NCBI RefSeq assembly: GCF_900188225.1 | Contig: NZ_FZOC01000002.1 | Location: forward strand, 1 to 64,000 | Direction of reading: 5' to 3' | DNA length: 64,000 nucleotides | From: Humidesulfovibrio mexicanus | GTDB lineage: Bacteria > Desulfobacterota > Desulfovibrionia > Desulfovibrionales > Desulfovibrionaceae | Part shown: piece by piece, positions 1 to 64,000 of the stretch | Layout of the letters: every line of letters begins with the position of its first letter | Numbering within the stretch: position 1 is the first letter of the stretch | Notes under the pieces: generated by a model | Database searches by the model: none | What the model was told of the DNA's origin: nothing | Seen by the model: only the letters and a program-made list of their open reading frames with translations | Made by a program: the position numbers and the translations under genes

Positions 1-155
1 CTGGGGGCGAAAGCCGCCAATGAGATTGGCGCGGCCGCCAAGGCTGGCGATCTGGACTACGTGACCCACAAGATCGCCCACGCCGCCCTTGGCGGGGCCA
101 TGGCCGCTGCGGATGGCAAGGACGCCGCCAGCGGCGCGCTTGGGGCAGTGGTGGG
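1..155 (+). repeat. Direct repeat, copy 1 (pre-toxin coding segment)
   Basis: This segment matches 1722-1876 at 153 of 155 positions; the differences are at 96 (g/t) and 123 (c/t). It encodes the conserved pre-toxin region. The true repeat probably extends left of the window, because copy 2 stays in a plausible coding frame for about 78 bases before its alignable part. Confidence 0.93.
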
Positions 156-1173
156 GGAGGTGGCGGCGCAGGCGTTACGCGCCTCGTTGGAAAAAGCGAT
201 CCGCACCGGAGAGATTGGGCCGGACAAGGTACAGGAGTGGATAGACCGTGGCGTCAATCTCTCCAAACTCACTGCAGGTCTCACCGCCGCCGCCGCAGGT
301 ATGGATGTAAGCACAGCCGCGCAGACAGGCGGGAACGCGGCGGAAAACAATGCCTATAAAACAGTCATCAACCTCATTAAGCTGGCCTACCTCGTCGCGA
401 TCGGAAAGAGTGATGTCGGGCAAGCCCTGGAGCAGATTGGCAGAGGTGAAGACCCACTCAGCCAGGCCATTGCCGGTGGAGTGGAGCGCGCTGTCGCGCT
501 GTCCTCGGAGAAATACCCCGAGGAGACAAAGAAGGTTCTGGGCCTGTTGTCTGGCCTTACCGAAAAGCTCGGTGCCACGATCACATACCTTGATGACTCC
601 ACAGGTCAGGTAGTAAGCAGAAATTGGAACGAACTGGACGAATCCACCCGCGCCAAGATTGTAGGTGGTATTGCAGTTGTAGGCATTGACCTGCCAGCTG
701 ATTGCGTCAAAAAGATTAAAGTCCTGCGGGAAACTGCCGTGGAGTTGCGGCAGGCTGAACGTGTGACCGTTGCTGCAAGCGAGGCTGCTGCATCCCAAGC
801 AAACAAGCTGGCCCAGCTTGCGACAAAAACGGATGAAGCGGTGTTTTGGTCTGGGTTGGGAGAGAAAGGCGAACAGATCGCCGCACAGTATGCGATAAAA
901 AACGGTGGGAAGACTCTTGAAAATGTAGCGAAGGGCATAATGCCAGACTATGTCCCCAGCGACTTGTCAGTACAGCAGATTTGGAAGGAAGCATCAAAGG
1001 CATTTGCAGAGAATGCGAAAGGTGATGTCAAGGTAATCTTGGGGGACTCTGTAAGGCCAGAGAGCATATGGAATACCGTCGAACTTCCTACGCTGAAAGC
1101 GAACAAAAATGTTACTCGGATCATAAGAATTGACCCGAAGACACAGGCAGAAGTTGTTATATTCAAGAGGTAG
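1..1173 (+). CDS. CdiA-like toxin, C-terminal part with CD38-like ADP-ribosyl cyclase/NADase domain (5' end outside window)
   Basis: The reading frame is open from base 1, so the gene starts upstream; 390 residues are visible. Residues 1-118 resemble the pre-toxin region of CdiA/FhaB-type exoproteins, with a degenerate VENN motif (AENNA, 114-118). The last ~110 residues match the CD38/ADP-ribosyl cyclase pattern. W283 sits in VFWSG, E307 in GGKTLE, W328 in IWKEASKAFAE and E361 in WNTVEL. These line up by eye with CD38 W125, E146, W189 and E226, the active-site set that cleaves NAD(+). Inferred role: a secreted or contact-delivered toxin that depletes NAD or makes cyclic ADP-ribose in a rival cell. 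Base composition becomes less GC-rich after the VENN region, as is usual for exchangeable toxin tails. The next gene, 4 bases downstream, is the likely immunity gene. The family call is by eye only. Confidence 0.72.
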   Translation: MGAKAANEIGAAAKAGDLDYVTHKIAHAALGGAMAAADGKDAASGALGAVVGEVAAQALRASLEKAIRTGEIGPDKVQEWIDRGVNLSKLTAGLTAAAAGMDVSTAAQTGGNAAENNAYKTVINLIKLAYLVAIGKSDVGQALEQIGRGEDPLSQAIAGGVERAVALSSEKYPEETKKVLGLLSGLTEKLGATITYLDDSTGQVVSRNWNELDESTRAKIVGGIAVVGIDLPADCVKKIKVLRETAVELRQAERVTVAASEAAASQANKLAQLATKTDEAVFWSGLGEKGEQIAAQYAIKNGGKTLENVAKGIMPDYVPSDLSVQQIWKEASKAFAENAKGDVKVILGDSVRPESIWNTVELPTLKANKNVTRIIRIDPKTQAEVVIFKR

Positions 1174-1177
1174 GGAA

Positions 1178-1477
1178 ATGGAAAAGAGAATCGACTACAG
1201 TAAGGCCATAATCATCTATAGGAATTGGCCGGATGTATTTCCAAAATCTGACAGAGCAGCAATAATTCAAGAGTTTGGGGAGCGCCATGCAGAAACAATT
1301 ATCGGCTACATTGACAAGGTGACTAGTGAAGCTTTCGAAACAAATATTGATTGGGATGTGTGCGACCTAATCACCGCTGGAGAGCGAGTTTACGAGAGGA
1401 TGGCAATTCTGCATCCTGAATTGTCTGAAGATGCACTCAGGGCAACAAGTCGTTACTATATGTACTGTAGCAAATAA
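1178..1477 (+). CDS. Candidate immunity protein for the upstream CdiA-like toxin
   Basis: This 99-residue soluble, acidic protein begins at an ATG 4 bases after the toxin stop. It has no signal peptide or membrane segment and I recognise no family. Position is the main argument: CDI systems place a small immunity gene directly behind the toxin tail, usually with the same AT-richer composition, and both hold here. A terminator follows at 1601-1630. Inferred role: binds the CD38-like domain and protects the producer and its siblings from NAD loss. An unrelated small protein is possible but unlikely given the spacing. Confidence 0.62.
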   Translation: MEKRIDYSKAIIIYRNWPDVFPKSDRAAIIQEFGERHAETIIGYIDKVTSEAFETNIDWDVCDLITAGERVYERMAILHPELSEDALRATSRYYMYCSK

Positions 1478-1600
1478 GGCCCCGTTAGTGATGTCCAAGG
1501 ATTTGTGTCAAGTATCAATTTACAGATGGTTGATCAACACGACGTAAAGACTCAAGTATTCACTTGGCACTACAACATCTGGCTCGTGCAACAATGCTCC

Positions 1601-1630
1601 AGCCCGGCCCCGCCGGGGCTTTTGTTCTTT
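1601..1630 (+). terminator. Intrinsic terminator after the toxin/immunity pair
   Basis: An AGCCCGGC / GCCGGGGCT stem with one bulged G and a short loop is followed by a T-rich run. It lies 123 bases after the immunity stop, in the same orientation, and separates the active pair from the orphan cassette. Confidence 0.7.
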
Positions 1631-1721
1631 GAAAGCCGAATAACGATTCACCGCGCCCCTCTATGGCGGCGACCTGGGCCAGAATCTGCTCGACGGCCTG
1701 CGCGGCGCGGCGGTGGATGCC

Positions 1722-1876
1722 CTGGGGGCGAAAGCCGCCAATGAGATTGGCGCGGCCGCCAAGGCTGGCGATCTGGACTACGTGACCCACAAGATCGCCC
1801 ACGCCGCCCTTGGCGGTGCCATGGCCGCTGCGGATGGCAAGGATGCCGCCAGCGGCGCGCTTGGGGCAGTGGTGGG
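1722..1876 (+). repeat. Direct repeat, copy 2 (orphan pre-toxin segment)
   Basis: Near-identical to bases 1-155. After 1876 the two sequences diverge abruptly, which is the normal boundary between conserved CdiA sequence and an exchangeable toxin tail. Such repeats allow recombination that swaps the active toxin for the stored one. Confidence 0.93.
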
Positions 1877-2100
1877 CGTCACGTCCAAGAAGGCGGAATA
1901 CGAGCGCTATAACCAGACTATTGACGGCAGCTTGGCGGCGGTTAAGAATTTTATCAGCCACCCAGTCGATGGACTCACAAAGACATACAGCAACTGGGCT
2001 GCCCAGCTTGGATGCGATTGTCCGCGCGAAATCCGAGCAGAGTCAAGCCCAGGCCTCCCCCCACAGAGGTGCATTTTTCTGGTGGGTAGCAATAGGGTAG

Positions 2101-2142
2101 CAAAAGAAAAAGGGCTTAAAGTCCTTTCGACTCTAAGCCCTT
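2101..2142 (-). terminator. Intrinsic terminator of tRNA-fMet
   Basis: Read on the minus strand, AAGGGCTTA and TAAGCCCTT arms plus inner pairs close a GAAAG loop and are followed by TTTTTCTTTT. It begins 9 bases after the tRNA 3' end. Confidence 0.85.
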
Positions 2143-2150
2143 GATCTTCT

Positions 2151-2227
<77 letters not shown>

Positions 2228-2263
2228 ACACGTCGATGCGGCGTTCCCCGCGTCGAGAAGGGG

Positions 2264-2292
2264 TATGTAGTCTCCCGCGGCGGAGCTGTCAA
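2264..2292 (-). promoter_or_regulatory. Sigma-70-type promoter of tRNA-fMet
   Basis: On the minus strand a perfect -35 box TTGACA (2292-2287) is followed by a 17-base spacer and TACATA (2269-2264) as the -10 box. The tRNA starts about 37 bases downstream of the -10 box, a normal leader for a processed tRNA. Confidence 0.65.
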
Positions 2293-2333
2293 CGCTTATT
2301 TACACGGACCAGGAAATTTCCTATACCCCGCCC

Positions 2334-3059
2334 ATGCCGAACACCCAAAGCGTCTCCATCGTCATCCCCGTGTACAACGAACAGGACAACCTGCCCGTAC
2401 TCTTCGACGAAATCGCCCGGGCCATGCGCCCCCTCAACAGGGAATGGGAAGTCGTCTTTGTGGACGACGGCAGTTCCGATGCAAGCCTCGGCGTGCTCAA
2501 GCGCCTGGCTGCGGAGAACGCGGAGGTCCGCTACATAGCCTTCACCAAGAACCGCGGCCAGTCCGCCGCCTTCTGCGCCGGGTTCGACCAGGCCGCCTTC
2601 CCCATCGTGGTCACCATGGACGCGGACCTGCAGAACGATCCCGCCGACATACCGGCGATGCTCGCCCTCTTCGACCAGGGCTATGGCATGGCCATAGGCT
2701 GGCGCAAAAAACGGCAGGATACCGCCAGCAAGCGCTACGCCTCGAAAATCGCCAACGCCATACGAAACCGCATTACCCGCGAAAGCGTGCGCGACACCGG
2801 CTGCTCCCTCAAGATCATGCGCCGTGACGTGCTCTTGCGCATCCCGCGCTTCAAGGGGATGCACCGCTACCTGCCCACCCTCATGAAGCTTGAGGGCGCG
2901 AGCGTGGCCGAGATGCCCGTGAACCACCGCGAGCGCCACATGGGCGTGTCCAAATACGGCAACTGGGAGCGCGCCGTGGCCGGCGTGCGCGATCTGCTGG
3001 GCGTGCGCTGGCTGCAGGACCGCCATTTCAACTACGAGATCCGCGAGAAGAACCGCTAG
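2334..3059 (+). CDS. Family 2 glycosyltransferase, polyprenyl/dolichol-phosphate type
   Basis: This 241-residue GT-A enzyme resembles DPM1 and ArnC. Visible motifs are VSIVIPVYNEQDNL at the N-terminus, VVFVDDGSSD for nucleotide binding, MDADLQNDP (the DxD metal site) and a late DTGCSLKIMRR acceptor region. No C-terminal membrane segments are present, unlike ArnC, so it is the short soluble form that works at the inner face of the membrane. Family knowledge suggests transfer of a sugar from a nucleotide donor to a polyprenyl phosphate, feeding membrane transferases such as the ArnT-like protein at 58798-60477; that link is inference. Its stop overlaps the convergent response-regulator stop by 4 bases. 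Confidence 0.85.
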   Translation: MPNTQSVSIVIPVYNEQDNLPVLFDEIARAMRPLNREWEVVFVDDGSSDASLGVLKRLAAENAEVRYIAFTKNRGQSAAFCAGFDQAAFPIVVTMDADLQNDPADIPAMLALFDQGYGMAIGWRKKRQDTASKRYASKIANAIRNRITRESVRDTGCSLKIMRRDVLLRIPRFKGMHRYLPTLMKLEGASVAEMPVNHRERHMGVSKYGNWERAVAGVRDLLGVRWLQDRHFNYEIREKNR

Positions 3060-3427
3060 GCCGCCGGGGCCTTGAGCGCCTGCCGCACCTTCGCCTTCAG
3101 CTCCGAGAGGTCCACGGACTTGACCACGTAATAATCCGCGGCGATGCTCTTGAGGTCGTGCTGGAAGGTGTCGTAGGCCGTGGAGAGGATGACCGGCACG
3201 TGCTCCGTGCGGCTTCGTATCTCTTGCAGCAGGTCCAGGCCGCAACGGTCCGGACCGAGCCGGATGTCCAGTATCACCACCTGCGGGGCCTCGCGCTCCA
3301 TAAGCGCAAGCACGGGCTCATCGCCATCGGAAGTGGCGACGGTGTAGCCCTCGTCCTCGAGCTCCTCCTGGTACAGCATCCGGATGTGCTTTTCATCGTC
3401 GATTACAAGAATCTTCGGACTGCTCAT
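3056..3427 (-). CDS. Single-domain (receiver-only) response regulator
   Basis: This 123-residue protein consists only of a CheY-like receiver. The acidic pair is D10/D11, the phospho-acceptor D54 lies in VVILDIR, the switch serine is S82 and the conserved lysine is K103. There is no output domain, so it must act by binding partners or in a phosphorelay. The lysine is followed by serine rather than the common proline (VVKSVD). No histidine kinase lies beside it. It converges with the glycosyltransferase, overlapping by 4 bases. Confidence 0.9.
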   Translation of the reverse strand: MSSPKILVIDDEKHIRMLYQEELEDEGYTVATSDGDEPVLALMEREAPQVVILDIRLGPDRCGLDLLQEIRSRTEHVPVILSTAYDTFQHDLKSIAADYYVVKSVDLSELKAKVRQALKAPAA

Positions 3428-3608
3428 AACGATGCTCCTCTGGGGGGAAGGGCTTCTCTTACTTTGAACGGTATATGCCGTTTTCCCGCGCGGTCAACAC
3501 AATTATGCATCCGCACGGACCGGGCGGCCTCTTCGGCTTGACAAGCCGCGCCGGAGCCGGGCACCAGAAAGGGCGCGGCGGCCCGGCCGCGCAGACCAAA
3601 GGAGCCAC

Positions 3609-3806
3609 ATGATCACCGTCACCCTGGAACCCGATGGCGAGACCCTCACCCTTGAACGGCACAACACCGTGCTCATGCTGCAAAAGCGCCTGGGCCTGCG
3701 CGTCAACGACGCCCTGGTCATCCGTGGCGGGGAACTGCTCACGCCCGACCGCCGCCTGGAAGACGGCGACGCCATAACCGTCCGCAAGGTCATCAGCCGG
3801 GGGTAG
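3609..3806 (+). CDS. Ubiquitin-like sulfur carrier, ThiS/MoaD/TtuB type
   Basis: This 65-residue beta-grasp protein starts ITVTLEPDGE and ends VISRG. Sulfur carriers of this family are adenylated and thiocarboxylated on a C-terminal glycine. Here the final residue is glycine but the usual Gly-Gly is Arg-Gly. The stop lies 4 bases before a TtuA/TtcA-like tRNA-thiolase gene, so it is the probable sulfur donor for that enzyme. A strong ribosome site precedes the ATG (GGAG, 6 bases away). ThiS is less likely because no thiamine genes are near. A ThiF-like activating enzyme is at 48954-49859. Confidence 0.75.
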   Translation: MITVTLEPDGETLTLERHNTVLMLQKRLGLRVNDALVIRGGELLTPDRRLEDGDAITVRKVISRG

Positions 3807-3810
3807 GCGC

Positions 3811-4800
3811 ATGAAATGCCGCAAATGCAAGGCCCAAGCGGAAATTCCCCTGCCGAGCCACAACACGGCCTTCTGCCGCGAGTGCTTTTCCGCCTTCTTC
3901 ACCGGGCAGGTGGAAAAGGCCATCCGCCGCCACCACATGATCGAACCCGGCGAACGCGTGCTGGTGGCGCTCTCCGGCGGCAAGGACTCGCTCAGCCTGA
4001 TGCTTGAGCTTGCCCGCTTGGGGCACGATGTCACCGGCTTGCATGTGGACCTGGGCATCCCGGCGTCCTCCCCGGCCGCGCGGGCCAAGGTGCAGGGGTT
4101 CTGCCAGCGCCACGGCCTGGACTTGCGCGTGGTGGAGCTGGAGAAAGAGGGGCTGCCCATCCCGGACGTGAAACGCTACGTGAACCGCCCTGTGTGCTCG
4201 GCCTGCGGCAAGATCAAGCGCCACTGGTTCAATCGCGTCGCCCTCACGGAAGGCTTCCAGGTGCTGGCTACGGGCCACAACCTGGATGACGAGGTGGCGC
4301 GGCTTTTCGCCAACACCCTGCGCTGGGACGCCTCCTACCTCTCGGACCAGGGGCCTTGCCTTCCGGCGGAGAACGGCTTCGCCAGGAAAATCAAGCCGTT
4401 GTACCGGCTGACGGAATACGAAACCGCCTGCTACGCCTTCCTGAACGGCATCGATATCCACGCCGCGCCTTGCCCCTACAGCGGCAAGGCCAGCTTTACC
4501 GGGCACAAGCGCCTTTGGGCCGACTTGGAGCACACCAGCCCCGGCGCAAAAATTGCCTTTTACGACGGGTTCCTTAAAAATGGCCGACCGGCCTTCGCCC
4601 GGCTGGAGCAGGAGGCGGGCCTGCCCCTGGCCCCCTGCGCGCGCTGCGGTTCGCCCACCAGCGCGGAGATCTGCGGCGTGTGCCGACTTGCGCTCACCGT
4701 GGCCGAGCGCCGCGCCGCCGACCCGTCCTTGCAGTCCGGCGGGCACGCCGGAGGCCAGGAACGGACCGAAGGCGACCCTGCATTCAGGGTCGAAGCGTGA
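3811..4800 (+). CDS. tRNA 2-thiolation enzyme, TtuA/TtcA-like PP-loop protein
   Basis: The protein has 329 residues. An N-terminal zinc ribbon uses C3, C6, C22 and C25. The PP-loop SGGKDS (55-60) binds ATP for uridine activation. C129, C132 and C221 are placed like the three cysteines that hold the [4Fe-4S] cluster in TtuA. A second zinc site uses C276, C279, C288 and C291. This two-ribbon layout fits TtuA/Ncs6 rather than TtcA. Family role: replaces the 2-oxygen of a tRNA uridine by sulfur supplied as a thiocarboxylate, which fits the carrier gene 4 bases upstream. Which tRNA position is modified cannot be read from sequence. The tail after ~300 is low-complexity. Confidence 0.85.
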   Translation: MKCRKCKAQAEIPLPSHNTAFCRECFSAFFTGQVEKAIRRHHMIEPGERVLVALSGGKDSLSLMLELARLGHDVTGLHVDLGIPASSPAARAKVQGFCQRHGLDLRVVELEKEGLPIPDVKRYVNRPVCSACGKIKRHWFNRVALTEGFQVLATGHNLDDEVARLFANTLRWDASYLSDQGPCLPAENGFARKIKPLYRLTEYETACYAFLNGIDIHAAPCPYSGKASFTGHKRLWADLEHTSPGAKIAFYDGFLKNGRPAFARLEQEAGLPLAPCARCGSPTSAEICGVCRLALTVAERRAADPSLQSGGHAGGQERTEGDPAFRVEA

Positions 4801-5855
4801 CCAACGCCTCGCCGACGCCGACCCCGCGCGTCAGCGTGGCCATGCCCTGCCATAACGCGGCGCAGACGTTGCCCGCGGCCCTGGAGAGCGTGCTGTCCCA
4901 GACCATGCCGGACTTCGAACTCATTGCGGTTGACGACGGCAGTACGGACGGCACCTGGGACATCCTGTGCGCTTTCGCCGCGCGCGATGCCCGCATTCGC
5001 CCCCTGCGCCTGCCGCACCAGGGCGTGGCCCTTGCTGGCAACGCCGCCGCGGAGGCCGCGCGTGCGCCCCTCATCGCCCGCATGGACGCTGACGATTTCT
5101 GCCTGCCCGGCAGGCTGGCCGCGCAAATGGCCCTGTTCGAGGCCGAGCCTCGGCTGGACCTGGCGTCCGGCCTGGTGCGCTTCGGCGGCGAAAGGGCGCA
5201 GCGCCTGGGCTACGCCCTGCACGTGGACTGGCTGAACACCCTCCTGACCCACCAGGACATCTCGCTGAACCGCTTCGTGGAGTCGCCCCTGGCGCATCCC
5301 TCCGTCATGTATCGGCGCGAGGCGCTTTTGCGCTTCGGCGGGGCGCGCCCCAACCTGGGTCACAACCCCTTTCCAGAGGACTACGAGCAGTGGTTGCGCT
5401 GGCTGGGCCAGGGCGCGCGCATGGCCAAGGCGCGGGAGGAAATCCTCGTCTGGAACGACCCGCCCACGCGGCTTTCGCGCACGCAGCCGGAATACTCGGA
5501 AGAGGCCTTTGCGCGGGTGAAGGCGCGCTACCTGCTGGACTGGCTGAAGCAGCATAACCCGAGGCATCCGCGCGTGCTGGCCTGGGGCGCGGGCAGGGCC
5601 AGCCGCAGGCGCCTTGCGCCGCTGGTGGCACTGGGCGTCGCGGTGACGGGCTACGTGGACATCGACCCGCGCAAGCTGGGCCAGACGGTGCACGGCGTTC
5701 CCGTGTTCGGGCGCGAGGCCGTCCCCCCGGCGCACACGCCCGACTCGCCTTTCGTCCTGGTCAACGTGGGGTCGCGCGGCGCGCGGGAGGAAATAGTGGG
5801 CTGGCTGGCCGCACGCGGGTATCAGGCCGGGCTGGATTGCGTGGCCATGGGGTGA
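4797..5855 (+). CDS. Family 2 glycosyltransferase fused to a Rossmann-like domain
   Basis: This 352-residue protein starts at a GTG that shares GTGA with the previous stop. The first ~240 residues are a GT-A domain: VSVAMPCHNAAQTLPAALES, AVDDGSTDGTW and MDADDFCLPGR carry the nucleotide and DxD sites. From about 262 a second module begins (VLAWGAGRASRRRLAPL ... GYVDIDPRKLG ... GVPVFG). It resembles the N-terminal nucleotide-binding module of PglD-type sugar acyltransferases or CoA-binding domains. The acceptor sugar and the job of the second domain are unknown. The translational overlap with the tRNA-thiolase gene suggests co-expression only, not shared function. Confidence 0.8.
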   Translation: MTNASPTPTPRVSVAMPCHNAAQTLPAALESVLSQTMPDFELIAVDDGSTDGTWDILCAFAARDARIRPLRLPHQGVALAGNAAAEAARAPLIARMDADDFCLPGRLAAQMALFEAEPRLDLASGLVRFGGERAQRLGYALHVDWLNTLLTHQDISLNRFVESPLAHPSVMYRREALLRFGGARPNLGHNPFPEDYEQWLRWLGQGARMAKAREEILVWNDPPTRLSRTQPEYSEEAFARVKARYLLDWLKQHNPRHPRVLAWGAGRASRRRLAPLVALGVAVTGYVDIDPRKLGQTVHGVPVFGREAVPPAHTPDSPFVLVNVGSRGAREEIVGWLAARGYQAGLDCVAMG

Positions 5856-5957
5856 GGAGGGCAGACATGCCCGCTTCCGTGCGTGCGTTCTTGTGCGCTT
5901 CGGTCCCCGCAGCGTGGTGCACAGGGCTTCCCCGGCTCCGGCGAGGCCAGGCGCGGT

Positions 5958-7055
5958 TCACGCATCTTTTCCGCGTCGCCTTCCCTCCGCGTCTGCGGCC
6001 TTGAGGGCGGCCAGCACGCGCGCGGGGCTCACGTCCACCGGCTCGTTGTGGATGCTTTCGCCCTCGGCGCAGGACTTTTCGCCCACCAGCAGCAACTCCG
6101 CGTCCGCAACCCCGGCGACGCCAAGCGCCGCGAAGGTTGTGGGCAGGCCAAGGGCCGCGCACAGGGCGTACACCTCGTCGATGACCTGGGGCGGCTTGTC
6201 CGTGAGGAACAGCGAGGCCAGCACCCCGAAGGCCACCTTTTCGCCGTGGTACAGGCCGTGGGTTCCAGAAAGCGCCGTAAGCCCGTTGTGGATGGAGTGG
6301 GCCGCGCCCAGACCGCCGCTTTCGAAGCCCAGGCCGCTTAACAGGGTGTTGGCCTCCACCACGCGCTCCAGCGCCGCAGTGACCACGCCCGCAGCGCAGG
6401 CCGAGAGCGCCAGCCCGCCCCAGTCGCGCACGGTCTCGTAGCAGAGCCGGGCCAGGGCGTTGGCGGTCATGGAGCCCTGGTCCCCGGCGATGTTTTTGCC
6501 GCGCGCCACCCGGCAGCTTTCGGCCTCGAACCAGGTGGCCAGGGCGTCGCCCATGCCGGAGGCCAGGAAGCGCGGCGGGGCCTTGGCGATGACCTCCGTA
6601 TCCACCAGCACCAGATCCGGGTTGCGCGGCAGCAGGTCCACGCGCTTGAACACGCCGTCCTGGTCGTACACCACGCACACGGAACTGCAGGGCGCGTCCG
6701 TGGAGGCGATGGTGGGCACCACGGCCACGGGCAGCCCCGCGCGCGCGGCCACGGCCTTGGCCGCGTCCAGCGTCTTGCCGCCGCCCATGGCGGTGATGGT
6801 CTGGGCCTCGAAATCCCGCGCCACGCCGAGCAGGCGGTCGATTTCCGCATCGGTGCACTCGCGGCCGAAGCGCTCCACGCGCACGGGGCCGCTTTGTTCA
6901 AGGTCGGGCAGAAGGGGCGGCAGCAGCGTTTCAAGAGGGCTGGGCGAGCAGACGATCAGGTGCCGCGCGCCCAGGCGGGCAAGTTCGCCGCCCAGGCGGG
7001 AGAGCGCGCCCGCGCCCTGCACGTATCTGCCGGGGAACAGGGTGGTGGTGATCAT
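5958..7055 (-). CDS. gldA: Glycerol dehydrogenase family, iron/zinc-containing
   Basis: The protein is 365 residues if started at ATG 7055, which has AAAGGA 8 bases upstream; an upstream ATG at 7064 is also in frame. NAD-binding GGGKTLDAAKAVA and PTIASTDAPCSSV are present. The metal ligands expected for this family are visible: Asp in SGMGDALATW, His in GAAHSIHNGL and His in LYHGEKVAFG. Family role: NAD-dependent oxidation of glycerol to dihydroxyacetone in the cytoplasm. A related hydroxyacid or glycerol-1-phosphate dehydrogenase is possible, but the motifs fit GldA best. It converges with the glycosyltransferase upstream and has no obvious operon partner. Confidence 0.85.
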   Translation of the reverse strand: MITTTLFPGRYVQGAGALSRLGGELARLGARHLIVCSPSPLETLLPPLLPDLEQSGPVRVERFGRECTDAEIDRLLGVARDFEAQTITAMGGGKTLDAAKAVAARAGLPVAVVPTIASTDAPCSSVCVVYDQDGVFKRVDLLPRNPDLVLVDTEVIAKAPPRFLASGMGDALATWFEAESCRVARGKNIAGDQGSMTANALARLCYETVRDWGGLALSACAAGVVTAALERVVEANTLLSGLGFESGGLGAAHSIHNGLTALSGTHGLYHGEKVAFGVLASLFLTDKPPQVIDEVYALCAALGLPTTFAALGVAGVADAELLLVGEKSCAEGESIHNEPVDVSPARVLAALKAADAEGRRRGKDA

Positions 7056-7172
7056 GGCGGGCATCCTTTGGCCGCAAAGCGGCAGGGGGTTTCTTCCCCC
7101 CTTACGCCTCATGCCAGTGGAATGACAAGCGGTTCCCCGGCCCCTTCGGAAGGGTTCTGGCCTGGCGCGCCC

Positions 7173-8369
7173 TCAGCACCCGTGCTTCGGTTTTCGGAAA
7201 TGCTTGCGGTTGAGCATGAATACCAGCCACATGGTGGCGAACTGAAGCGCCAGGCCGGGCGCTGTAAGCGCCCAGTAAGCGAAGGAGAACTTCGCGACCA
7301 GTCCGGCGTCCGCAAGACCCCGGTTGAGCCAGAACTGCAGCATGACCACCAGGGCCACGCCTGGACACACCAGCGCGTAGGAGCCCGGCGAACTCTCCGG
7401 GCCGGTGACGAACCGCTTCGCATAGCCCAGTTTGTTGAGGATGGCCCCCGCGAACAGGCCGAAGAGCAGTTGCGCGGAGAGAAACTGCGACAGCGCCATG
7501 AGCCGGTCGCCCGCACCGCTGTCCAGGGCGAAGTGTTCGTGCAGCCCGTGGCCCTGCCGCAGGCTGAGGATGGCCACGATGGTCAGCACCGGGATGAATA
7601 CGGAGAGCGTGGGCGCGGTCTCGATGTCGGCCCCGTGTTCCAGAAGCGAGCGCAGGCCCAGCAGCAGCGCCGTGGCCCCGGTAAGCGCCGTGGCGACCAG
7701 GAAGAACGTGGACAGGACGAGTCCGGCGCCGGAGATGGGGGCCACGGAGGACAGGCCGGCCGGGGCCGCAAGGCCGACGCCCACCATGGCCAGGGCGAAG
7801 GCGGGCAGGGCCTGGGCAAAGGAATTGTTGGCCGCGCAGTTGAAGCCGCCCGCAGTCAGCACCCGGACATAGAAGCGCCCCAGCATCCGCAGAACCATGA
7901 CCCCAATGGCCAGGAACACTACGATGGCCGCCGGGAACAGATACTCGACCACGCTCCACAGGCCCGGAACCAGCACCAGGCCGAGGATGAACAAGACGTT
8001 GACGTTCATGCCCAGGGCCAGGGGCAGGGCCAGCAGCTGCGTCTCGCCGTTGGAGGCGATCAGCTTGGCGTGCTCGCCGCCGCCTTTCCAGGCGCGGTAG
8101 CGCTGCAGGTTCCAGACAAGCAGCTTGATGTTGAGCACGGCGTAATACACGATTCCGGCCACGGCCAGAAGCAGCATGGCGCGCATGGCCAGGTCCCCGG
8201 CTTCGAAGGCTTTGGCGATGTCCTCGAAGACGGGGACGCTTTTGCCGGGGTGCGGAGTCCAGTGCATGAGCCACATGAAAAAGGTGACCGCGAGCCCCCC
8301 CGCGCCAAGGGATGACAGGAAGTAGAGCGGGGAATAGCCGTCTGGATCGGTCGTTGTGGATGCAGCCAT
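7173..8369 (-). CDS. Multi-pass membrane protein, possibly SLAC1/TehA-like
   Basis: This 398-residue, very hydrophobic protein has about ten membrane segments. It starts at MAASTTTDPDG, with GAGG 6 bases upstream; longer in-frame starts have no ribosome site. The alternating helices and short charged loops resemble tellurite-resistance/dicarboxylate (TDT) carriers, but similarity is weak. A conserved-looking stretch with a cysteine (GGFNCAANNSFAQ) lies mid-protein, and the last residue is cysteine. It sits 91 bases downstream of the selenocysteine peroxiredoxin on the same strand, so a shared transcript and a link to oxidative stress or thiol chemistry are possible. Function unknown. Confidence 0.6.
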   Translation of the reverse strand: MAASTTTDPDGYSPLYFLSSLGAGGLAVTFFMWLMHWTPHPGKSVPVFEDIAKAFEAGDLAMRAMLLLAVAGIVYYAVLNIKLLVWNLQRYRAWKGGGEHAKLIASNGETQLLALPLALGMNVNVLFILGLVLVPGLWSVVEYLFPAAIVVFLAIGVMVLRMLGRFYVRVLTAGGFNCAANNSFAQALPAFALAMVGVGLAAPAGLSSVAPISGAGLVLSTFFLVATALTGATALLLGLRSLLEHGADIETAPTLSVFIPVLTIVAILSLRQGHGLHEHFALDSGAGDRLMALSQFLSAQLLFGLFAGAILNKLGYAKRFVTGPESSPGSYALVCPGVALVVMLQFWLNRGLADAGLVAKFSFAYWALTAPGLALQFATMWLVFMLNRKHFRKPKHGC

Positions 8370-8414
8370 GCGCGCCTCGTGTTTCAGGTTGGGCCGTTTG
8401 GGGCGGCCGGGGGA

Positions 8415-8439
8415 CGCGGCGTCCGCGAAAGACGCCGCG
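8415..8439. other. Inverted repeat between peroxiredoxin and membrane-protein genes
   Basis: A perfect 9-base stem (CGCGGCGTC / GACGCCGCG) has a 7-base loop and no T-run on either side. It may act as an RNA processing or stabilising hairpin in the two-gene transcript rather than as a full terminator. Confidence 0.4.
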
Positions 8440-8460
8440 CCTGTTTCATTGTGTACGCAG

Positions 8461-9072
8461 CTAGTCGAAGGCCTTGTCCACGGTCCAGTGCTCCCAGACC
8501 TTGCCCACAAGGCCGACGCCGGGGGTCAGCACCGGCTTGCCGGGCCGCCAGCCGGACGGCGTGGCGTTTGCGCCCTTGCTCTCCCGAACCAGCTGGAAGG
8601 CCTGGATCTCCCGGATCGTCTCCTTGACGTTGCGCCCCACGGGAGGGGCCACCACCTCAAAAGCCTGCACCACCCCGTCGGGATCGATGAGGAAGCGGCC
8701 GCGCACGTCCACGCCTCCGGTTTCGTCATAGACTCCGTACAGCTTGCCGATGTTTCCGCCCGCATCGGTGAGCATGGGGAAGGGCACGGTCTTGGCGGTG
8801 ACCATCTTGGAAAGTTCGTCGTCCACCCACATCTTGTGCACGAACATGCTGTCCGTGCTCATGGAAAGGACCTGGACTCCCAGCTTGTCGAATTCGGGAT
8901 GCATCTCGGCGACCGCCGAGATCTCGGTGGCTCAAACGAAGGTGAAGTCGCCGGGGTAGAAGCAGAGCACCACCCACTTGCCGAGGTAGTTCGACAGCCT
9001 GACCTGGGTGAACGCGCCGTTGAAATAGGCCGGGGCGGCGAAGTCCGGCGCCTTCTTGCCGATTTGGATCAT
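8461..9072 (-). CDS. Selenocysteine-containing peroxiredoxin (AhpC/Prx1 type), UGA read-through
   Basis: Two open stretches (9072-8935 and 8931-8461) are in the same frame, separated only by TGA at 8934-8932. The context is [15 protein letters not shown], where AhpC-type enzymes have FVCPTEIS. The stop therefore falls exactly on the peroxidatic cysteine (residue 47). A hairpin 11 bases after the UGA has a GGUC loop like bacterial SECIS elements. With Sec inserted the product is 203 residues, the normal family length. The C-terminal CP(A)xW resolving-cysteine motif is replaced by TPSGWRPG, so the enzyme would act with one Sec and need an external thiol. The chosen ATG 9072 has AGGAG 8 bases upstream. 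A second strong site (GGAGG) precedes an in-frame ATG at 9180, which would add 36 residues. Family role: reduces peroxides. A decayed gene is unlikely because both halves are intact. Confidence 0.82.
8905..8920 (-). promoter_or_regulatory. Candidate bacterial SECIS hairpin
   Basis: Just after the in-frame UGA, the RNA reads CUCGGC-GGUC-GCCGAG: a perfect 6-pair stem with a 4-base loop starting GGU. The loop begins 18 bases after the UGA. Known bacterial SECIS elements have the apical loop about 16-37 bases downstream with G in its first two positions, and the E. coli fdhF loop also carries GGUC. It would recruit SelB. Confidence 0.72.
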
Positions 9073-9210
9073 GGGACGCTCTCCTTGCGGTTGTGGTGTG
9101 GAGGATGGCTGCGCGGGCTTTTGCTCCGCTTCGATTTCAACGCCTGGCCGCGAACAGGCGGCCGACAATTCTTCTCCCATAGCGTTCCTCCAAAGTTGAG
9201 GGTTTTAATA

Positions 9211-9231
9211 GGAATTATTCTCATCAATAAA
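9211..9231. promoter_or_regulatory. Possible Fur/PerR-like operator between peroxiredoxin and dehydrogenase genes
   Basis: The AT-rich, imperfectly palindromic stretch around GAATTATTCTCATCAATAAA stands out in GC-rich surroundings. It matches part of the Fur-family 7-1-7 pattern (TGATGAGAATAATTC on the minus strand). It lies 31-51 bases upstream of the earlier peroxiredoxin ATG, a good place for peroxide- or iron-responsive control. The match is partial. Confidence 0.35.
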
Positions 9232-9370
9232 ACCCTTCTTGCGCGCGGATGTCAAGTCTGGAATGCTTTCCGTCGTGCCAGGCGCTGGCGGCCTTTCCCT
9301 TTTGCCTTGTCGTGACGGCCCCGGCGGGCGTCCGACGCAGCACACAGCCCCAACCATACAGGAGCCCTCC

Positions 9371-10276
9371 ATGAACCCGACGCCCACAGGAACCACAAGC
9401 ACCCGCATCGGCTGGATCGGCACCGGCGTCATGGGCCTGTCCATGTGCGGACACCTCATGGCCGCAGGCCACCCGGCGACGGTGTTCAACCGCACCGAGG
9501 CCAAGGCGCGGCCGTTGCTGGACAAGGGCGCCGCCTGGGCGGAGAGCCCCCGCGCCGTGGCCGAGGCCTCCGACGTGGTGTTCACCATCGTCGGCTACCC
9601 GGACGATGTGCGCCGCGTGTATTTCGAGGCCAACGGCGTGCTGGCGGGCTTGAAGCCCGGAACCATCGCCGTGGACATGACCACCACCAGCCCCAGCCTG
9701 GCCGTGGAGATTTTTCAGTCGGCCGGGGCCAGGGGCGCGCACGCCCTGGACGCGCCCGTGTCCGGCGGGGACGTGGGCGCAAAGAACGCCGCCCTGTCCA
9801 TCATGGTCGGCGGGGAGGCCGAAGCCTTTGCGGCGGTGCGGCCCTTGTTCGAGCGCATGGGGCGGATCATTCTGCACCAGGGTCCGGCCGGGGCGGGGCA
9901 GCACACCAAGATGTGCAACCAGATCGTCATCGCCGGGAGCATGATCGGCGTGTGCGAGAGCCTGCTCTACGCCACACGGGCGGGGCTCGACCCCCAGGCC
10001 GTGCTTGCGGCCATCTCCAAGGGCGCGGCGGGGTGCTGGAGCCTGGACAACCTGGCCCCGCGCATTCTGAAGGGCGACTTCGCGCCGGGCTTCATGATCG
10101 AACATTTCATCAAGGACATGGATATCGCCCTGGAGGAGTCCCGGCGCATGGGGATTACGCTGCCGGGCCTGGCCCTTGTGGAGGGTTTGTACGCCGAGGC
10201 GGCCAGGGCCGGACACGGCAAAAGCGGCACCCAGGCCCTTTTCCTGGCGCTGGAGAAGCTGGCCGCCAGGGCATGA
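9371..10276 (+). CDS. NAD(P)-dependent beta-hydroxyacid dehydrogenase (3-hydroxyisobutyrate dehydrogenase family)
   Basis: This 301-residue protein has an N-terminal Rossmann fold with GWIGTGVMG at 14-22. The substrate motif is DAPVSGGDVGAKNAALSIMVGG, and the family's catalytic lysine lies in GAGQHTKMCNQ. The helical C-terminal half is complete. Family role: oxidation of a 3-hydroxyacid such as 3-hydroxyisobutyrate, tartronate semialdehyde or glyoxylate; the substrate cannot be assigned. The ATG has AGGAG at good spacing. It diverges from the peroxiredoxin gene and lies 59 bases upstream of an ABC permease pair with no clear functional link. Confidence 0.88.
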   Translation: MNPTPTGTTSTRIGWIGTGVMGLSMCGHLMAAGHPATVFNRTEAKARPLLDKGAAWAESPRAVAEASDVVFTIVGYPDDVRRVYFEANGVLAGLKPGTIAVDMTTTSPSLAVEIFQSAGARGAHALDAPVSGGDVGAKNAALSIMVGGEAEAFAAVRPLFERMGRIILHQGPAGAGQHTKMCNQIVIAGSMIGVCESLLYATRAGLDPQAVLAAISKGAAGCWSLDNLAPRILKGDFAPGFMIEHFIKDMDIALEESRRMGITLPGLALVEGLYAEAARAGHGKSGTQALFLALEKLAARA

Positions 10277-10335
10277 GGCGCGGGCGGCCGCGCTGACGCA
10301 TTGCTTCCGCGGCCGCCCTCGCGTATGCAGGGGCA

Positions 10336-11337
10336 ATGCGCATCCTTTCGCGGATACTTCTGAAGCTGGCCTGGGTGGCGGTGGTGCTCTTTGGCATCAC
10401 GGTCATCAGCTTCTGGGTCATCCACCTTGCGCCGGGCAAGCCCACGGACCTGCAGACCACGCTGAATCCCGGCGCCTCGGCCGTGGCCCGCGAGCGCCTG
10501 GAAAAGCTCTACGGACTGAACCAGCCCATCCACGTGCAGTACGGGCAGTGGCTCGGCCGCATGGCCAGGCTGGACTTCGGCCGGTCCATGAGCGGCGACT
10601 CGCGTCCCGTGTGGGACAAGATCAAGGAGCGTCTGCCGCTCACCTTCGGCATGAACGTGGTCTCGCTCTTTCTGACCCTGGCCGTGGCGATTCCCATCGG
10701 CGTGGCCGCGGCCTGGCGGCAGGGCGGGGCCTTTGACCGCATCTCCACCGTGGTGGTGTTCATCGGCTTCGCCATGCCCGGCTTCTGGCTGGCGCTTTTG
10801 CTCATGCTGCTTCTGGGCATCGTCTGGCCGGTGCTGCCCATTTCCGGCCTCACCAGTTTGGGGTTCGAAAAGCTTTCCTTTTGGGGCAAGGCCTGGGACA
10901 TCGCCCTGCATCTGGTTCTGCCGGTGTTTCTGTACACCTTCGGCAGCCTGGCGGGCATGTCGCGCTTCATGCGCGCCAGCATGTTGGAGGTGCTGCGCCA
11001 GGACTACATCCTCACGGCGCGCGCCAAGGGCCTGCCCGCGCGCGTGGTGATCTTCCGCCACGCCATGCGCAACGCGCTCTTGCCCGTCATCACGCTTTTG
11101 GGCCTCTCCGTGCCGGGGCTCATCGGCGGCAGCGTCATCATCGAGTCCATCTTCGCCCTGCCGGGCCTGGGCCAGCTCTTCTACCAGGCGGTCATGAGCC
11201 GCGACTACCCGCTGATCATGGGCAGCCTGGTGCTGGGCGCGGTGCTCACCCTTCTGGGCAACCTGCTGGCCGACCTGGGCTACGGCCTGGCGGACCCGCG
11301 CATCCGGGCCGGGGTCCGCAACGGAGGCGGGCAATGA
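10336..11337 (+). CDS. ABC transporter permease, dipeptide/oligopeptide type (DppB/OppB-like)
   Basis: This 333-residue inner-membrane protein has six predicted segments. The first helix [20 protein letters not shown] and the following periplasmic stretch are typical of DppB. The EAA-loop region ([25 protein letters not shown]) that contacts the ATPase is present. It forms a heterodimer with the next gene, which it overlaps by 4 bases. No binding protein or ATPase gene is in the window, so the transporter is split or uses subunits encoded elsewhere. Substrate could be peptides, nickel or other solutes of this family. Confidence 0.88.
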
Positions 11338-12227
11338 ACGCCACAGTGGTTCCACAGGCCAGCGCCAAGGCCAGTCCCGCCGCCCGCAAGCGCAAGCCCC
11401 TGGCTCCGCCCTCGTGGCTGGCCCGCTATGGCATGTTGGCCCTGGGCCTGCTGCTGGTGGGCGGCATGAGTTTGGCGGCGCTCCTGGCCCCGTGGATAGC
11501 CCCGTACGACCCCAACGCCATCAACGTGGACGCGCTTTTGCTCACCCCGTCCTTCGCGCACCCGCTGGGCACCGACGCCCTCGGGCGCGACGTGCTCTCG
11601 CGCATTTTGCACGGGGGGCGCGTGTCTTTGTGGGTGGGCTTTGTGGCCGTGGGCATCTCCACGGCCATAGGCCTGGCCCTGGGGCTTGTGGCCGGGTACT
11701 TCGGCAGGCTGGCGGACGAGCTCATCATGCGCGGGGTGGACGTCATGCTCTGCTTCCCGTCCTTCTTTCTTATCCTCGCGGTCATCGCCTTCCTGGAGCC
11801 GGACCTGACCAACATCATGGCCGTCATCGGCCTCACCTCCTGGATGGGCGTGGCGCGGCTGGTGCGGGCCGAGGCCATGGCCCTGCGCGGCCGCGACTAC
11901 GTTCTGGCGGCGCGCGCCGCCGGGGCCGGGCCTTTGCGCATCATCCTCCGGCATATCCTGCCCAACGCGCTGGCCCCGGTGCTGGTGTCCGCCACCCTGG
12001 GCGTGGCCGGGGCCATCCTGGTGGAGTCCTCGCTCTCCTTCCTGGGCCTGGGCGTGCAGCCCCCGGACGCCAGCTGGGGCAATATGCTCATGGACGGCAA
12101 GGAGGTGCTGGAGATCGCGCCCTGGCTCTCGGTGTTCCCTGGCGTGGCCATTCTGCTCACGGTGCTGGGCTACAACCTGCTGGGCGAAAGCCTGCGCGAC
12201 ATTCTGGACCCGCGCCTCAGGCGCTGA
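11334..12227 (+). CDS. ABC transporter permease, dipeptide/oligopeptide type (DppC/OppC-like)
   Basis: This 297-residue partner of the preceding permease has its ATG in the ATGA overlap with that gene. The OppC_N-like start, the [13 protein letters not shown] stretch and [16 protein letters not shown] are signatures of DppC/OppC proteins. The ATPase-docking loop ([21 protein letters not shown]) is present. Family role: second half of the membrane channel. The following YkgJ-type gene starts 13 bases after its stop, so all may be co-transcribed. Confidence 0.88.
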
Positions 12228-12239
12228 GGGGAGTGGACC

Positions 12240-12905
12240 ATGGCCGCCACGCGTTCCGCCGAACCCCACCGCACGCGCTACCCCGCCCACGAGGTCCGGC
12301 ACCCCTGGCTTTCGGCCCTGCTGGACGCCTACCACATTTCCGACACCGCCGCCCGCGAGGAATTGGCGCGGGAGACCGCCCGCCGCGCCGCGCCGCCCGC
12401 TTGCGGGCCGGGCTGCTCCGTGTGCTGCGAGGGGCAGGTGATCCCGGTTTCGGTATTCGAGGTGCTGGGCCTGTGGTGGTATGTTGCGGAGATGCTCAAG
12501 GGGCGGGCCAGGCACGGCGTGCGGAAAAATTTGCTGGAGCGCGGGGCCGAGGACACGCGGCCGACGCCTGTCGCCTGCCCGTTTCTGGTGCGGCGCTCCT
12601 GCGCGGTGTATCCGGTCCGGCCCTTCATTTGCCGCCAGCACCATGTGTTCGGGCGGCCCTGCCAGCCGGGGGAGAACCTGCGCCAGGCCCGCCCCGGCGA
12701 CATCTTCAACACCGCCCAGGACCGCGCCAGGGACATGGCTTGGCTGCTGTTGCCCCTCTACGGCGTGGCCCAGGACGACATTGATCGCCGCTTCGAGAGG
12801 GGGTATGTGCAAGGCCGCAGCCGGGATCTGCACTCCCTGCCGCTTGCCAATCTCGTCACCCACATGGACGCCGCGGCGAAACGGAAGACCGACAACCATG
12901 CTTGA
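12240..12905 (+). CDS. YkgJ-family cysteine-cluster protein
   Basis: This 221-residue soluble protein carries CGPGCSVCCEG near residue 55, a CPF cysteine and a C-terminal pair in SCAVYPVRPFICR. This cysteine spacing defines the YkgJ/UPF0153 group, thought to bind zinc or an iron-sulfur cluster. Biochemical function is unknown. Its stop overlaps the recN start by 8 bases, so translation of the two may be coupled. Confidence 0.78.
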   Translation: MAATRSAEPHRTRYPAHEVRHPWLSALLDAYHISDTAAREELARETARRAAPPACGPGCSVCCEGQVIPVSVFEVLGLWWYVAEMLKGRARHGVRKNLLERGAEDTRPTPVACPFLVRRSCAVYPVRPFICRQHHVFGRPCQPGENLRQARPGDIFNTAQDRARDMAWLLLPLYGVAQDDIDRRFERGYVQGRSRDLHSLPLANLVTHMDAAAKRKTDNHA

Positions 12906-14481
12906 ACTTCTGCGCATTCGCGACCTGGCGCTCATTGAGGACGCCGAACTGGAATTCGCCTCCGGCATGAACGCCCTTACCGGCGAGACCGGCGCGGGCA
13001 AGAGCTTCATCGTGCGCGCCATTGATTTCCTCACCGGCGAGCCCATGGGCGCGGACTTGGTGCGGCCGGGGAAGGACAAGGCCGTGGTGGAGGCCGTGTT
13101 CGTGGCGGAAGGCGAAAACGGCGCGCCCGAAGACCTCATCATCCGCCGCGAGCTGGCCGCTGAAACCGGCCGCAGCCGCGTCTACGTCAACGACCGCCTG
13201 GCCTCCCTGGAGACCCTGCGCGAGCTCAAGCCCGGCCTGGTGCTGCACACCAGCCAGCACGGCCAGCAGAAGCTGTTGCAGCCGGCCTTCCAGCAGCGCA
13301 TTCTGGACGGCTTTCTGGCCGCGCCGGAACTGCCAGCCGAACGCGATGCGGCGCTTGCGGGCGTTCGCGCCGTGCAGGCCGCCCGCCAGGAACTGGCCGA
13401 GCGCATGGAGACGCTTTCGCGCCAGCGCGAGTTCCTGGAGTTCCAGCGCGAGGAGATCGGCCGCGTGAACCCCCTGCCCGGCGAGGAGGACGAGCTGCTC
13501 GTCCGCAAGGAGGCCCTCAAGGGCCGCGAGCGTCTGGAGGAAGCCCGCGCCCGCGCCCTGGAGGCGCTTCTGGGCGAGGTTCCCCTGGCCGCGCGCCTGG
13601 GCGAGCTGGCCCGCGCCCTGGCCCAGCTGGCCCCCTTCGACGACTCCTTTGACGCGGACCGGGAGGCGGCCGAGGATTTTCGCCACCAGCTCTCCGCCCT
13701 GGACGCGCGCATCCGCCGTTTGCGGCTGGACGAGGGCGAGGACGACATCGAGGCCATCGAGGCCCGGCTTTTCGAGCTGGCCAAGCTCAAGCGCAAGCTG
13801 AACAAGGGCCTGGACGAGATTGTGGACCTTGGCCGCCAGGTGGAGGAGAACCTGTCCTTCCTCGATTCCTGCGCCCTGGACGCCAAGCGCCTGGAGCGCG
13901 AGGAGGCCCAGGCGGCCCAGGCCCTGGGGGCCGTGCTGGAGCGCCTGAACGCCGCGCGGAAGGACGCGGCGGATCGCCTGTGCGCGCGCCTTGGCCAGGA
14001 ACTCGCCGGGCTTGGCTTCTCCGAGTACGCCCGCGTGGAGTTCGCCTTCGAACCCGCTCCGGTCTATTCCGGCCCGGAGGGCGAGCTGTGCGAGCTGCGC
14101 GGCCGCCTGTTCTGGGTGCCCAACCCCGGCCAGCCGCCGCGGCCCCTGGACAAGATCGCCTCGGGCGGCGAACTGTCCCGTTTCCTGCTGGCCCTTGCCG
14201 GGCTGCAAGCCGAGAGCGCCCGGCCCACCCTCATTTTCGACGAGGTGGACGCCGGAATAGGCGGGCATACGCTGACCCGGGTGGGCGAACGCTTGCAGGC
14301 GCTCGCCGCGCGCCAGCAGATGATCCTCATCACCCACTGGCCGCAGCTGGCCCGGCTGGCCGACCGCCATTTCCAGGTGCGCAAGGACGTGGTGGACGGC
14401 ATGACCTACACTGGCTGCGCGCGGCTGGACCAGGCGGCCATCGCCGCCGAACTGGCCCGCATGAGCGGCGTCACGGCCTGA
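12898..14481 (+). CDS. recN: DNA repair protein RecN
   Basis: This 527-residue SMC-like ATPase has the Walker A loop GETGAGKS at 29-36. A long coiled-coil middle (about 155-350) is rich in Glu, Arg and Ala. The ABC signature is ASGGELSRF and the Walker B is LIFDEVDAGIGG, followed by the switch ITHWPQLA. Family role: holds and processes double-strand break ends with RecA. Length and motif order are normal. The start follows from the 8-base overlap with the upstream gene and the LRIRDLALIEDAELEF N-terminus typical of RecN. Confidence 0.95.
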   Translation: MLELLRIRDLALIEDAELEFASGMNALTGETGAGKSFIVRAIDFLTGEPMGADLVRPGKDKAVVEAVFVAEGENGAPEDLIIRRELAAETGRSRVYVNDRLASLETLRELKPGLVLHTSQHGQQKLLQPAFQQRILDGFLAAPELPAERDAALAGVRAVQAARQELAERMETLSRQREFLEFQREEIGRVNPLPGEEDELLVRKEALKGRERLEEARARALEALLGEVPLAARLGELARALAQLAPFDDSFDADREAAEDFRHQLSALDARIRRLRLDEGEDDIEAIEARLFELAKLKRKLNKGLDEIVDLGRQVEENLSFLDSCALDAKRLEREEAQAAQALGAVLERLNAARKDAADRLCARLGQELAGLGFSEYARVEFAFEPAPVYSGPEGELCELRGRLFWVPNPGQPPRPLDKIASGGELSRFLLALAGLQAESARPTLIFDEVDAGIGGHTLTRVGERLQALAARQQMILITHWPQLARLADRHFQVRKDVVDGMTYTGCARLDQAAIAAELARMSGVTA

Positions 14482-14584
14482 TCGCCCCCCTGGGCGCGCC
14501 CGCTATTCCCCCCTTGAGCGTCGGCTCCGGGCGGGGTATGCTGTTCCCGGCCGGGAGCTGACCAGCCCGGCAAGGAGACCGACC

Positions 14585-15379
14585 ATGACCCGCCGACTCG
14601 CCTGGGCCTTCGTGACCCTGCTCGCCCTGGTGGCCGCGGCCTGCGCCAAGACCGCCTACACCAACCGCAGCCAGCTCCTGCTCATCAGCGAGGGCCAGGA
14701 GGTGGCGCTCGGCCTGCAGAGCGCTCAGGAAGTGCTCAAAAAGGAAAAGGAGAGCGGCGACGACCTCCAGGTCGAGCGCGTGAAGCGCGTAGGGCAGCGC
14801 ATCGCCGTCGCGGCCAACAAGCCGGACTACAAGTGGGAGTTCCGCTTGATCGAGAAGGACACCGTGAACGCCTTCTGCCTGCCGGGCGGCAAGGTTTTCG
14901 TGTACACCGGCATCCTGGATCTCACCACCAGCAACGACGAACTGGCCGCCGTCATGGGGCACGAGATCGCCCACGCGCTGCTGCGCCACGGCGGCGAGCG
15001 CGTGAGCATGGCCCTTATGGCGCAGATGGGCGGACAGGCGGCGTCTCTGGCCTTGGGCTCCAGCGTCAGCCCCGCCGCAAGCCAGGTGTTCAACCAGGTG
15101 TACGGCGTGGGCGCGCAGGTGGGCGTGATGTTGCCGCACAGCCGCTCCCAGGAATCCGAGGCCGACGAAGTGGGCATGATCCTGGCGGCCAAGGCGGGGT
15201 ACGAGCCCTCGGGCGCGCTTTCCCTGTGGCGCAAGATGGACGCCTACGCCAAAAGCAAGGGCCAGAACGCGCCGGGCTGGCTTTCCACCCACCCCACCAC
15301 AGAGGACCGCATAGCGGCCATCAAGTCCAAAATGGGCGCAATTCGCGCCAAGTATTACCAGCGCCAGGCCTTGCGCTAG
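14585..15379 (+). CDS. M48-family metalloprotease, lipoprotein
   Basis: This 264-residue protein has a lipoprotein signal: a basic N-terminus, a hydrophobic core and a lipobox ending at C20. The zinc motif HEIAH is at 126-130 and the third ligand lies in ESEADEVG (E192). These are features of LoiP/BepA-type peptidases, which act in the periplasm on misfolded outer-membrane proteins. It lacks the TPR tail of BepA, so it is closer to LoiP/YcaL. The ATG has AAGGAG close upstream. It lies about 100 bases after recN. Confidence 0.9.
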   Translation: MTRRLAWAFVTLLALVAAACAKTAYTNRSQLLLISEGQEVALGLQSAQEVLKKEKESGDDLQVERVKRVGQRIAVAANKPDYKWEFRLIEKDTVNAFCLPGGKVFVYTGILDLTTSNDELAAVMGHEIAHALLRHGGERVSMALMAQMGGQAASLALGSSVSPAASQVFNQVYGVGAQVGVMLPHSRSQESEADEVGMILAAKAGYEPSGALSLWRKMDAYAKSKGQNAPGWLSTHPTTEDRIAAIKSKMGAIRAKYYQRQALR

Positions 15380-15392
15380 CGCGGCGGCACGC

Positions 15393-15779
15393 ATGATCGT
15401 CTGCACAGGCTGCGGCGCCAGGAACCCGGACGATGCGCACGTCTGCTCGGTCTGCGGCCGCAAGCTGCAGTCGCGCCGGACCGCGCCCCAGACCGAGCGC
15501 AATGGCCAGGCACCGCTGGATCTGGATGCTCTTGGCAGGCCGCCGGGCGAGCCGGACCCGGCCACCGGGCAGGCGGGCGGAGCATGGGAACACCTTGCCC
15601 CGGCGGAGCGGGATCTGGACGAGCACGCCGTGAAGCTGGTGCGCTCCGCTGCGGAGATTTGGACCTACGCCCTGCTGCTGGTGGCCAGCGCGGTGGCGAT
15701 GGTCGTGTTCCAAGACTGGCGCTATCTGGCGGGCGGACTGGTCATCGCCGCCGGGCTGGCCTGGGCGCGCGGCATCTAG
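15393..15779 (+). CDS. Zinc-ribbon small membrane protein
   Basis: This 128-residue protein has an N-terminal zinc ribbon with C4, C7, C18 and C21 (VCTGCGARNPD ... CSVCGRKL). A flexible Pro/Gly-rich linker follows, then two membrane helices at about 88-127. It starts 13 bases after the M48 protease stop, which suggests one transcript. Function unknown; such proteins often help organise membrane complexes. The neighbour link suggests envelope quality control, which is inference. Confidence 0.72.
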   Translation: MIVCTGCGARNPDDAHVCSVCGRKLQSRRTAPQTERNGQAPLDLDALGRPPGEPDPATGQAGGAWEHLAPAERDLDEHAVKLVRSAAEIWTYALLLVASAVAMVVFQDWRYLAGGLVIAAGLAWARGI

Positions 15780-15802
15780 CCTGCGCTCGGCATTGTGCCG
15801 TC

Positions 15803-17011
15803 TTAGGCCGCCTTGCCCTGCGCCGGGGTTTGCCGGGCCACGGGCAGCACGCACAGCCCGCCCAGAAGCAGCACGCCGCCGCAAACGGTGAACAGAAGGG
15901 GCAACGACGCCCCCGCAGCCAGCATGTGCCCGCCGATGACCGGTCCCAGGATGAAGCCCGCGTCCAGGGCCACCAGCAGCAGATTGGCGTTGGCCGCGCG
16001 CAGGTGTTCCGGGCTGACCCGGTACATGGCCGCGTTCACAAGCGGCATCATCAAGCCCAGCGCCGCGCCGAAGGGTACGGCCAGGCCCAGCAGCGCGGCT
16101 TCGCTTTCCGCCAGGGAGAACATCGGCACCAGTCCGGCCAGAAACAGCAGGGCCAGGCCCGTTGTCCGCGCGGGATTGAGCCTGTCCAGCTGCTCCATGC
16201 CCAGCACCCGCACCGCAATGGTGCTCAGGTTGACGCAGGTGAAGAACAGCCCCGGATTGCCCGCGCCGATGTGGAGCGCCCAGCTTTTCATGAAGAAATA
16301 CACAATGGTGTGCCCGGAAATGAGCAAGAGCTGCCCGGCCAGCAGCGTGCGCACGCCCGGGGCCTTCAGTCCGCGCAGCACCTCGCTCCAGCCGGGGCGG
16401 GCGTCCTGTCCGGGGGCGAGTTCGACCAGCAGGGCACGGACCTTGCGGGCCACGGGCAGAAGCAGGGGCGCGGTGACCAGCATCAGCGGCGCGGCCATGG
16501 CGTAGGCCCAGCCGGGGCCGGGCAGGTGCGGGGTCACGGCCTCCACAAAGGGCGGCATGAGCGCGCTGGGCAAGAGCGTGGTGAGGGAAAGCAGGCCGTA
16601 GGCCTGGGCCACCCGGCCGGGCGGAATGAGGTGCGTGAAGGCCGTCATGAGCCCGGAGGCCAGGATGACGTAGCCAGCGCCGTGCAGCACGCGCACCGCA
16701 GCCAACGCGGGCGCGGCCGTGGCCACGGGGTAGCTGGCCAGGGCCAGCACAGCCAGGCCGATGCCCAGGCCCATGGCCGCCACGCTGTTGCCCAGGGTCA
16801 GCCGGGTGCTCAGGTACGGCCGCAGGGCCAGCGCCGTGAGCGGCTCCAGAGCCAGCAGCGGGCCGCGCAGGGCGGGGTCGATGTTCAGGTGCTCAAGGTA
16901 GTTGTAAAAGCCGTAGAAAATCGCCAGGTTGCAAAAGCACAGCAGGCTTACCAGGCACAGGGCCAGAACCTCGAAGCCCAGCCGTGGCGGGCCGCCGCCG
17001 TCGCCGCTCAT
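15803..17011 (-). CDS. Major facilitator superfamily transporter
   Basis: This 402-residue protein has about twelve membrane helices. It starts at MSGDGGGPPRLGFEV, in the ATGA overlap with the upstream aminotransferase. A second basic loop follows TM6 and the C-terminal half repeats the fold. I see no residues that reveal the substrate. Translational coupling to the aminotransferase could mean export of an amino-acid-like product, but that is speculative. Confidence 0.82.
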   Translation of the reverse strand: MSGDGGGPPRLGFEVLALCLVSLLCFCNLAIFYGFYNYLEHLNIDPALRGPLLALEPLTALALRPYLSTRLTLGNSVAAMGLGIGLAVLALASYPVATAAPALAAVRVLHGAGYVILASGLMTAFTHLIPPGRVAQAYGLLSLTTLLPSALMPPFVEAVTPHLPGPGWAYAMAAPLMLVTAPLLLPVARKVRALLVELAPGQDARPGWSEVLRGLKAPGVRTLLAGQLLLISGHTIVYFFMKSWALHIGAGNPGLFFTCVNLSTIAVRVLGMEQLDRLNPARTTGLALLFLAGLVPMFSLAESEAALLGLAVPFGAALGLMMPLVNAAMYRVSPEHLRAANANLLLVALDAGFILGPVIGGHMLAAGASLPLLFTVCGGVLLLGGLCVLPVARQTPAQGKAA

Positions 17012-18135
17012 GCCGGGCCGCCGCGCACAAGGTCCACCACATCGCGGAAGGCGCTCAGGAACTCGCGCATCACCGGCTCCTGCACAAGGCTCACACGGAT
17101 CCAGTTGGGGAAGCGGAAGCCGGTCATGGTGCGCACCATGATTCCCCGGCGCATGAGGTGGCGGTACATGAGCGAATCGGACGCGGGCGTGCGCACCATG
17201 ACGAAGTTGCCCGCGCCGGACACGTGCTCCAGGCCCATCTCGTCGAAGGCGGGCAGCAGGAGCGCCTTGGCCCGGGCCACCATTTCGCGCGTGGCGCGGA
17301 TGTGCGCGGCATCGTCCGTGAGCGCCTCGGCCGCGGCGGGCTGGCCCAGGGTGTTGACGGAGTACACGATGTGCGTGCGGCGGATGTAGTCCACCACCTC
17401 CTTCTGCCCGCACACATAGCCCACCCGCAGCCCGGCAAGGGCGTACATCTTGGAGAAGGTGCGGAACACCACCACGTTCTTGTGCCGCTCCATCAGCTCC
17501 ATGCCGTCGGGGAAGTCCTCGTCGTCCACGTATTCGCGGTAGGCCTCGTCCAGCACCACGATTGCCCGGCCGTCCACCCCGGCCAGAAAGCGCTCCATCT
17601 CGTCCCGCCGCCACCATTTGCCTGTGGGGTTGTTGGGATTGCAGACAAAGAGGATCTTGGTGCGCGCGTCCATGGCCGCCAGCATCCCCTGGGCGTCGAA
17701 GGCGTAGTCCTTGAGGGGGATGAGGCGGGCGTGGAAGCCGGAGAACTCCGCCACCCATTCGTACACGGCAAAGGTCTTGTCCGCGGTGACGATGTTGTCG
17801 CCCTTGTCGCAGAAGGCCTTGATGACGCTGGCGATGACCTCGCAGGAGCCGTTGCCCACAAGGAAGCGCTCCGGATCCTTGCCGAAGCGTTCGGCCAGGG
17901 CGGCGCGCAGGTAGTGGCAGTCGCCGCTGGGGTACACGGCCGCGCCCGGCGGCGGAAAGCCCTCGATGACGCGGCGGGCGGCCGGCGGCGGCCCGAGGGG
18001 ATTCTCGTTGTTGTTCAGGCGGTGCAGGCGCTGCACGCCGTAGGTGCGGCACAGCTCCGGGTCCGGGCGGCTGGGCACATAGGCCTCGAAGGCCCGGATG
18101 TGCGGCGGAACCAGCTCAGCAATCGGCAGGGACAT
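17008..18135 (-). CDS. hisC: Histidinol-phosphate aminotransferase family, class I/II PLP enzyme
   Basis: This 375-residue enzyme has the fold-type I landmarks: NNNENPLGPPPAA near the start, NPNNPTGKWW, VVLDEAYREYVDD and the PLP-lysine motif RTFSKMYALAGLR. RVSLVQEP near the end binds the substrate carboxylate. These fit HisC, which transaminates imidazole acetol-phosphate in histidine synthesis. Paralogues in this family act on aromatic or other amino acids. No other his gene is near, so the symbol is tentative. The ATG 18135 lies 20 bases inside the upstream gene. Confidence 0.78.
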   Translation of the reverse strand: MSLPIAELVPPHIRAFEAYVPSRPDPELCRTYGVQRLHRLNNNENPLGPPPAARRVIEGFPPPGAAVYPSGDCHYLRAALAERFGKDPERFLVGNGSCEVIASVIKAFCDKGDNIVTADKTFAVYEWVAEFSGFHARLIPLKDYAFDAQGMLAAMDARTKILFVCNPNNPTGKWWRRDEMERFLAGVDGRAIVVLDEAYREYVDDEDFPDGMELMERHKNVVVFRTFSKMYALAGLRVGYVCGQKEVVDYIRRTHIVYSVNTLGQPAAAEALTDDAAHIRATREMVARAKALLLPAFDEMGLEHVSGAGNFVMVRTPASDSLMYRHLMRRGIMVRTMTGFRFPNWIRVSLVQEPVMREFLSAFRDVVDLVRGGPA

Positions 18136-19498
18136 GCTGGCACACCAGAAGGTCGGAGACGCCCGCGTGGGGCAGGATGAGCCTGGGGGCGAAGCCGCAG
18201 GCGGCGATGGCCGGATACCTCGCGGCCTGCCACGGTTCGGAGAGGTCCAGGTGCAGCAGCAGGTCCGGGCCGTGGGCCACGCCCGCTTCCTCGGCCTGCT
18301 CGGCGATGGCCCGCACATGGGCCGCCAGATTGGCCTGGAAGTCCCGGCCGTCCAGCAGGGGCTTCAAAAGCGCCAGGCCGCGCCTGCGGTCGTAGGAGGT
18401 GGCCAGCAGGGAGTGGGCGGGCAACAGCTTTTCGTGCGCGGGCTCGGCGCGGAGGATGTCGCGCGGGAAGGCCAGCAGGCCGTACTGCCGCTCCAGGAAC
18501 GGGGCAAGATCCGGGCTGGCCCACACCGCGCCGCCAGCGTCCTCGCGCAGGTGGCGGAACAGCGCTTCCTGTTCGCCGGGGGCCTCTTCGGCTCCCCCGC
18601 GCAGGGTCAGCACGCCCAGGGACTCGAACCAGCCTTCCGGAACATCGGCGGTGGGCCGCTCGCTGAAGGCGCAGACCACCTCGCTGCGGGCCACCGTGGC
18701 CAGAAAACGCTCCGTGAGCAGCCGCGCGGTCTCGCGGGCCAGGGGGCGGCCGGGGGAGTCGTCGAACACGTAGGGTCCGGAGAACACCACCGCGCGCGGG
18801 CCGGACTGCCGCCAGCACAAAAGCCCGGCCGGTCGGCCGGCCGCGTCCTGGGCGAGCAGGGCGCGGTACTGCCCGCTGGCCACCATGTCCGCAAAGCGTC
18901 CGGGGCGGAAGAAACTGGCCGGGCAGGAGCGCGCGGGGTAGCGCCCGGCGGCGAGGAGCGCCGCGTGGCGCAGCTGGCCTTCGCCGGGGGAGGCGTGCTC
19001 CGTGTCCGGAATGCTGATCGGTCCGGAAAGCTCCCTGGGCGTGGTGAGGGGCTCGGCCTCGGGGTACTGGCGGTCCACCTCGGCGGTCAGCACATAGACG
19101 TCGGCGCCGCTGGCCTCCAGGCTGCACCTGTCCGTGGTGCGCGAGGCCACCAGCAGGCCCAGCTCGGCCTCCTGGGAGCAGCTTTCGCCCTCGGCGCACA
19201 GGTCCACGCTGGCCGCGAAGTTCAGCGCCCTGAGGCTCACCTCGCCCGCGCGGAAGCGGAAGGCGGCCCGCGTAAAGGCGCCGCCCTGGGAGAGGGTCAT
19301 GCGCAGGGGCTCCTCCCGTCCGGCGAAGCGGCACAGGTAGGCGAAGAACTCCTCCACCGCCAGGGAGAGCCTGAGCGCGCCGGTGTCGTCCAGGCCGAAG
19401 ACCCGCGCGGCGTTTTCTGCCGCGGCCGTGGCCGAGGGCAGGAACTCGACGTCCGGCGGAAGCTCAAGGCTGATGCGCTGGGAGTGTTGTGCTGGCAC
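18116..19498 (-). CDS. Protein with HATPase-like N-terminal and GNAT-like C-terminal regions
   Basis: The chosen start is GTG 19498, which has GAGG 5 bases upstream; an ATG at 19573 would add 25 residues but has no ribosome site. The first ~130 residues (ALRLSLAVEEFFAYLCRFAG) resemble the N-box of RsbW-type anti-sigma/serine-kinase ATPases. Clear G-boxes were not found. The remaining part contains stretches resembling acetyltransferases, for example an acyl-CoA-like pocket region around GRPAGLLCWR. Function unknown. It overlaps hisC by 20 bases and lies about 100 bases after the antiporter, so it may share their transcript. Confidence 0.5.
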   Translation of the reverse strand: MPAQHSQRISLELPPDVEFLPSATAAAENAARVFGLDDTGALRLSLAVEEFFAYLCRFAGREEPLRMTLSQGGAFTRAAFRFRAGEVSLRALNFAASVDLCAEGESCSQEAELGLLVASRTTDRCSLEASGADVYVLTAEVDRQYPEAEPLTTPRELSGPISIPDTEHASPGEGQLRHAALLAAGRYPARSCPASFFRPGRFADMVASGQYRALLAQDAAGRPAGLLCWRQSGPRAVVFSGPYVFDDSPGRPLARETARLLTERFLATVARSEVVCAFSERPTADVPEGWFESLGVLTLRGGAEEAPGEQEALFRHLREDAGGAVWASPDLAPFLERQYGLLAFPRDILRAEPAHEKLLPAHSLLATSYDRRRGLALLKPLLDGRDFQANLAAHVRAIAEQAEEAGVAHGPDLLLHLDLSEPWQAARYPAIAACGFAPRLILPHAGVSDLLVCQHVPADC

Positions 19499-19597
19499 GG
19501 CGTCCTCGCGGGCGTTGAAGGTCGTGCGGGCGTCACGCTTACGGCCCGCTGGCGTTGGAAAAAGCTGGCGCATATGTCTTTCGCGCGGCGGCGCGCC

Positions 19598-21649
19598 TCA
19601 GCCTTGTTGGTCCTGCCGCGCGGCGTTTGGGCTGTCTGCCGTCTCCCAGGCGCGCTTGCGGCCCGTGAACAGCCCGGCCTTGGCGGCGATGTCCGCATGG
19701 GAGGCGAACACGTAGGCCACGTCGCCGCCCTGCAGGCGCAGGGTGCCGTCCGGGTTGGCCATCACCTCGCCGCCGCGCCCCACGGCCACCATGGTCAGCC
19801 CGTGCAGACGGCGCAGGTCGCTTTCCAGCAGGGTCTTGCCGTCCAGCACGCAGCCGGGTTCGATGGTCAGCGCGCTCAGGTCCATGTCCGGGAACTGCCT
19901 GCTCAGGGCCTCGAAGCTCTCGCCCTGGGCGTCCGGCGTGCGCAGCATCTGGTAGCCCTCCGCGCGCACGGCCTGGGTGAAGCGTTCGATGTCCGCCCTG
20001 GGCACCAGGTAGCGCATCATCACGCGGGTGAAGATTTCCACCGAGGTCTCGAATTCCTCAGGGATGACATCGCTTGCGCCAAGCTCCATGAGCGGGCCGA
20101 TTTCCGCCAGGAAGCGCGTGCGCGTGACGATGTGCAGACCAGGGTTCGTTTTGCGCGCCGCGTCGGTGATGCGCCGGGTGCTGGGGGGATCGTTGACCAT
20201 GATGGCCAGCACGCGGGCCTGGGCCACGCCCACGTGCTCCAGCACGGCGCTTTGGCTTGCGTCGCCGAACATGATGGGCTCGCCCTCGGCCGCGCTTTTG
20301 CGCACGGTTTCGGGGTTCATTTCGATGATGCGGTAGGTGATGCCGAAGCGCTTGGCGGCCTGTGCCAGATGGCGGCCCCCAATGCCGTAGCCCACGATGA
20401 TGAGGTGGTCGGACGCGCAGGCGTGGCCGGAGCAGGCCTGCTCCATTTCCTGCTCCAGGGGCCGGGGCTTCATGCGGGCGAAGACGGGCAGCGAGGCCAG
20501 GCGCTGGGCCACGCGCGGCGAGAGCGCGATGAGCGGCGGCGTGGCGGCCATGGTCAATATGCTGGCCGCGAGGAAAAGCTGGTAGTTCTCCTGGTTCATG
20601 AGGCCGTGCGATACCCCGGCCTTGGCCAGCACGAAGGAGAACTCGCCCACCTGGCACAGGGCCAGGCCCACCATCACCGCGGGCTTGAGCGGGAAGCCCA
20701 GGATGAAGGCCGCGCCCCCCGCCAGCAGCGCCTTGATAAGGAGCACCAGCACCGTGGCTCCGCCCACCAGGGCCACGTTGGCCACCACATACTGCACGTC
20801 GAGCAACATGCCCACGGAGATGAAGAAGACGCTGGTGAACACGTCGCGGAAGGGCAGGATGCCCTCCAGGGCGCTTAGGCTGTATTCCGACTCGGACATG
20901 ATGAGCCCGGCCATGAACGCGCCCAGGGACAAGGACAGCCCCAGGCTGGACGTGAACCAGGCGATGGTCAGGCACAGGCTCAAGGTGGACAAAAGGAACA
21001 GCTCGCGGCTGCGCGTGCCCACGATGGAGCGCAGGATGCGCGGGGTGAACTTGCGCGCCAGAAAGAACACCAGCAGGATCAGCCCCGCCCCCTGCAGGCC
21101 CGTGAGCAGCAGCGAGGTGCTCAAGGCCGAGCCGCGCTCGGAGAGGAAGGGCACCAGCAGCATCATGGGCACGATGATGAGGTCCTGCAGGATGAGGATG
21201 GACAGGCTGACCCGGCCGTGGGGGCTGTCCATCTCGGCCCGCTGCTGCAAGAGCCGCAGCACGATGGCCGTGGAGGAGAGCGCCGCCAGGAAGCCGAAGA
21301 AGGTGGCCTGGCCCGGCTCGTAGCCCATGAGCATGGCCAGGGCGTCGAAAACGAGGATGGTGAGCAGCACCTGCGCGCCGCCGCCCAGGAACACCTGGCG
21401 CTTGAGGCGCGCCAACTCGCCCAGGGAAAGCTCCATGCCGATGGTGAACATGAGCAGCACCACGCCAACCTCGGCGATGGTCTCCACCTCGTGCACGGCC
21501 TTGACGAAGCCGAGCCCGTACGGCCCGGCGAGCACGCCGGTGATGAGGAAGCCCACGATGGCCGGGAGCTTTATCTTGTGGCAAAAATAGATGACCGCGA
21601 TGGACAGCGCGAAAATGATGACGAATTCTTTGAACAAAGGCATTTCCAT
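19598..21649 (-). CDS. Monovalent cation/proton antiporter of the CPA2 (KefB) family with RCK domains
   Basis: The protein has 683 residues. The first ~385 form twelve or more helices with the CPA2 pattern (LPAIVGFLITGVLAGPYGLG and CQVGEFSFVLAKAG). After a cytoplasmic linker there is a TrkA-N/RCK domain with IIVGYGIGGRHLA for NAD binding, then a TrkA-C domain (LSALTIEPGCVLDGKTL). Family role: K+ or Na+ exchange for protons, gated by ligand binding to RCK. The glutathione-binding residues of true KefB/C were not identified. The ATG is just after a 30-base gap from the P-type ATPase. Confidence 0.88.
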   Translation of the reverse strand: MEMPLFKEFVIIFALSIAVIYFCHKIKLPAIVGFLITGVLAGPYGLGFVKAVHEVETIAEVGVVLLMFTIGMELSLGELARLKRQVFLGGGAQVLLTILVFDALAMLMGYEPGQATFFGFLAALSSTAIVLRLLQQRAEMDSPHGRVSLSILILQDLIIVPMMLLVPFLSERGSALSTSLLLTGLQGAGLILLVFFLARKFTPRILRSIVGTRSRELFLLSTLSLCLTIAWFTSSLGLSLSLGAFMAGLIMSESEYSLSALEGILPFRDVFTSVFFISVGMLLDVQYVVANVALVGGATVLVLLIKALLAGGAAFILGFPLKPAVMVGLALCQVGEFSFVLAKAGVSHGLMNQENYQLFLAASILTMAATPPLIALSPRVAQRLASLPVFARMKPRPLEQEMEQACSGHACASDHLIIVGYGIGGRHLAQAAKRFGITYRIIEMNPETVRKSAAEGEPIMFGDASQSAVLEHVGVAQARVLAIMVNDPPSTRRITDAARKTNPGLHIVTRTRFLAEIGPLMELGASDVIPEEFETSVEIFTRVMMRYLVPRADIERFTQAVRAEGYQMLRTPDAQGESFEALSRQFPDMDLSALTIEPGCVLDGKTLLESDLRRLHGLTMVAVGRGGEVMANPDGTLRLQGGDVAYVFASHADIAAKAGLFTGRKRAWETADSPNAARQDQQG

Positions 21650-21680
21650 GCGGTGAAATTTGCCTCCAACGCGTTTTGTG

Positions 21681-24422
21681 TCAAGTCGAATGTGATGCGC
21701 TGGCGGTTCTTCTCAAGCCGTTGCGCAGCTTCTTTTCGATTTCCACCAGCAGGAACACCGCCACGGCCGAGCCGAGCACCAGGGGCCATTGCCTTGGGGC
21801 CAGCGGCGCGCTCTGGAAAAGGGCGTTCATGGCCGGAACGTAGGTGTAGGCGCCTTGCAGCGCCAGCATCAGCCCCGCGCCCCAACTGGCCCAGGGATTG
21901 GAGAAGAAGCCCAGGGCAAAGGGCGAGCGGCGGAACGAACGCGCGTTGAACAGATAGGCCGTCTCCACCAGGACGAAGACATTGACCGCCACGGTGCGGG
22001 CCTGCTCCAGGCTGGCCCCGCGCGAAAGCTCGTACTCGAAGAGCCCGAAGGCCGTCACCAGCAGGAGCGCGCCCACCAACGCGATGCGCCCGGCAAGCAG
22101 GCGGTCCAGGATGGGTTTGCCGGGTGCGCGCGGCGCCCTGTCCATGATGCCCGGCTCCTTGGGTTCGAAGGAGAGCATGAGGCCCAGGGCCGCCGCGGTG
22201 GTCATGTTGATCCAGAGGATCTGCACCGGCAGGATGGGCAGGGCCACGCCGAAAAGGAAGGCCGTCAGGATGACCATGCCCTCGCCCAGGTTGGTGGGCA
22301 GCGTCCAGGCGATGAACTTGACCAGGTTGTCGAACACGCCGCGGCCTTCCTCCACCGCTGCGGCGATGCTGGCGAAGTTGTCGTCGGTGAGCACCATGTC
22401 CGCCGCCTCCTTGGCTGCGTCGGTGCCAGCCTGGCCCATGGCCACGCCGATGTCCGCCTGCTTGAGTGCCGGAGCGTCGTTGACGCCGTCGCCGGTCATG
22501 GCCACCACCTCGCCCTGGGCTTGCAGGGCGCGCACCAGGCGCAGCTTCTGCTCCGGCGAGACGCGGGCGAACACCGACACGGCGCGGGCCTCGGCCGCGA
22601 ACTGCGCATCGGACAAGCGCGCAAGCTCCGCCCCGGTCAGGGCGCGGCAGTGGCCGTCGGCCTCGCAGGACGGTCCGGAAAGGCCCAGCATCCGGCCGAT
22701 GGCCACGGCGGTCCCGGCGTGGTCGCCGGTGATCATCTTGACCAGCACCCCGGCGCGGCGGCAGGCGGCCACCGCGTCCACGGCCTCGGCCCTGGGCGGG
22801 TCGATCATGCCCTGCAGGCCAAGGAAGACGAGTCCCAGGGCCACGTCCTCATGCTCCAGGGCCGCGGCGTCCGGAGCGGGGGTTCCCTTGGCGAAGGCCA
22901 GCACGCGCAGGCCACGAGCGGCAAGCTCCTCTGTCTTGCGCGTCACCGCCGCAGCGTCCAGCGGCTCCAGCGTTCCATCTGCCGCCAGGGCCTGGCCGCA
23001 GCGCTCCAGCACGCGCTCCACGGAGCCTTTGAGCCAGATGACGGCCTCGTCCGCATTCTTGTGCAGGGTGGCCATGTACTGCCGCTCGGACTCGAAGGCC
23101 AGCTCGTCCACTCGCGGCCAGGCGGCCTGCTCCTCTGCGCGGGAAAGCCCGGCCTTGGCCGCGCTGACCAGCAGCGCCGCCTCCGAGGGGTCGCCCTCCA
23201 CGCGCCAAGTGGCGCTCGGCGCGCCGTTGCCGCCGGGCTCGCCCGGGGCGCGCAGCACGGCGTCGTTGCACAAAAGCCCGGCCAGCAGGCACTCCCGGTG
23301 CGCGGCGGAAAGTCCGCCGGGCGCGGTGATCTCGCCCTCCGGCGCATAGCCTGTGCCGCCGACCAGCGCCTCCACCCCGGCGGCCCACAGGCTGTGCACG
23401 GTCATCTGGTTCTCGGTGAGGGTGCCGGTCTTGTCCGTGCAGATGACCGTGACGCTGCCCAGCGTCTCCACCGCGGGCAGACGGCGGATGACCGCCCGGC
23501 GCGCGGCCATGCGCGACACGCCGATGGCCAGGATGATGGTCACCGCTGCGGGCAGCCCTTCGGGAATGGCGCCCACGGCCAGGGCCACCGAGGCCATGAA
23601 CATGTCCACGGCCGTTTCGCCGCGCCACAGGCCCAGGGCGAAGTTCAGCCCGGCCAGGACAAGGATGGCCACCAGCAGGAGATGGCTGAAGCGGCTGATC
23701 TTGCGTGTGAGCGGGGTCTCCAGTTCGTCGGCGGATTCCATGAGCGAGGAGATGCGGCCCAACTCCGTGCCCGCTCCGGTGGCCGCCACCACGGCGCGGC
23801 CTTGGCCGTAGGTGACCAGGGCCCCGGCAAAGGCCATGGAGCGCCGCTCGGCCAGCACGGCGTCGGGCGAAACGGGGTCGGCGGATTTTTCCACCGGCAG
23901 GGATTCTCCCGTGAGCATGGATTCGTCGGAGCGCAGTTCGCGCGAGGACAGGATGCGCACATCAGCGGGCGTCTTGTCGCCGGAGCGCAGGATGACCACG
24001 TCTCCGGGCACGAGGGCGGCGGCGTCCAGGCGCACGGGGGCGCCGTCGCGCAGCACCGTGGCCTCGGTGGTCATGGTGGCCGAAAGCGCGGAAAGGGCGC
24101 GCACGGCCTTGGACTCCTGCAGGTAGCCGATGACGGCGTTGACCAGCACCACGCCCAGGATGACGCTGGAGTCCACGACCTCGCCCAGCAGGGCGGTGAT
24201 GACGCCCGCCGCCAGCAGGATGTACACCAGCGGCTGGTGGAACTGGAGCAGAAAGCGCGTGAGGGCGGACTTGCCCTTGCGCACGGGCAGGGCGTTTGGG
24301 CCGTGCTGGCGCAGGCGTTCTGCGGCCTCCCCGGACGAGAGTCCGCGTTCCGGGTCTGTGTCCAGGCGCTTGGCGGCATCCTGGGCGCTCATGGCGTGCC
24401 AGAGGGGGGCGGTTTCGTTCAT
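21681..24422 (-). CDS. Cation-transporting P-type ATPase (P2A-like)
   Basis: The protein has 913 residues from an ATG with GGGAG upstream. Motifs in order: actuator loop TGES at 171-174, membrane motif IPEGLPAAV near 287, phosphorylated aspartate D330 in TDKTGTLT, and hinge motif MTGDGVNDAPALKQADIGVAMG. The PEGL motif and absence of metal CPC or heavy-metal domains place it with Ca2+/Mn2+-type P2 pumps rather than copper or zinc exporters. An N-terminal cation ATPase domain (about 10-70) is present. It precedes the CPA2 antiporter on the same strand, 31 bases apart, which suggests joint ion homeostasis. Exact ion not determinable. Confidence 0.9.
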   Translation of the reverse strand: MNETAPLWHAMSAQDAAKRLDTDPERGLSSGEAAERLRQHGPNALPVRKGKSALTRFLLQFHQPLVYILLAAGVITALLGEVVDSSVILGVVLVNAVIGYLQESKAVRALSALSATMTTEATVLRDGAPVRLDAAALVPGDVVILRSGDKTPADVRILSSRELRSDESMLTGESLPVEKSADPVSPDAVLAERRSMAFAGALVTYGQGRAVVAATGAGTELGRISSLMESADELETPLTRKISRFSHLLLVAILVLAGLNFALGLWRGETAVDMFMASVALAVGAIPEGLPAAVTIILAIGVSRMAARRAVIRRLPAVETLGSVTVICTDKTGTLTENQMTVHSLWAAGVEALVGGTGYAPEGEITAPGGLSAAHRECLLAGLLCNDAVLRAPGEPGGNGAPSATWRVEGDPSEAALLVSAAKAGLSRAEEQAAWPRVDELAFESERQYMATLHKNADEAVIWLKGSVERVLERCGQALAADGTLEPLDAAAVTRKTEELAARGLRVLAFAKGTPAPDAAALEHEDVALGLVFLGLQGMIDPPRAEAVDAVAACRRAGVLVKMITGDHAGTAVAIGRMLGLSGPSCEADGHCRALTGAELARLSDAQFAAEARAVSVFARVSPEQKLRLVRALQAQGEVVAMTGDGVNDAPALKQADIGVAMGQAGTDAAKEAADMVLTDDNFASIAAAVEEGRGVFDNLVKFIAWTLPTNLGEGMVILTAFLFGVALPILPVQILWINMTTAAALGLMLSFEPKEPGIMDRAPRAPGKPILDRLLAGRIALVGALLLVTAFGLFEYELSRGASLEQARTVAVNVFVLVETAYLFNARSFRRSPFALGFFSNPWASWGAGLMLALQGAYTYVPAMNALFQSAPLAPRQWPLVLGSAVAVFLLVEIEKKLRNGLRRTASASHST

Positions 24423-24552
24423 GCCGGTCTCCCTGTTGCGAGCGGGGTCTTGCGGCTGCGGCGCCCCTTGGGACCGGGGGGCCGGAAGGTCCGCATCTAT
24501 GCCGATATTGCCCCATTGCCGCCATGATGGCAAGCCGGGCCGAGGGAAGGGG

Positions 24553-25866
24553 CTACTGTTCCGCTTGCGTCTGCTCCCTGGAAAGCAGCACCCGGTCGAT
24601 GCGGCGGGCGTCCATGTCCACGATCTCGAAGCGAAGGCCTTTCCAGTGGATCACGTCGCCGATCTTGGGCAGCCTGCCCAACTGGTGCATGAGAAAGCCC
24701 GCCAGGGTCTCGATGCGCCGGGGCTCGTCCTGCGGCCAGCAGAAATCCACGACCGCACAGGCCTCCCGCAGGGGCAGCAGCCCGTCCAGCAGCCAGGAGC
24801 CGTCTTCCCGCGCGACGGCCTGGGGCTCGCCTTCGTCGTGTTGGTCCGGCAGGTCGCCCACAATGGCTTCAAGCAGGTCGCGCAGGGTGGCGATGCCCAT
24901 GATGTCGCCGTATTCGTCCACCACAACGGCGAAGCGCGTCTCGCTGCGGTTGCGGAAGGCTTCCAGCAGGGCGGAGGAGCGGGCCGTGTCCGGTATGAAC
25001 ACGGGCTGCCGCAGGTGCTCGGAAAGCGGGGCCGCATGGCCTGTGGCGCGGGCGGCCAGGTAGTCCCTGGCCTTGACCACGCCGACGATGTCGTTCAGCT
25101 CGCCCGCGCACACCGGAAAACGGGAGTGGGCGCTCTGGGCCATGCGCGCGAGGTTCTCCTGCTCCGGGGCGTCCAAGTCCAGCCACTCCACGCGTGACCG
25201 GTGCGTCATGAGCGTTGCCACGCCTCTGTCGTCCAGGCGGAACACGCGTTCCAGCAGGTCGCGCTCTTGAAGGGGCACGACCCCGGCGTGCACGCCTTCG
25301 TTGATGAGCGCCTTGATGTCTTCTTCGGTGATGTGTTGCCGCTGTCGCGTAAGCCCCATGAGCCGGGCCAGGGCGCGGGAGGTCATGGCGAGCAGGCCGA
25401 CAGCAGGGCGGGCCGCGGCCCGCACCAGGAGCATGGCCGGGGAGGTGAGGCAGGCGAAGCGTTCCGGGTCGGAGAAGGCCGCCTTCTTGGGTAGCAGTTC
25501 GCCCAGGACAAGGCTCAAGACCGTGATGCAGAGGATGACGATGCCCAGGGAGAGTCCTGCGGCGTGGTCCGCCAGCAGGGGCTGTGCGGCCAGCCAGGCC
25601 TCCAGGTGCACGGACAGGGTGGCGCCGCCGAACACTCCGGCCAGCACCCCCACCAGGGTGATGCCGATCTGCACCGTGGAGAAGAGCCGATCGGGCTCCT
25701 CCAGCAGCTTCAGGGCTTGTGCGGCCCTGCTGTTTCCCTGCCGGGCCATGGTGGCCAGCCGCGACTTTCTGGAGGCCACCAGGGCCATTTCCGCCAAGGA
25801 GAAGAAGCCGTTCAGGAGAATGAGCAGGAGTATGGCCAGGATCTCCCAGAGGGCTTCGACGGGCAC
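24553..25866 (-). CDS. CNNM/CorC-type transporter protein (DUF21, CBS pair, CorC_HlyC)
   Basis: This 437-residue protein has an N-terminal DUF21 membrane domain of about four helices (1-180), two CBS motifs (about 195-335, MGIATLRDLLEAIVGDL at the end) and a C-terminal CorC/HlyC domain to residue 430. This is the full architecture of bacterial CNNM-like magnesium transporters formerly called hemolysins. Family role: Mg2+ (or Co2+) efflux with nucleotide-sensing CBS domains. It lies about 130 bases upstream of the P-type ATPase on the same strand. Confidence 0.9.
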   Translation of the reverse strand: MPVEALWEILAILLLILLNGFFSLAEMALVASRKSRLATMARQGNSRAAQALKLLEEPDRLFSTVQIGITLVGVLAGVFGGATLSVHLEAWLAAQPLLADHAAGLSLGIVILCITVLSLVLGELLPKKAAFSDPERFACLTSPAMLLVRAAARPAVGLLAMTSRALARLMGLTRQRQHITEEDIKALINEGVHAGVVPLQERDLLERVFRLDDRGVATLMTHRSRVEWLDLDAPEQENLARMAQSAHSRFPVCAGELNDIVGVVKARDYLAARATGHAAPLSEHLRQPVFIPDTARSSALLEAFRNRSETRFAVVVDEYGDIMGIATLRDLLEAIVGDLPDQHDEGEPQAVAREDGSWLLDGLLPLREACAVVDFCWPQDEPRRIETLAGFLMHQLGRLPKIGDVIHWKGLRFEIVDMDARRIDRVLLSREQTQAEQ

Positions 25867-25970
25867 GGCGGCTCTCCCCGTTGCTGTTTCGGCGTCGGCG
25901 GCGCGGAACGATGTTCCAGGATATGGCCTTGACGCCGGAAAGACAATGCGCCCGCACGCTGCGGCCGGGA

Positions 25971-26006
25971 GAACGCAAAAAGGCCCCGGTCGTGCGCCCG
26001 GGGCCT
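25971..26006 (-). terminator. Intrinsic terminator after the chemoreceptor gene
   Basis: AAGGCCCCGG and CCGGGGCCTT arms form a strong stem with a 7-base loop. The minus strand then reads TTTTTGCG. It lies about 75 bases after the chemoreceptor stop. Confidence 0.85.
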
Positions 26007-26080
26007 TGGCGTTGTGAAGCCGTCTGGCGTCAGGCTGTATTGCAGGCGTTGCCCGCGTCCCTGCGTCGTTGCACGGCGCG

Positions 26081-28498
26081 TCATTGCCCGCGCATGGCCT
26101 TGATGATTTCCCTGAGCTCCTTGAAGGAGGTTTCCACGCCCCGGACGTTGGATTCGGACTGCCGCATGGCGAGGTGGTTCTCCTCGGCCATGGCCCCCAC
26201 GCCGCTGGCCGTGCGGGCGATCTGCTCCGTGGCGGCGGACTGTTGTTCCGCGGCGGTGGCGATGCTGGCCACCATGCCGCTGGTGGTGCGGGCCAGTTCG
26301 GCGATCTGCGTCAGCGCGCCATGCGTCTTGTCCGCGCTGGTCACGCTCCGGTTGGCCTCGGCGTCGACCTGCCGGATGGATTGCACGCATTTGCGCGTGC
26401 CGCCCTGGATGGCCGCAATGGCGGTTTCCACTTCCCCGGTTGCGGCCATGGTCTTTTCCGCAAGCTTGCGCACTTCGTCGGCCACCACGGAAAAGCCCCG
26501 GCCCGCGTCCCCGGCCCGGGCCGCCTCGATGGCCGCGTTCAGGGCCAGCAGGTTGGTCTGGTCCGCAATGTCGTTGATGATCTTCATGACGTTGTCGATG
26601 CCGTCGGCCTGCGTGCTGAGCTGCTCCAGGTCGGTCCCCATGGCTTCCACCACGCCTTGCAGCGCCTGTATGGCCCGCATGGATTCGCGCACGACCTCGA
26701 CACCGCTGTCGGCCTGGGTGCGGGTGTCCTCCGCGTTGGACGCGGTCTTGGCGGCGTTGCGCGCGATTTCCTGCACCGTGGCGCTCAACTCGTCGATGGC
26801 CGTGACGGTTTCGAGCAGATGCCCCTTTTGCTGGTCCGTGCGCTCGCTGGACTGGGCGATGTCCTGCGTCAGCGTGCGGATGGAGGCGTCGGTCTCCACG
26901 GACAGGGTTTCGGCGGCGGCGGCGGCCTCCTCGATGCGGCGGTTCTGGGCCTCGATGGCGCGTTGCCTGGCCTTGAGCTCGGTGACGTCGTTCCAGAAGG
27001 TGATGCCGCCAAGCAGCACCCCCTTCTCGTCGCGGATGACCACCACGTCGATGACCATCTCGTAGTCGCGGCCTTTGGGATTGGTGTAGGAAAACGGCAC
27101 GTTGTGGCGCGGTTGTCCGTCGCGGAGCACATCTTCCAAAATAACGTGCCGCGCGGGATCGCCGAAGAGCAGCTTGGCCACGTGCATTCCCTGAACGTCC
27201 TTGGCGTCCCCGCCCAGGCCTGTGACTTCAACCATGCTTTGGCTGCAGTTGCGTACCTTGAGCTCCGTGTCCACCACGACGAAGGGGTTGCGTATGCCGC
27301 CCAGGATGCCCTGCATGAAGCCCATCTCCTCGCGGATTGCCCCGATGATGTGCACGGTCATGTTGCGCAGGGAGTCCGCCAGCATCCCGATTTCGTCGCT
27401 GCGGTTCAGGGTGAGCGTGGCGTCCAGGTCGCCCTGCTCCACGGCCTTGGCGTATTCCGCCACGGTGTTCAGGGGCCGGGTGACCAGGGCGCGGGTCAGC
27501 AGGTAGAGGGCGCAGGCCAGCACGACCAGGAACAGCGCGCCGGACACGGCCAGGACCTTGGCGAAGCGGTCCGCTCCGCTCTTGATTTCCGCCATGGACT
27601 GCGAGGCGCAGAGCAGCCAGCGGTTTTGGATGTTGGCCTCGGGGATGGCGATGGGCTGGGCGAGGTAGCGGATGTCGGCTTCCGCCCCGGCGCTGGCAAC
27701 GAAGTTGTCCTCCCCTGCCGCGAGCCGCTTCAGGTAGCCCGCGTGGTCGCCCAGATCCTTTTTCAGCACCATGGCCTGGTCCGGGTGGGCGATGACCATG
27801 CCCCGGTCGTCCAGGAAGAAGAGGTGCCCCGTCTCGCCGATTTTGGACGTGTTCACGAACATGTCCGAGAATTTGTCCATGCGCGGCGCCAGGATCAGCG
27901 TGCCCACGTGCTCGCCCTGGTCGCGCACGGGGAAGGCGATGACGAAGATGGGGTTGCCCCGCAGCAGGCTTGGGTACACGTCGCTGATGAAATAGTCGCG
28001 GCCTTGCCGGGATTCCTGGATGAAGCGCATCTGCGCGCCGCACTTGCCGATGGTGTTGCCGTTTACCGTGTCGGTGAAGAACGCGCCGTCGCGCACGCTG
28101 CGCGGCTCGCCGTTCACCGTGACGGTGATGGCCCCGCCCCCCGGAACATGGGCGGCAAGGGGGATGTTTTCATAAAACCCGTATGCGTCGTGCACCTTTT
28201 GCAGCAGCGCCTTGGCCGGGGCCGTGGCCGCCGGGTCGGCAGGATTGCGGCAGGCCCGGACCACCTCCGGCGCGTGCGACAGCACCGTGCCGAGCTTGAC
28301 CTGCCCGTCTATCCAGTCGTGCAGGGCCAGGGCCGCGCTCTTGAGGGCGGCGCGGCTGCTTTCTTCGCTGGATTGCGTTTCCTTGCGCGCCTGGTTGCTG
28401 TGCAGGTACAGTCCAAAGCCCGAAAGGAACAGGCAGAGAATGAGGACCACACAGCCGATGTACCGGAAGGAAAGCCGTTTGCTCGCGATTGCCTTCAT
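26081..28498 (-). CDS. Methyl-accepting chemotaxis protein with dCache-like sensor, HAMP and PAS
   Basis: The protein has 805 residues. TM1 is at about 14-32 and TM2 at about 318-340, flanking a ~280-residue periplasmic sensor of dCache type. HAMP follows ([17 protein letters not shown]), then a PAS domain (about 400-510) ending [15 protein letters not shown], then the signalling tip containing [35 protein letters not shown]. Family role: senses a small molecule outside, or redox/heme through PAS, and controls CheA. No conserved C-terminal CheR-tethering pentapeptide is seen. It ends with a strong terminator and starts 40 bases from the TonB-like operon end. Confidence 0.93.
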
Positions 28499-28537
28499 GA
28501 TGCTCCCTCTTGAATTGGTCGCATTTTTCGATACTTT

Positions 28538-29065
28538 CTACAGCGAATGCTGATACTTGACGGTCACGGAGATGTGTAGGGGCGCGCTGCCGGTGATCTT
28601 GGGGCGTTTGACCACGCCGCTGGCCGCGTGGATGGCGAGCAGGGCGGTCTGGTCCAGCCGGGCCACGCCCGAGCCGCGCACCAGCCGCAGGTCGGCGAAG
28701 GAGCCGTCCGCCATGATGGTGAAGGCGTAGCTGGCGTTGCCGATCAGGTCTTCCAGCCCCTGGCGGCTTGGCTGGAACTTGCGCTGTTCTATGGCCTTGC
28801 ACACGGAGGCCGTGAACTGGCGGAGCGCCTGCCGTTGTCGGCTCGCCTGGCCCTTTTCCCCCTTGTCCCCGTCCTCGGTCGGATCCGCCGCCTGGCCCAG
28901 GCTCAGGGCATCGCCGCTCGGCATGACGGCCACGTCGAAATCCGCGGGAATGAGGAGCTGCTCGCCGCCGGAACAGGCCTCGGAAGTCCAGCGCAGCTGG
29001 AACAGCAGAACGTGCGCGCACAGCGAGACGGCGACGCAGGCGTTCAGCACCGGACTGGACGTCAT
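28538..29065 (-). CDS. TonB-like energy transducer
   Basis: This 175-residue protein has one N-terminal membrane helix (about 5-22), a short charged linker (about 65-80) and a C-terminal domain resembling TonB/TolA (YAFTIMADGSFADLRLVRGSG). It lacks the long Pro-rich linker of classical TonB, so its reach across the periplasm would be short. The ATG overlaps the ExbD stop by 4 bases. Family role: transmits proton-motive force from ExbB/ExbD to an outer-membrane receptor. No receptor gene is in the window. Confidence 0.75.
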   Translation of the reverse strand: MTSSPVLNACVAVSLCAHVLLFQLRWTSEACSGGEQLLIPADFDVAVMPSGDALSLGQAADPTEDGDKGEKGQASRQRQALRQFTASVCKAIEQRKFQPSRQGLEDLIGNASYAFTIMADGSFADLRLVRGSGVARLDQTALLAIHAASGVVKRPKITGSAPLHISVTVKYQHSL

Positions 29066-29502
29066 TGCGCGTCCCCGTCGATGTTGGCGGGTTGCCCGCT
29101 GGTGCGCGTGGCGATGACCACGTTGCTGAACCCGTGCTTGCGCACCATGTCCACCACGCGCACAAAGACATCCACGTGCGCCTCGGGCTGGGCCTTGAGC
29201 AGGATGCGGCCGGGCTGGCTGGCCGGGGGAAGGCCCGCTGTGCGCTCCAGTATGAAGGAGAGGTCGCGCAGGGTGGCCGGGTTCCCGTCGCAGGAAAGCG
29301 AGCCGTCGGCCGCGAGTTGGATTTCCATGGACTTTCCGGAGACCGGATGCGCGGTTTCCGCATCGGGCAGTTCCATGTCCATGCCGCGGGCGGTGAATAC
29401 CGAGGAAACCACGAAGAAGAGCAGAAGAATGAACACCACGTCCAAGAGGGAGGTGATGTCCGGAGAGGAGGGCTTCGGGGTGCAGCGCTTGAAGGAGATC
29501 AC
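29062..29502 (-). CDS. exbD: ExbD/TolR-family biopolymer transport protein
   Basis: This 146-residue protein starts at GTG 29502, overlapping the ExbB stop as GTGA. The single N-terminal helix carries the functional aspartate in ITSLLDVVFILLLFF. The periplasmic domain ends at the TonB-like gene. Family role: forms the proton channel with ExbB. The position between exbB and tonB-like makes ExbD likelier than TolR. Confidence 0.88.
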   Translation of the reverse strand: MISFKRCTPKPSSPDITSLLDVVFILLLFFVVSSVFTARGMDMELPDAETAHPVSGKSMEIQLAADGSLSCDGNPATLRDLSFILERTAGLPPASQPGRILLKAQPEAHVDVFVRVVDMVRKHGFSNVVIATRTSGQPANIDGDAQ

Positions 29503-30101
29503 GCTTTCGGCTCCGGCGGCTCCACCTCCAGAAGCAGCGCCGCGGCCCGCTGCATGGCGAAGGCCGTTTTTTCGTGCTGGCGCAGGAACCAGCGGTGGGC
29601 CAACAGCGCCGGTATGGCGATGCACAGCCCCGCCCCGGTGGTCAGCAGGGCCTGCCAGATGCCGCCCGCCAGCATGGTGATGTCCACGTTGCCGGAGCTC
29701 GCCAGTTTGGAGAAGGCCGAGATCATGCCCGCGACCGTGCCCAGCAGGCCGATGAGGGGCGCCGCCGAGGCCGCGGTGGAGAGGAAGTCCAGGCGACGGC
29801 TCAGGGAGAACAGGGCTTCCTCTCCGGCAAGCTGGGCGTGCGCCTCGCGTTGGCGCGCCGTGCCCGGCGCAAGCAGCGCGACGAAGTATGCGGCGAAAAA
29901 GGGCGCGCTGTCCTGAACCAGGGCGAGCGAATCCCGTGTGTTGCCCTGGCGCAGCATCTCCAGAATGGAGGAGAGGCTGTCGCGGTCCGGGAAATGCGTG
30001 GTGGTGAATACCACGAAACGTTCGGCCATGACGGCGAGGGTCGCCACGGAAAGCGCGAGAAGCGGCCACATCAGCGGGCCGCCTTGCTGGAACAGGTTCA
30101 T
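29499..30101 (-). CDS. exbB: ExbB/TolQ/MotA-family proton channel protein
   Basis: This 200-residue protein starts at ATG 30101 with AGGAGG 7 bases upstream and overlaps the preceding stop as ATGA. It has three helices: one near the N-terminus and two in the C-terminal half (PLIGLLGTVAGMISAF and IWQALLTTGAGLCIAIPALLA). The conserved GLLGTVAGM is the family signature. Family role: stator of the ExbB/ExbD motor. Confidence 0.9.
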   Translation of the reverse strand: MNLFQQGGPLMWPLLALSVATLAVMAERFVVFTTTHFPDRDSLSSILEMLRQGNTRDSLALVQDSAPFFAAYFVALLAPGTARQREAHAQLAGEEALFSLSRRLDFLSTAASAAPLIGLLGTVAGMISAFSKLASSGNVDITMLAGGIWQALLTTGAGLCIAIPALLAHRWFLRQHEKTAFAMQRAAALLLEVEPPEPKA

Positions 30102-31921
30102 GCGCACGCCTCCTGAAGCGCCTCAAGGGGGGACAGGTCCATGTCCTTGCCAATGGCGACCAGGAAGGACTGATCGTCGAACGGCTTGCCAAGACTGGAG
30201 AACTCATGCCTTCCCGCGACATATTGCACCACCTGGGCGTGTTCGAGCCCGGCTATGGCCACAATGCCCTTGAGCCGGAACACGCCGCAGGGGAGCAGGC
30301 GCTCCATGGTCTGGACCAGGACATCCCTGTCCAGCGGGACGCCAAAGGCGAAGCGCCTGGAGGTGAACCCCTCCATGGCGTGGGTGTGGTGCGCATGGCC
30401 GCACTGTCCTGGCGGCGGTTCGGGAAGATTCCGGTCAAAGGGGTCGGAGTCGTAGAGCGTCGCCGGATTGATGGCTCCGTATTCGGTTTCGGCCACAAGC
30501 GCACGGGCGTTCAGGGCGCGGATGCGCCCGGCGAGGCGGACGCGCTCCTGTTCGGAAACCAGGTCGCACTTGTTCAGCAGGATGATGTCCGCGGCCTTGA
30601 TCTGGTCCGTGGCGATGTCGCTGGTGTCCAGCAGCAGGGGCGCGTTGACCGCGTCCACCAGGGTGGTGATGGAGTCCAGCCGCACCAGGGGGCGAAGGGT
30701 GTTGATTTCCCTGAGTATGTTGAATGGGTTGGCCAGCCCTGTGCTTTCCAGCACAATGACCTTGGGGCTGAACCGGGCCGTGAGTTGCTCGATGCCGCGG
30801 GAAAGGTTGCCGGCCAGGGTGCAGCACACGCAGCCCTCGTCCATTTCCACGATGGAGTCGTCGCCTTCCAGAAGCTTGCCGTCCACCCCGGTCTGGCCCA
30901 CCTCGTTCTGGATGATGGCCACCAGTTCGTCGCGCGAGGCGTGATACTCCAGCAGCTGGTTCAGGAAGGTGGTCTTGCCCGAGCCCAGGAACCCGCTCAG
31001 GACGATGAGCCTGGGCCGGGTGTCGAAGGCGAAGGCGCACTCCTCCTCCGTTCTCAGGGAGGGGAGGTCGTGGATTTTCCAGAGCAGGGCCGAGGCGATG
31101 GCGTGCGGCATGTCTCCGGTCTGGTCCGGGGTACGCGTGTCCTCCCGGCGGAGCGGGAGCAGAAGCTCGCAGGCGGCCGCATCGTCGCCCCAGGCGAGGC
31201 TGTGGGTGATGTCGGCGCAGTGCCCGCCGCTGTGGACGCGCCGACCGTCCCGTGTGTAGCCGGGGATGGCGGAGGGGGCCTCCTCCCGGCCGTAGCGCGC
31301 GGGGCGCTCGCCCAGGCTGTTGGACATGGCCGCGCAGAGAACCAGGAACAGATCCATGGCGATGTCCTGGGCGGGGATGTCCTCTTCGGGTTCTCCCGGA
31401 GCGACGAGCCAGTCTCCGGAGTCCGTGGCCACGCCGTCCATGGCGATGCAGGCCTTGCGATCGAAGGCGCGGAGCTGGAGCGCCATGGCGCTTTCGTCGC
31501 GGTGGAAAAGGATGCGGGCCGCTCCGAGGCGAAACGGAGCGGCCCAGTCCGGCGCGGCCGAGAAGGCGCGGACCCGATCCAGATAATCGGGTTGCGCAGT
31601 GGCGAGGTGTGCGGCCAGGGACATGCGTTCCAGGAGCGCTTCATCGGCCGCCGGGAAATAGTACAGGCCCAATACGGCGGTCCGCATGTCCTGGTCTTGT
31701 CCGCCCGCTTCCGCGCCCAGGCCGTATATGCCGGGCCGACTGCGCAGCCGCATGGTCCAGGCGAGGTTCGCCCTGGAGCACACGGCCATGCCTTTCCAGC
31801 CGACAAGGCGCATGAATTCGTCGTGGCGCGAGGCGGCGAGCAGGCTGTTCATGAGCAGGCCCGGCGTGTTCACGGGCTGGCCTTTGGCGCGCAGGGGGGG
31901 GAGCAGTGCGGAAAGATTCAT
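30098..31921 (-). CDS. G3E GTPase (CobW/metallochaperone family) with a long N-terminal extension
   Basis: This 607-residue protein is about twice the usual length. Residues 1-300 are an unrecognised domain. From 306 the G3E GTPase begins: Walker A GFLGSGKT at 310-317, the metal-binding CVCC at 364-367, Walker B-like VIVLESTGLANP, and NKCD for guanine. A His-rich stretch (CGHAHHTH) precedes a CobW-C-like end. The CxCC motif is the hallmark of zinc/cobalt/nickel chaperones such as CobW, ZNG1 and HypB relatives. The gene overlaps exbB by 4 bases, so a metal chaperone is made together with a TonB-type motor. Metal identity unknown. Confidence 0.82.
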   Translation of the reverse strand: MNLSALLPPLRAKGQPVNTPGLLMNSLLAASRHDEFMRLVGWKGMAVCSRANLAWTMRLRSRPGIYGLGAEAGGQDQDMRTAVLGLYYFPAADEALLERMSLAAHLATAQPDYLDRVRAFSAAPDWAAPFRLGAARILFHRDESAMALQLRAFDRKACIAMDGVATDSGDWLVAPGEPEEDIPAQDIAMDLFLVLCAAMSNSLGERPARYGREEAPSAIPGYTRDGRRVHSGGHCADITHSLAWGDDAAACELLLPLRREDTRTPDQTGDMPHAIASALLWKIHDLPSLRTEEECAFAFDTRPRLIVLSGFLGSGKTTFLNQLLEYHASRDELVAIIQNEVGQTGVDGKLLEGDDSIVEMDEGCVCCTLAGNLSRGIEQLTARFSPKVIVLESTGLANPFNILREINTLRPLVRLDSITTLVDAVNAPLLLDTSDIATDQIKAADIILLNKCDLVSEQERVRLAGRIRALNARALVAETEYGAINPATLYDSDPFDRNLPEPPPGQCGHAHHTHAMEGFTSRRFAFGVPLDRDVLVQTMERLLPCGVFRLKGIVAIAGLEHAQVVQYVAGRHEFSSLGKPFDDQSFLVAIGKDMDLSPLEALQEACA

Positions 31922-31944
31922 GTGTGACGACCCGTGGTGCGCGC

Positions 31945-31962
31945 CCGGCCCCGAAGGGCCGG
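31945..31962. other. Stable tetraloop hairpin between the metallo-hydrolase and GTPase genes
   Basis: CCGGCCC and GGGCCGG arms close a four-base loop (CGAA on plus, TTCG on minus). There is no T-run after it on either strand, so it may be a weak terminator or an mRNA-stabilising element behind the operon ending at 31983. Confidence 0.45.
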
Positions 31963-31982
31963 ACGCTAGGATGGGGGGGAGA

Positions 31983-33149
31983 TCAGCCGAAGGTTATCTT
32001 GTCGCCGTTGCCGAGGTAGTCCGGCGAGGAGGAGCGGAACCGGGCGGTGCCGCGCACCACGGGGTAGCCCGCCTCGATGAACTTCTTGGCCGTGAGGTGG
32101 CCGGTGCAATGGTTGCAACCGATGCGCTCGAAGCCCCATTTGCCGAGGGAGATGACCAGGTCGTCGTACTTCGGATCCCAGTCCTCGAAGGGCGAGATGT
32201 GCAGGCCCCCGTAAATGCCGTAGAACTTGTCGTTGTCGTACTTGAGGCTGGTGTAGGCGAGGTCCGCGAACTGGAGAATGCCCTGGTGGTTGCAGCCGGA
32301 GATGAGCACCAATCCCTTGTCCTTGACGTTGAAGGCCAGGGAGGTCTCGCCGAACACGCGGTTGATGATGGGCACATCGAACTTGAGCACGGCCATGCCC
32401 GGAATGATCGGGGTTATGGTCTTGTCCAGGATGACCGGGGCGCCCTTGTACCCGCTGTCCTTCACGTACTGGAGGCCTTCCTTGTAGAAGCCGTTGTGCA
32501 GGTACAGGGGAATGCGGTTGTCGTACTTCATGGTGACGGGCAGTCCCCAGAAGTGGTCCCAGTGCTCGTGGGAAATGAACAGGGCCTCGATTTCGCGGTT
32601 GCGCAGCATCTGGTCGATGCCCTCGCGCTTGAAGCAGGCGTCCATCCATTCGTACGACCAGCCGGTGTCCAGCAGGTACTTGCGCACGGTGCCGTCCAGG
32701 GCCTCCACCTCAAGCAGGCAGGAGAAGCCGCCCGGATTGTCCGGGTGCAGGGACAGCTTCTTCTGGATTTCCCAGGCCTTTTCCAGGTGGTGGGGCAGCA
32801 GGTCCTTGATGGTGCTGATGCCTTCCTCGTAGGAGCCCTTGGCCGAGCCCTTGCCGTTGGCCATGGGCGCCCAGTTCAGGGTGTACTGGTTCACCAGCAG
32901 GCCGCCGGCCTCGTTGATGTCGCCGATGAGGTGGGCGTTGTTGAACCAGCTGGTTTCCGAGATGTTGGTCACGCGCACGCTGCGGCAGGTTCCGAAGTCC
33001 TGCGGGGTGCGCTTCTTTTCCGGAAGGCGGGCGTAGGCCCAGGGGGTGTACGAGTACATGCCCATGCTCGCGAACGCCCCGGCCACCAAACCCGTGGCCG
33101 CGCCCTTCACGAAGTCGCGCCTGCTTATCGTCTTCTTTTCGTCGCTCAT
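31983..33149 (-). CDS. Tat-exported metallo-beta-lactamase-fold hydrolase (COG1237-like)
   Basis: The protein has 388 residues. The twin-arginine signal is SRRDF at 9-13, with a hydrophobic core and processing near ARLPEKK. The metal site HEHWDH is at 194-199; further ligands are likely in ISGCNHQG and in the late GCNHCTGH. These late motifs resemble the 7,8-dihydropterin-ribofuranosyl-aminobenzene phosphate synthase-like (COG1237) group. That group is cytoplasmic, while this one is exported folded and presumably metal-loaded. It is the last gene of a GntR-led operon. Substrate unknown. Confidence 0.8.
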   Translation of the reverse strand: MSDEKKTISRRDFVKGAATGLVAGAFASMGMYSYTPWAYARLPEKKRTPQDFGTCRSVRVTNISETSWFNNAHLIGDINEAGGLLVNQYTLNWAPMANGKGSAKGSYEEGISTIKDLLPHHLEKAWEIQKKLSLHPDNPGGFSCLLEVEALDGTVRKYLLDTGWSYEWMDACFKREGIDQMLRNREIEALFISHEHWDHFWGLPVTMKYDNRIPLYLHNGFYKEGLQYVKDSGYKGAPVILDKTITPIIPGMAVLKFDVPIINRVFGETSLAFNVKDKGLVLISGCNHQGILQFADLAYTSLKYDNDKFYGIYGGLHISPFEDWDPKYDDLVISLGKWGFERIGCNHCTGHLTAKKFIEAGYPVVRGTARFRSSSPDYLGNGDKITFG

Positions 33150-33173
33150 TGCTTCTTCTCCTCCTTCCCGCGC

Positions 33174-34577
33174 TTATTCGATGATGGTGATGTTGGCGCC
33201 GACCCAGGGCAGGACGTTGATGATGGCGAAGTAGAGCAGCGCACCGGCGGCCAGGCCGATGGCCAGGCCCTTGGCCAGACCCGCGGTCCACTTCACGTCG
33301 CTGGCCACAACTTCCTCCTTCACCTCTTCAAGCTCGGCCTCGGTCTTGGGCACGGCCTTCCAGCCCGGCCAGCCGTCCATGAACCAGACGTTGATCAGGA
33401 AGATGTTGATCAGCCAGATCATGGGAATCATGGGGAACTGCTGCGGGTGCGAGAAGCCCTTCTGCGTGCCCAGGAACAGGTGCGAGGTCTTGTAGTAGAC
33501 GACGTAGAGCACAACGGCCATGGCGGCGGTAAGCAGGGTGCGGATGCAGACGTTGACCGGGCGGCTGAACTTGTTCGGCCAGTTGTTGCAGTAGAAGGTC
33601 AGGAACAGGGTGGGCACCAGCCAGAAGATGGCCATTTCGCCCACGTGCAGCCAGCGCCAGTCCGGGGCGGCAAGGCGGCGGGTGCCGCGGATGGTCTCGC
33701 CCCAGACAAGGTCCTGGGCGTAGTAGAGGAAGAAGCACAGGGCCACGGCGATGCCCAGGATGCCGAAGAAGGAGGCGGTGCGGCGCAGGCCGTCGTGCTT
33801 GATGAGGTTGAAGGGGTAGCGCTGCCAAATGGTCTCATAGAGCCAGACCACCACGGTGCCGCACATGATCCAGGCGATGTGGAAGTTGCCGGAGACCGTG
33901 TTGGCGAAGTCTTCCCAATAAGGCGGGCAGATGGCCGCGAACTTCTGCCAGGGGTAGAAGAGGATGGCCATGTGCGAGTGCATGGTCACGAAGTAGACGA
34001 TCATGCTGATGAAGAAGGTCACCACCGCGATGGTGATGCCCCGCGCGGGCTGGCCGAGCTTTTGCCAGGGCGCGTTCTCGCAGGCCACAACCCAGCTGGG
34101 CGCCAGCCAGGACGCGATGGCCGCGAACATCATGATGGCCTCGGCCGCGTATTCCTCGGCGTAGAAGTCCGTGATGCCCATGCCGATGAGTCGGCTTGGC
34201 GAGAAGTAGGCGATGCCGAAGTTGCCAAGGATTTCAATGAAGAAGCCCTTGATCAACAGGACCATGGCCGCAACGCTCACCAGCGTGAGCACCGCGCCCT
34301 TGACGAGTGGATGTGTTTTGTTGAGCCAGGTTCTTTTGAAGGGCCAGAAATCGAAAATGTACGCCAGCCAGATGAACAGGATGAGGAGCCAGCGGCAGAC
34401 CATGTAGCCCACGTAGGGGGTGTACATGCGCATCAGGCCGCGGGGGTCCTGGAATATCCACCAGGTGACGTAGAAGAACGCCATGATGATGACGCTGTTG
34501 ACCAGTGCCGGTATGGGGCCGTTCCAGCGCTTTACCAGTTTCCGGCTTTCAAGGTAGCTCACGCTACTGTTGTCCAT
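33174..34577 (-). CDS. Unrecognised multi-pass membrane protein
   Basis: This 467-residue protein with about ten helices starts at ATG 34577, preceded by AAGGAG at 7 bases. Longer in-frame starts lack a ribosome site. Histidines lie at membrane edges (MHSHMAILFYPW, NFHIAWIM, WRWLHVGEMAIFW), which could bind heme or metal but could be structural. A Glu-rich cytoplasmic loop (about 415-430) precedes the last helix. I do not recognise the family. It sits between a Tat-exported hydrolase (24 bases downstream) and a small RR-containing protein (35 bases upstream), so the three probably form one unit. Confidence 0.7.
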   Translation of the reverse strand: MDNSSVSYLESRKLVKRWNGPIPALVNSVIIMAFFYVTWWIFQDPRGLMRMYTPYVGYMVCRWLLILFIWLAYIFDFWPFKRTWLNKTHPLVKGAVLTLVSVAAMVLLIKGFFIEILGNFGIAYFSPSRLIGMGITDFYAEEYAAEAIMMFAAIASWLAPSWVVACENAPWQKLGQPARGITIAVVTFFISMIVYFVTMHSHMAILFYPWQKFAAICPPYWEDFANTVSGNFHIAWIMCGTVVVWLYETIWQRYPFNLIKHDGLRRTASFFGILGIAVALCFFLYYAQDLVWGETIRGTRRLAAPDWRWLHVGEMAIFWLVPTLFLTFYCNNWPNKFSRPVNVCIRTLLTAAMAVVLYVVYYKTSHLFLGTQKGFSHPQQFPMIPMIWLINIFLINVWFMDGWPGWKAVPKTEAELEEVKEEVVASDVKWTAGLAKGLAIGLAAGALLYFAIINVLPWVGANITIIE

Positions 34578-34612
34578 GCTGCAACTCCTTGGCGAGTTCC
34601 CAGTGAGGATGA

Positions 34613-34861
34613 TCAGGCCTCGCTGTCCAACCGCTCTTGCTTCTGAGGTGGGGTTTGCGGTTCCGGGTCCGGAACCAGTTCCTTCAATTGCCCGGGCGTC
34701 ATCGTTGCCGGATCGATCCCCATGGCCATGGCGCGGAGGAAGCGCTCGTTCTCGGTCAGCCTGATCCGCGCGGGATGTTCCGGCCGACTCGATGTCTTCT
34801 CCGCATCCACCGCCTGACCCAAGAAGGGAACGAAACGGCAAAAGAACTCTCTTCGGTTCAT
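34613..34861 (-). CDS. Small protein with an N-terminal twin-arginine-like motif
   Basis: This 82-residue protein starts MNRREFFCRFVPFLG, which resembles a Tat motif but has only a short hydrophobic stretch. It may therefore be a small membrane- or partner-associated protein rather than a secreted one. The rest is charged and Pro-rich. It lies 4 bases after the GntR regulator stop and 35 bases before the membrane-protein start. No family recognised. The tight spacing supports a real gene. Confidence 0.6.
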   Translation of the reverse strand: MNRREFFCRFVPFLGQAVDAEKTSSRPEHPARIRLTENERFLRAMAMGIDPATMTPGQLKELVPDPEPQTPPQKQERLDSEA

Positions 34862-34865
34862 GGGT

Positions 34866-35567
34866 TCACCGTGTGGTTTCGTTGCCCGGCCATTCCCCGG
34901 GCAGCACCATTGCTGCAAAGGCATCCATACATTTCGCGGCCAGCGTCTGGGCCTCCTCGGCCCTGGCGCTTTTCAGCGCGTTGAAAAGCTCAACGTGGTA
35001 CTCGAACAGGAAACCGGTCCGGGCTTCGGCAAGACCAATGCCCGCATCGTCCAGGTTGTGGGCCGCCGCCTGGAGCTCCTCCAGAAGCAGGATCAGGTAG
35101 TCGTTGGCCGAGACCCGTGCCAGGGTGAGGAAGAAACCGATGTAGATGCGGCTGAAGGCGGCGATGTCGAAATTGACGATGGCTTCGCCCAGGCGCGCCG
35201 TGATGTTTTCAAGATCAGCCACGGCCACGGGCGACAGGCGCGCGGCCTGCTCGCGCGCCAGGCCGGGAAGCACCAGGGCCAGGGTGTCCAGAATCTGCCG
35301 CGTGGCGGTTTGCGACCTGCGCCTGCGCAGCTGCTCCCAGCTGATGCGGCCTTCCTTGCTCTTGAGGTAGCAGCCGCTCTTCTGGCGGATCTCCACATAG
35401 CCCATGGTCTCAAGGTTGCAGAGCACCTCGCGGATGGTGTTGCGGCTGGTCTCGAACAGTTCCGCAAGACGGCGTTCGCCGGGCAGGCGATCGCCCACGG
35501 AAAAGGAGGAGCCCTTGAGCATGTCCGCGACCCGTTTGCAAAGAATGGGACGTTGTGCTGATGCCAT
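34866..35567 (-). CDS. GntR-family transcription regulator, FadR-like
   Basis: The protein is 233 residues from ATG 35567. The winged helix-turn-helix (about 10-75) includes VGDRLPGERRLAELFETSRNTIREVL, a clear GntR signature; an all-helical FCD-like ligand domain follows. The start is chosen over longer in-frame ones because a CTGGT-N3-ACCAG operator sits 3 bases upstream, so repressor binding would block its own translation start and transcription. It heads an operon of four genes. FadR-type regulators respond to acyl-CoA or small organic acids; the ligand here is unknown. Confidence 0.85.
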   Translation of the reverse strand: MASAQRPILCKRVADMLKGSSFSVGDRLPGERRLAELFETSRNTIREVLCNLETMGYVEIRQKSGCYLKSKEGRISWEQLRRRRSQTATRQILDTLALVLPGLAREQAARLSPVAVADLENITARLGEAIVNFDIAAFSRIYIGFFLTLARVSANDYLILLLEELQAAAHNLDDAGIGLAEARTGFLFEYHVELFNALKSARAEEAQTLAAKCMDAFAAMVLPGEWPGNETTR

Positions 35568-35569
35568 AT

Positions 35570-35582
35570 CTGGTCCAACCAG
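35570..35582. promoter_or_regulatory. FadR-type operator at the GntR gene start
   Basis: The minus strand reads CTGGTTGGACCAG, a perfect TGGT-N3-ACCA palindrome with extra C/G at the ends, flanked as AA...AT like E. coli FadR sites. It touches the regulator start codon, pointing to autoregulation. Confidence 0.7.
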
Positions 35583-35676
35583 TTTAGGGTTTGCATGACC
35601 CAATGTGATCGTTTCAAGTCCACTTAGTGCCAAATTTGTCGGCAGTGCAAGGGAATGGTAAAAAAATCACACACAA

Positions 35677-35689
35677 CTGGTTGGGCCAG
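35677..35689. promoter_or_regulatory. GntR operator-like repeat 2
   Basis: CTGGTTGGGCCAG differs from the operator at 35570-35582 by one base and keeps the same flanks (AA before, AT after). It lies about 110 bases upstream of the regulator start. Confidence 0.65.
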
Positions 35690-35767
35690 ATTTCGGGACG
35701 GGTGATGCGGAGCTGCTGTGCTGTTATGTAACAACCTGAATGTATATTATTTTTTTGTTTTTCCCGG

Positions 35768-35780
35768 CTGGTCGGGACAG
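35768..35780. promoter_or_regulatory. GntR operator-like repeat 3
   Basis: CTGGTCGGGACAG keeps one perfect half (CTGGT) and a degenerate second half. It is placed just after an AT-rich, promoter-like run at 35735-35760. Confidence 0.5.
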
Positions 35781-35838
35781 ACGACTGGCGCTAGCGCATG
35801 GTGCGGGCGTGAGGCGTTCAAACGATGGGAATGGTCTT

Positions 35839-35851
35839 TTGGTTGGGCCAG
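35839..35851. promoter_or_regulatory. GntR operator-like repeat 4
   Basis: TTGGTTGGGCCAG differs from repeat 2 only in the first base. It lies in the leader between the AT-rich run and the PAS-protein gene. Confidence 0.55.
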
Positions 35852-36047
35852 TGGCGTGGCTTTTGGAACAATCTGTTTTGCCGATGGCGGGCACCCCCCG
35901 TTTGGCGTCTGCGCCGGGTCACCCCGCCTGATGGGGGGGCTGGTGATCTGGCGGGGCATTGTCTCCAGTTTTCAGGCCCATGCGCGTGTTTGCCGTCGCC
36001 TTGCTTCCTGCCGGGGCCGCTGTGCATGTCCAGACTTGACGGTGTGT

Positions 36048-36060
36048 CTGGTGGGGCCAA
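36048..36060. promoter_or_regulatory. GntR operator-like repeat 5
   Basis: CTGGTGGGGCCAA keeps TGGT-N3-GCCA. It is about 90 bases upstream of the PAS-protein start and is weaker than the others. Confidence 0.4.
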
Positions 36061-36148
36061 CAGGCCGGATGGTTTGCCAACCAGACCGGGACAGGGGTAA
36101 CGTGCCCGTCACCCGCGCTTGCGGAGAAGCGACGACAAGGGACCCTCA

Positions 36149-37432
36149 ATGCTCAAGACTCTTGAAAACACGGAACCTGGAAACGGGGACCAGCGCCTGG
36201 GCGCCTATCTGGCCATGCTGCCCGCCCTGGCCTGGCGGATAGACATTGTGGCCAATGAGATAACCTACCTTAACGCCTACACCATCCCCTCGCTTGGGGA
36301 AGAGGCCAAGGCGGTCCTGCAGAACCCCGCCTATGCCAGGCAGATGATTGTGGGCCAGGACAACGACCGGTTTCTGCATTGCTACGACCAGATGCGCAAC
36401 CGCCACCCAGCGGCCTGCACGTTCCGCATCCGCCTTGCGGATGGAACCATCGCCTGGTTCAAGCTCATGTCCATGCCCGACCCGGAGCTGCCTACCTGCT
36501 CCTTGGGCCTGTTTATGGACATCACCGCCCACGTGAACGCGATTCTGTCCACCGACGGCCGCCCCCCCCTGTGCGACAGAATCGACCTGCTGGACGAGCC
36601 GGTGCTGCTCATCCGTTTTTCCGACCGCAGGGTGTTCATGGCCAACGCCGCGGCGCGGAGCCTGCTGTGCTACTCGGCCAGCGACATGGCCTCCCTGGAC
36701 CTGGGCCGGTTGTTTCAGAAGAACACCAGGGAGCAGATGTTCCATGTGTACGAGGGGCTGATCTTCTCGGACTTCTGGGCCGGCGAGCTCATCGTGACCG
36801 ACAGCACGGGCAGGCATCACCAGTGCATGGCCCGTGTGCAGGCCGTTGCACGTGACGAGAAGAGCCTGCTCTGGGTCACCTTGACCCATCTCAACACCTG
36901 CACGGCCTGCCGCGAGACGCCGACGCGCTGCGATGCGCCCACGCCGCCTCGCAAAACCATCCAGGCCATGGCCAAGTGCAAGACCATCACGGAGCTGCTG
37001 AAAACGATGCTCGACGTTTTGCCGCCGGATTCGCCCACCAGCGGCATCATGCTTTCGCGCATCTTCATTGCCGAGAACAGGGTGCAGGTCACCGGAGTGG
37101 GCGAGCCCTTCGACTTCCTGCCTGAGGACCACACGCATCCGTACGAGGGCTCCATCGCGGAGAACATCGTCCGCTTCAATCTGCCCCAGCATGTGGTCCA
37201 GGAAACATCGAAAAGCATCAAGCCCATCGACTGGGCGCTGTTCATCCCGCGCGGCATCCGCTCCTATTACGCGCAGCCGTTTTTCGACAATGGCGTTCTG
37301 ACCAAGGTGCTGATCTTTTGCTCGCGCCAGGCCGAGAGCTACGATCCGGAGGCCCCAGCCCCGTTGTACGAGCTGTACCCCGAGTTTCTGAAAGGGCTGG
37401 AGCGGTGCCTTAAGCGAAAGGGCGCGCGCTAG
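36149..37432 (+). CDS. PAS-domain sensor-like protein without recognised output domain
   Basis: This 427-residue soluble protein starts at ATG 36149 with AAGGGA 7 bases upstream. Two PAS-like segments are visible: about 20-135 (ending LGLFMDITAHVNAI) and about 150-260. The rest (about 270-427) is unrecognised and contains four or five cysteines (TCTACRETPTRC) that could bind metal. No kinase, GGDEF or HTH motif is present. It is divergent from the GntR-led operon across the operator array and may sense the same signal. Confidence 0.65.
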   Translation: MLKTLENTEPGNGDQRLGAYLAMLPALAWRIDIVANEITYLNAYTIPSLGEEAKAVLQNPAYARQMIVGQDNDRFLHCYDQMRNRHPAACTFRIRLADGTIAWFKLMSMPDPELPTCSLGLFMDITAHVNAILSTDGRPPLCDRIDLLDEPVLLIRFSDRRVFMANAAARSLLCYSASDMASLDLGRLFQKNTREQMFHVYEGLIFSDFWAGELIVTDSTGRHHQCMARVQAVARDEKSLLWVTLTHLNTCTACRETPTRCDAPTPPRKTIQAMAKCKTITELLKTMLDVLPPDSPTSGIMLSRIFIAENRVQVTGVGEPFDFLPEDHTHPYEGSIAENIVRFNLPQHVVQETSKSIKPIDWALFIPRGIRSYYAQPFFDNGVLTKVLIFCSRQAESYDPEAPAPLYELYPEFLKGLERCLKRKGAR

Positions 37433-37803
37433 CTGTTGCGTTGCACGCCGTTGTTCACTGCCTGTGCGATCCGGCTGAATGGCGGCTTGTTTTGTAACGC
37501 TTAGTGATTTTAGCGGAAGTTGAATGCATGGAGCCTGCGGGGCAACTCGCTGGTTCTTTCGTTTGCGGTGGGGGAGCTGCTGCGTAGGCCCCTCACGCAG
37601 GGCCGCTTGCGTGAAGCGTTCGGCCTTGCCGTTGGGGCGCGGCGCGTGTTTTGCCGTGCAGCGCTGGCGCAGAGCAAACCGGGATTGGCGGTGGCGCGTC
37701 CGCTCGCATCCGTGGGCTTCATCACGATGGCGCGCGCGTCCGCTCCAAAAGCGCCGCAGCCCGCTTCGTCCAGAGGCCGCCGGGAGCGCGTGTGCTTTGG
37801 CTG
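37433..37803. other. Intergenic stretch, no gene supported
   Basis: Short ORFs exist on both strands, but none has a convincing ribosome site, codon pattern or recognisable product. I see no RNA gene. The stretch ends at the terminator of tRNA-Leu. Confidence 0.55.
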
Positions 37804-37839
37804 AAAAAGAAAAAGGGTCCCGCCTTGTTAGCGGGACCC
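37804..37839 (-). terminator. Intrinsic terminator of tRNA-Leu
   Basis: GGGTCCCGC and GCGGGACCC arms are perfectly complementary with a 7-base loop. The minus strand then reads TTTTTCTTTTTC. Confidence 0.9.
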
Positions 37840-37849
37840 CTGTTCATTC

Positions 37850-37936
37850 TGGTGCCGAAGGGGAGACTCGAACTCCCATGGCCTTGCGACCACTAGACCC
37901 TGAACCTAGCGTGTCTACCAATTCCACCACTTCGGC
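37850..37936 (-). tRNA. tRNA-Leu, anticodon CAG
   Basis: This 87-base class II tRNA has a long variable arm and encoded CCA. The acceptor GCCGAAG pairs with CTTCGGC. The anticodon loop reads TTCAGGG, giving anticodon CAG for CUG codons, the commonest leucine codon in this GC-rich genome. Confidence 0.94.
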
Positions 37937-37979
37937 ATTGTCCGGGCGGCGTGTCGCCATCCCGTCGTTGCGAGGGAAT

Positions 37980-38008
37980 CATTTAGCCGCATCGCGTGCC
38001 GTTGGCAA
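37980..38008 (-). promoter_or_regulatory. Probable promoter of tRNA-Leu
   Basis: The minus strand carries TTGCCA (38008-38003), a 17-base spacer and TAAATG (37985-37980), about 44 bases before the tRNA start. Box quality is moderate. Confidence 0.45.
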
Positions 38009-38047
38009 GGGTTTTTTTGTTTCCCGCAACGTTTTTTTTGCGGCGGC

Positions 38048-39328
38048 CTACCGTTCGTCGAAGGGCACGTAATCGCGCAGCACCTGCCCGGTGAAAATCT
38101 GTCGGGGGCGGTGGATCTTGCTGCCATGCTGCTGGTGCTCCTCGTACCAGTGGGCGATCCAGCCCGGCATACGGCCTATGGCGAACATCACCGGGAACAT
38201 CTGCATCGGGATGTTCAGCGCCCGCAAAATGAGCCCGGAGTAGAAGTCCACGTTGGGGTACAGCTTGCGCTCGGCGAAGTAGGGGTCGGCCAGGGCCAGG
38301 GCCTCCAGCTCCATGGCGATGTCCATGAGCCGGTCCAGCTTGCCCAGCTTGGTGAGCAGGTCGTGGGCGGCCTGCTTGAGGATCACCGCGCGCGGGTCGT
38401 AGCTTTTGTAAATGCGGTGGCCGAAGCCCATGAGCCTGAACTTCTTCTGCTTGGCCAGTTCCAGCACCTCGCGCGGGGTGCGCTTGCCCTCGGATATCTG
38501 CTCCAGCATCTCCATGACGCCCGCGTTTGCCCCGCCGTGCAGCCGTCCCCACAGGGCGCAAATGCCTGCCGATACGGAGGCGAACAGGTTGGCCTGGCTT
38601 GAGCCCACCATGCGCACCGTGCTTGTGGAGCAGTTCTGCTCGTGGTCCGCGTGCAGGGTCAAAAAGAGCGACAGCGCCCGCACGGCCTCCGGGCTCGGGT
38701 CGTAGTGCTTGTGCGGTATGGAGAACATCATGTGCAGGAAGTTGCGGCAGTAGGACAGGGCCGGGTTGGGATACATGAACGGCAGCCCCATGCTCTTGCG
38801 ATAGCTGAAGGCCGCGATGGTGCGCACCTTGCTGATGATCTTGGAGGCCGCCAGATAGAATTCGCCCTTGCTTTCGATCTCCAGCAGGTCGGGATGGTAG
38901 CAGCCCATGGAATTGACCACGGCCGACAGCATGGCCATGGGGTGCCCGCCTGGCGGAAAGCCCTCGAAGTGGTGGCGCAGATCCTCGTGCAGCAGTTCCT
39001 CGGCGCACAGGCCTGCGGAAAAACGCGACAGCTGTTCCCGTGTGGGCAGTTCACCGAAAATAAGCAACCAGGCCGTTTCGGTGAAAGAGCCGCGCGAGGC
39101 GATCTGGTCGATGGGGTAGCCCCTGTAGCGCAGAATGCCCTGTTCGCCATCGACAAAGGTGATGGCGCTTTTGCAGGGCCCGGTGTTCATGTAGCCGGGA
39201 TCATAGGTGATGCACCCGGTCTGCGAGCGCAGTTTGGTGATGTCCAGGCCACGGTCGCCCAGGGCGCCTTCGATGATGGGGAGCTCAAAGGTCTTGCCAT
39301 CAATGATCAGCTGTGCGGTCTTGGTCAT
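38048..39328 (-). CDS. gltA: Citrate synthase
   Basis: The protein is 426 residues from ATG 39328 with GGAAG upstream; earlier in-frame starts lack sites. Catalytic residues are visible: His in LHADHEQNCSTST, His in MGFGHRIYKSYDPR and Asp in YPNVDFYSG. Length and the N-terminal beta region (TAQLIIDGKTFELPIIEG) match the Gram-negative hexameric, NADH-regulated type. Family role: condenses oxaloacetate with acetyl-CoA. A methylcitrate synthase is less likely because those are shorter. It stands alone upstream of tRNA-Leu. Confidence 0.95.
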   Translation of the reverse strand: MTKTAQLIIDGKTFELPIIEGALGDRGLDITKLRSQTGCITYDPGYMNTGPCKSAITFVDGEQGILRYRGYPIDQIASRGSFTETAWLLIFGELPTREQLSRFSAGLCAEELLHEDLRHHFEGFPPGGHPMAMLSAVVNSMGCYHPDLLEIESKGEFYLAASKIISKVRTIAAFSYRKSMGLPFMYPNPALSYCRNFLHMMFSIPHKHYDPSPEAVRALSLFLTLHADHEQNCSTSTVRMVGSSQANLFASVSAGICALWGRLHGGANAGVMEMLEQISEGKRTPREVLELAKQKKFRLMGFGHRIYKSYDPRAVILKQAAHDLLTKLGKLDRLMDIAMELEALALADPYFAERKLYPNVDFYSGLILRALNIPMQMFPVMFAIGRMPGWIAHWYEEHQQHGSKIHRPRQIFTGQVLRDYVPFDER

Positions 39329-39611
39329 GTGCTCTTCCGTAATGTGCTGTCGTTCACGCATATGGGGTTTCGCCGTCCGTTCTGGGTCTGTCGGCGCAGA
39401 ATAAAATTCTGTCGCCCTCGGGCGAAGCCCTCGCAATCCAATGGGCTGCCTACTAGGATTCAGCCCTGTTGTCCAGCAAGCCCCGCGCGGGTTTGACAAT
39501 CCTGTCATGCGCGGGAGGTGTGGAACATGCGCCGGACCGGCTTGCGCACGGCTGCAAAAGGCTTATACTCTCCACTTCCGGCAAAGAAACAACGCCAACG
39601 GAGATCCCCCA

Positions 39612-40754
39612 GTGAACGACGATTCGAACACACAAAAGAACATGACGCGCAGGCAGTTTCTCGCGACTCTCGGCATGGCGGGCGTGGGCCTGGCGGTTCC
39701 CGCCGCTGCCGCTGCTGCTGCGGCGGCCACGGCCCCTGCGGAAGGCGGCGAGGAGTTGGCCACCCTGCATGACCTTTCCAAGTGCGTGGGCTGCGGGGCC
39801 TGCGTGGAGGCCTGCCGCGAGGCCAACGCCCACAAGTTCCCGGAGCCGAAGAAACCCTTTCCGCCCATGTTCCCGGCAACGGTCAAGGCGGAAGACTGGT
39901 CCACGCGTCGGCATGTGGACGACCGCCTGACCCCGTACAACTGGCTCTACATCCAGTCCGCGCGCGGGCAGTACCAGGGCCAGCCGTTTGAAATCCACAT
40001 CCCCCGGCGCTGTATGCACTGCCAGAATCCTCCCTGCGCCAACCTGTGCCCCTGGGGCGCGGCCGCACGGCAGAACAACGGCATCGTGCGCATCGACGAC
40101 GAAATCTGCCTGGGCGGGGCCAAATGCAAGACGGTATGCCCCTGGGAGATTCCCATGCGCCAGACCGGCGTGGGCCTGTACCTCAAGCTCATGCCCACCT
40201 ATGGCGGCAACGGGGTCATGTACAAGTGCGACCGCTGCGCCGACCGCGTGGCCAAGGGCGGCCAGCCCGCCTGCATCGAAGCATGTCCTTACGGCGTGCA
40301 GGAGATCGGCCCGCGTTCCGAGATTGTGGCCAAGGCCCATGCTCTGGCGCGCGATATGGGCGGGTACATCTACGGCGAGACCGAGAATGGCGGCACCAAC
40401 TCCCTGTATGTGTCGCCGGTGCCCTTCGATGTGCTGGACGCGGCGGCCACCACAGGTCCGGGCAAGCCGCACCTTTCCCCGGTTGCGGACATGATGGCCG
40501 ACGAGGACAAGCTGGCCCTTGCGGCGCTGCTTGCCCCGGTGGCTGGCGTGGTGGCCGGGGCCTTGCGCCTGGGCTCCCGTCTTGCGGGCGGACGCAGGCC
40601 GGATCCGCCGGAGGGCCCGAAGCCTGACTCCGGAGGCGGGGGGGCGCGGCCTTCGGCCAGTGAACTGCTGGCCGGGGGGTTCGGCAAGGGCTTCACCGAT
40701 GGCGCCTCCCCTGCGCCCAAGGACGGCCAAGGCGGCAAGGAGGGCGGCAAATGA
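39612..40754 (+). CDS. Four-cluster ferredoxin-like electron-transfer subunit with Tat signal
   Basis: The protein is 380 residues from GTG 39612 (GGAG 8 bases upstream); the ATG at 39642 is an alternative. TRRQFLATLG is the Tat motif. Sixteen cysteines form four [4Fe-4S] sites: CVGCGACVEAC, CMHCQNPPCANLC, CLGGAKCKTVC and CDRCADRV...CIEACPYG. This is the HybA/HmcB/DsrO layout of periplasm-facing electron conduits. Near 300-320 a hydrophobic segment could anchor the protein, and the tail is Gly/Pro-rich. The next gene, overlapping by 4 bases, encodes a cytochrome b, so the pair passes electrons between periplasm and quinone pool. No catalytic subunit is adjacent. Confidence 0.87.
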   Translation: MNDDSNTQKNMTRRQFLATLGMAGVGLAVPAAAAAAAAATAPAEGGEELATLHDLSKCVGCGACVEACREANAHKFPEPKKPFPPMFPATVKAEDWSTRRHVDDRLTPYNWLYIQSARGQYQGQPFEIHIPRRCMHCQNPPCANLCPWGAAARQNNGIVRIDDEICLGGAKCKTVCPWEIPMRQTGVGLYLKLMPTYGGNGVMYKCDRCADRVAKGGQPACIEACPYGVQEIGPRSEIVAKAHALARDMGGYIYGETENGGTNSLYVSPVPFDVLDAAATTGPGKPHLSPVADMMADEDKLALAALLAPVAGVVAGALRLGSRLAGGRRPDPPEGPKPDSGGGGARPSASELLAGGFGKGFTDGASPAPKDGQGGKEGGK

Positions 40755-41266
40755 GCACACAGCATGGTTTGCGTCCCGTATCCCGTCTTGTGGCCTGGTT
40801 CTATGTGGCCTGCGTGGCCCTGCTTGCCCTCACCGGAACCATGCAGATGCCCATAGCCAGCCGCTACCGCATCGTGGCCGTGCCTGGGCTGGGCTGGCTG
40901 GGCGACTTCTGGCTGACCCACAAATTGCATTACCTGGGGGCGGCGCTGCTGCTCTTCTTGACCGCATACGTCGTTACCCGCTGGGCGCTGGAGTGGCGGC
41001 GCACCCATGCGCTCACGGCTTTGGGCTGGACGCGCGCGGCAGTGCTCGGCTTGCTCATCGTCACAGGCGCGGTGCGCGTGCTTAAGAACCTGCACGGGGT
41101 CAACTTCTCGCCCCAGCCGGTGATGCTGGTGGACTGGACGCACCTGGGGCTGGCGTTTCTGCTGGGGTGCCTGGCCCTTTGGCGCAAGCTCTCGGGCGGA
41201 ACGTACTGGACGCAGGCGGGGGCGCGGGTCCGGCAAGAGTCGCGGCGCGGGGCCCCGGTGTCCTGA
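40751..41266 (+). CDS. Membrane cytochrome b subunit
   Basis: This 171-residue protein has four membrane helices. Histidines suited for heme b lie in KLHYLGAALLLF and WTHLGLAFLLG, and the order matches cytochrome b561/FdnI-like subunits. The ATG overlaps the Fe-S subunit stop by 4 bases. Inferred role: quinone-linked anchor for the Fe-S subunit. It may work with the [NiFe] hydrogenase encoded convergently downstream, but the two are on different transcripts. Confidence 0.78.
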   Translation: MSTQHGLRPVSRLVAWFYVACVALLALTGTMQMPIASRYRIVAVPGLGWLGDFWLTHKLHYLGAALLLFLTAYVVTRWALEWRRTHALTALGWTRAAVLGLLIVTGAVRVLKNLHGVNFSPQPVMLVDWTHLGLAFLLGCLALWRKLSGGTYWTQAGARVRQESRRGAPVS

Positions 41267-41294
41267 AATTTGGCGTAGCGTGCAGGATGAAACA

Positions 41295-41330
41295 AGAAGG
41301 CCATGCGCGGAGAGTCGCGCGTGGCCTTCT
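41295..41330. terminator. Bidirectional terminator between cytochrome b and hypC genes
   Basis: Arms AGAAGGCCATGCGCG and CGCGCGTGGCCTTCT form a 15-pair stem (one G-T pair) with a 6-base loop. T-rich sequence is short on both sides (TTTG on plus, TTGTTTC on minus). It lies between convergent gene ends. Confidence 0.75.
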
Positions 41331-41352
41331 GTCGCGTTTGGGAAAAGCGGGC

Positions 41353-41616
41353 CTAGATGACCAGGTTGTCCTGCTTGATTCCGGCCTCCTCGGCGGCGGC
41401 GATGACATCGCGCAGGATCTGCAGGGTTTCGCGGGCCTCCACCGGGTCCAGCTTGCGGATGGCGAAGCCCGCGTGGATGATGAGGAAATCTCCAGGAGCG
41501 ATGGTGTCGTCCAGGATCATGAGCGAGGCGGTGACAGTGGTGTCGCCCTCGCCCACGCGGCAGGTGGCCACCTGGTCCTCAATGGAGATGACTTCAGCGG
41601 GAACGGCTAGGCACAT
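41353..41616 (-). CDS. hypC: Hydrogenase maturation chaperone, HypC/HybG family
   Basis: This 87-residue protein starts MCLAVPAEV. The N-terminal Cys2 is the residue that contacts HypD and carries the Fe(CN)2CO unit. The ATG lies 4 bases after the protease stop. Family role: brings the iron centre to the precursor large subunit. It is probably dedicated to the hydrogenase upstream. Confidence 0.92.
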   Translation of the reverse strand: MCLAVPAEVISIEDQVATCRVGEGDTTVTASLMILDDTIAPGDFLIIHAGFAIRKLDPVEARETLQILRDVIAAAEEAGIKQDNLVI

Positions 41617-41620
41617 GACA

Positions 41621-42160
41621 TTACTCCTGGTGGGCCGGGCTGTCGGCCCGTCTTGCCGGGGCGGGGTTCGCCTTCTTGGCGTAGGTGCCGCCGGCCTTTT
41701 CGATTTCCTCCAGCACAAAGCCCATGAGGGCCTCCTGGCGCTCCTTGGCCACGGGGGAAAGCTCCAAGGCCATGGTGTGGAAGTCTTCCGGCTCCATGCC
41801 GACGATGACTGCTTCCGGTCTGTTGCCGACGATGTCGCACATGACGAGGGTGTCCACCAGGTCGGTCTGGTGCATGGAGTCCTTGAAGGCCAAACTCTTG
41901 CGAAGATCCTCGCCCACAAGGCGGTAGACGCTTCCGGCCGGGCCGTCGCCCAGCACGGCGTCCACCACGATGAGCAGGTCGCTGTCCATGATGGGGTCCA
42001 TGAGGCGCGTGCCGAGGGTGCCGCCGTCCATGAGGGTGACATTGTCGGAAAAGTCATAGAGGCGGGTGAGCTCTTCAACCGCACGAACGCCGATGCCCTC
42101 GTCGGTGAAGAGGATGTTGCCCACGCCGAGAACCAGGATGCGTGTTTTTGTGTCAGTCAT
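41621..42160 (-). CDS. hynC: Hydrogenase maturation protease (HyaD/HybD/HynC family)
   Basis: This 179-residue endopeptidase has candidate nickel-sensing residues at E21 (TDEGIG), D67 (VVDAVLG) and H97 (SMHQTDL), matching the Glu/Asp/His triad of HybD. Family role: checks nickel insertion and cuts the C-terminal tail of the large subunit. The likely target is the HynA-like protein encoded just upstream, whose tail is described there. Between them lies a strong terminator, so this gene is expected to be expressed at a lower level by read-through. Confidence 0.9.
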   Translation of the reverse strand: MTDTKTRILVLGVGNILFTDEGIGVRAVEELTRLYDFSDNVTLMDGGTLGTRLMDPIMDSDLLIVVDAVLGDGPAGSVYRLVGEDLRKSLAFKDSMHQTDLVDTLVMCDIVGNRPEAVIVGMEPEDFHTMALELSPVAKERQEALMGFVLEEIEKAGGTYAKKANPAPARRADSPAHQE

Positions 42161-42175
42161 GGAGCCTCGTTTTGG

Positions 42176-42213
42176 GAAAAAGGACGGGAATCCGGCGAAC
42201 CGGATTCCCGTCC
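42176..42213 (-). terminator. Strong hairpin terminator between hydrogenase large-subunit and protease genes
   Basis: A perfect 14-pair stem (GGACGGGAATCCGG and its complement) closes a TTCG tetraloop. On the minus strand it is followed by TTTTTCCC. It is about 20 bases after the large-subunit stop and 20 bases before the protease start codon. Confidence 0.92.
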
Positions 42214-42234
42214 AATACAGGATGGCGTTACGGT

Positions 42235-43935
42235 TTACAACACCTTGAAGCTGGCGGTCTTGCCGGTCTTGGCGTCGAGCACGTGCACGCCGCAGGCGAT
42301 GCAGGGGTCGAAGCTGTGGACCGTGCGCAGGATCTCGACCGGACGGGCCGGGTCGAAGATCGGGGTGCCCATGAGGGCCTCTTCCACGGGGCCGAGTTTG
42401 CCGGCCGCGCAGCGGGGACCGAGGTTCCAGGTGGAGGGCACCACGAGCTGGAAGTTCTCGATCTTGCCCTTCTTGATCTTGATCCAGTGGGACAGTGCGC
42501 CGCGGGGGGCGGTGGCGTAGCCCACGCCCTCGGCCTCGTCCGGCATCTTCCAGGGGGTGTAGAGTTCGGTGTCGCCGCTCTTCACGTTGCTGCTCAGAGC
42601 CTCAAGCCAGACCGGGATCTGATTGGCGGTGACCAGGCATTCGATGGCGCGGGCGGCGGTGCGGCCCAGGGTGGAGAACAGCGCCGCGGGGCCAACGCCG
42701 ACCTTGGCCAGGACCATGTTCACCGCATCCACGGTGGGCTTGTGGCCCTTGGCGTAGGCCACGAGCATGGCGGCCAGGGGGCCGACTTCGCAGGACTCGC
42801 CGTTGTAGCGGGGAGCCTTCATCCAGGAGTAGCGGTCCTTGTCCTCAAGGCTGGTGTACTTGGGTTCGGTGACGCCCTGGTAAGGATGCAGGGCCTTGTC
42901 GCCCACGTACCAGCTGTGCTTCACATGCTCCAGAATCTGGTTCGGATCGAAGGAGGTGGGGTTCTTGAGGTCACGCTTCATGATGAGGCCGGGAGCGAAG
43001 AAGCGGGCGTTCAGGTCGTACTCGTCGGTGGGGAACTCGCCGAAGGTCAGGAAGTTGGTGGTTCCGCCGATGGAGCCCCAGTCCTTGTAGAAGGTGCCGA
43101 TGGCGATGACGTCCGGGATGTAGAAGTCACGGATGAAGGCGGTGACTTCGTCGGTGAGGGCCTTGTACTCGGCCATGCGCTCGGGCTTCAGCGCGTCGTA
43201 GTTGGTGACGCCGCCCACCACGGTGAACTGGGTGTGTGGGTTCTTGGCGCCGAAGATGGCCATGGCGCGCGCGGCCTTGACCTGCATGTGCAGGGCGTCA
43301 AGGTAGTGTTTGGTGGCCATGAGGTCGGCCTCGGCGGGCAGGTAGTAGGCCTCGTTCTTCTTCTCGCCCAGGAAGTAGGCGTTGGTGAAGATGCCGAGCT
43401 TGCCGGAGGCGACCAGGGCGCCGACCTTGTCCTGCACGGCCTTGAACTGGGCGGCGGTCTCCTTGCGGCCGGCCGACAGGCTGTTGGACAGCGCGGCGGT
43501 CTTGGCGGGGTCGGCCTTCAGGGCGTTGGCCACGTTGACCCAGTCCAGCGCGTGCAGGTGATAGAAGTGCACCAGGTGGTCATGCAGGTACTGGGAAGCC
43601 ATGACCAAGTTGCGCATGAGGATGGCGTTTTTGGGGATCTTGACCTTGACGGCGTTGTCCACCGCGCGGGTGCTGGCCAGGGCGTGGGTGTAGGTGCACA
43701 CGCCGCAGGAGCGCTGGGTGAAGTGCTGGGCGTCGCGCGGGTCGCGGCCCTTGAGGATGATCTCCAGGCCGCGGAACAGCTGGGAGCTGCTGCGCACATC
43801 GACGACCTTGCCGTTTTCGACGACGGTCTCGATGCGCAGGTGGCCTTCAATGCGGGTGACCGGGTCGACAATGACCGGGCCGGAGAAATTGCCCTTGGGC
43901 GTGACCGGAATGGTTTGCGGTTTGGAACCAGACAT
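42235..43935 (-). CDS. hynA: Periplasmic [NiFe] hydrogenase, large subunit
   Basis: The protein is 566 residues from ATG 43935 with AGGAGG 7 bases upstream. Nickel-iron ligands are C77 and C80 (RSCGVCTY) and C545 and C548 (DPCIACGVH); both are plain cysteine, so this is [NiFe], not [NiFeSe]. The precursor tail after H551 is 15 residues and should be removed by the protease encoded downstream. Family role: H2 oxidation or formation in the periplasm, co-exported with the small subunit. Electrons pass to type I cytochrome c3 in Desulfovibrio. Confidence 0.96.
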   Translation of the reverse strand: MSGSKPQTIPVTPKGNFSGPVIVDPVTRIEGHLRIETVVENGKVVDVRSSSQLFRGLEIILKGRDPRDAQHFTQRSCGVCTYTHALASTRAVDNAVKVKIPKNAILMRNLVMASQYLHDHLVHFYHLHALDWVNVANALKADPAKTAALSNSLSAGRKETAAQFKAVQDKVGALVASGKLGIFTNAYFLGEKKNEAYYLPAEADLMATKHYLDALHMQVKAARAMAIFGAKNPHTQFTVVGGVTNYDALKPERMAEYKALTDEVTAFIRDFYIPDVIAIGTFYKDWGSIGGTTNFLTFGEFPTDEYDLNARFFAPGLIMKRDLKNPTSFDPNQILEHVKHSWYVGDKALHPYQGVTEPKYTSLEDKDRYSWMKAPRYNGESCEVGPLAAMLVAYAKGHKPTVDAVNMVLAKVGVGPAALFSTLGRTAARAIECLVTANQIPVWLEALSSNVKSGDTELYTPWKMPDEAEGVGYATAPRGALSHWIKIKKGKIENFQLVVPSTWNLGPRCAAGKLGPVEEALMGTPIFDPARPVEILRTVHSFDPCIACGVHVLDAKTGKTASFKVL

Positions 43936-44012
43936 ATTGTATCCTCCTAATGGGGAGTTGAAGTCGCGGATATTGCCGTGCACACAACCGGGAACGAACA
44001 GTCCGGTTCAGC

Positions 44013-44990
44013 CTACTTCTGTTCTTCGTAGAAGGGGCTCATGGTGTCCCAGAACTTGGGCTCGGAGCAGCCGATGCAGGGGTGACCGGCCTGCACGGGC
44101 CAGGAGACGCCCACGCCCTTGTCCAGGGGGTTGAACTTCTTGGTGGGGCAGTTGTTGTAGGTGTAGGGGCCCTTGCAGCCCAGCTTGTACAGGCACCAGC
44201 CTTCCTTGGCTTCCTTGGAATCGAAGGAGGGGGCGAACTTGTCCTGCTCGAAGAAGGGCAGGCGTTCGCACTTGTCGTGCACGGTCTCGCCGAAGAACGC
44301 CAGGGGGCGCTTGAGGTCGTCGAGCTTGGGCAGGGGCTTCTTGTTCACCACGGTCTCAATGGCCGCAACCACGGTGCCGAGCAGGTTGACCGGATTGGGC
44401 GGGCAGCCGGGAACATTGATGATGGTGGCCTTGGGGAACACCTCGTCAACGCCCTTGGCGCCGGTCGGATTGGGTGCCGCAGCCTGCACGCCGCCGTAGG
44501 TGGCGCAGGTGCCATAGGCGATGGTGGCCAACGCGCCGGGCACCACTTTCTTGCAGATGTCGAGCATGGTGTGGCCGCCGATCTTGCCATAGATGCCGTT
44601 GTCCTTGGTGGGAATGGCGCCTTCGACAACGCAGAGGTAGGGCTTCTTCATGGCGTCGTGCAGGGCCTTTTCGGCCATCTCGCCTGCGGCGGCCATGATG
44701 GTCTCCTGGTACTCCAGGGAGATGACGTCCAGGATCAGCGTGTCGATGTACGGGTTGGCCAGACGCAGAATCGCTTCGGAGCAACCGGTGCATTCCGCGT
44801 TGTGCAGCCAGATCACCGACGGGCGATTGTCGGACGTGAGGGCGGCGGCGATTTCAGGAGCGAAAGCCGGACCCATCCCCATGGCCGCGGCGATAGTGCC
44901 GCAGAATTTCATGAAGTCGCGACGAGAAATGCCGCGTTCTTCAAGGCGTTTCTCGGCGCCGCTCAAGCCATGTCCTACGGAAACCTTCAT
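44013..44990 (-). CDS. hynB: Periplasmic [NiFe] hydrogenase, small subunit
   Basis: The protein has 325 residues. The Tat signal is [11 protein letters not shown] at 21-31 with an Ala-rich core. The proximal cluster ligands begin with C67 and C70 (ECTGCSE), followed by GTCATYGG and PGCPPNP; later clusters use PCIGCSEP and [11 protein letters not shown]. It is the first gene of the operon, 77 bases before hynA. It carries the three Fe-S clusters and exports the heterodimer through Tat. The complete set of cysteines shows it is functional. Confidence 0.96.
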
Positions 44991-45355
44991 ACAACACCTC
45001 CAGATTATGGTAAAACGTGACGTGTACGCCTCATGACCGGAAGACCGCGACGCTCGTGTTACGAATACATATCCGGTGGCACGAACGTCATACGATTTCT
45101 AAAAAAATATACAACCATATCAGGGCTTTAGCTGCTTGTTCCATACATGAACAAGGTGGCCTTGGCAAGGTTCTGGAGGAAAAAAAGCGGAAAGGCGCAA
45201 GGGGCTTGGTCGGTAGAGAATCTGTAACCAGCCGGATTGACATGGTATCGTCCCGGGAGGACGAAGTCGTTGACGAGGACGGCCTGCGGCGGCATGCTCA
45301 GCCAAGACACACGCTTGTGCAAAAAAGCAGATCAATAGACAGCGAGGATGGGTAA
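44991..45355. other. Regulatory region between hynB and the thiamine-binding-like gene
   Basis: No gene is supported here. The stretch is partly AT-rich (45100-45125) and holds the palindrome listed next plus TATATT on the minus strand, which could be a -10 box for the hydrogenase operon. It also has a lone TGGCACG at 45077 on the plus strand. Confidence 0.5.
45135..45155. promoter_or_regulatory. Perfect palindrome upstream of the hydrogenase operon
   Basis: CTTGTTC-CATACAT-GAACAAG is a perfect 7-base inverted repeat with a 7-base spacer, about 150 bases upstream of hynB. It looks like a dimeric regulator site, but I do not recognise the family. Confidence 0.5.
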
Positions 45356-45667
45356 ATGAGCGTCATCGTGGAGCTTTCGTTGTTCCCCATGGACAAGGGC
45401 CAGAGCGTGAGCCGATATGTGGCAAAGGCTGTCGGCAGAATACGGGCCAGCGGGCTGTCGTGCCAACTCACGCCCATGGGCACCTGCATCGAAGGGGAGT
45501 GGGGCGAGGTGCTGGCCGTGGTGGACGCCTGTTTCCGGGAACTGGCGGCGGACAGCGACCGCGTGTACCTGACCATGAAGGCCGACTGGCGTCGCGGCCG
45601 GTCGGGCGGGCTGGCGGCGAAGCCGGAAAGCGTGGAGCGCGCGCTCGCTGCGCGGGGAGGGGAGTGA
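45356..45667 (+). CDS. MTH1187/YkoF-like thiamine-binding protein family
   Basis: This 103-residue protein has the DUF77 fold pattern: SVIVELSLFPMDKGQSVS at the start and MGTCIEGEWGEVLAVVDAC in the middle. Homologues bind thiamine or thiamine precursors. The stop overlaps the ATG of the flavin-reductase gene by one base, so the two are co-expressed. No TPP riboswitch motif was found upstream. Confidence 0.72.
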   Translation: MSVIVELSLFPMDKGQSVSRYVAKAVGRIRASGLSCQLTPMGTCIEGEWGEVLAVVDACFRELAADSDRVYLTMKADWRRGRSGGLAAKPESVERALAARGGE

Positions 45668-46281
45668 TGCGGCGCATCGTGTGCCTGCTGGGGAGCCCCA
45701 GGCGCAACGGCAACAGCGCCGCCATGGCCCAGGCGCTGTGCGAGGCGGCGCAAAACGCCGGGGCCGAAGCGCAGACCTTCGCCTTGAACACGTTGGACTA
45801 CAAGGGCTGCCAGGGATGTTTGCAATGCAAGACCAAGGCCGAGGCCTGCGTGTTGCGCGACGATTTGACCGAAGTGCTTGAGGCCGTGCGCGGCTGCGAT
45901 GCGCTTGTGCTGGCCACGCCGGTGTACTTTGGCGAGGTCAGCGCCCAGCTCAAGGGCTTCATCGACCGCTGCTACAGCTTTCTGACCCCGGACTATGCCT
46001 GCAACAAGGAGAAGCGCACGCGGCTTGTCCCCGGCAAGACCTTCTGCATGGTCATTGCCCAGGGGCACCCCCGCGAGGACCTGTTCACGGACATCTTTCC
46101 GCGCTACGCGTATTTCTTCAACTGGCTCGGCTTCACCGAAAGCAGGGTGCTGCGCGCCTGCAAGGTGTACCATCTGGGCGACGCCAAGCGCCGGGACGAG
46201 GTGCTGGACCAGGCCCGCGCCCTTGGCCGCGAGCTGGCTATTGGCCCGTCCCCGTCGCCAGCCCGGCCCCAGGGCAGTTGA
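45667..46281 (+). CDS. NADPH-dependent FMN reductase/iron-sulfur flavoprotein family
   Basis: This 204-residue flavodoxin-fold protein begins IVCLLGSPRRNGNSA, the FMN phosphate-binding motif. The cysteine cluster GCQGCLQCKTKAEAC is the spacing used by iron-sulfur flavoproteins for a [4Fe-4S] cluster. TPVYFGEVSAQLKGFIDR is the conserved second half. Family role: electron transfer or quinone/metal reduction in the cytoplasm. Its end overlaps the convergent lipoprotein gene by 44 bases. Confidence 0.82.
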   Translation: MRRIVCLLGSPRRNGNSAAMAQALCEAAQNAGAEAQTFALNTLDYKGCQGCLQCKTKAEACVLRDDLTEVLEAVRGCDALVLATPVYFGEVSAQLKGFIDRCYSFLTPDYACNKEKRTRLVPGKTFCMVIAQGHPREDLFTDIFPRYAYFFNWLGFTESRVLRACKVYHLGDAKRRDEVLDQARALGRELAIGPSPSPARPQGS

Positions 46282-46741
46282 GGCCCTCCAGGCAGAACAG
46301 CCGCACCTGCTCGCGGTTGTAGATGGCGCGCAGGTATTTGGGGTCAGCCATGACGAGGCGCGCGCCGTTCGTGCAGCGGGTCAGGTGCTGGGCTTCCAGG
46401 GCGCGCACTTGGCGCGGCAGGCCGTCCACCACGAAGCGGGCCACGAAGCAGTCGCGCTCAACATCGCGGCGGGCAAGTTTCAACCCTTCCGGATTCACCC
46501 CACGGCAGGTGGCGGCCACATCAATGTCGCACACGGCCTCCACGATGCGTTTGCCGTGTTCGTCCTCATAGGTGTTCCACTCGATGCCGGTGAAGTAGGG
46601 GTAGCGCGCAAGCGCCTGCTCCACCGTGACGGTCTCGTCCAACGGCAGGCGCGCCTCGCGCACCACATCGATGGGGCTGGAACAGGCGCAAAGGAGCAGG
46701 CAGGCCAATGCGGTCACGGCGCGGCACAGCGTAGTGGACAT
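46238..46741 (-). CDS. Small lipoprotein, function unknown
   Basis: The protein is 167 residues from ATG 46741 with AAGGA upstream. Lipobox LCAC ends at C20. Six further cysteines could form disulfides. No family recognised. The overlap with the convergent flavoprotein gene is 44 bases, which is unusual in this dense but otherwise non-overlapping area. Confidence 0.65.
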   Translation of the reverse strand: MSTTLCRAVTALACLLLCACSSPIDVVREARLPLDETVTVEQALARYPYFTGIEWNTYEDEHGKRIVEAVCDIDVAATCRGVNPEGLKLARRDVERDCFVARFVVDGLPRQVRALEAQHLTRCTNGARLVMADPKYLRAIYNREQVRLFCLEGLNCPGAGLATGTGQ

Positions 46742-47057
46742 GTACGTATCCTTGCACAGCCGGGCGCGGATTGCAACGCGGCTGGAAAAACGCTGTTCGG
46801 GGCTTGCGTTGTGCGGTGCAAACGCATAAGGCAACAGGCGAAGCCGCGATGCGGGCGTTTGCCCGCATGACGGCCGTCGAGTCCCGCAGCATTCCGCGTC
46901 ACTAGCATTCCGGCAGGTTCGGCAGCACGGCGCGGGCGCACCGCGTCCGCGCACGGCAGGAAGCATATGCCTGAATGCGGGCGCTCACTTTCTGCGCGGA
47001 ACGCGGCGGCCCGCCGCAAGGCTGCAGATTCATCTTCGGGGAGGGTGGGCAATCATA
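46742..47057. other. Intergenic region upstream of the lipoprotein and lactate-permease-like genes
   Basis: No gene is supported. It holds a perfect 8-base inverted repeat ATGCGGGC-GTTT-GCCCGCAT at 46849-46868 without a T-run, and it must carry both divergent promoters, which I could not locate with confidence. Confidence 0.45.
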
Positions 47058-48608
47058 ATGGATATTCTTTCGGTCTTGTTGGCGTTTTTTCCTGTTCTCG
47101 CCATCTTTTTCCTGCTGCTTGTGTACCGTGTGGCCGCGGACACCGCGGGCTACATCGGCTGGGGCGTGGCAGCGCTGGTGGCCTGGCTGTATTTTCAGAC
47201 CCCGGTGGAGGTGGTGCTGACCGCCTCGGCGGCCGGGCTGGTGGCCTCGCTGCCCATCGCCCTGGTCATGGCGGCCAGCATCATGCAGATCACCCTCATG
47301 CAGGAGACCGGCGCGGTTGCACGCGTGGTGGCCCTCATGAAGACCATCGCCCCCGGCCAGCAGGTGGTGCAGATCATGATCATCAACGTGGGCTTCGGCA
47401 TCCTGCTCACCAGTCTGGGCGCGGTCACCGTGTCCATTCTGCCGCCCATCATGATCGCCCTGGGCTACTCCACCGTTGCGGCAATCCTGCTCCCGGCCAT
47501 CGGCTACGACGCCTTGTGCACCTATGCGCTTCTTGGCATCCCGGCCGTGGTGTTCGCGCAGTTCGTGGGCCAGCCCGTGCAGGAGGTCGGCCTGCACTTC
47601 GCCTACTTCATGCCGGTCATCAGCACCTGCATCGCCCTTGGGATGCTGCAGCTCACCGGCGGCGCCAAGATGGTCAGGGAAGGCCTGTTTCCCGCGCTGC
47701 TCGCGGGCGTCACGGCCGGAGGCGTCGCCATTCTCATGGCCCATGCCGGGCTGGTCACCATAACCGGAATCGCGGCCGGGCTTGCGGTCATTCTGGTGCT
47801 GGTGGCCTACGTGAAGCTGACGGGCAAGACCCTGCAGGACCGGGGAATGCTCTCCGAAAAGGACTTGGCCGCCGAGGCGCGCATCTCCCTGCCGCGCGCG
47901 GTGTCGCCCTGGATCATCCTCACCGTGCTTTCCCTTATTCTGAACGCGCCGTTCCTGCCCTTCTTCAAGATGACCTTCGTGGATTGGGCCATGCCGCTTG
48001 AGATCATCCCCGGCAATCCGGAAAAGATCCGCCTGTTCTGGCAGGCGTACTTCTGGGTGGCCATATGCACGTTCCTGGCCCTGCCCATCATGCGCGCCAC
48101 GGGCGAGCAGGTGCGGCGCGGCCTGAAAACCGCCGCCAAGCGCGCCGGGCGGCCTATCATGAGCGCCTCGGTGTTCTTCGCCATCGCCTATGTCATGAAC
48201 CATTCAGGCAAGGGCGCGGATTGGACGCTTGCGAACCCCATGCACAACATGATCCATGTCATGGCCAGCGCCTCCGCGAACGCATTCGGCCAGTTTTACG
48301 CGGCCGTGGCCCCGTTCCTGGGGCTGCTCGGCGGTTTCATCTCCGGTTCGGAGACCTCGTCCATCGCCATGCTGACCAAGCTGCACCTCTCCACTGCCGA
48401 GCACATCGGCGCGTCCGGCGTGGTGATCGCGGCGGGCAGCGCCATCGGCGGCGGTCTGGCCAGCGTCATTTCCCCGGCAAAGTTGCAGAACGCGGCCTCC
48501 AGCATCGACCGCATCCGCGAGGCCAGCGCCGCCATACGTCCGGCCTTCGTGGTCTCCATGCTCATTACTGGGGTGTGCGCCGTGATGACCATGCTCTGGG
48601 CCTATTAG
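47058..48608 (+). CDS. Lactate permease (LctP/LldP) family transporter
   Basis: This 516-residue protein has twelve or more helices. The C-terminal signature LGGFISGSETSS followed by VISPAKLQNAASSI is typical of LldP-type carriers. GGGGAGG lies upstream of the ATG. Family role: proton-coupled lactate or glycolate uptake; lactate is a main electron donor for sulfate reducers. Overall divergence from LldP is considerable (short N-terminal part), so the substrate may be another hydroxyacid. Confidence 0.82.
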   Translation: MDILSVLLAFFPVLAIFFLLLVYRVAADTAGYIGWGVAALVAWLYFQTPVEVVLTASAAGLVASLPIALVMAASIMQITLMQETGAVARVVALMKTIAPGQQVVQIMIINVGFGILLTSLGAVTVSILPPIMIALGYSTVAAILLPAIGYDALCTYALLGIPAVVFAQFVGQPVQEVGLHFAYFMPVISTCIALGMLQLTGGAKMVREGLFPALLAGVTAGGVAILMAHAGLVTITGIAAGLAVILVLVAYVKLTGKTLQDRGMLSEKDLAAEARISLPRAVSPWIILTVLSLILNAPFLPFFKMTFVDWAMPLEIIPGNPEKIRLFWQAYFWVAICTFLALPIMRATGEQVRRGLKTAAKRAGRPIMSASVFFAIAYVMNHSGKGADWTLANPMHNMIHVMASASANAFGQFYAAVAPFLGLLGGFISGSETSSIAMLTKLHLSTAEHIGASGVVIAAGSAIGGGLASVISPAKLQNAASSIDRIREASAAIRPAFVVSMLITGVCAVMTMLWAY

Positions 48609-48629
48609 GGCCGACTTCCCAGCCCTTGC

Positions 48630-48670
48630 GGGGCCTGGCCGCCGCAGCCACCGGTGGTCAGGCCCCTTTT
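48630..48670 (+). terminator. Intrinsic terminator after the permease gene
   Basis: GGGGCCTG and CAGGCCCC arms are followed by TTTT, with a 21-base loop that can pair further. It lies 21 bases after the stop. Confidence 0.75.
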
Positions 48671-48723
48671 ATTGAAGCACAGACCCCTTTGACGTGCCCC
48701 AGAATGCACGATAGAGAGGCAGC

Positions 48724-48951
48724 ATGAACATCACCGTCAAGTGCTTCGCCAGCCTTTCGCGCCACACCCCGCAGGACGCGGAGGCCTTCCCCGTGGCCCC
48801 CGGGGAGCGCGTGGCCGAAGTGGTGGCCCGCCTGGGCATTGCGCCGGAGGAATTGAAGCTGATTTTCGTCAACGGCATCCACGCCGAACTGTCCCGCCAG
48901 TTGGCCGAAGGGGACCGGCTGGGCCTGTTCCCCGCCGTGGGAGGCGGCTAG
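48724..48951 (+). CDS. MoaD/ThiS-type sulfur carrier
   Basis: This 75-residue beta-grasp protein starts MNITVKCFASLSRHT and ends VGGG, with the C-terminal Gly-Gly needed for adenylation and thiocarboxylation. It lies 2 bases before an E1-like gene. Family role: sulfur donor for molybdopterin/tungstopterin synthesis, or another sulfur relay. It is distinct from the RG-ending carrier at 3609-3806. Confidence 0.85.
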   Translation: MNITVKCFASLSRHTPQDAEAFPVAPGERVAEVVARLGIAPEELKLIFVNGIHAELSRQLAEGDRLGLFPAVGGG

Positions 48952-48953
48952 CC

Positions 48954-49859
48954 ATGAGGAGCACAGCTGATTGCGTCGCGCAGCTCAATGCGCGCATTCT
49001 TGAGACGGCGCGGTCCAGGCGCCTGCCAGACGGCCGCGAATTGTCCGTGCTGGGGTTTTATGCGGCCAAGGAACTTGCGCGCAGCCTGCCCAGGGGGGCG
49101 CAGCGCGGCACGAGCGGCCAGCCGGGCAGACCGCGTGGCCGAGCCCTGGCCCAAGTGGAGCGCGCGGCGCTGGCCCTGGGCGTGTGGCCGGAGCGCTACC
49201 TGCGCAATTTCGACACCTACAGCGCGGCCGAGCAGCTGCGCCTGGCGGAGTCGCGCGCGGTGCTCATCGGGCTTGGCGGGCTGGGCGGCCACGTGCTGGA
49301 ACTGCTGGCCCGGGCCGGAGTGGGGGCCGTGCGCGCCGCCGATGGCGACGAATTCGAGCCCTCGAACCTGAACCGCCAGTTGTACGCCACGCGGCACAGC
49401 CTGGGCGGCTACAAGGCGGCCGCCGCCGCGGCGCGGCTTGGGCTGGTGAACCCGGCCGTGGCGTTCGAGCCTGTGGCGGATTACGTGGACGAGGCGGGCA
49501 TGGCGGAGCTGTCGGCCGATGCGCAGGTCTGCCTCGACGCACTGGGCGGGCTTGCGGGCAGGGCCGAGCTGGCGCGCGCCGCCGACCAGGCTGGCATTGC
49601 GTTGGTGACGGCGGCGGTGTCCGGGCAGTCTGGCCTGGTGGCCACGGTGTTGCCCGGAGGCAAAAGCCCGGCGGAGTTCTTCGGGTCCGGCGCGGGGGCG
49701 GAGGAGTCCCAGGGCACACCAGCCCCGGCGGTGGCCGTTGCGGCCTCGCTCATGGCGGGAGAGGCGCTGAACATTCTGTGCGGACGCCCCGCTGCGCTGG
49801 CGGGTAAGCTCCTCGCCTTCGACCTTGCGGACATGCGCTTCGAGACGTTTTCGCTCTAG
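48954..49859 (+). CDS. ThiF/MoeB/HesA-family E1-like activating enzyme
   Basis: The protein is 301 residues from ATG 48954, 2 bases after the carrier stop. ATP-binding GLGGLGGH, DGDEFEPSNLNRQL, the lysine in LGGYKAAAAAARLG and the aspartate in VCLDALGG match the adenylation site. No CxxC zinc pairs are present. Family role: activates the C-terminal glycine of a MoaD/ThiS partner, here the preceding gene. The N-terminal ~90 residues are an extra helical part. It converges with the HD-GYP gene, overlapping by 4 bases. Confidence 0.88.
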   Translation: MRSTADCVAQLNARILETARSRRLPDGRELSVLGFYAAKELARSLPRGAQRGTSGQPGRPRGRALAQVERAALALGVWPERYLRNFDTYSAAEQLRLAESRAVLIGLGGLGGHVLELLARAGVGAVRAADGDEFEPSNLNRQLYATRHSLGGYKAAAAAARLGLVNPAVAFEPVADYVDEAGMAELSADAQVCLDALGGLAGRAELARAADQAGIALVTAAVSGQSGLVATVLPGGKSPAEFFGSGAGAEESQGTPAPAVAVAASLMAGEALNILCGRPAALAGKLLAFDLADMRFETFSL

Positions 49860-51079
49860 TCTTCCTGGTACTTGGCGCGAATGGCGCGGATGACGTCCTG
49901 GATTTCCATGAAAGCGTCCACCACCTCGGGATCGAACTGGGTGCCCCGGCTGCGCAGAATCTCCTCAATGACTTTGTCTTCGGGCCAGGCGTCCTTGTAG
50001 GCGCGGGTGGAGATGAGCGCGTCGTACACGTCGGCCAGGGCGGTTATGCGCGCGGCGATGGGGATGTCCTCGCCGGAGAGCGGCGCCACGCACAGCTCCC
50101 GCACCTGGGACAGGTCGTCGGGCAGGCGGCCGGGGTAGCCCGTGCCGTCCCAGCGCTCGTGGTGGCGCAGGGCAATCTCGCGGCAGAGCTGGTCCAGTTC
50201 CGAGGTGGTGTTGGCGAAGAGCGCGGCCCCGTAGATGGAGTGCCACTTCATGAGCGCGAATTCTTCCGGCGTGAGGCGGCCGGGCTTTTTCAGAATGGCG
50301 TCGGCGATGCCCACCTTGCCCACGTCGTGCAGCATGGCGGCCAGACGCAGGGTGTCCTTGCGCCGTTTAATGGTCAGGTCGTCCACGCCCTTGCGCTTGG
50401 CCCACTGCTGGTATACCTCCGCGCTGTAGGCCCCCACGCGCAGCACGTGCGCCCCGGTTTCCTTGGGGTCGCGCATCTCGGCCATCTTCATCATGCGCAG
50501 CATGATCTCGCGCGTCATGATGCCGCGCTCTATGGTCACCGAGGCGGAGTTGGCGAAGAGCGGCGCGTACTGCAGGGCGTATTCGCTGAAGGGCTCGGGC
50601 TGGCCTTCGCGGTCCTTGGCGTTGATGAGCTGCATGACCCCCACGATCTTGTTCTGGAAGGTCTTGAGGGGCAGGGTCAGCATGGAGCGGGTGCGATAGC
50701 CGGTCTCCTGGTCCAAGTTCTTGTTGAAGCTGTAAGGCTCGTCTCCGCCCAGGCTGTAGGCGTCCGGGATGTTGACGATTTCTCCCGTCATGGCCGCGTA
50801 GCCCACGATGGACTTGTCATTGATCGGAAGGCTGTAGTCGGTATAAATTTGGCGGCTGGCCTCGGTGGCGGTGAACAGGGTGTCGTTGTGCACGTAGCGG
50901 AACCGCAACGCCTCGCCCTCCACCAGGAAGATGGACCCGGCATCGGCCATGGTCATGGCGCGCGCCTCCTCCAGCACCTTGTCCAGAATGGCGTCCACGT
51001 CCTTGAGGGTGTTCAGCTCCTCGATGACCTTGAGGATCTCGCGGACGATGTCGTATGGTTTTCTGTCCATGTACTCCAC
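49856..51079 (-). CDS. GAF-HD-GYP protein, probable cyclic-di-GMP phosphodiesterase
   Basis: The protein is 407 residues from GTG 51079, which has AGGAG 6 bases upstream; ATG 51070 is the alternative but its spacing is poor. A GAF domain (about 25-180) is followed by an HD-GYP domain: AAMLHDVGKVGIAD holds the HD pair, HHERWDGTGYPG the GYP loop. Family role: hydrolyses cyclic-di-GMP to GMP in response to a ligand on GAF. It has no membrane segment. Confidence 0.88.
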   Translation of the reverse strand: MEYMDRKPYDIVREILKVIEELNTLKDVDAILDKVLEEARAMTMADAGSIFLVEGEALRFRYVHNDTLFTATEASRQIYTDYSLPINDKSIVGYAAMTGEIVNIPDAYSLGGDEPYSFNKNLDQETGYRTRSMLTLPLKTFQNKIVGVMQLINAKDREGQPEPFSEYALQYAPLFANSASVTIERGIMTREIMLRMMKMAEMRDPKETGAHVLRVGAYSAEVYQQWAKRKGVDDLTIKRRKDTLRLAAMLHDVGKVGIADAILKKPGRLTPEEFALMKWHSIYGAALFANTTSELDQLCREIALRHHERWDGTGYPGRLPDDLSQVRELCVAPLSGEDIPIAARITALADVYDALISTRAYKDAWPEDKVIEEILRSRGTQFDPEVVDAFMEIQDVIRAIRAKYQED

Positions 51080-51146
51080 GCTGGGCTCCTGGGTTGTGTG
51101 CCTTCCGCCTTCGCGGCAGCTTGAGTTGTGAAACCGAAGGGGAAAT

Positions 51147-51866
51147 ATGTCAAGGCGAACAGAACTGATCCAGGCTGCGGGGGCCGTTTCCGTGGGCGAG
51201 GCCCTCATGCTGGCGCGTTGCGGCGTGAGTTACGTCGGCCTGCCCCTGCGTCTGCCCGTGCACCGGCCCGACGTGACGGACGAGGAAGCCCGCGCCATCG
51301 TGGCGGCCCTGGCCGGTTCAGGGGCCCAGGCCGTGCTCATCACCTATCTTTCCGACGCCGAGGAGGCGCTCGCCCTGTGTCGGTATTTGGGCGTTTCCGG
51401 CCTGCAGCTGCACGGAAACATGCCCCTTGCCCATGCGGCCCGGCTGCGCGCCGCCGCGCCGGAGCTGTTCGTCATCAAGAGCCTGGTGATCGGGACCGCT
51501 CCCGAGGCCGACATCCTCGCCCAGGCCCAGGCCCACGCCCCTCTAGTGGACGCCTTTCTCACCGACACCTTTGACCCGGCCAGCGGGGCCAGCGGCGCCA
51601 CGGGCAAGGTCCATGACTGGGCCGTGAGCGCGCGCCTGGCCCGCGCCCTGCCCCGGCCCCTTATCCTGGCCGGGGGGCTTGACGCGGACAACGTGGCCGA
51701 GGCCATCCGCACAGTCCAACCCGGTGGAGTAGACGCCCATACCGGCCTGGAGGATACGCAGGGCCGCAAGGACGAGGCCCTTTTGCGGCGTTTTGTGACC
51801 CAGGCGCGGGCCGCGTTCGCCGCGCTTGGGGCGGCGGGGCTTGCCAAAGATTGCGATTCGGCGTAG
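51147..51866 (+). CDS. Phosphoribosylanthranilate isomerase (TrpF)-like protein lacking the catalytic cysteine
   Basis: This 239-residue TIM-barrel protein follows TrpF over its length: LQLHG at 86-90, FLTDTFDPASG with D140 at the position of the catalytic Asp, and GGVDAHTGLEDTQGRKD at the phosphate site. The N-terminal KICG motif, whose cysteine is the general base, reads QAAG (9-12). It is not next to other trp genes. It may have lost isomerase activity and bind another phosphosugar, or use a different base. Confidence 0.72.
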   Translation: MSRRTELIQAAGAVSVGEALMLARCGVSYVGLPLRLPVHRPDVTDEEARAIVAALAGSGAQAVLITYLSDAEEALALCRYLGVSGLQLHGNMPLAHAARLRAAAPELFVIKSLVIGTAPEADILAQAQAHAPLVDAFLTDTFDPASGASGATGKVHDWAVSARLARALPRPLILAGGLDADNVAEAIRTVQPGGVDAHTGLEDTQGRKDEALLRRFVTQARAAFAALGAAGLAKDCDSA

Positions 51867-51946
51867 AAAGCTGCACCTTTCGAGAGTTCTGGCGCGAAAT
51901 GCTTTGGGAATTCCCAACGCGCCGGACGCAATTTTGAGGAGACTGC

Positions 51947-52165
51947 ATGTCCAAAGAAGAAGCCATTGAGGTTGAGGGCGTCATCCAGGAAGCCCTGCCC
52001 AACGCCATGTTCCGCGTCGAGTTGCAGAACGGGCACAGCATCCTGGGCCACATTTCCGGGAAGATGCGCAAGCACTATATCCGCATCCTGCCCGGCGACA
52101 AGGTCAAGGTGGAGCTTTCCCCCTACGACCTGACCCGCGGCCGCATCACCTTCCGCTTGCGTTAA
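51947..52165 (+). CDS. infA: Translation initiation factor IF-1
   Basis: The 72-residue S1-fold protein starts [19 protein letters not shown] and ends [11 protein letters not shown], matching IF-1 over its full length. GAGGAG precedes the ATG. It binds the ribosomal A site during initiation. The terminator follows directly. Confidence 0.97.
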
Positions 52166-52194
52166 TCCCCCCTCGCATACACGAAGCACCTCAG

Positions 52195-52216
52195 GCCCGC
52201 CTTTGGCGGGCTTTTT
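52195..52216 (+). terminator. Intrinsic terminator of infA
   Basis: GCCCGCC-TTT-GGCGGGC followed by TTTTT, about 30 bases after the infA stop. Confidence 0.92.
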
Positions 52217-52382
52217 GTGTTTGTTTGGGCCGTTGGGCGACCGCGCAACGTTCGTGCCAGCCTTATCGCTGCAGCGCGTGCGCGTCCCCGCAACGTCTGG
52301 GCCATTGCCGGAACGGCTCCGCCTGGGCTATGCTCACGGCGTCCGCCGGGCTTTTCGCGCCCGCGCGGCAGGGAGGCGCGGT

Positions 52383-52610
52383 ATGCGGCGGTTGCGGGGC
52401 GTGGTGAGCTATTTCGACGAGCGCAAGGGCTTTGGGTTCATCACCGACGAGGCCGGGCGCGACGTGTTCGTGCACTATGCGGAGATTCAGCGCGAGGGCT
52501 TCCAGACGCTGGCGCCGGGCGAGGCCGTGCTGTTCGATTTGGCCGAGGGCGGCAACGCCCTGCGCGCGGTGAATGTGGAGCTGCGCGACGAGAAGGCGCG
52601 GCGGGGGTAG
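52383..52610 (+). CDS. Cold-shock-domain protein
   Basis: The protein is 75 residues from ATG 52383 with GGGAGG 7 bases upstream. The RNA-binding motifs KGFGFI (RNP1) and VFVHY (RNP2) are intact. Family role: RNA chaperone or transcription antiterminator. It has the CspA-like N-terminus GVVSYFDERKGFGFITDEAG but an Arg-rich C-terminus. Confidence 0.9.
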   Translation: MRRLRGVVSYFDERKGFGFITDEAGRDVFVHYAEIQREGFQTLAPGEAVLFDLAEGGNALRAVNVELRDEKARRG

Positions 52611-52638
52611 GGCTTCCGCTGGACGAGGAAATGACGAA

Positions 52639-52659
52639 GGGGCCGTTTGGCCCCTTTTT
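52639..52659 (+). terminator. Terminator of the cold-shock gene
   Basis: GGGGCC-GTTT-GGCCCC followed by TTTTT. The T-run overlaps the stop codon of the DUF3644-like gene on the other strand. Confidence 0.9.
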
Positions 52660-53683
52660 ATTGATTATCTTGAAGGTTTATCGGCAAGCTAGTGGCTTCT
52701 TCTGCTCGTTTGTAGTAGGGGTCGAATTTTGACATAATATTGGGGCTATAAAAGTCTTTTTTGGTGCCATTGTGATTGTCTGGATCAAGGTACCTTGGCT
52801 GGACAAGCTGAGGATTATTCATGAGCGGACGTTTAGTGTCGTAAAATTTTCTGTTTTGCTTAAAGTCAATATATCTATTCTTGAGTCGAGTGAGCAATTC
52901 TCCGTAATCCCAGGGGTAGATGCGTTTAAAGTCTTCTTCAGTTAGCTCGATTTTGATTGCATCTGGGTCTTTTGATGAGATGACTTTTGTTGCACTAGCT
53001 AAGCTCGATTTCTCATATTTTATATCAAGGCGTATCGCGACGGAGTATTCGCTGTCGGTGGATCCATTCTCTTTTGCAATATGTTGAAGATACTTGATAA
53101 GCCTGCTCTCGTCAGGGCTTACCGTGATTGATTCCACTTCTTTGCTCCCATCGATAAATGCTAGTGGGACAACCAGTGAGATGGAGTTTGAGAAATCCTG
53201 GCTAAACCATTTTTTCGCAAGAAGAATGAAGTTTTTAATACAAGCGCAAGATATTTCGAAAATTTGTTTTACGAGAATTGGGTTTGTATTTACGCAATGT
53301 GTGGCGTTATCTCTGATTTCGATTAAGGCGTTAACATTGTCTACTATTTCTTTATCCAAGCTTGAAGGTGTTTTTGCAATTACTGATATGCAGTTTAGAA
53401 TAGAAATCGTCTTCGGATTTCCAGCCCTATTTGGGCAGAGGTACTGCCTTTTAGTCTTTTCACCTCTTTTGGTGCTTCTACTCTTGTACTCGCAGATTGA
53501 TTTTTTATTATTGTTGTTATCTTTGAGTATTTTTGCTTTTAGCAATAGTTCCCATGCATTAACTGACAGTATGGCAAACGCTTCTTCTCTGTAAAAAGCG
53601 TTCGGCTTGTTGTAAATCTCGATTGCACCTATAATCGCTGCATATGATTTATCTAGGAATTTTTTACATAATGGCCGTCTCAT
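52658..53683 (-). CDS. DUF3644-like protein, AT-rich acquired gene
   Basis: The protein is 341 residues from ATG 53683 with GAGGAG 7 bases upstream. The N-terminus (IEIYNKPNAFYREEAFAIL ... NAWELLLKAKIL) is the recognisable part of DUF3644. The rest is charged and unrecognised. Codon use is AT-rich throughout, unlike every neighbour. This marks a recent acquisition. DUF3644 proteins are often found alone or near restriction and abortive-infection genes, so a defence role is plausible but unproven. The stop lies inside the terminator T-run of the cold-shock gene. Confidence 0.78.
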   Translation of the reverse strand: MRRPLCKKFLDKSYAAIIGAIEIYNKPNAFYREEAFAILSVNAWELLLKAKILKDNNNNKKSICEYKSRSTKRGEKTKRQYLCPNRAGNPKTISILNCISVIAKTPSSLDKEIVDNVNALIEIRDNATHCVNTNPILVKQIFEISCACIKNFILLAKKWFSQDFSNSISLVVPLAFIDGSKEVESITVSPDESRLIKYLQHIAKENGSTDSEYSVAIRLDIKYEKSSLASATKVISSKDPDAIKIELTEEDFKRIYPWDYGELLTRLKNRYIDFKQNRKFYDTKRPLMNNPQLVQPRYLDPDNHNGTKKDFYSPNIMSKFDPYYKRAEEATSLPINLQDNQ

Positions 53684-53730
53684 AAGCTCACTCCTCGCAC
53701 ATCGGAAATGTTGACTGGGGAAAACAGGTC

Positions 53731-54129
53731 TTACCCCACCTCCACCACCGTCTTCCCAATGGGCGCTAGGCTGGCCCCGGCCAGCTTCATGTGCTGCGCG
53801 CCGAAGGGGATGCCGATGATGGTGATGAAGCAGAGCAGCGCCGAGATGAAGTGCCCCAAGAACAGCCACCAGCCCGCCACCAGGAACCAGATGAGGTTGC
53901 CCAACGCGCCCAGCGTGCCTGTGCCGATGTCCTGCTGCCCGGTGACGGCGCTGCGGATGACCACCTCCCGCCCGAAGGGCCACAGGCAGAACAGGCCCAG
54001 CATGAAGCAGGCCCGCCCCCAGGGGATGCCGAGGATCGAGGCGAACATGCACAGCCCGACCACGAACCAGCCCAGGCCCATGGCGAGCCCGCCAAACACG
54101 AACCAGATGAGATTGCCCAGAAGCCGCAC
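53731..54129 (-). CDS. YccF-family inner-membrane protein
   Basis: The protein is 132 residues from GTG 54129, chosen because AGGAGG lies 8 bases upstream and the family starts (M/V)RLLGNLIWFVFGG. It has two repeated YccF units, each with paired helices and GIPFG/GIPWG turns. Function unknown. A start at 54156 would lack a ribosome site. Confidence 0.85.
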   Translation of the reverse strand: MRLLGNLIWFVFGGLAMGLGWFVVGLCMFASILGIPWGRACFMLGLFCLWPFGREVVIRSAVTGQQDIGTGTLGALGNLIWFLVAGWWLFLGHFISALLCFITIIGIPFGAQHMKLAGASLAPIGKTVVEVG

Positions 54130-54185
54130 GAGCGCGTCCTCCTTTTCCGCCCGCAAGAGCTTTGGGCGGCGTTGACTGTTTGGGG

Positions 54186-54509
54186 CTACACGCCCGATTC
54201 CAGGTGCACCTTCTCCACCACGTTGTCCACCAGCACGTCCTTGGCCTGCCAGTGGCCTTTTTTGATGACGTAGCGGGTGAGCGCGTAGTCGATCTGGTCG
54301 ATGAAATCGAGCTTGCCCCAGCCGTCGTCGTCCAGAAGCCGCGCCACGTCGTTCAAAAACGGCTCCACGTCGATGTAGTGCCCCTCGAAGTCCACGGCGA
54401 GCAGGCGGTCCTTGTAGACCACCTGGTCGAAGGGCATGGACTGGCGGATTTCCTCGAAGGCCTCGGGCGAGAGCCCGTGGATGTCTGCGTACACGCGCAC
54501 GGCTTCCAT
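54186..54509 (-). CDS. Hypothetical acidic protein
   Basis: This 107-residue soluble protein has AAGGA 6 bases before its ATG. No family recognised. It lies 9 bases after the lpxB stop on the same strand, so it is probably co-transcribed with lpxB. Confidence 0.65.
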   Translation of the reverse strand: MEAVRVYADIHGLSPEAFEEIRQSMPFDQVVYKDRLLAVDFEGHYIDVEPFLNDVARLLDDDGWGKLDFIDQIDYALTRYVIKKGHWQAKDVLVDNVVEKVHLESGV

Positions 54510-54518
54510 GTCGTGTCC

Positions 54519-55694
54519 TTATGCCGTTGTTGCGGGCGATTCGCCCAGGGTCCGCAGGTCGTCCAGCACGATGGCCGCCGCGCGGTGCGCCGCGCCGGGG
54601 CCGCCCACCAGCGCGCGCAGTCCGGCCAGGTCCTCGCGTGCGCTGGCCAGGGCGTCGCCGTCGGCCATCCAGGGCAGCAGGCGCGCCGCCAGCAGGTCGC
54701 CGCGCGCCTTGCCCTGCAGCATTTCGGGGAAAATTTCGCGGCCCATGATGAGGTTGGGCAGGCTGGCGTATTTGACCTGCACCACGGCCTTGCCGATGGC
54801 GAAGCTTAAGGCCGAAAGCTTGTACGCCACCACCGTGGGCGTGCCGATGAGCGCGGCTTCAAGCGTCACCGTGCCGCTGGCGGCCAGAAGCGCCCGGCTG
54901 GTGCGCATGACGCGGTAGCGGTCCTCCGGCGGCAGGACGCGCACGGGCAGCTCCGGCGGCAGGAACAGCCGCAGGAAGTTCTCATCCACGCCCGGCGCGC
55001 GGGCCAGGGCCAGGGTCAGGCCGGGCAGCTGGCGGCGCAGCAGCAGCGCCGCGCGGGCGAACTCCGGCAGCAGCGCGCTGATTTCCTTGCGCCGACTGCC
55101 GGGCAGGATGCCCAGCTGGTTGGGGTCCGGGTGCAGGGCGTCCAATTCGGCAAGAGGCATCTGGTCCATGAGCGGGTGGCCCACGTAATCCACGTCCATG
55201 CCGCGCGCAGCGTAGAAGTCCTTCTCGAACGGCAGGATGCACAGCACGCGGCGCGTGAACCGGCGCAGGAATTCCACCCGGCCGGAGCGCCATGCCCACA
55301 CCTGCGGGCTGACGTAGTAGTATACCGGAATGCCGAGTGTTTCGGCCATGCGGGCCACGCGGAAGTGGAAGTCCGGGCAGTCGATGAGCACGATGGCCCT
55401 GGGCCGCAGCTCCATGAGGGCGCGCTTGACCTCGCCCAGCAGGCGCAGGATGCGCGGCAGGCCGGAAAGCACCTCGGTCAAGCCCACCAGCGAGATGAGG
55501 CGCATGGGAAAGCGCACCTGGCACCCGGCCTTGTAGAGCGCCGGACCGCCCATGCCCACGGCGCAGAGGCCGGGCTCCAACTCGCGCAGGGCGCCAAGCA
55601 GGCTGGCGGCGTGGATGTCTCCGGAGGCCTCGCCCGCGCTGATCCACAGGGGGCCGGAGGGGTCGCGGAAGGAGATGGAGGGGGGACTGCTCAT
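54519..55694 (-). CDS. lpxB: Lipid A disaccharide synthase
   Basis: This 391-residue GT19 enzyme has GEASGDIHAASLLGAL at the N-terminus, DCPDFHFRVAR and YYVSPQVWAWR in the middle, and LPGSRRKEI at the nucleotide site, all LpxB landmarks. Family role: joins UDP-diacyl-GlcN to lipid X to give the lipid A disaccharide. It is the main evidence that the organism builds lipopolysaccharide. It diverges from a Gfo/Idh dehydrogenase gene. Confidence 0.95.
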   Translation of the reverse strand: MSSPPSISFRDPSGPLWISAGEASGDIHAASLLGALRELEPGLCAVGMGGPALYKAGCQVRFPMRLISLVGLTEVLSGLPRILRLLGEVKRALMELRPRAIVLIDCPDFHFRVARMAETLGIPVYYYVSPQVWAWRSGRVEFLRRFTRRVLCILPFEKDFYAARGMDVDYVGHPLMDQMPLAELDALHPDPNQLGILPGSRRKEISALLPEFARAALLLRRQLPGLTLALARAPGVDENFLRLFLPPELPVRVLPPEDRYRVMRTSRALLAASGTVTLEAALIGTPTVVAYKLSALSFAIGKAVVQVKYASLPNLIMGREIFPEMLQGKARGDLLAARLLPWMADGDALASAREDLAGLRALVGGPGAAHRAAAIVLDDLRTLGESPATTA

Positions 55695-55856
55695 GCCCGG
55701 CAGATAGCGCGAATCGGGCCACGGCGCAAGGCGCGGCCCTGCCGGGGCCGGGCGCGGCGCGGCGTTGCATTGCCGGGCCGGAGGATGTAGGGAAGGGCAG
55801 CCTCTGGCGGCGGCCGTGCCGTCCAGGGGCGCACAACCCCCAACGCGGAGCGCTCC

Positions 55857-56783
55857 ATGCGGAAAGTCGGCGTCATCGGCCTTGGCTCAATGGGCAAGAT
55901 CCACCTGCGCAACTACTGCGAAATGCCGGATGTCCAGGTGCTGGGCGTCATGGACGTGGCGCAGGCCAACCTTGACGAGGCCAAGAGCCGTTTTGGCGTG
56001 GCCGGGTTCGCCGACCTGGACGAGTTCTTGAAGCTCGACCTGGACGCGGTGAGCATAAGCGTGCCCACGGTGCTGCATTTCGAGGTGGGCATGAAGGTCA
56101 TCGAGCGGGGCGTGGCCCTGCTGCTGGAGAAGCCGTTGGCGGCAACCGCGGCTCAGGGCAGTCAACTGGTGGCCGCGGCCCGCGCCAAGGGCGTGCCCCT
56201 CATGGTGGGCCACATAGAGCGCTTCAACCCCGCCATCCTCAAGCTCAAGGAACTGGCGGGCGAGGGGCTTGTCTCGGTGGACATCGAGCGTGTGGGCCCG
56301 TTCCCGGCGCGCATCCAGGACGTGGGCGTCATCCGCGACCTGGGCTCCCACGACTTGGACCTGCTGCGCTTCCTCTCCGGCGCGGACTTCGAGAGCGTGG
56401 ACGCGGTGTTCTCCACCACCTTGGCCCCGCACGAGGACAGCGCCTTTATCGGCGCGCGCATGAAAAACGGCGTGCTCGGACACATCACCACCAACTGGCT
56501 CACCCCGGCGCGCTCCCGCAGCATCCGCGTGGCCTGCAAGGACCGCTATTTCGTGGCCGACCTCATCGCCCAGCAGGTGCGCGAGTACGGCCCCTTCGAC
56601 CCCGTGGCCAAGACCTACACGGTGAAGGAGCATCCGGTGATGCCGCGCGAGCAGATGCGCGAGGAGCTTACCGCGTTTCTTGCCGCTGTGCGCGGCGAAC
56701 GGCCCCTGCCCATAAGCGGCGAGGACGGCCTGTGCGTGCTTGCGGCCATCGAGAAGATCTTCGCCGGGGGCGGGACGGTCTAG
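55857..56783 (+). CDS. Gfo/Idh/MocA-family oxidoreductase
   Basis: The protein has 308 residues. The Rossmann motif VGVIGLGSMGKIH opens the protein, LEKPLAATAAQG carries the family's EKP motif, and GHIERFNPA follows the expected H/D substrate region. Family role: NAD(P)-dependent oxidation or epimerisation of a (nucleotide-)sugar. Position beside lpxB fits a GnnA-like UDP-GlcNAc 3-dehydrogenase that feeds 3-amino lipid A, but the partner transaminase GnnB is absent here, so this stays a guess. Confidence 0.82.
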   Translation: MRKVGVIGLGSMGKIHLRNYCEMPDVQVLGVMDVAQANLDEAKSRFGVAGFADLDEFLKLDLDAVSISVPTVLHFEVGMKVIERGVALLLEKPLAATAAQGSQLVAAARAKGVPLMVGHIERFNPAILKLKELAGEGLVSVDIERVGPFPARIQDVGVIRDLGSHDLDLLRFLSGADFESVDAVFSTTLAPHEDSAFIGARMKNGVLGHITTNWLTPARSRSIRVACKDRYFVADLIAQQVREYGPFDPVAKTYTVKEHPVMPREQMREELTAFLAAVRGERPLPISGEDGLCVLAAIEKIFAGGGTV

Positions 56784-56815
56784 GCGTCCGCCGTGCGCAC
56801 GGGCACGAAATCACG

Positions 56816-56844
56816 GGCGGTCCTGCGGGGCCGCCTTTTTTTTC
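56816..56844 (+). terminator. Terminator after the Gfo/Idh gene
   Basis: GGCGGTCC and GGGCCGCC arms with a 4-base loop are followed by nine T. It is about 35 bases after the stop. Confidence 0.85.
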
Positions 56845-56982
56845 TTGAGCATGGCGCAGGTGCAGGCTTGCTGTTGCATTGCGCCATGGTGTCCCGTATC
56901 CGGGGAAGGTGCGCGGCAATGGCGGGCATTGCATGTGGACCTGGCGCATTGCGCCTGCAAGCCGGGGAAGGGGAAAGCGCTG

Positions 56983-58080
56983 ATGGCCTTCATGGACAAG
57001 GTCGGCTCCCAGGAGTCCGTGCTGAAGGGCATGGACCGGACGAACCGGTTGATCTGGCGATCAACGGCGCATACGTTTTTTCTTCTTGTGCTCCTGGTTT
57101 TGTGGCGCAAGGGAAGGAAGCGGGAGTTCGCCTTCTCCCTTGCGGCCTTCATTTTTGTGGCCCTTCTCTCCGTGCCGCTGCTCATCGCGGCCAGGAAATA
57201 CTTCTGGAATAGCAATTATCTTCTCGTCGGGACATATGTCTGCCTGAATCTCTTCACGTCCGTGCTCCTCATAAAACGCTTCAAGCTGGACGAGGACTTT
57301 TCGACATATGACAACGTGGAATCCCTCTTGAACAGGAAACAGTGTGCGGCGGCTTTTGGCGTTGCGCTGCTGGTCCTGTCCGGGGTTTTCTTCGGGGCCG
57401 CCGAATACTGTACCGAATGTACCGCGCGGCATTACAGTGAAGGCCGGCGGCTGTACGGGCAGGGCGACTACGTCGGCGCCGCACTGCAATTCAGCGAAAG
57501 TCTCGGCTACGCCTCCGTCATTTCAAAAAAGGCCGCAGAGCTTGAGGCCTTGCTTTGGCTGGGCACCGCGCAACGCAAGTTCGGCCAGCTTGATGCGGCT
57601 TTGGAGAACCTTGAGCGGGTGCGGCTGCGTTCCATGAACGACACCGGCAAATTCAGGCGTGAGGAGGTGCTCGCGCTCCGCCAGATGGCGCAGTGCCAGA
57701 GCGCAAAAGGCAATCACGGCCTCGCGCTTGCGCTCATGCAGCGGTCCATGTGGACGGAATATGCATCCGATTCGCGCTTCAGAACCCCGGCTGCATATGC
57801 CTTGCTCGGCAAGCTGCAACTGGAGGCCGATGCCGCAAAGGCGTCCGTGGAGAGCTTTACCCAAGCGGTGCAATTGGCGACAGGGGAGGAGAACAGGCTG
57901 TTGCGGGCTCAGGCTCTTGTCCTTATGGGCATTGCCCATCAGAAGATGGACGATGCGGCGTCCTCTCGCCTGGCGTATGAGCAGGCCCTGGAGCTGTATT
58001 CGCAACTGGGCGAGACCGCCAAGGCCGGGCGCATTGAGGAAGCCTTGTACGGGGGCAGGCCGCTTGCCGTTTCGGAGTGA
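56983..58080 (+). CDS. Membrane protein with TPR-like C-terminal domain
   Basis: This 365-residue protein has three or four helices in the first ~145 residues (STAHTFFLLVLLVLW and FIFVALLSVPLLIAARK among them). From ~150 it has helical repeats resembling TPR (GRRLYGQGDYVGAALQFSES, ALENLERVRLRS, ALVLMGIAHQKMDDAASSR). TPR units mediate protein contacts. Function unknown. Start ATG 56983 is chosen after a GGGG-rich site; ATG 56992 is possible. It has less GC bias in its membrane part than neighbours. Confidence 0.68.
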   Translation: MAFMDKVGSQESVLKGMDRTNRLIWRSTAHTFFLLVLLVLWRKGRKREFAFSLAAFIFVALLSVPLLIAARKYFWNSNYLLVGTYVCLNLFTSVLLIKRFKLDEDFSTYDNVESLLNRKQCAAAFGVALLVLSGVFFGAAEYCTECTARHYSEGRRLYGQGDYVGAALQFSESLGYASVISKKAAELEALLWLGTAQRKFGQLDAALENLERVRLRSMNDTGKFRREEVLALRQMAQCQSAKGNHGLALALMQRSMWTEYASDSRFRTPAAYALLGKLQLEADAAKASVESFTQAVQLATGEENRLLRAQALVLMGIAHQKMDDAASSRLAYEQALELYSQLGETAKAGRIEEALYGGRPLAVSE

Positions 58081-58093
58081 GGGCTGAGGGGGC

Positions 58094-58696
58094 TTACCGC
58101 GCGGCGAAGAGCCGCACGTGGTTCTGCACGCTGGATGCCCCGGCGATGCGCGCGCTTTCGAGGAGCTGCTCTTCTTCGTCTCTGGTCCGCACCCGGCCGA
58201 TGAGCACGGCGTTGCCTTCCACAACATGCACGCGAACGTCCGGCGTGCGCACCCCGGAGAGCCTGAGGATGTTGTCGCGCATCTCGCCGTCGCTGACGGC
58301 CCGCCCCTGGCCGCTGCCAACCGGGAACAGGCACAGGGTCACCTGGTCCACGCCCTTGATCTTCGCGGTGGCCCGGCGGGCGCGCTCCAGCTCCTGCCTG
58401 TCGGCGTAGGAGCCCACGACATAGGCCTGGCCCTGCGACACCTGCGCGGTGGCCCAGCGCAGGGTGCCGCCCTGCCTGTCCAGCGCGGCGCGCAGCCGGG
58501 CCTCTGCCTGGGCGTCCGGGCTGTGGTCCATGTTCAGCGTCTTGCGGGAATTGAGCCCTGCGGCCATGTCATACCCGGTCTTGCCCAACTCGGCGGCGTT
58601 CATCACGTCCAGTGCGGCCAGCATGGGCAGCGAGGCGCAGCCTCCGGCGCAGAGCGCGGCGAGGCAGATGAGGAGCGCAAGCCTGAGCGATCGCAC
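58094..58696 (-). CDS. BON-domain lipoprotein
   Basis: The protein is 200 residues from GTG 58696 with GGAG upstream. The lipobox ends at C20 (LCAGGC). Two BON-like segments are visible, about 60-125 and 130-195 (VRVHVVEGNAVLIGRVRT). BON domains bind phospholipid or the cell envelope. It resembles OsmY/DolP-type proteins that protect the outer membrane. It is not in an obvious operon. Confidence 0.75.
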   Translation of the reverse strand: MRSLRLALLICLAALCAGGCASLPMLAALDVMNAAELGKTGYDMAAGLNSRKTLNMDHSPDAQAEARLRAALDRQGGTLRWATAQVSQGQAYVVGSYADRQELERARRATAKIKGVDQVTLCLFPVGSGQGRAVSDGEMRDNILRLSGVRTPDVRVHVVEGNAVLIGRVRTRDEEEQLLESARIAGASSVQNHVRLFAAR

Positions 58697-58797
58697 GGGG
58701 AGTCTCCTGATGCCGTTTGCGCGGCGCGGGGTCAGCGCCGCTGGTTGCCTGTGTCAATCCGCCAGCATCGATGCAGTTTCCTTGCCAGACGTTGCCG

Positions 58798-60477
58798 TCA
58801 CTCTGCCGGGCCGCAGGCGTCGGGCGGGGGCGGCGGGGTGCCGTCCCTGCGGCTCACGGCCACATAATACGTCTGCCCGGCCATCCATTGCTCGAACACT
58901 TTGGTCACCTGGGCCGGGCGTTCAGTCCAGGCGTCCCATCTTTTCTTCTTGATCACCAGCACCACGTCCTCCTCGGCCACGGCCTTGTCCAGCATGTCGA
59001 AGGCCCAGGTCTCGCGGATGACGCCGCCCAGATAGTAGGAATAGATGCCCTGGTAGATGTCGTGCGACAGGGGCGTGTAGCCCAGCTTGGCATACTGCTG
59101 CAGGACGAGCGCCTGCGGCTTCGGGCTCATGATGGCGTCCAGGGCCGGGGACAGGGTGCGGGCGGCGGGCTGCACCCACGCGGGCATGAGCAGGGCCAGG
59201 GCCAGCAGCACGTGGCGGGGCTCCTGCCTGCGCAGAAGGAACACCCCGGCCGCGCAGGCCGCGAAGCCTCCGGCCACGGCGTACGCGCCGGGCAGGCCGC
59301 CGTCCGGGGCCACGGGTGCGGGCAGGAAGCGCGCCCCCTGGCTGGCCGCGGCCGCCAGGACCAGGAACAGCGCGGCCGTGGCCAGCCACAGCCTGCGCCA
59401 GGGCAGGGAGCCGTCGCGCAGGGCCAGCGCCAGCAGCAGGGCCAGCGGCGGCAGTTGCGGCAGTATGTACACCACCACCTTGCCGCTCAGCAGGGACAGC
59501 AGCACCAGGCCGCTTGCCGCGGAAATCCACAGCCAGGCGCGGGCGTCGGCCTCTGGGGAGGCGTTCTTGCGCCCCTGGGCCAGGCCGCGCCAGAACGCGG
59601 CGGAAACAAGCCGCCGCAGCGGCAGGGCCACGGGCGCAAGCATCCAGGGCAGCCAGCAGGGCGGAAAGGCCACCAGATAGAAATACCAGGGCTCGGCGTG
59701 GTGGAAGGTCTTGGTGGCGCGCTGGAAAATCTGCTCATAGAAGATCTTGCGCAGAAAGCCCGGCCCCTCCACGACGTAGGCCGCCGCGACCCAGGAAAAG
59801 ACCACGGCCAGCAGCACGGCCAGGCCCGGCAGCATGTCCTTGCGGAAGAACTCCCGCGCGCGGCCGCGCCAGGACAAAAAGAGCAGCGTGGTCACAATGG
59901 GGAACAGCAGACCCAGCGGCCCCTTGGTGAGGGTGGCCAGCGCGGCGAGCAGCATGGCCAGGGCGGCCGCGCGGCCGCGCTGCGCCTCGTTTCCGGTCCG
60001 GAAGGCCGCGCAGAAGGCCGCCTGGGAGGCGGTGATCAGCGCCGCGAAGAGCATGTCCATGCGCGAGTAGTGCAGCAACCCGGCGAAGAAGAGCGTGCAG
60101 AGCAGCACCATCCCGGCCATCAGGCCCGCGTCGTCCTGCAGGCGCAAGGCCTTGGCCCACAAAAGCACGGCCCAGAGCACAAGAAAGCCGCTTACCGCCG
60201 CGCCCAGGAAGAACACCGCCGGGTCGCCCACGCCGGTCACGGCGTCCAGGGCGCGCAACAGCCAGAAGTACAGGGGCGGCTTGTCCGGGTAGGCCACGCC
60301 GTTCAGGTTCAGCACCAGCCAGTGCCCGCGCAGCAGTTCAGCGTAGGCGTCGGCGTAGCGCACCTCGTCGGAGAACCACAGGGCCCGGGCGGAAAGCGCG
60401 CCCGCGGTCTGCAAGGCGGTAAGCACCGCCAGGGCGGCCAGGGGCCAGCGCCGCATCAGCTCCCACATGCGCTGCAT
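58798..60477 (-). CDS. GT39-family membrane glycosyltransferase, ArnT-like
   Basis: This 559-residue protein has about twelve helices. The periplasmic loop 1 carries SDEVRYADAYAELL with the catalytic acidic residues and LNGVAYPDKPPLYFW, the ArnT/PMT consensus. Family role: transfers a sugar (aminoarabinose in ArnT) from an undecaprenyl-phosphate carrier to lipid A or a protein. Its start abuts the PAP2 stop, so both are made together. The donor-making GT2 could be the protein at 2334-3059; that is inference. Confidence 0.85.
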   Translation of the reverse strand: MQRMWELMRRWPLAALAVLTALQTAGALSARALWFSDEVRYADAYAELLRGHWLVLNLNGVAYPDKPPLYFWLLRALDAVTGVGDPAVFFLGAAVSGFLVLWAVLLWAKALRLQDDAGLMAGMVLLCTLFFAGLLHYSRMDMLFAALITASQAAFCAAFRTGNEAQRGRAAALAMLLAALATLTKGPLGLLFPIVTTLLFLSWRGRAREFFRKDMLPGLAVLLAVVFSWVAAAYVVEGPGFLRKIFYEQIFQRATKTFHHAEPWYFYLVAFPPCWLPWMLAPVALPLRRLVSAAFWRGLAQGRKNASPEADARAWLWISAASGLVLLSLLSGKVVVYILPQLPPLALLLALALRDGSLPWRRLWLATAALFLVLAAAASQGARFLPAPVAPDGGLPGAYAVAGGFAACAAGVFLLRRQEPRHVLLALALLMPAWVQPAARTLSPALDAIMSPKPQALVLQQYAKLGYTPLSHDIYQGIYSYYLGGVIRETWAFDMLDKAVAEEDVVLVIKKKRWDAWTERPAQVTKVFEQWMAGQTYYVAVSRRDGTPPPPPDACGPAE

Positions 60478-61131
60478 CTACTTGCCCCCCTTGGAAAACG
60501 CCCGTTCGATGCGCGGCACGAGGCGCGGAGCCAGGCGGCTGGCAAACACTCCGCCCAGGCAGCCCAGGGCCATGCCCGCCAGCAGGTCCGTGGGATGGTG
60601 CGCGCCCACGGCAAGCCTGCTTGCGCCCATGAGGGCCAGCAGCAGCCCCATGAGCAGGGGCACGGCCAGCGATCTGGCGAACAGGGCGAGGCAGGCGGTC
60701 TGCACGCTCATCTCCGCGGTGTGCCCGGAGGGCATGGCGTTGTGCGCGGCGTCCAGCGAAAAGGGCACGAGGGGGCCGCCCACGCCGGGGCGGGGCCTGC
60801 CGATGCCGACCTTGAGCACGCGCTCGATGGCCAGGGAGAAGAGCAGCTGCGCGGCCAGATAGGCCAGGGCCTGGGCCACGAGCTCGGCCCGGCGGTTTTT
60901 GACGCCCACGGCCAGGATGCCCGCGAACGCCAGGTACAGGGCCGGGTTGCCCCAGTCCGTGTAGAACGTGGCGATTGTGAGGGCGTCGGGGTGCTCCGCG
61001 CGCCACTGGGCGAAGAACGCGGCCACGGCGTCCTCCCCGCCGATGCAGGCGAAGCAGGCGGCGACCACCAGGACAAGAGGCAGGCACAGGGCCGTCCAGA
61101 CGGCGAGGGGATGGGGGGCTTGGCGCGACAT
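60478..61131 (-). CDS. PAP2-family membrane phosphatase
   Basis: This 217-residue protein with about six helices has the three PAP2 motifs: KVGIGRPRP, PSGHTAE and SRLAVGAHHPTDLLAG. Family role: dephosphorylates lipid phosphates or undecaprenyl diphosphate in the periplasm. It overlaps the GT39 gene region by adjacency only (stop and start touch). LpxE-like lipid A phosphatase activity is a possibility because of the neighbouring ArnT-like gene. Confidence 0.88.
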   Translation of the reverse strand: MSRQAPHPLAVWTALCLPLVLVVAACFACIGGEDAVAAFFAQWRAEHPDALTIATFYTDWGNPALYLAFAGILAVGVKNRRAELVAQALAYLAAQLLFSLAIERVLKVGIGRPRPGVGGPLVPFSLDAAHNAMPSGHTAEMSVQTACLALFARSLAVPLLMGLLLALMGASRLAVGAHHPTDLLAGMALGCLGGVFASRLAPRLVPRIERAFSKGGK

Positions 61132-61197
61132 GCGGCCTTATAGGCCGATTGCCGCCCTGGCGCAACACGGTGCGCGCGGGACCCGGACGATGGACGA

Positions 61198-61235
61198 GCG
61201 CCCGCCCGGCGGAATCGTGACAGGCGGGCGGGCGC
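61198..61235. other. Strong GC inverted repeat downstream of the DUF115 gene
   Basis: Arms GCGCCCGCCCG and CGGGCGGGCGC pair perfectly over 11 bases with a 16-base loop. No T-run follows on either strand. It is 20 bases after the stop at 61255 and may end or protect that transcript. Confidence 0.5.
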
Positions 61236-61254
61236 GTTCATGGTGTTGCGGTTC

Positions 61255-63024
61255 CTAGGCCGCGTTCGTGTCGTCCAGGCCGCCCACGCAGCGGTCCACC
61301 TCGCGCACCTTGGCCAGAATGTTCTTGCCGATGCGCTTGAACTCCGAGAGGTCGGCCGGGTGGTAGGAGCGCCGGGTCTTGGCCAGTCCGGCCAGGTCGA
61401 TGGTCTCGTTGAACAGGTACGGCAGGTAGAGCGGATCCTGGCGCACGAAGAAGAGCGCCTGCTCAAGCAGGGTGTGGATTTCGTCCTGGCTCTGGCCGCA
61501 CTGGCGGAAGAGCTTCTGCATCCGCTTCTCCAGCCCGCGGAAGGAGCTTGTCCAGATGTGGCTGCGCGGCTCGAAGCGCATGGCCTTGGCCGTGCCCCGC
61601 GCCTGGCCCAGGGCGTTCAGGAAGCGCTCGCGGCTGCCCGGAGCGCACGCGAGCAGGCCTTCGCTCCGCGCCTGGCCCAGATCCACAGCGGGAGCCCCCT
61701 CGATGACCACGCCGCCGCCGTACAGGTTGGCGATGCGGAAGGGAGCCTTCTTTATGTCGTTCTCCAGGTCGCGCTTGCTGGTCAGGTACTGGACGCTGGA
61801 GATGATCTCCTCGCCCCAAAGGTTCTTCAAACGCTGGTGCATGGCCGGATCGAAGGCCACTTCGCGCCCGGCGGCGTGGTGCCCCATGGCGTGGGTACTG
61901 CCGCCCTTCCAGGCGAAGTCCTGTCCGGCCAGCAGAATGCTCGACGCGCCCATCCAGCGCAGCAGGCGCACCAGGGTCAGGCTCACGTTGCCGCCAGCGT
62001 CCAGCACGAACTCGTGGTCCTGCATGGCGAAGGTGCCCAGGCCTCCCTGGGTCCACAGGGGCAGGGTGGGGCCGGGGTAGCGGCGCACCACCTCGGGGTT
62101 GACCTTGGTGGAGTAGATGAGCGGGATGTCCGAGGCCCATTCCTCGTCCAGGCGGTTGTACACCGAGAGCATGGAGCCGTCATAGTCCAGCGCCAGGCAG
62201 AAGTGCGGCTTAAGGTCCAGGCGGCGCAGGGCTGGCAGGGTCTGCAGGGCCGAGGCGTACAGGGCGTAGCCGGGGTTTGCCGCCAGTTCCGGGGCGAAGC
62301 GCTCCAGCGAGGGGCCGGCGCCCAGCACAACGGCCCCGACGCCGCGCGCGGCGTCCTTCAGGGGCAGCAGGCTGCCATCGGCCTGGGCGCGGCGGAAGTT
62401 CTTGAGCTCGTTGCCCACCATCACGTCCTGGCGGCAGCGCAGGGTGACCATCTCCACGCTGAAGTTCTCCAGGCGGTTTTTCACCGTCTCGGTCCAGCGG
62501 GCGTACTCCGGGCCCAGCTGGCGGCTGGGGATGTCGCCGCGCAGGTAAATTTTGCCGTACACGTACTGCAGGTCCAGGTGGCGAATGTACTCGTTCAGGT
62601 GTTCCTCGTTGGGGGCGAGGAAGTGCAGCTTCTTGTTGGCGAAGAACGGCCTGTAGTCGGTTTGGCCCAGGCAGGCCAGCAGCAGTTCCGCGTTGGGCTC
62701 GATAACAAGGATCTTGTGCGAGTCCGGGCTCTTGACGAGCAAGTGGTTGAGCCCGTAGCCCACATTGCAGCCAATGATGATGCTGGCGGAGAGGTCGGGC
62801 TTGTCCATGTTCGGCCAGTCGCGGTAGAGCAGCCCCGGAGGCATGGCCTCGAACAGACCGGGCCCACCCGGAATGCGCCAGTCGATGTTGCCCCATCGGT
62901 TGACAAAGACGGCGGTTTTCAGGGACTGTTCATCGAACTGGCTGTGGGACAGCCAATCATACAGCGCCGGGCTGGCCTTCTCAAGCGCGGTGATGTTGTC
63001 TTTCAGGAACGGGAACATGGTCAT
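61255..63024 (-). CDS. Maf/DUF115-family protein (motility-accessory-factor-like glycosyltransferase)
   Basis: The protein is 589 residues from ATG 63024 with AGAGAGG upstream. The middle domain has GVGAVVLGAGPSLERFAPELA, the nucleotide-binding signature of DUF115/MptE-like proteins, and later GGNVSLTLVRLLRWMGASSIL. Maf proteins attach nonulosonic acids such as pseudaminic acid to flagellin. No flagellin or pseudaminate genes are in the window. The extra ~200-residue N-terminal part is typical of the Desulfovibrio type. Confidence 0.8.
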   Translation of the reverse strand: MTMFPFLKDNITALEKASPALYDWLSHSQFDEQSLKTAVFVNRWGNIDWRIPGGPGLFEAMPPGLLYRDWPNMDKPDLSASIIIGCNVGYGLNHLLVKSPDSHKILVIEPNAELLLACLGQTDYRPFFANKKLHFLAPNEEHLNEYIRHLDLQYVYGKIYLRGDIPSRQLGPEYARWTETVKNRLENFSVEMVTLRCRQDVMVGNELKNFRRAQADGSLLPLKDAARGVGAVVLGAGPSLERFAPELAANPGYALYASALQTLPALRRLDLKPHFCLALDYDGSMLSVYNRLDEEWASDIPLIYSTKVNPEVVRRYPGPTLPLWTQGGLGTFAMQDHEFVLDAGGNVSLTLVRLLRWMGASSILLAGQDFAWKGGSTHAMGHHAAGREVAFDPAMHQRLKNLWGEEIISSVQYLTSKRDLENDIKKAPFRIANLYGGGVVIEGAPAVDLGQARSEGLLACAPGSRERFLNALGQARGTAKAMRFEPRSHIWTSSFRGLEKRMQKLFRQCGQSQDEIHTLLEQALFFVRQDPLYLPYLFNETIDLAGLAKTRRSYHPADLSEFKRIGKNILAKVREVDRCVGGLDDTNAA

Positions 63025-63112
63025 GGGCCGACCTCTCTTGTTTGGGCCCGACAATGCAAATCACGGGCCAGAGGCTCCGCTGCACGGCGGGCCCTGGCGC
63101 AGGGGCGCATAG

Positions 63113-64000
63113 ATGGAACGCACGGACATTTTGCGGCTTGTGGGCGGCACCCCGCTGGTGGAGATTCGCCGCCTGAATCCCCATTCTGGCGTCAAAATCA
63201 TGGCGAAGCTGGAGTGCATGAACCCCGGCGGCTCCATCAAGGACCGCGTGGCCGCGGCCATGATCGAGGCGGCGGAGCACAGCGGCGAGCTTGTCCCCGG
63301 CAAGACCATCATCGAGGCCACCAGCGGCAACACGGGCATTGGCCTGGCCATGGTGGCCGCGGTGAAGGGCTACAAGATGTGCCTCATCATGCCCGATTCC
63401 GCCAGCGAGGAGCGCAAGCGCATCATGCGCGCCTACGGCGCGGAGATCCGCCTCACTCCCGGACGGCTGGGCACGGATGGCGCCATCGAGCTGGCCTACC
63501 GCCTGGCCCGCACCGAGCCGGACACCTACGTGCTCATGGACCAGTTCAACAACCCCAACAGCATCGCCGCCCACTACAACGGCACCGGCCCGGAAATATG
63601 GGAACAGACCGGCGGGAGCGTGACCCATGTGGTGGCCGCGCTGGGCACCTCGGGCACGGCCATGGGCCTGGCCAAGAGCATGCACGAGCATCCGGGCGTG
63701 GCGGTCTGCGCCATAGAGCCTTTTGCCGGGCACAAGATCCAGGGCCTCAAGAACATGCACGAGTCCTATCCTCCGGGCATCTACAACAAGAAGGCCCTGG
63801 ACCGCATCCTGCGCGTGGAGGACGAGGAGGCCTTCGAATGCTGCCGCCGACTGGCGCGCGAGGAAGGGCTGTTCATGGGCATGAGCTCCGGCGCGGCCCT
63901 TGCCGGGGCGCTTAAGCTGGCGGCGGAGCTGGCGGCCGAGGGCAGGGGCGGCTACATCGTGGTGATTTTTCCGGACGGCGGGGAACGCTACCTGTCCACC
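63113..64000 (+). CDS. cysK: Cysteine synthase (O-acetylserine sulfhydrylase), 3' end outside window
   Basis: The protein starts at ATG 63113 (AGGGG 7 bases upstream) and is open to the last base; 296 residues are visible. The PLP lysine K43 lies in NPGGSIKDRVA; TSGNTGIGLA (70-79) binds the substrate and GTSGTAMG the PLP phosphate. Family role: O-acetylserine plus sulfide gives cysteine. Length so far is nearly that of CysK (about 305-320), so it is almost complete unless a fused domain follows. Confidence 0.92.
   Translation, partial: MERTDILRLVGGTPLVEIRRLNPHSGVKIMAKLECMNPGGSIKDRVAAAMIEAAEHSGELVPGKTIIEATSGNTGIGLAMVAAVKGYKMCLIMPDSASEERKRIMRAYGAEIRLTPGRLGTDGAIELAYRLARTEPDTYVLMDQFNNPNSIAAHYNGTGPEIWEQTGGSVTHVVAALGTSGTAMGLAKSMHEHPGVAVCAIEPFAGHKIQGLKNMHESYPPGIYNKKALDRILRVEDEEAFECCRRLAREEGLFMGMSSGAALAGALKLAAELAAEGRGGYIVVIFPDGGERYLST

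Follow-up and report, generated by a model that had tools for sequence, protein, structure and literature searches.

The window analysed here is a 64,000-nt stretch of a Humidesulfovibrio mexicanus contig. On its minus strand, a reading frame from position 9072 is open to the stop codon TAG at 8463–8461, and its sole interruption is TGA at 8934–8932. This interval (8461–9072, 203 aa) had been described in an earlier note as a selenocysteine peroxiredoxin. The reading stood and the interval covers the core of the protein, but an in-frame 36-codon extension from ATG 9180 had been left out; the N-terminal arm, the lost resolving Cys and a possible second start had been overlooked. The long reading of the gene, prxU (8461–9180, minus strand), has 239 residues, with selenocysteine (Sec) as residue 83 (core residue 47). 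Gene finders that treat UGA as a stop would miss prxU.

The UGA codon (8932–8934, minus strand) was assigned to Sec from the frame, the alignment and the homologues. As claimed before, the frame is open on either side of the TGA with both flanks intact, and alignment with PDB chains of Prx1/AhpC proteins placed the UGA where AhpC/Prx1-type enzymes have their peroxidatic Cys. Translation gave the active-site motif TFVU, which fits TxxU. The core scored 382.1 bits against the NCBIfam PrxU equivalog NF040737 (cut-off 270), and the whole-genome search with this model gave a PrxU match of 386.7 bits over model positions 2–232 of 233. The Pfam models AhpC-TSA and 1-cysPrx_C gave 131 and 25 bits against the core, respectively. 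The AhpC equivalog TIGR03137 was rejected at 177.8 bits, below its cut-off of 272.

The core was modeled by AlphaFold at high confidence as a Prx1-type fold, and arm residues 1–34 had pLDDT values below 50. Foldseek matched the core to Prx1, Prx2, Prx4 and AhpC structures (E about 1e-20 for typical 2-Cys AhpC/Prx1), including PDB 3tkp (mammalian Prx4). AhpC-TSA matches occurred at seven places in the genome, the window gene included; one paralogue (L122) is of the ordinary kind, with Cys47 and a resolving Cys in the motif CPAKW. The window gene very probably encodes a Sec-containing PrxU, a Prx1/AhpC-type peroxiredoxin.

Sohling et al. reportedly described PrxU in 2001 as a selenocysteine peroxiredoxin of Eubacterium acidaminophilum. 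The window gene is an ordinary new PrxU, and this kind of selenoprotein has been known since 2001. It shares with the E. acidaminophilum PrxU and NF040737 a Prx1/AhpC core, a TxxU active site and a score over the equivalog cut-off. It also has a 36-aa Cys-bearing arm and a proposed second start; the comparison covered five arm-less relatives (see below). Counts of Sec peroxiredoxins have since been published for the Sargasso Sea (2005, PMC1088965) and for genomes (2006, PMC1794560), and a 2026 review places them before its 'predicted' rows with the 2001 paper cited (PMC13188914). Because Sec peroxiredoxins were already in print, the finding as first stated adds a member to a known family. The accessible text of the literature searched, which included PMC8533274, PMC9312934 and few subscription journals, held nothing on the arm or the second start. 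Three features were not met in that text: the thiol swap pattern, the internal start and the absence from congeners.

Conservation of the UGA codon, its hairpin and the selenocysteine machinery

We collected 197 homologous sequences (196 loci and the window), which gave 193 unique cores. Codon 47 was TGA in 178 of them, TGC in 8 and TGT in 7. The proposed match to PrxU was thus borne out by the equivalog score and by a UGA conserved across the family. The nearest PrxU relatives found, at no more than 85%, came from sulfate reducers, Desulfomicrobium among them. Across the phylum, 130 of 395 genomes had a PrxU match above the cut-off; within the family, 41 of 288 did.

The earlier note had staked its reading on the presence of selA, selB, selC and selD. 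All four were found over curated cut-offs in the genome (3.52 Mb, 15 contigs, 100% complete by a computed estimate): tRNA-Sec at 86 bits (cut-off 47), SelB at 381 (242), SelA at 603 (268) and SelD at 320 (125). The SelD gene (G000:C3:126342–127268, L048) contains one in-frame TGA, so the SelD of this genome is probably itself a selenoprotein. Judged from these sequences, Sec insertion in this strain is extremely likely.

After the UGA there are 9 nt, a stem strand ATCTCGGC (8922–8915), a GGTC loop (8914–8911) and a second stem strand GCCGAGAT (8910–8903). Folding and the family alignment identified them as a SECIS-like hairpin of 8 bp with a GGUC loop (8903–8922, minus strand). The bacterial SECIS rules, as given in the accessible text of the 2026 review, are a loop of 3–9 nt, an upper stem of 4–16 bp, a spacing of 16–37 nt and a G in the first two loop positions (PMC13188914). 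The window hairpin, with its 4-nt loop GGUC, 8 bp and a loop beginning 17 nt after the UGA, agrees with them. The hairpin announced in the earlier note was therefore confirmed, but its distance of 11 bases from the UGA was about 2 nt off. An Rfam scan of the 64-kb window returned two tRNAs and nothing else.

Taken alone, the window hairpin was unexceptional. Stems of at least 8 bp occurred in 20.4% of 5000 synonymous shuffles that kept the peptide and the codon bias, and the p value of its minimum free energy was 0.115 (2000 synonymous shuffles). Such a result would also be expected if the TGA were a nonsense mutation or a sequencing error in an ordinary Cys peroxiredoxin. Since such a hairpin is no surprise given the peptide and its codon usage, the case for it rests on the family. 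Cores below 43% identity were dropped for this test, leaving 178 UGA and 11 Cys genes. Stems of at least 7 bp were present in 115 of the 178 UGA homologues versus 0 of the 11 Cys homologues, a contrast into which kinship is mixed, the Cys genes being mostly distant and only one of them (L156) arm-bearing. The loop began 17 nt after the UGA in 149 of 178 genes, and the dominant loops were AGTT (80) and GGTC (67). In total, 1187 of 1424 helix cells were paired, versus 978 ± 10 after column shuffles; sliding one arm of the hairpin by 1 or 2 columns gave four totals of 429–548 paired cells out of 1424. Helix pairs covaried among the UGA homologues, for example with GC, AT and CG at one pair and GC, CG, TA and AT at another. 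A nonsense mutation or sequencing error is contradicted by this family conservation, with 178 of 193 homologues carrying UGA at this codon, by the complete Sec machinery in the genome and by a hairpin that accompanies UGA rather than Cys. We regard it as improbable in the extreme.

A UGA can act in two ways in any Sec gene, and it might here be read mostly as a stop, giving a truncated regulatory product under selenium shortage. Many columns after the Sec position are invariant, which argues that the full protein is under selection and makes the mostly-stop reading very improbable. If the UGA is read as Sec, SelB on the hairpin just downstream would bring Sec-tRNA to 8934–8932. In the resulting enzyme, the selenol would attack the peroxide to give a selenenic acid, which would be reset by a thiol; the name of the NCBIfam model points to thioredoxin as the likely final reductant.

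One arm-bearing homologue, L156, carries TGC in place of the UGA, and its best stem is 3 bp. It represents the long form with a naturally occurring Cys.

The N-terminal arm and the cysteine residues

The open frame extends back to ATG 9180, which lies behind a GGAGG Shine-Dalgarno sequence (9187–9191, minus strand). The extension encodes a 36-aa arm (9073–9180, minus strand) that consists of a conserved Cys/Pro motif followed by a variable E/K/P/T/Q linker. The motif had the consensus MxEExxVGCxRPTGGxVxE, and its Cys and Pro did not vary among 20 chosen sequences; by sequence and alignments, the arm Cys, which is Cys9 in the long form, is encoded at 9154–9156 (minus strand). Because the seed pattern of the arm motif contained the Cys, its occurrence in 125 of 125 sequences there is circular. 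The linker was rich in E, K, P, T, A and Q, with 0.4% aromatics, and is predicted to be disordered and flexible. AlphaFold gave no position for the arm, hence no arm geometry. Diversity at the three codon positions of the arm was 0.36, 0.35 and 0.70 (138 sequences), indicating that the arm is translated and selected as protein. The NCBIfam model includes the arm, long matches beginning at about position 2 of 233, so the arm is already present in databases.

An arm profile run against 118 genomes gave 23 matches at E values up to 0.1, 18 of them below 0.01. Seventeen of these 18 were at known PrxU places, and one (G080) was a broken-off PrxU start, which ends abruptly near the end of its locus. 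Five PrxU relatives had no arm when read upstream: L086, L087, L089 and L090 from Caloranaerobacter, Clostridia and Alkalibacter, and L088 from Atribacteria.

The window PrxU resembles typical 2-Cys AhpC/Prx1 enzymes (L122; PDB Prx2 and AhpC) in fold and active-site motif. It differs from them in having Sec for Cys, Thr for the C-terminal resolving Cys, and an extra Cys37 and arm. The Thr codon at the canonical Prx1/AhpC resolving position is at 8560–8562 (minus strand), where VCPxxW is replaced by ATPSGW; the resolving Cys in the C-terminal VCP motif that defines typical 2-Cys enzymes is thus absent. Cys37 (Cys73 of the long form), a PrxU-specific residue ten residues before Sec, is encoded at 8962–8964 (minus strand). 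In lacking a Cys at the canonical resolving position, the protein is like 1-Cys (Prx6-type) peroxiredoxins, but the PrxU model fits far better and extra thiols are present at Cys37 and in the arm.

To count the thiols, 189 of the 193 unique cores were kept at an identity of at least 43%, and L091, L070 and L222 were then left out as broken, truncated or odd, which gave 186 sequences. Arm-bearing rows were recognised by the arm Cys in all counts, weak motif matches were called by hand, three labels were set by hand (L081 with arm, L087 and L090 without), and a Cys at the canonical position or next to it counted as the C-terminal resolving Cys. An arm Cys without a C-terminal resolving Cys was found in 129 sequences, both in 9, the C-terminal Cys only in 26 and neither in 21; L079 was the single unassigned row. 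The resolving Cys was thus present in 9 of 138 sequences with the arm Cys versus 26 of 47 without it, an anti-association with a Fisher p of 7e-12, not corrected for kinship. Cys37, in the motif LCFYPGDF, occurred in 137 of 138 sequences with the arm Cys versus 16 of 47 without it; kinship inflates all of these co-occurrence counts. On the tree, the arm trait changed 7 times and the C-terminal trait 9 times, and independent-pairs comparison of the arm Cys with the resolving Cys gave 2 pairs on well-supported branches, too few for power.

Two sequences within the arm-bearing part of the tree, L171 and L172, had no arm upstream and had a C-terminal Cys. Their pattern fits a thiol swap, possibly a swap back, and represents one event at best.

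The arm Cys could be the resolving thiol, an assignment that we make tentatively from the pattern of residues. If the arm works in this way, this branch of peroxiredoxins would have relocated its resolving thiol from the C-terminal end to a flexible arm at the N-terminus. Mammalian Prx4 suggests a different role. It is a secretory Prx1-type enzyme that keeps the canonical resolving Cys, and its Cys-bearing N-terminal extension ties subunits together or docks a partner. The window PrxU resembles it in being of Prx1 type with a Cys-bearing N-terminal extension; Prx4 has no Sec. By analogy, Cys37 or an outside thiol might resolve Sec, with the arm tying subunits or docking a partner. Of 138 arm-bearing forms, 137 have Cys37, which is ten residues from Sec; 21 of 186 forms have neither an arm Cys nor a C-terminal Cys, and 16 of 171 arm-bearing forms (discovery and held-out sets) retain a Cys at the C-terminal position or next to it. 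The anti-association of the arm Cys and the C-terminal Cys, with the kinship caveat above, speaks against this Prx4-like reading, which we nevertheless consider quite plausible.

Predictions were recorded before the remaining family loci were fetched and before ten already-collected loci were inspected. The held-out set had 43 loci, of which 4 were duplicates and 1 had a match that did not include codon 47, leaving 38 new loci: 33 arm-bearing forms, chosen by eye from upstream readings, 4 short PrxU forms and 1 ordinary Cys protein with CPAKW. All 33 arm-bearing forms had Cys37, and the C-terminal Cys was absent from 26 of them; the remaining 7 were all CPSGW forms. The four short forms had no arm, as predicted. 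The seven arm-bearing forms that keep CPSGW (L226, L227, L229, L231, L240, L247 and L256) run against a simple trade-off of the two thiols.

The internal start codon

An ATG at the start of the core (9070–9072, minus strand) is the proposed start of a short isoform, and an AAGGAG Shine-Dalgarno sequence precedes it at 9081–9086 (minus strand). The in-frame ATG was kept in 137 of 138 arm-bearing genes. A match of at least 6 nt to AAGGAGGTGA at −18 to −4 was found ahead of 120 of these 137 internal ATGs, versus 35.6 ± 4.1 in synonymous shuffles (maximum 47 in 200); other in-frame Met codons had such a match in 31 of 779 cases. The matches peaked at −10 to −5, and the linker background was 0.25% per position. 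When the discovery set was clustered at 75% identity, all 12 clusters had such a match. A core ATG placed behind a Shine-Dalgarno sequence suggests two isoforms, and both starts may well be in use. If the second start works in this way, prxU would be a two-isoform selenoprotein gene using internal initiation.

In the held-out set, 31 of 33 arm-bearing forms had the internal ATG, and 20 of these 31 had a Shine-Dalgarno match of at least 6 nt. Overall, the link with Cys37 held fully, and the predictions of a missing resolving Cys and an internal start held in most but not all sequences, the internal start being weaker than in the discovery set. One long form, L258, reads ATA at the internal start position and keeps the preceding AAGGAG.

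The same data bear on readings with a single product. All protein might start at 9180, with the internal ATG and its Shine-Dalgarno sequence either left over from an ancestral short gene or acting as a site of ribosome pausing. Short PrxU forms do begin at the core ATG, the internal ATG is missing from two held-out long forms, and in 11 of the other 31 no 6-nt Shine-Dalgarno match precedes it. A relic should have decayed, however, and a Shine-Dalgarno sequence conserved in all 12 clusters, far above synonymous expectation, counts against this reading, which we hold possible but on the doubtful side. The opposite case, a single product from 9072 with the upstream codons as an untranslated or rarely translated leader, would agree with an internal Shine-Dalgarno sequence that equals the upstream one in many genes. 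It is improbable given the coding-type third-position variation of the arm, its conserved Cys/Pro motif and its own Shine-Dalgarno sequence in most genes.

With both starts in use, two in-frame forms would be made, one from ATG 9180 with the flexible Cys-bearing arm and one from ATG 9072 with the core only. In the long form, the arm Cys and the neighbouring Cys37 would take over the role of the lost C-terminal resolving Cys. The full combination, two selenoperoxidases from tandem ribosome-binding sites together with the replacement of the C-terminal resolving Cys by the arm Cys and Cys37, is rather unlikely as a whole. If it were true, the ratio of arm to core forms and the mixing of subunits would set how the oxidised selenium is reset.

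Neighbouring genes and distribution

Directly adjoining prxU downstream, on the same strand, is a gene for a non-Sec membrane protein of the TsoY family (7173–8369, minus strand). It scored 486 bits against NF047644 (cut-off 150); the selenoprotein model NF047643 gave 48 bits and its cut-off of 250 was not reached. TsoY adjoined PrxU in 3 of 197 sequences, the window, L051 and L055, with short flanks in many of the sequences. In 14 other genomes of the genus, 7 of them at least 90% complete (8 of 15 when the window genome is counted), we found neither PrxU over the cut-off nor TsoY. The absence of both from these congeners suggests a joint gain of PrxU and TsoY, or a joint loss elsewhere. No redox partner was recognised beside prxU among the five window neighbours scanned, one of which (12240–12902) matched no model.

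Across 189 PrxU loci, recurrent neighbours were a Fur/PerR-like regulator (19), a CoA-disulfide-reductase-like flavoprotein (18), desulfoferrodoxin (10), rubrerythrin (10) and catalase (7). One representative of each neighbour type was named by HMM, with the PerR, CoA-disulfide reductase and catalase models below cut-offs. The family context is weakly enriched and points to an oxidative-stress setting in a minority of PrxU loci. At 9371–10276 (plus strand), the window carries a gene of the tartronate semialdehyde reductase/3-hydroxyisobutyrate dehydrogenase kind, which scored below the equivalog cut-offs and is transcribed away from prxU.
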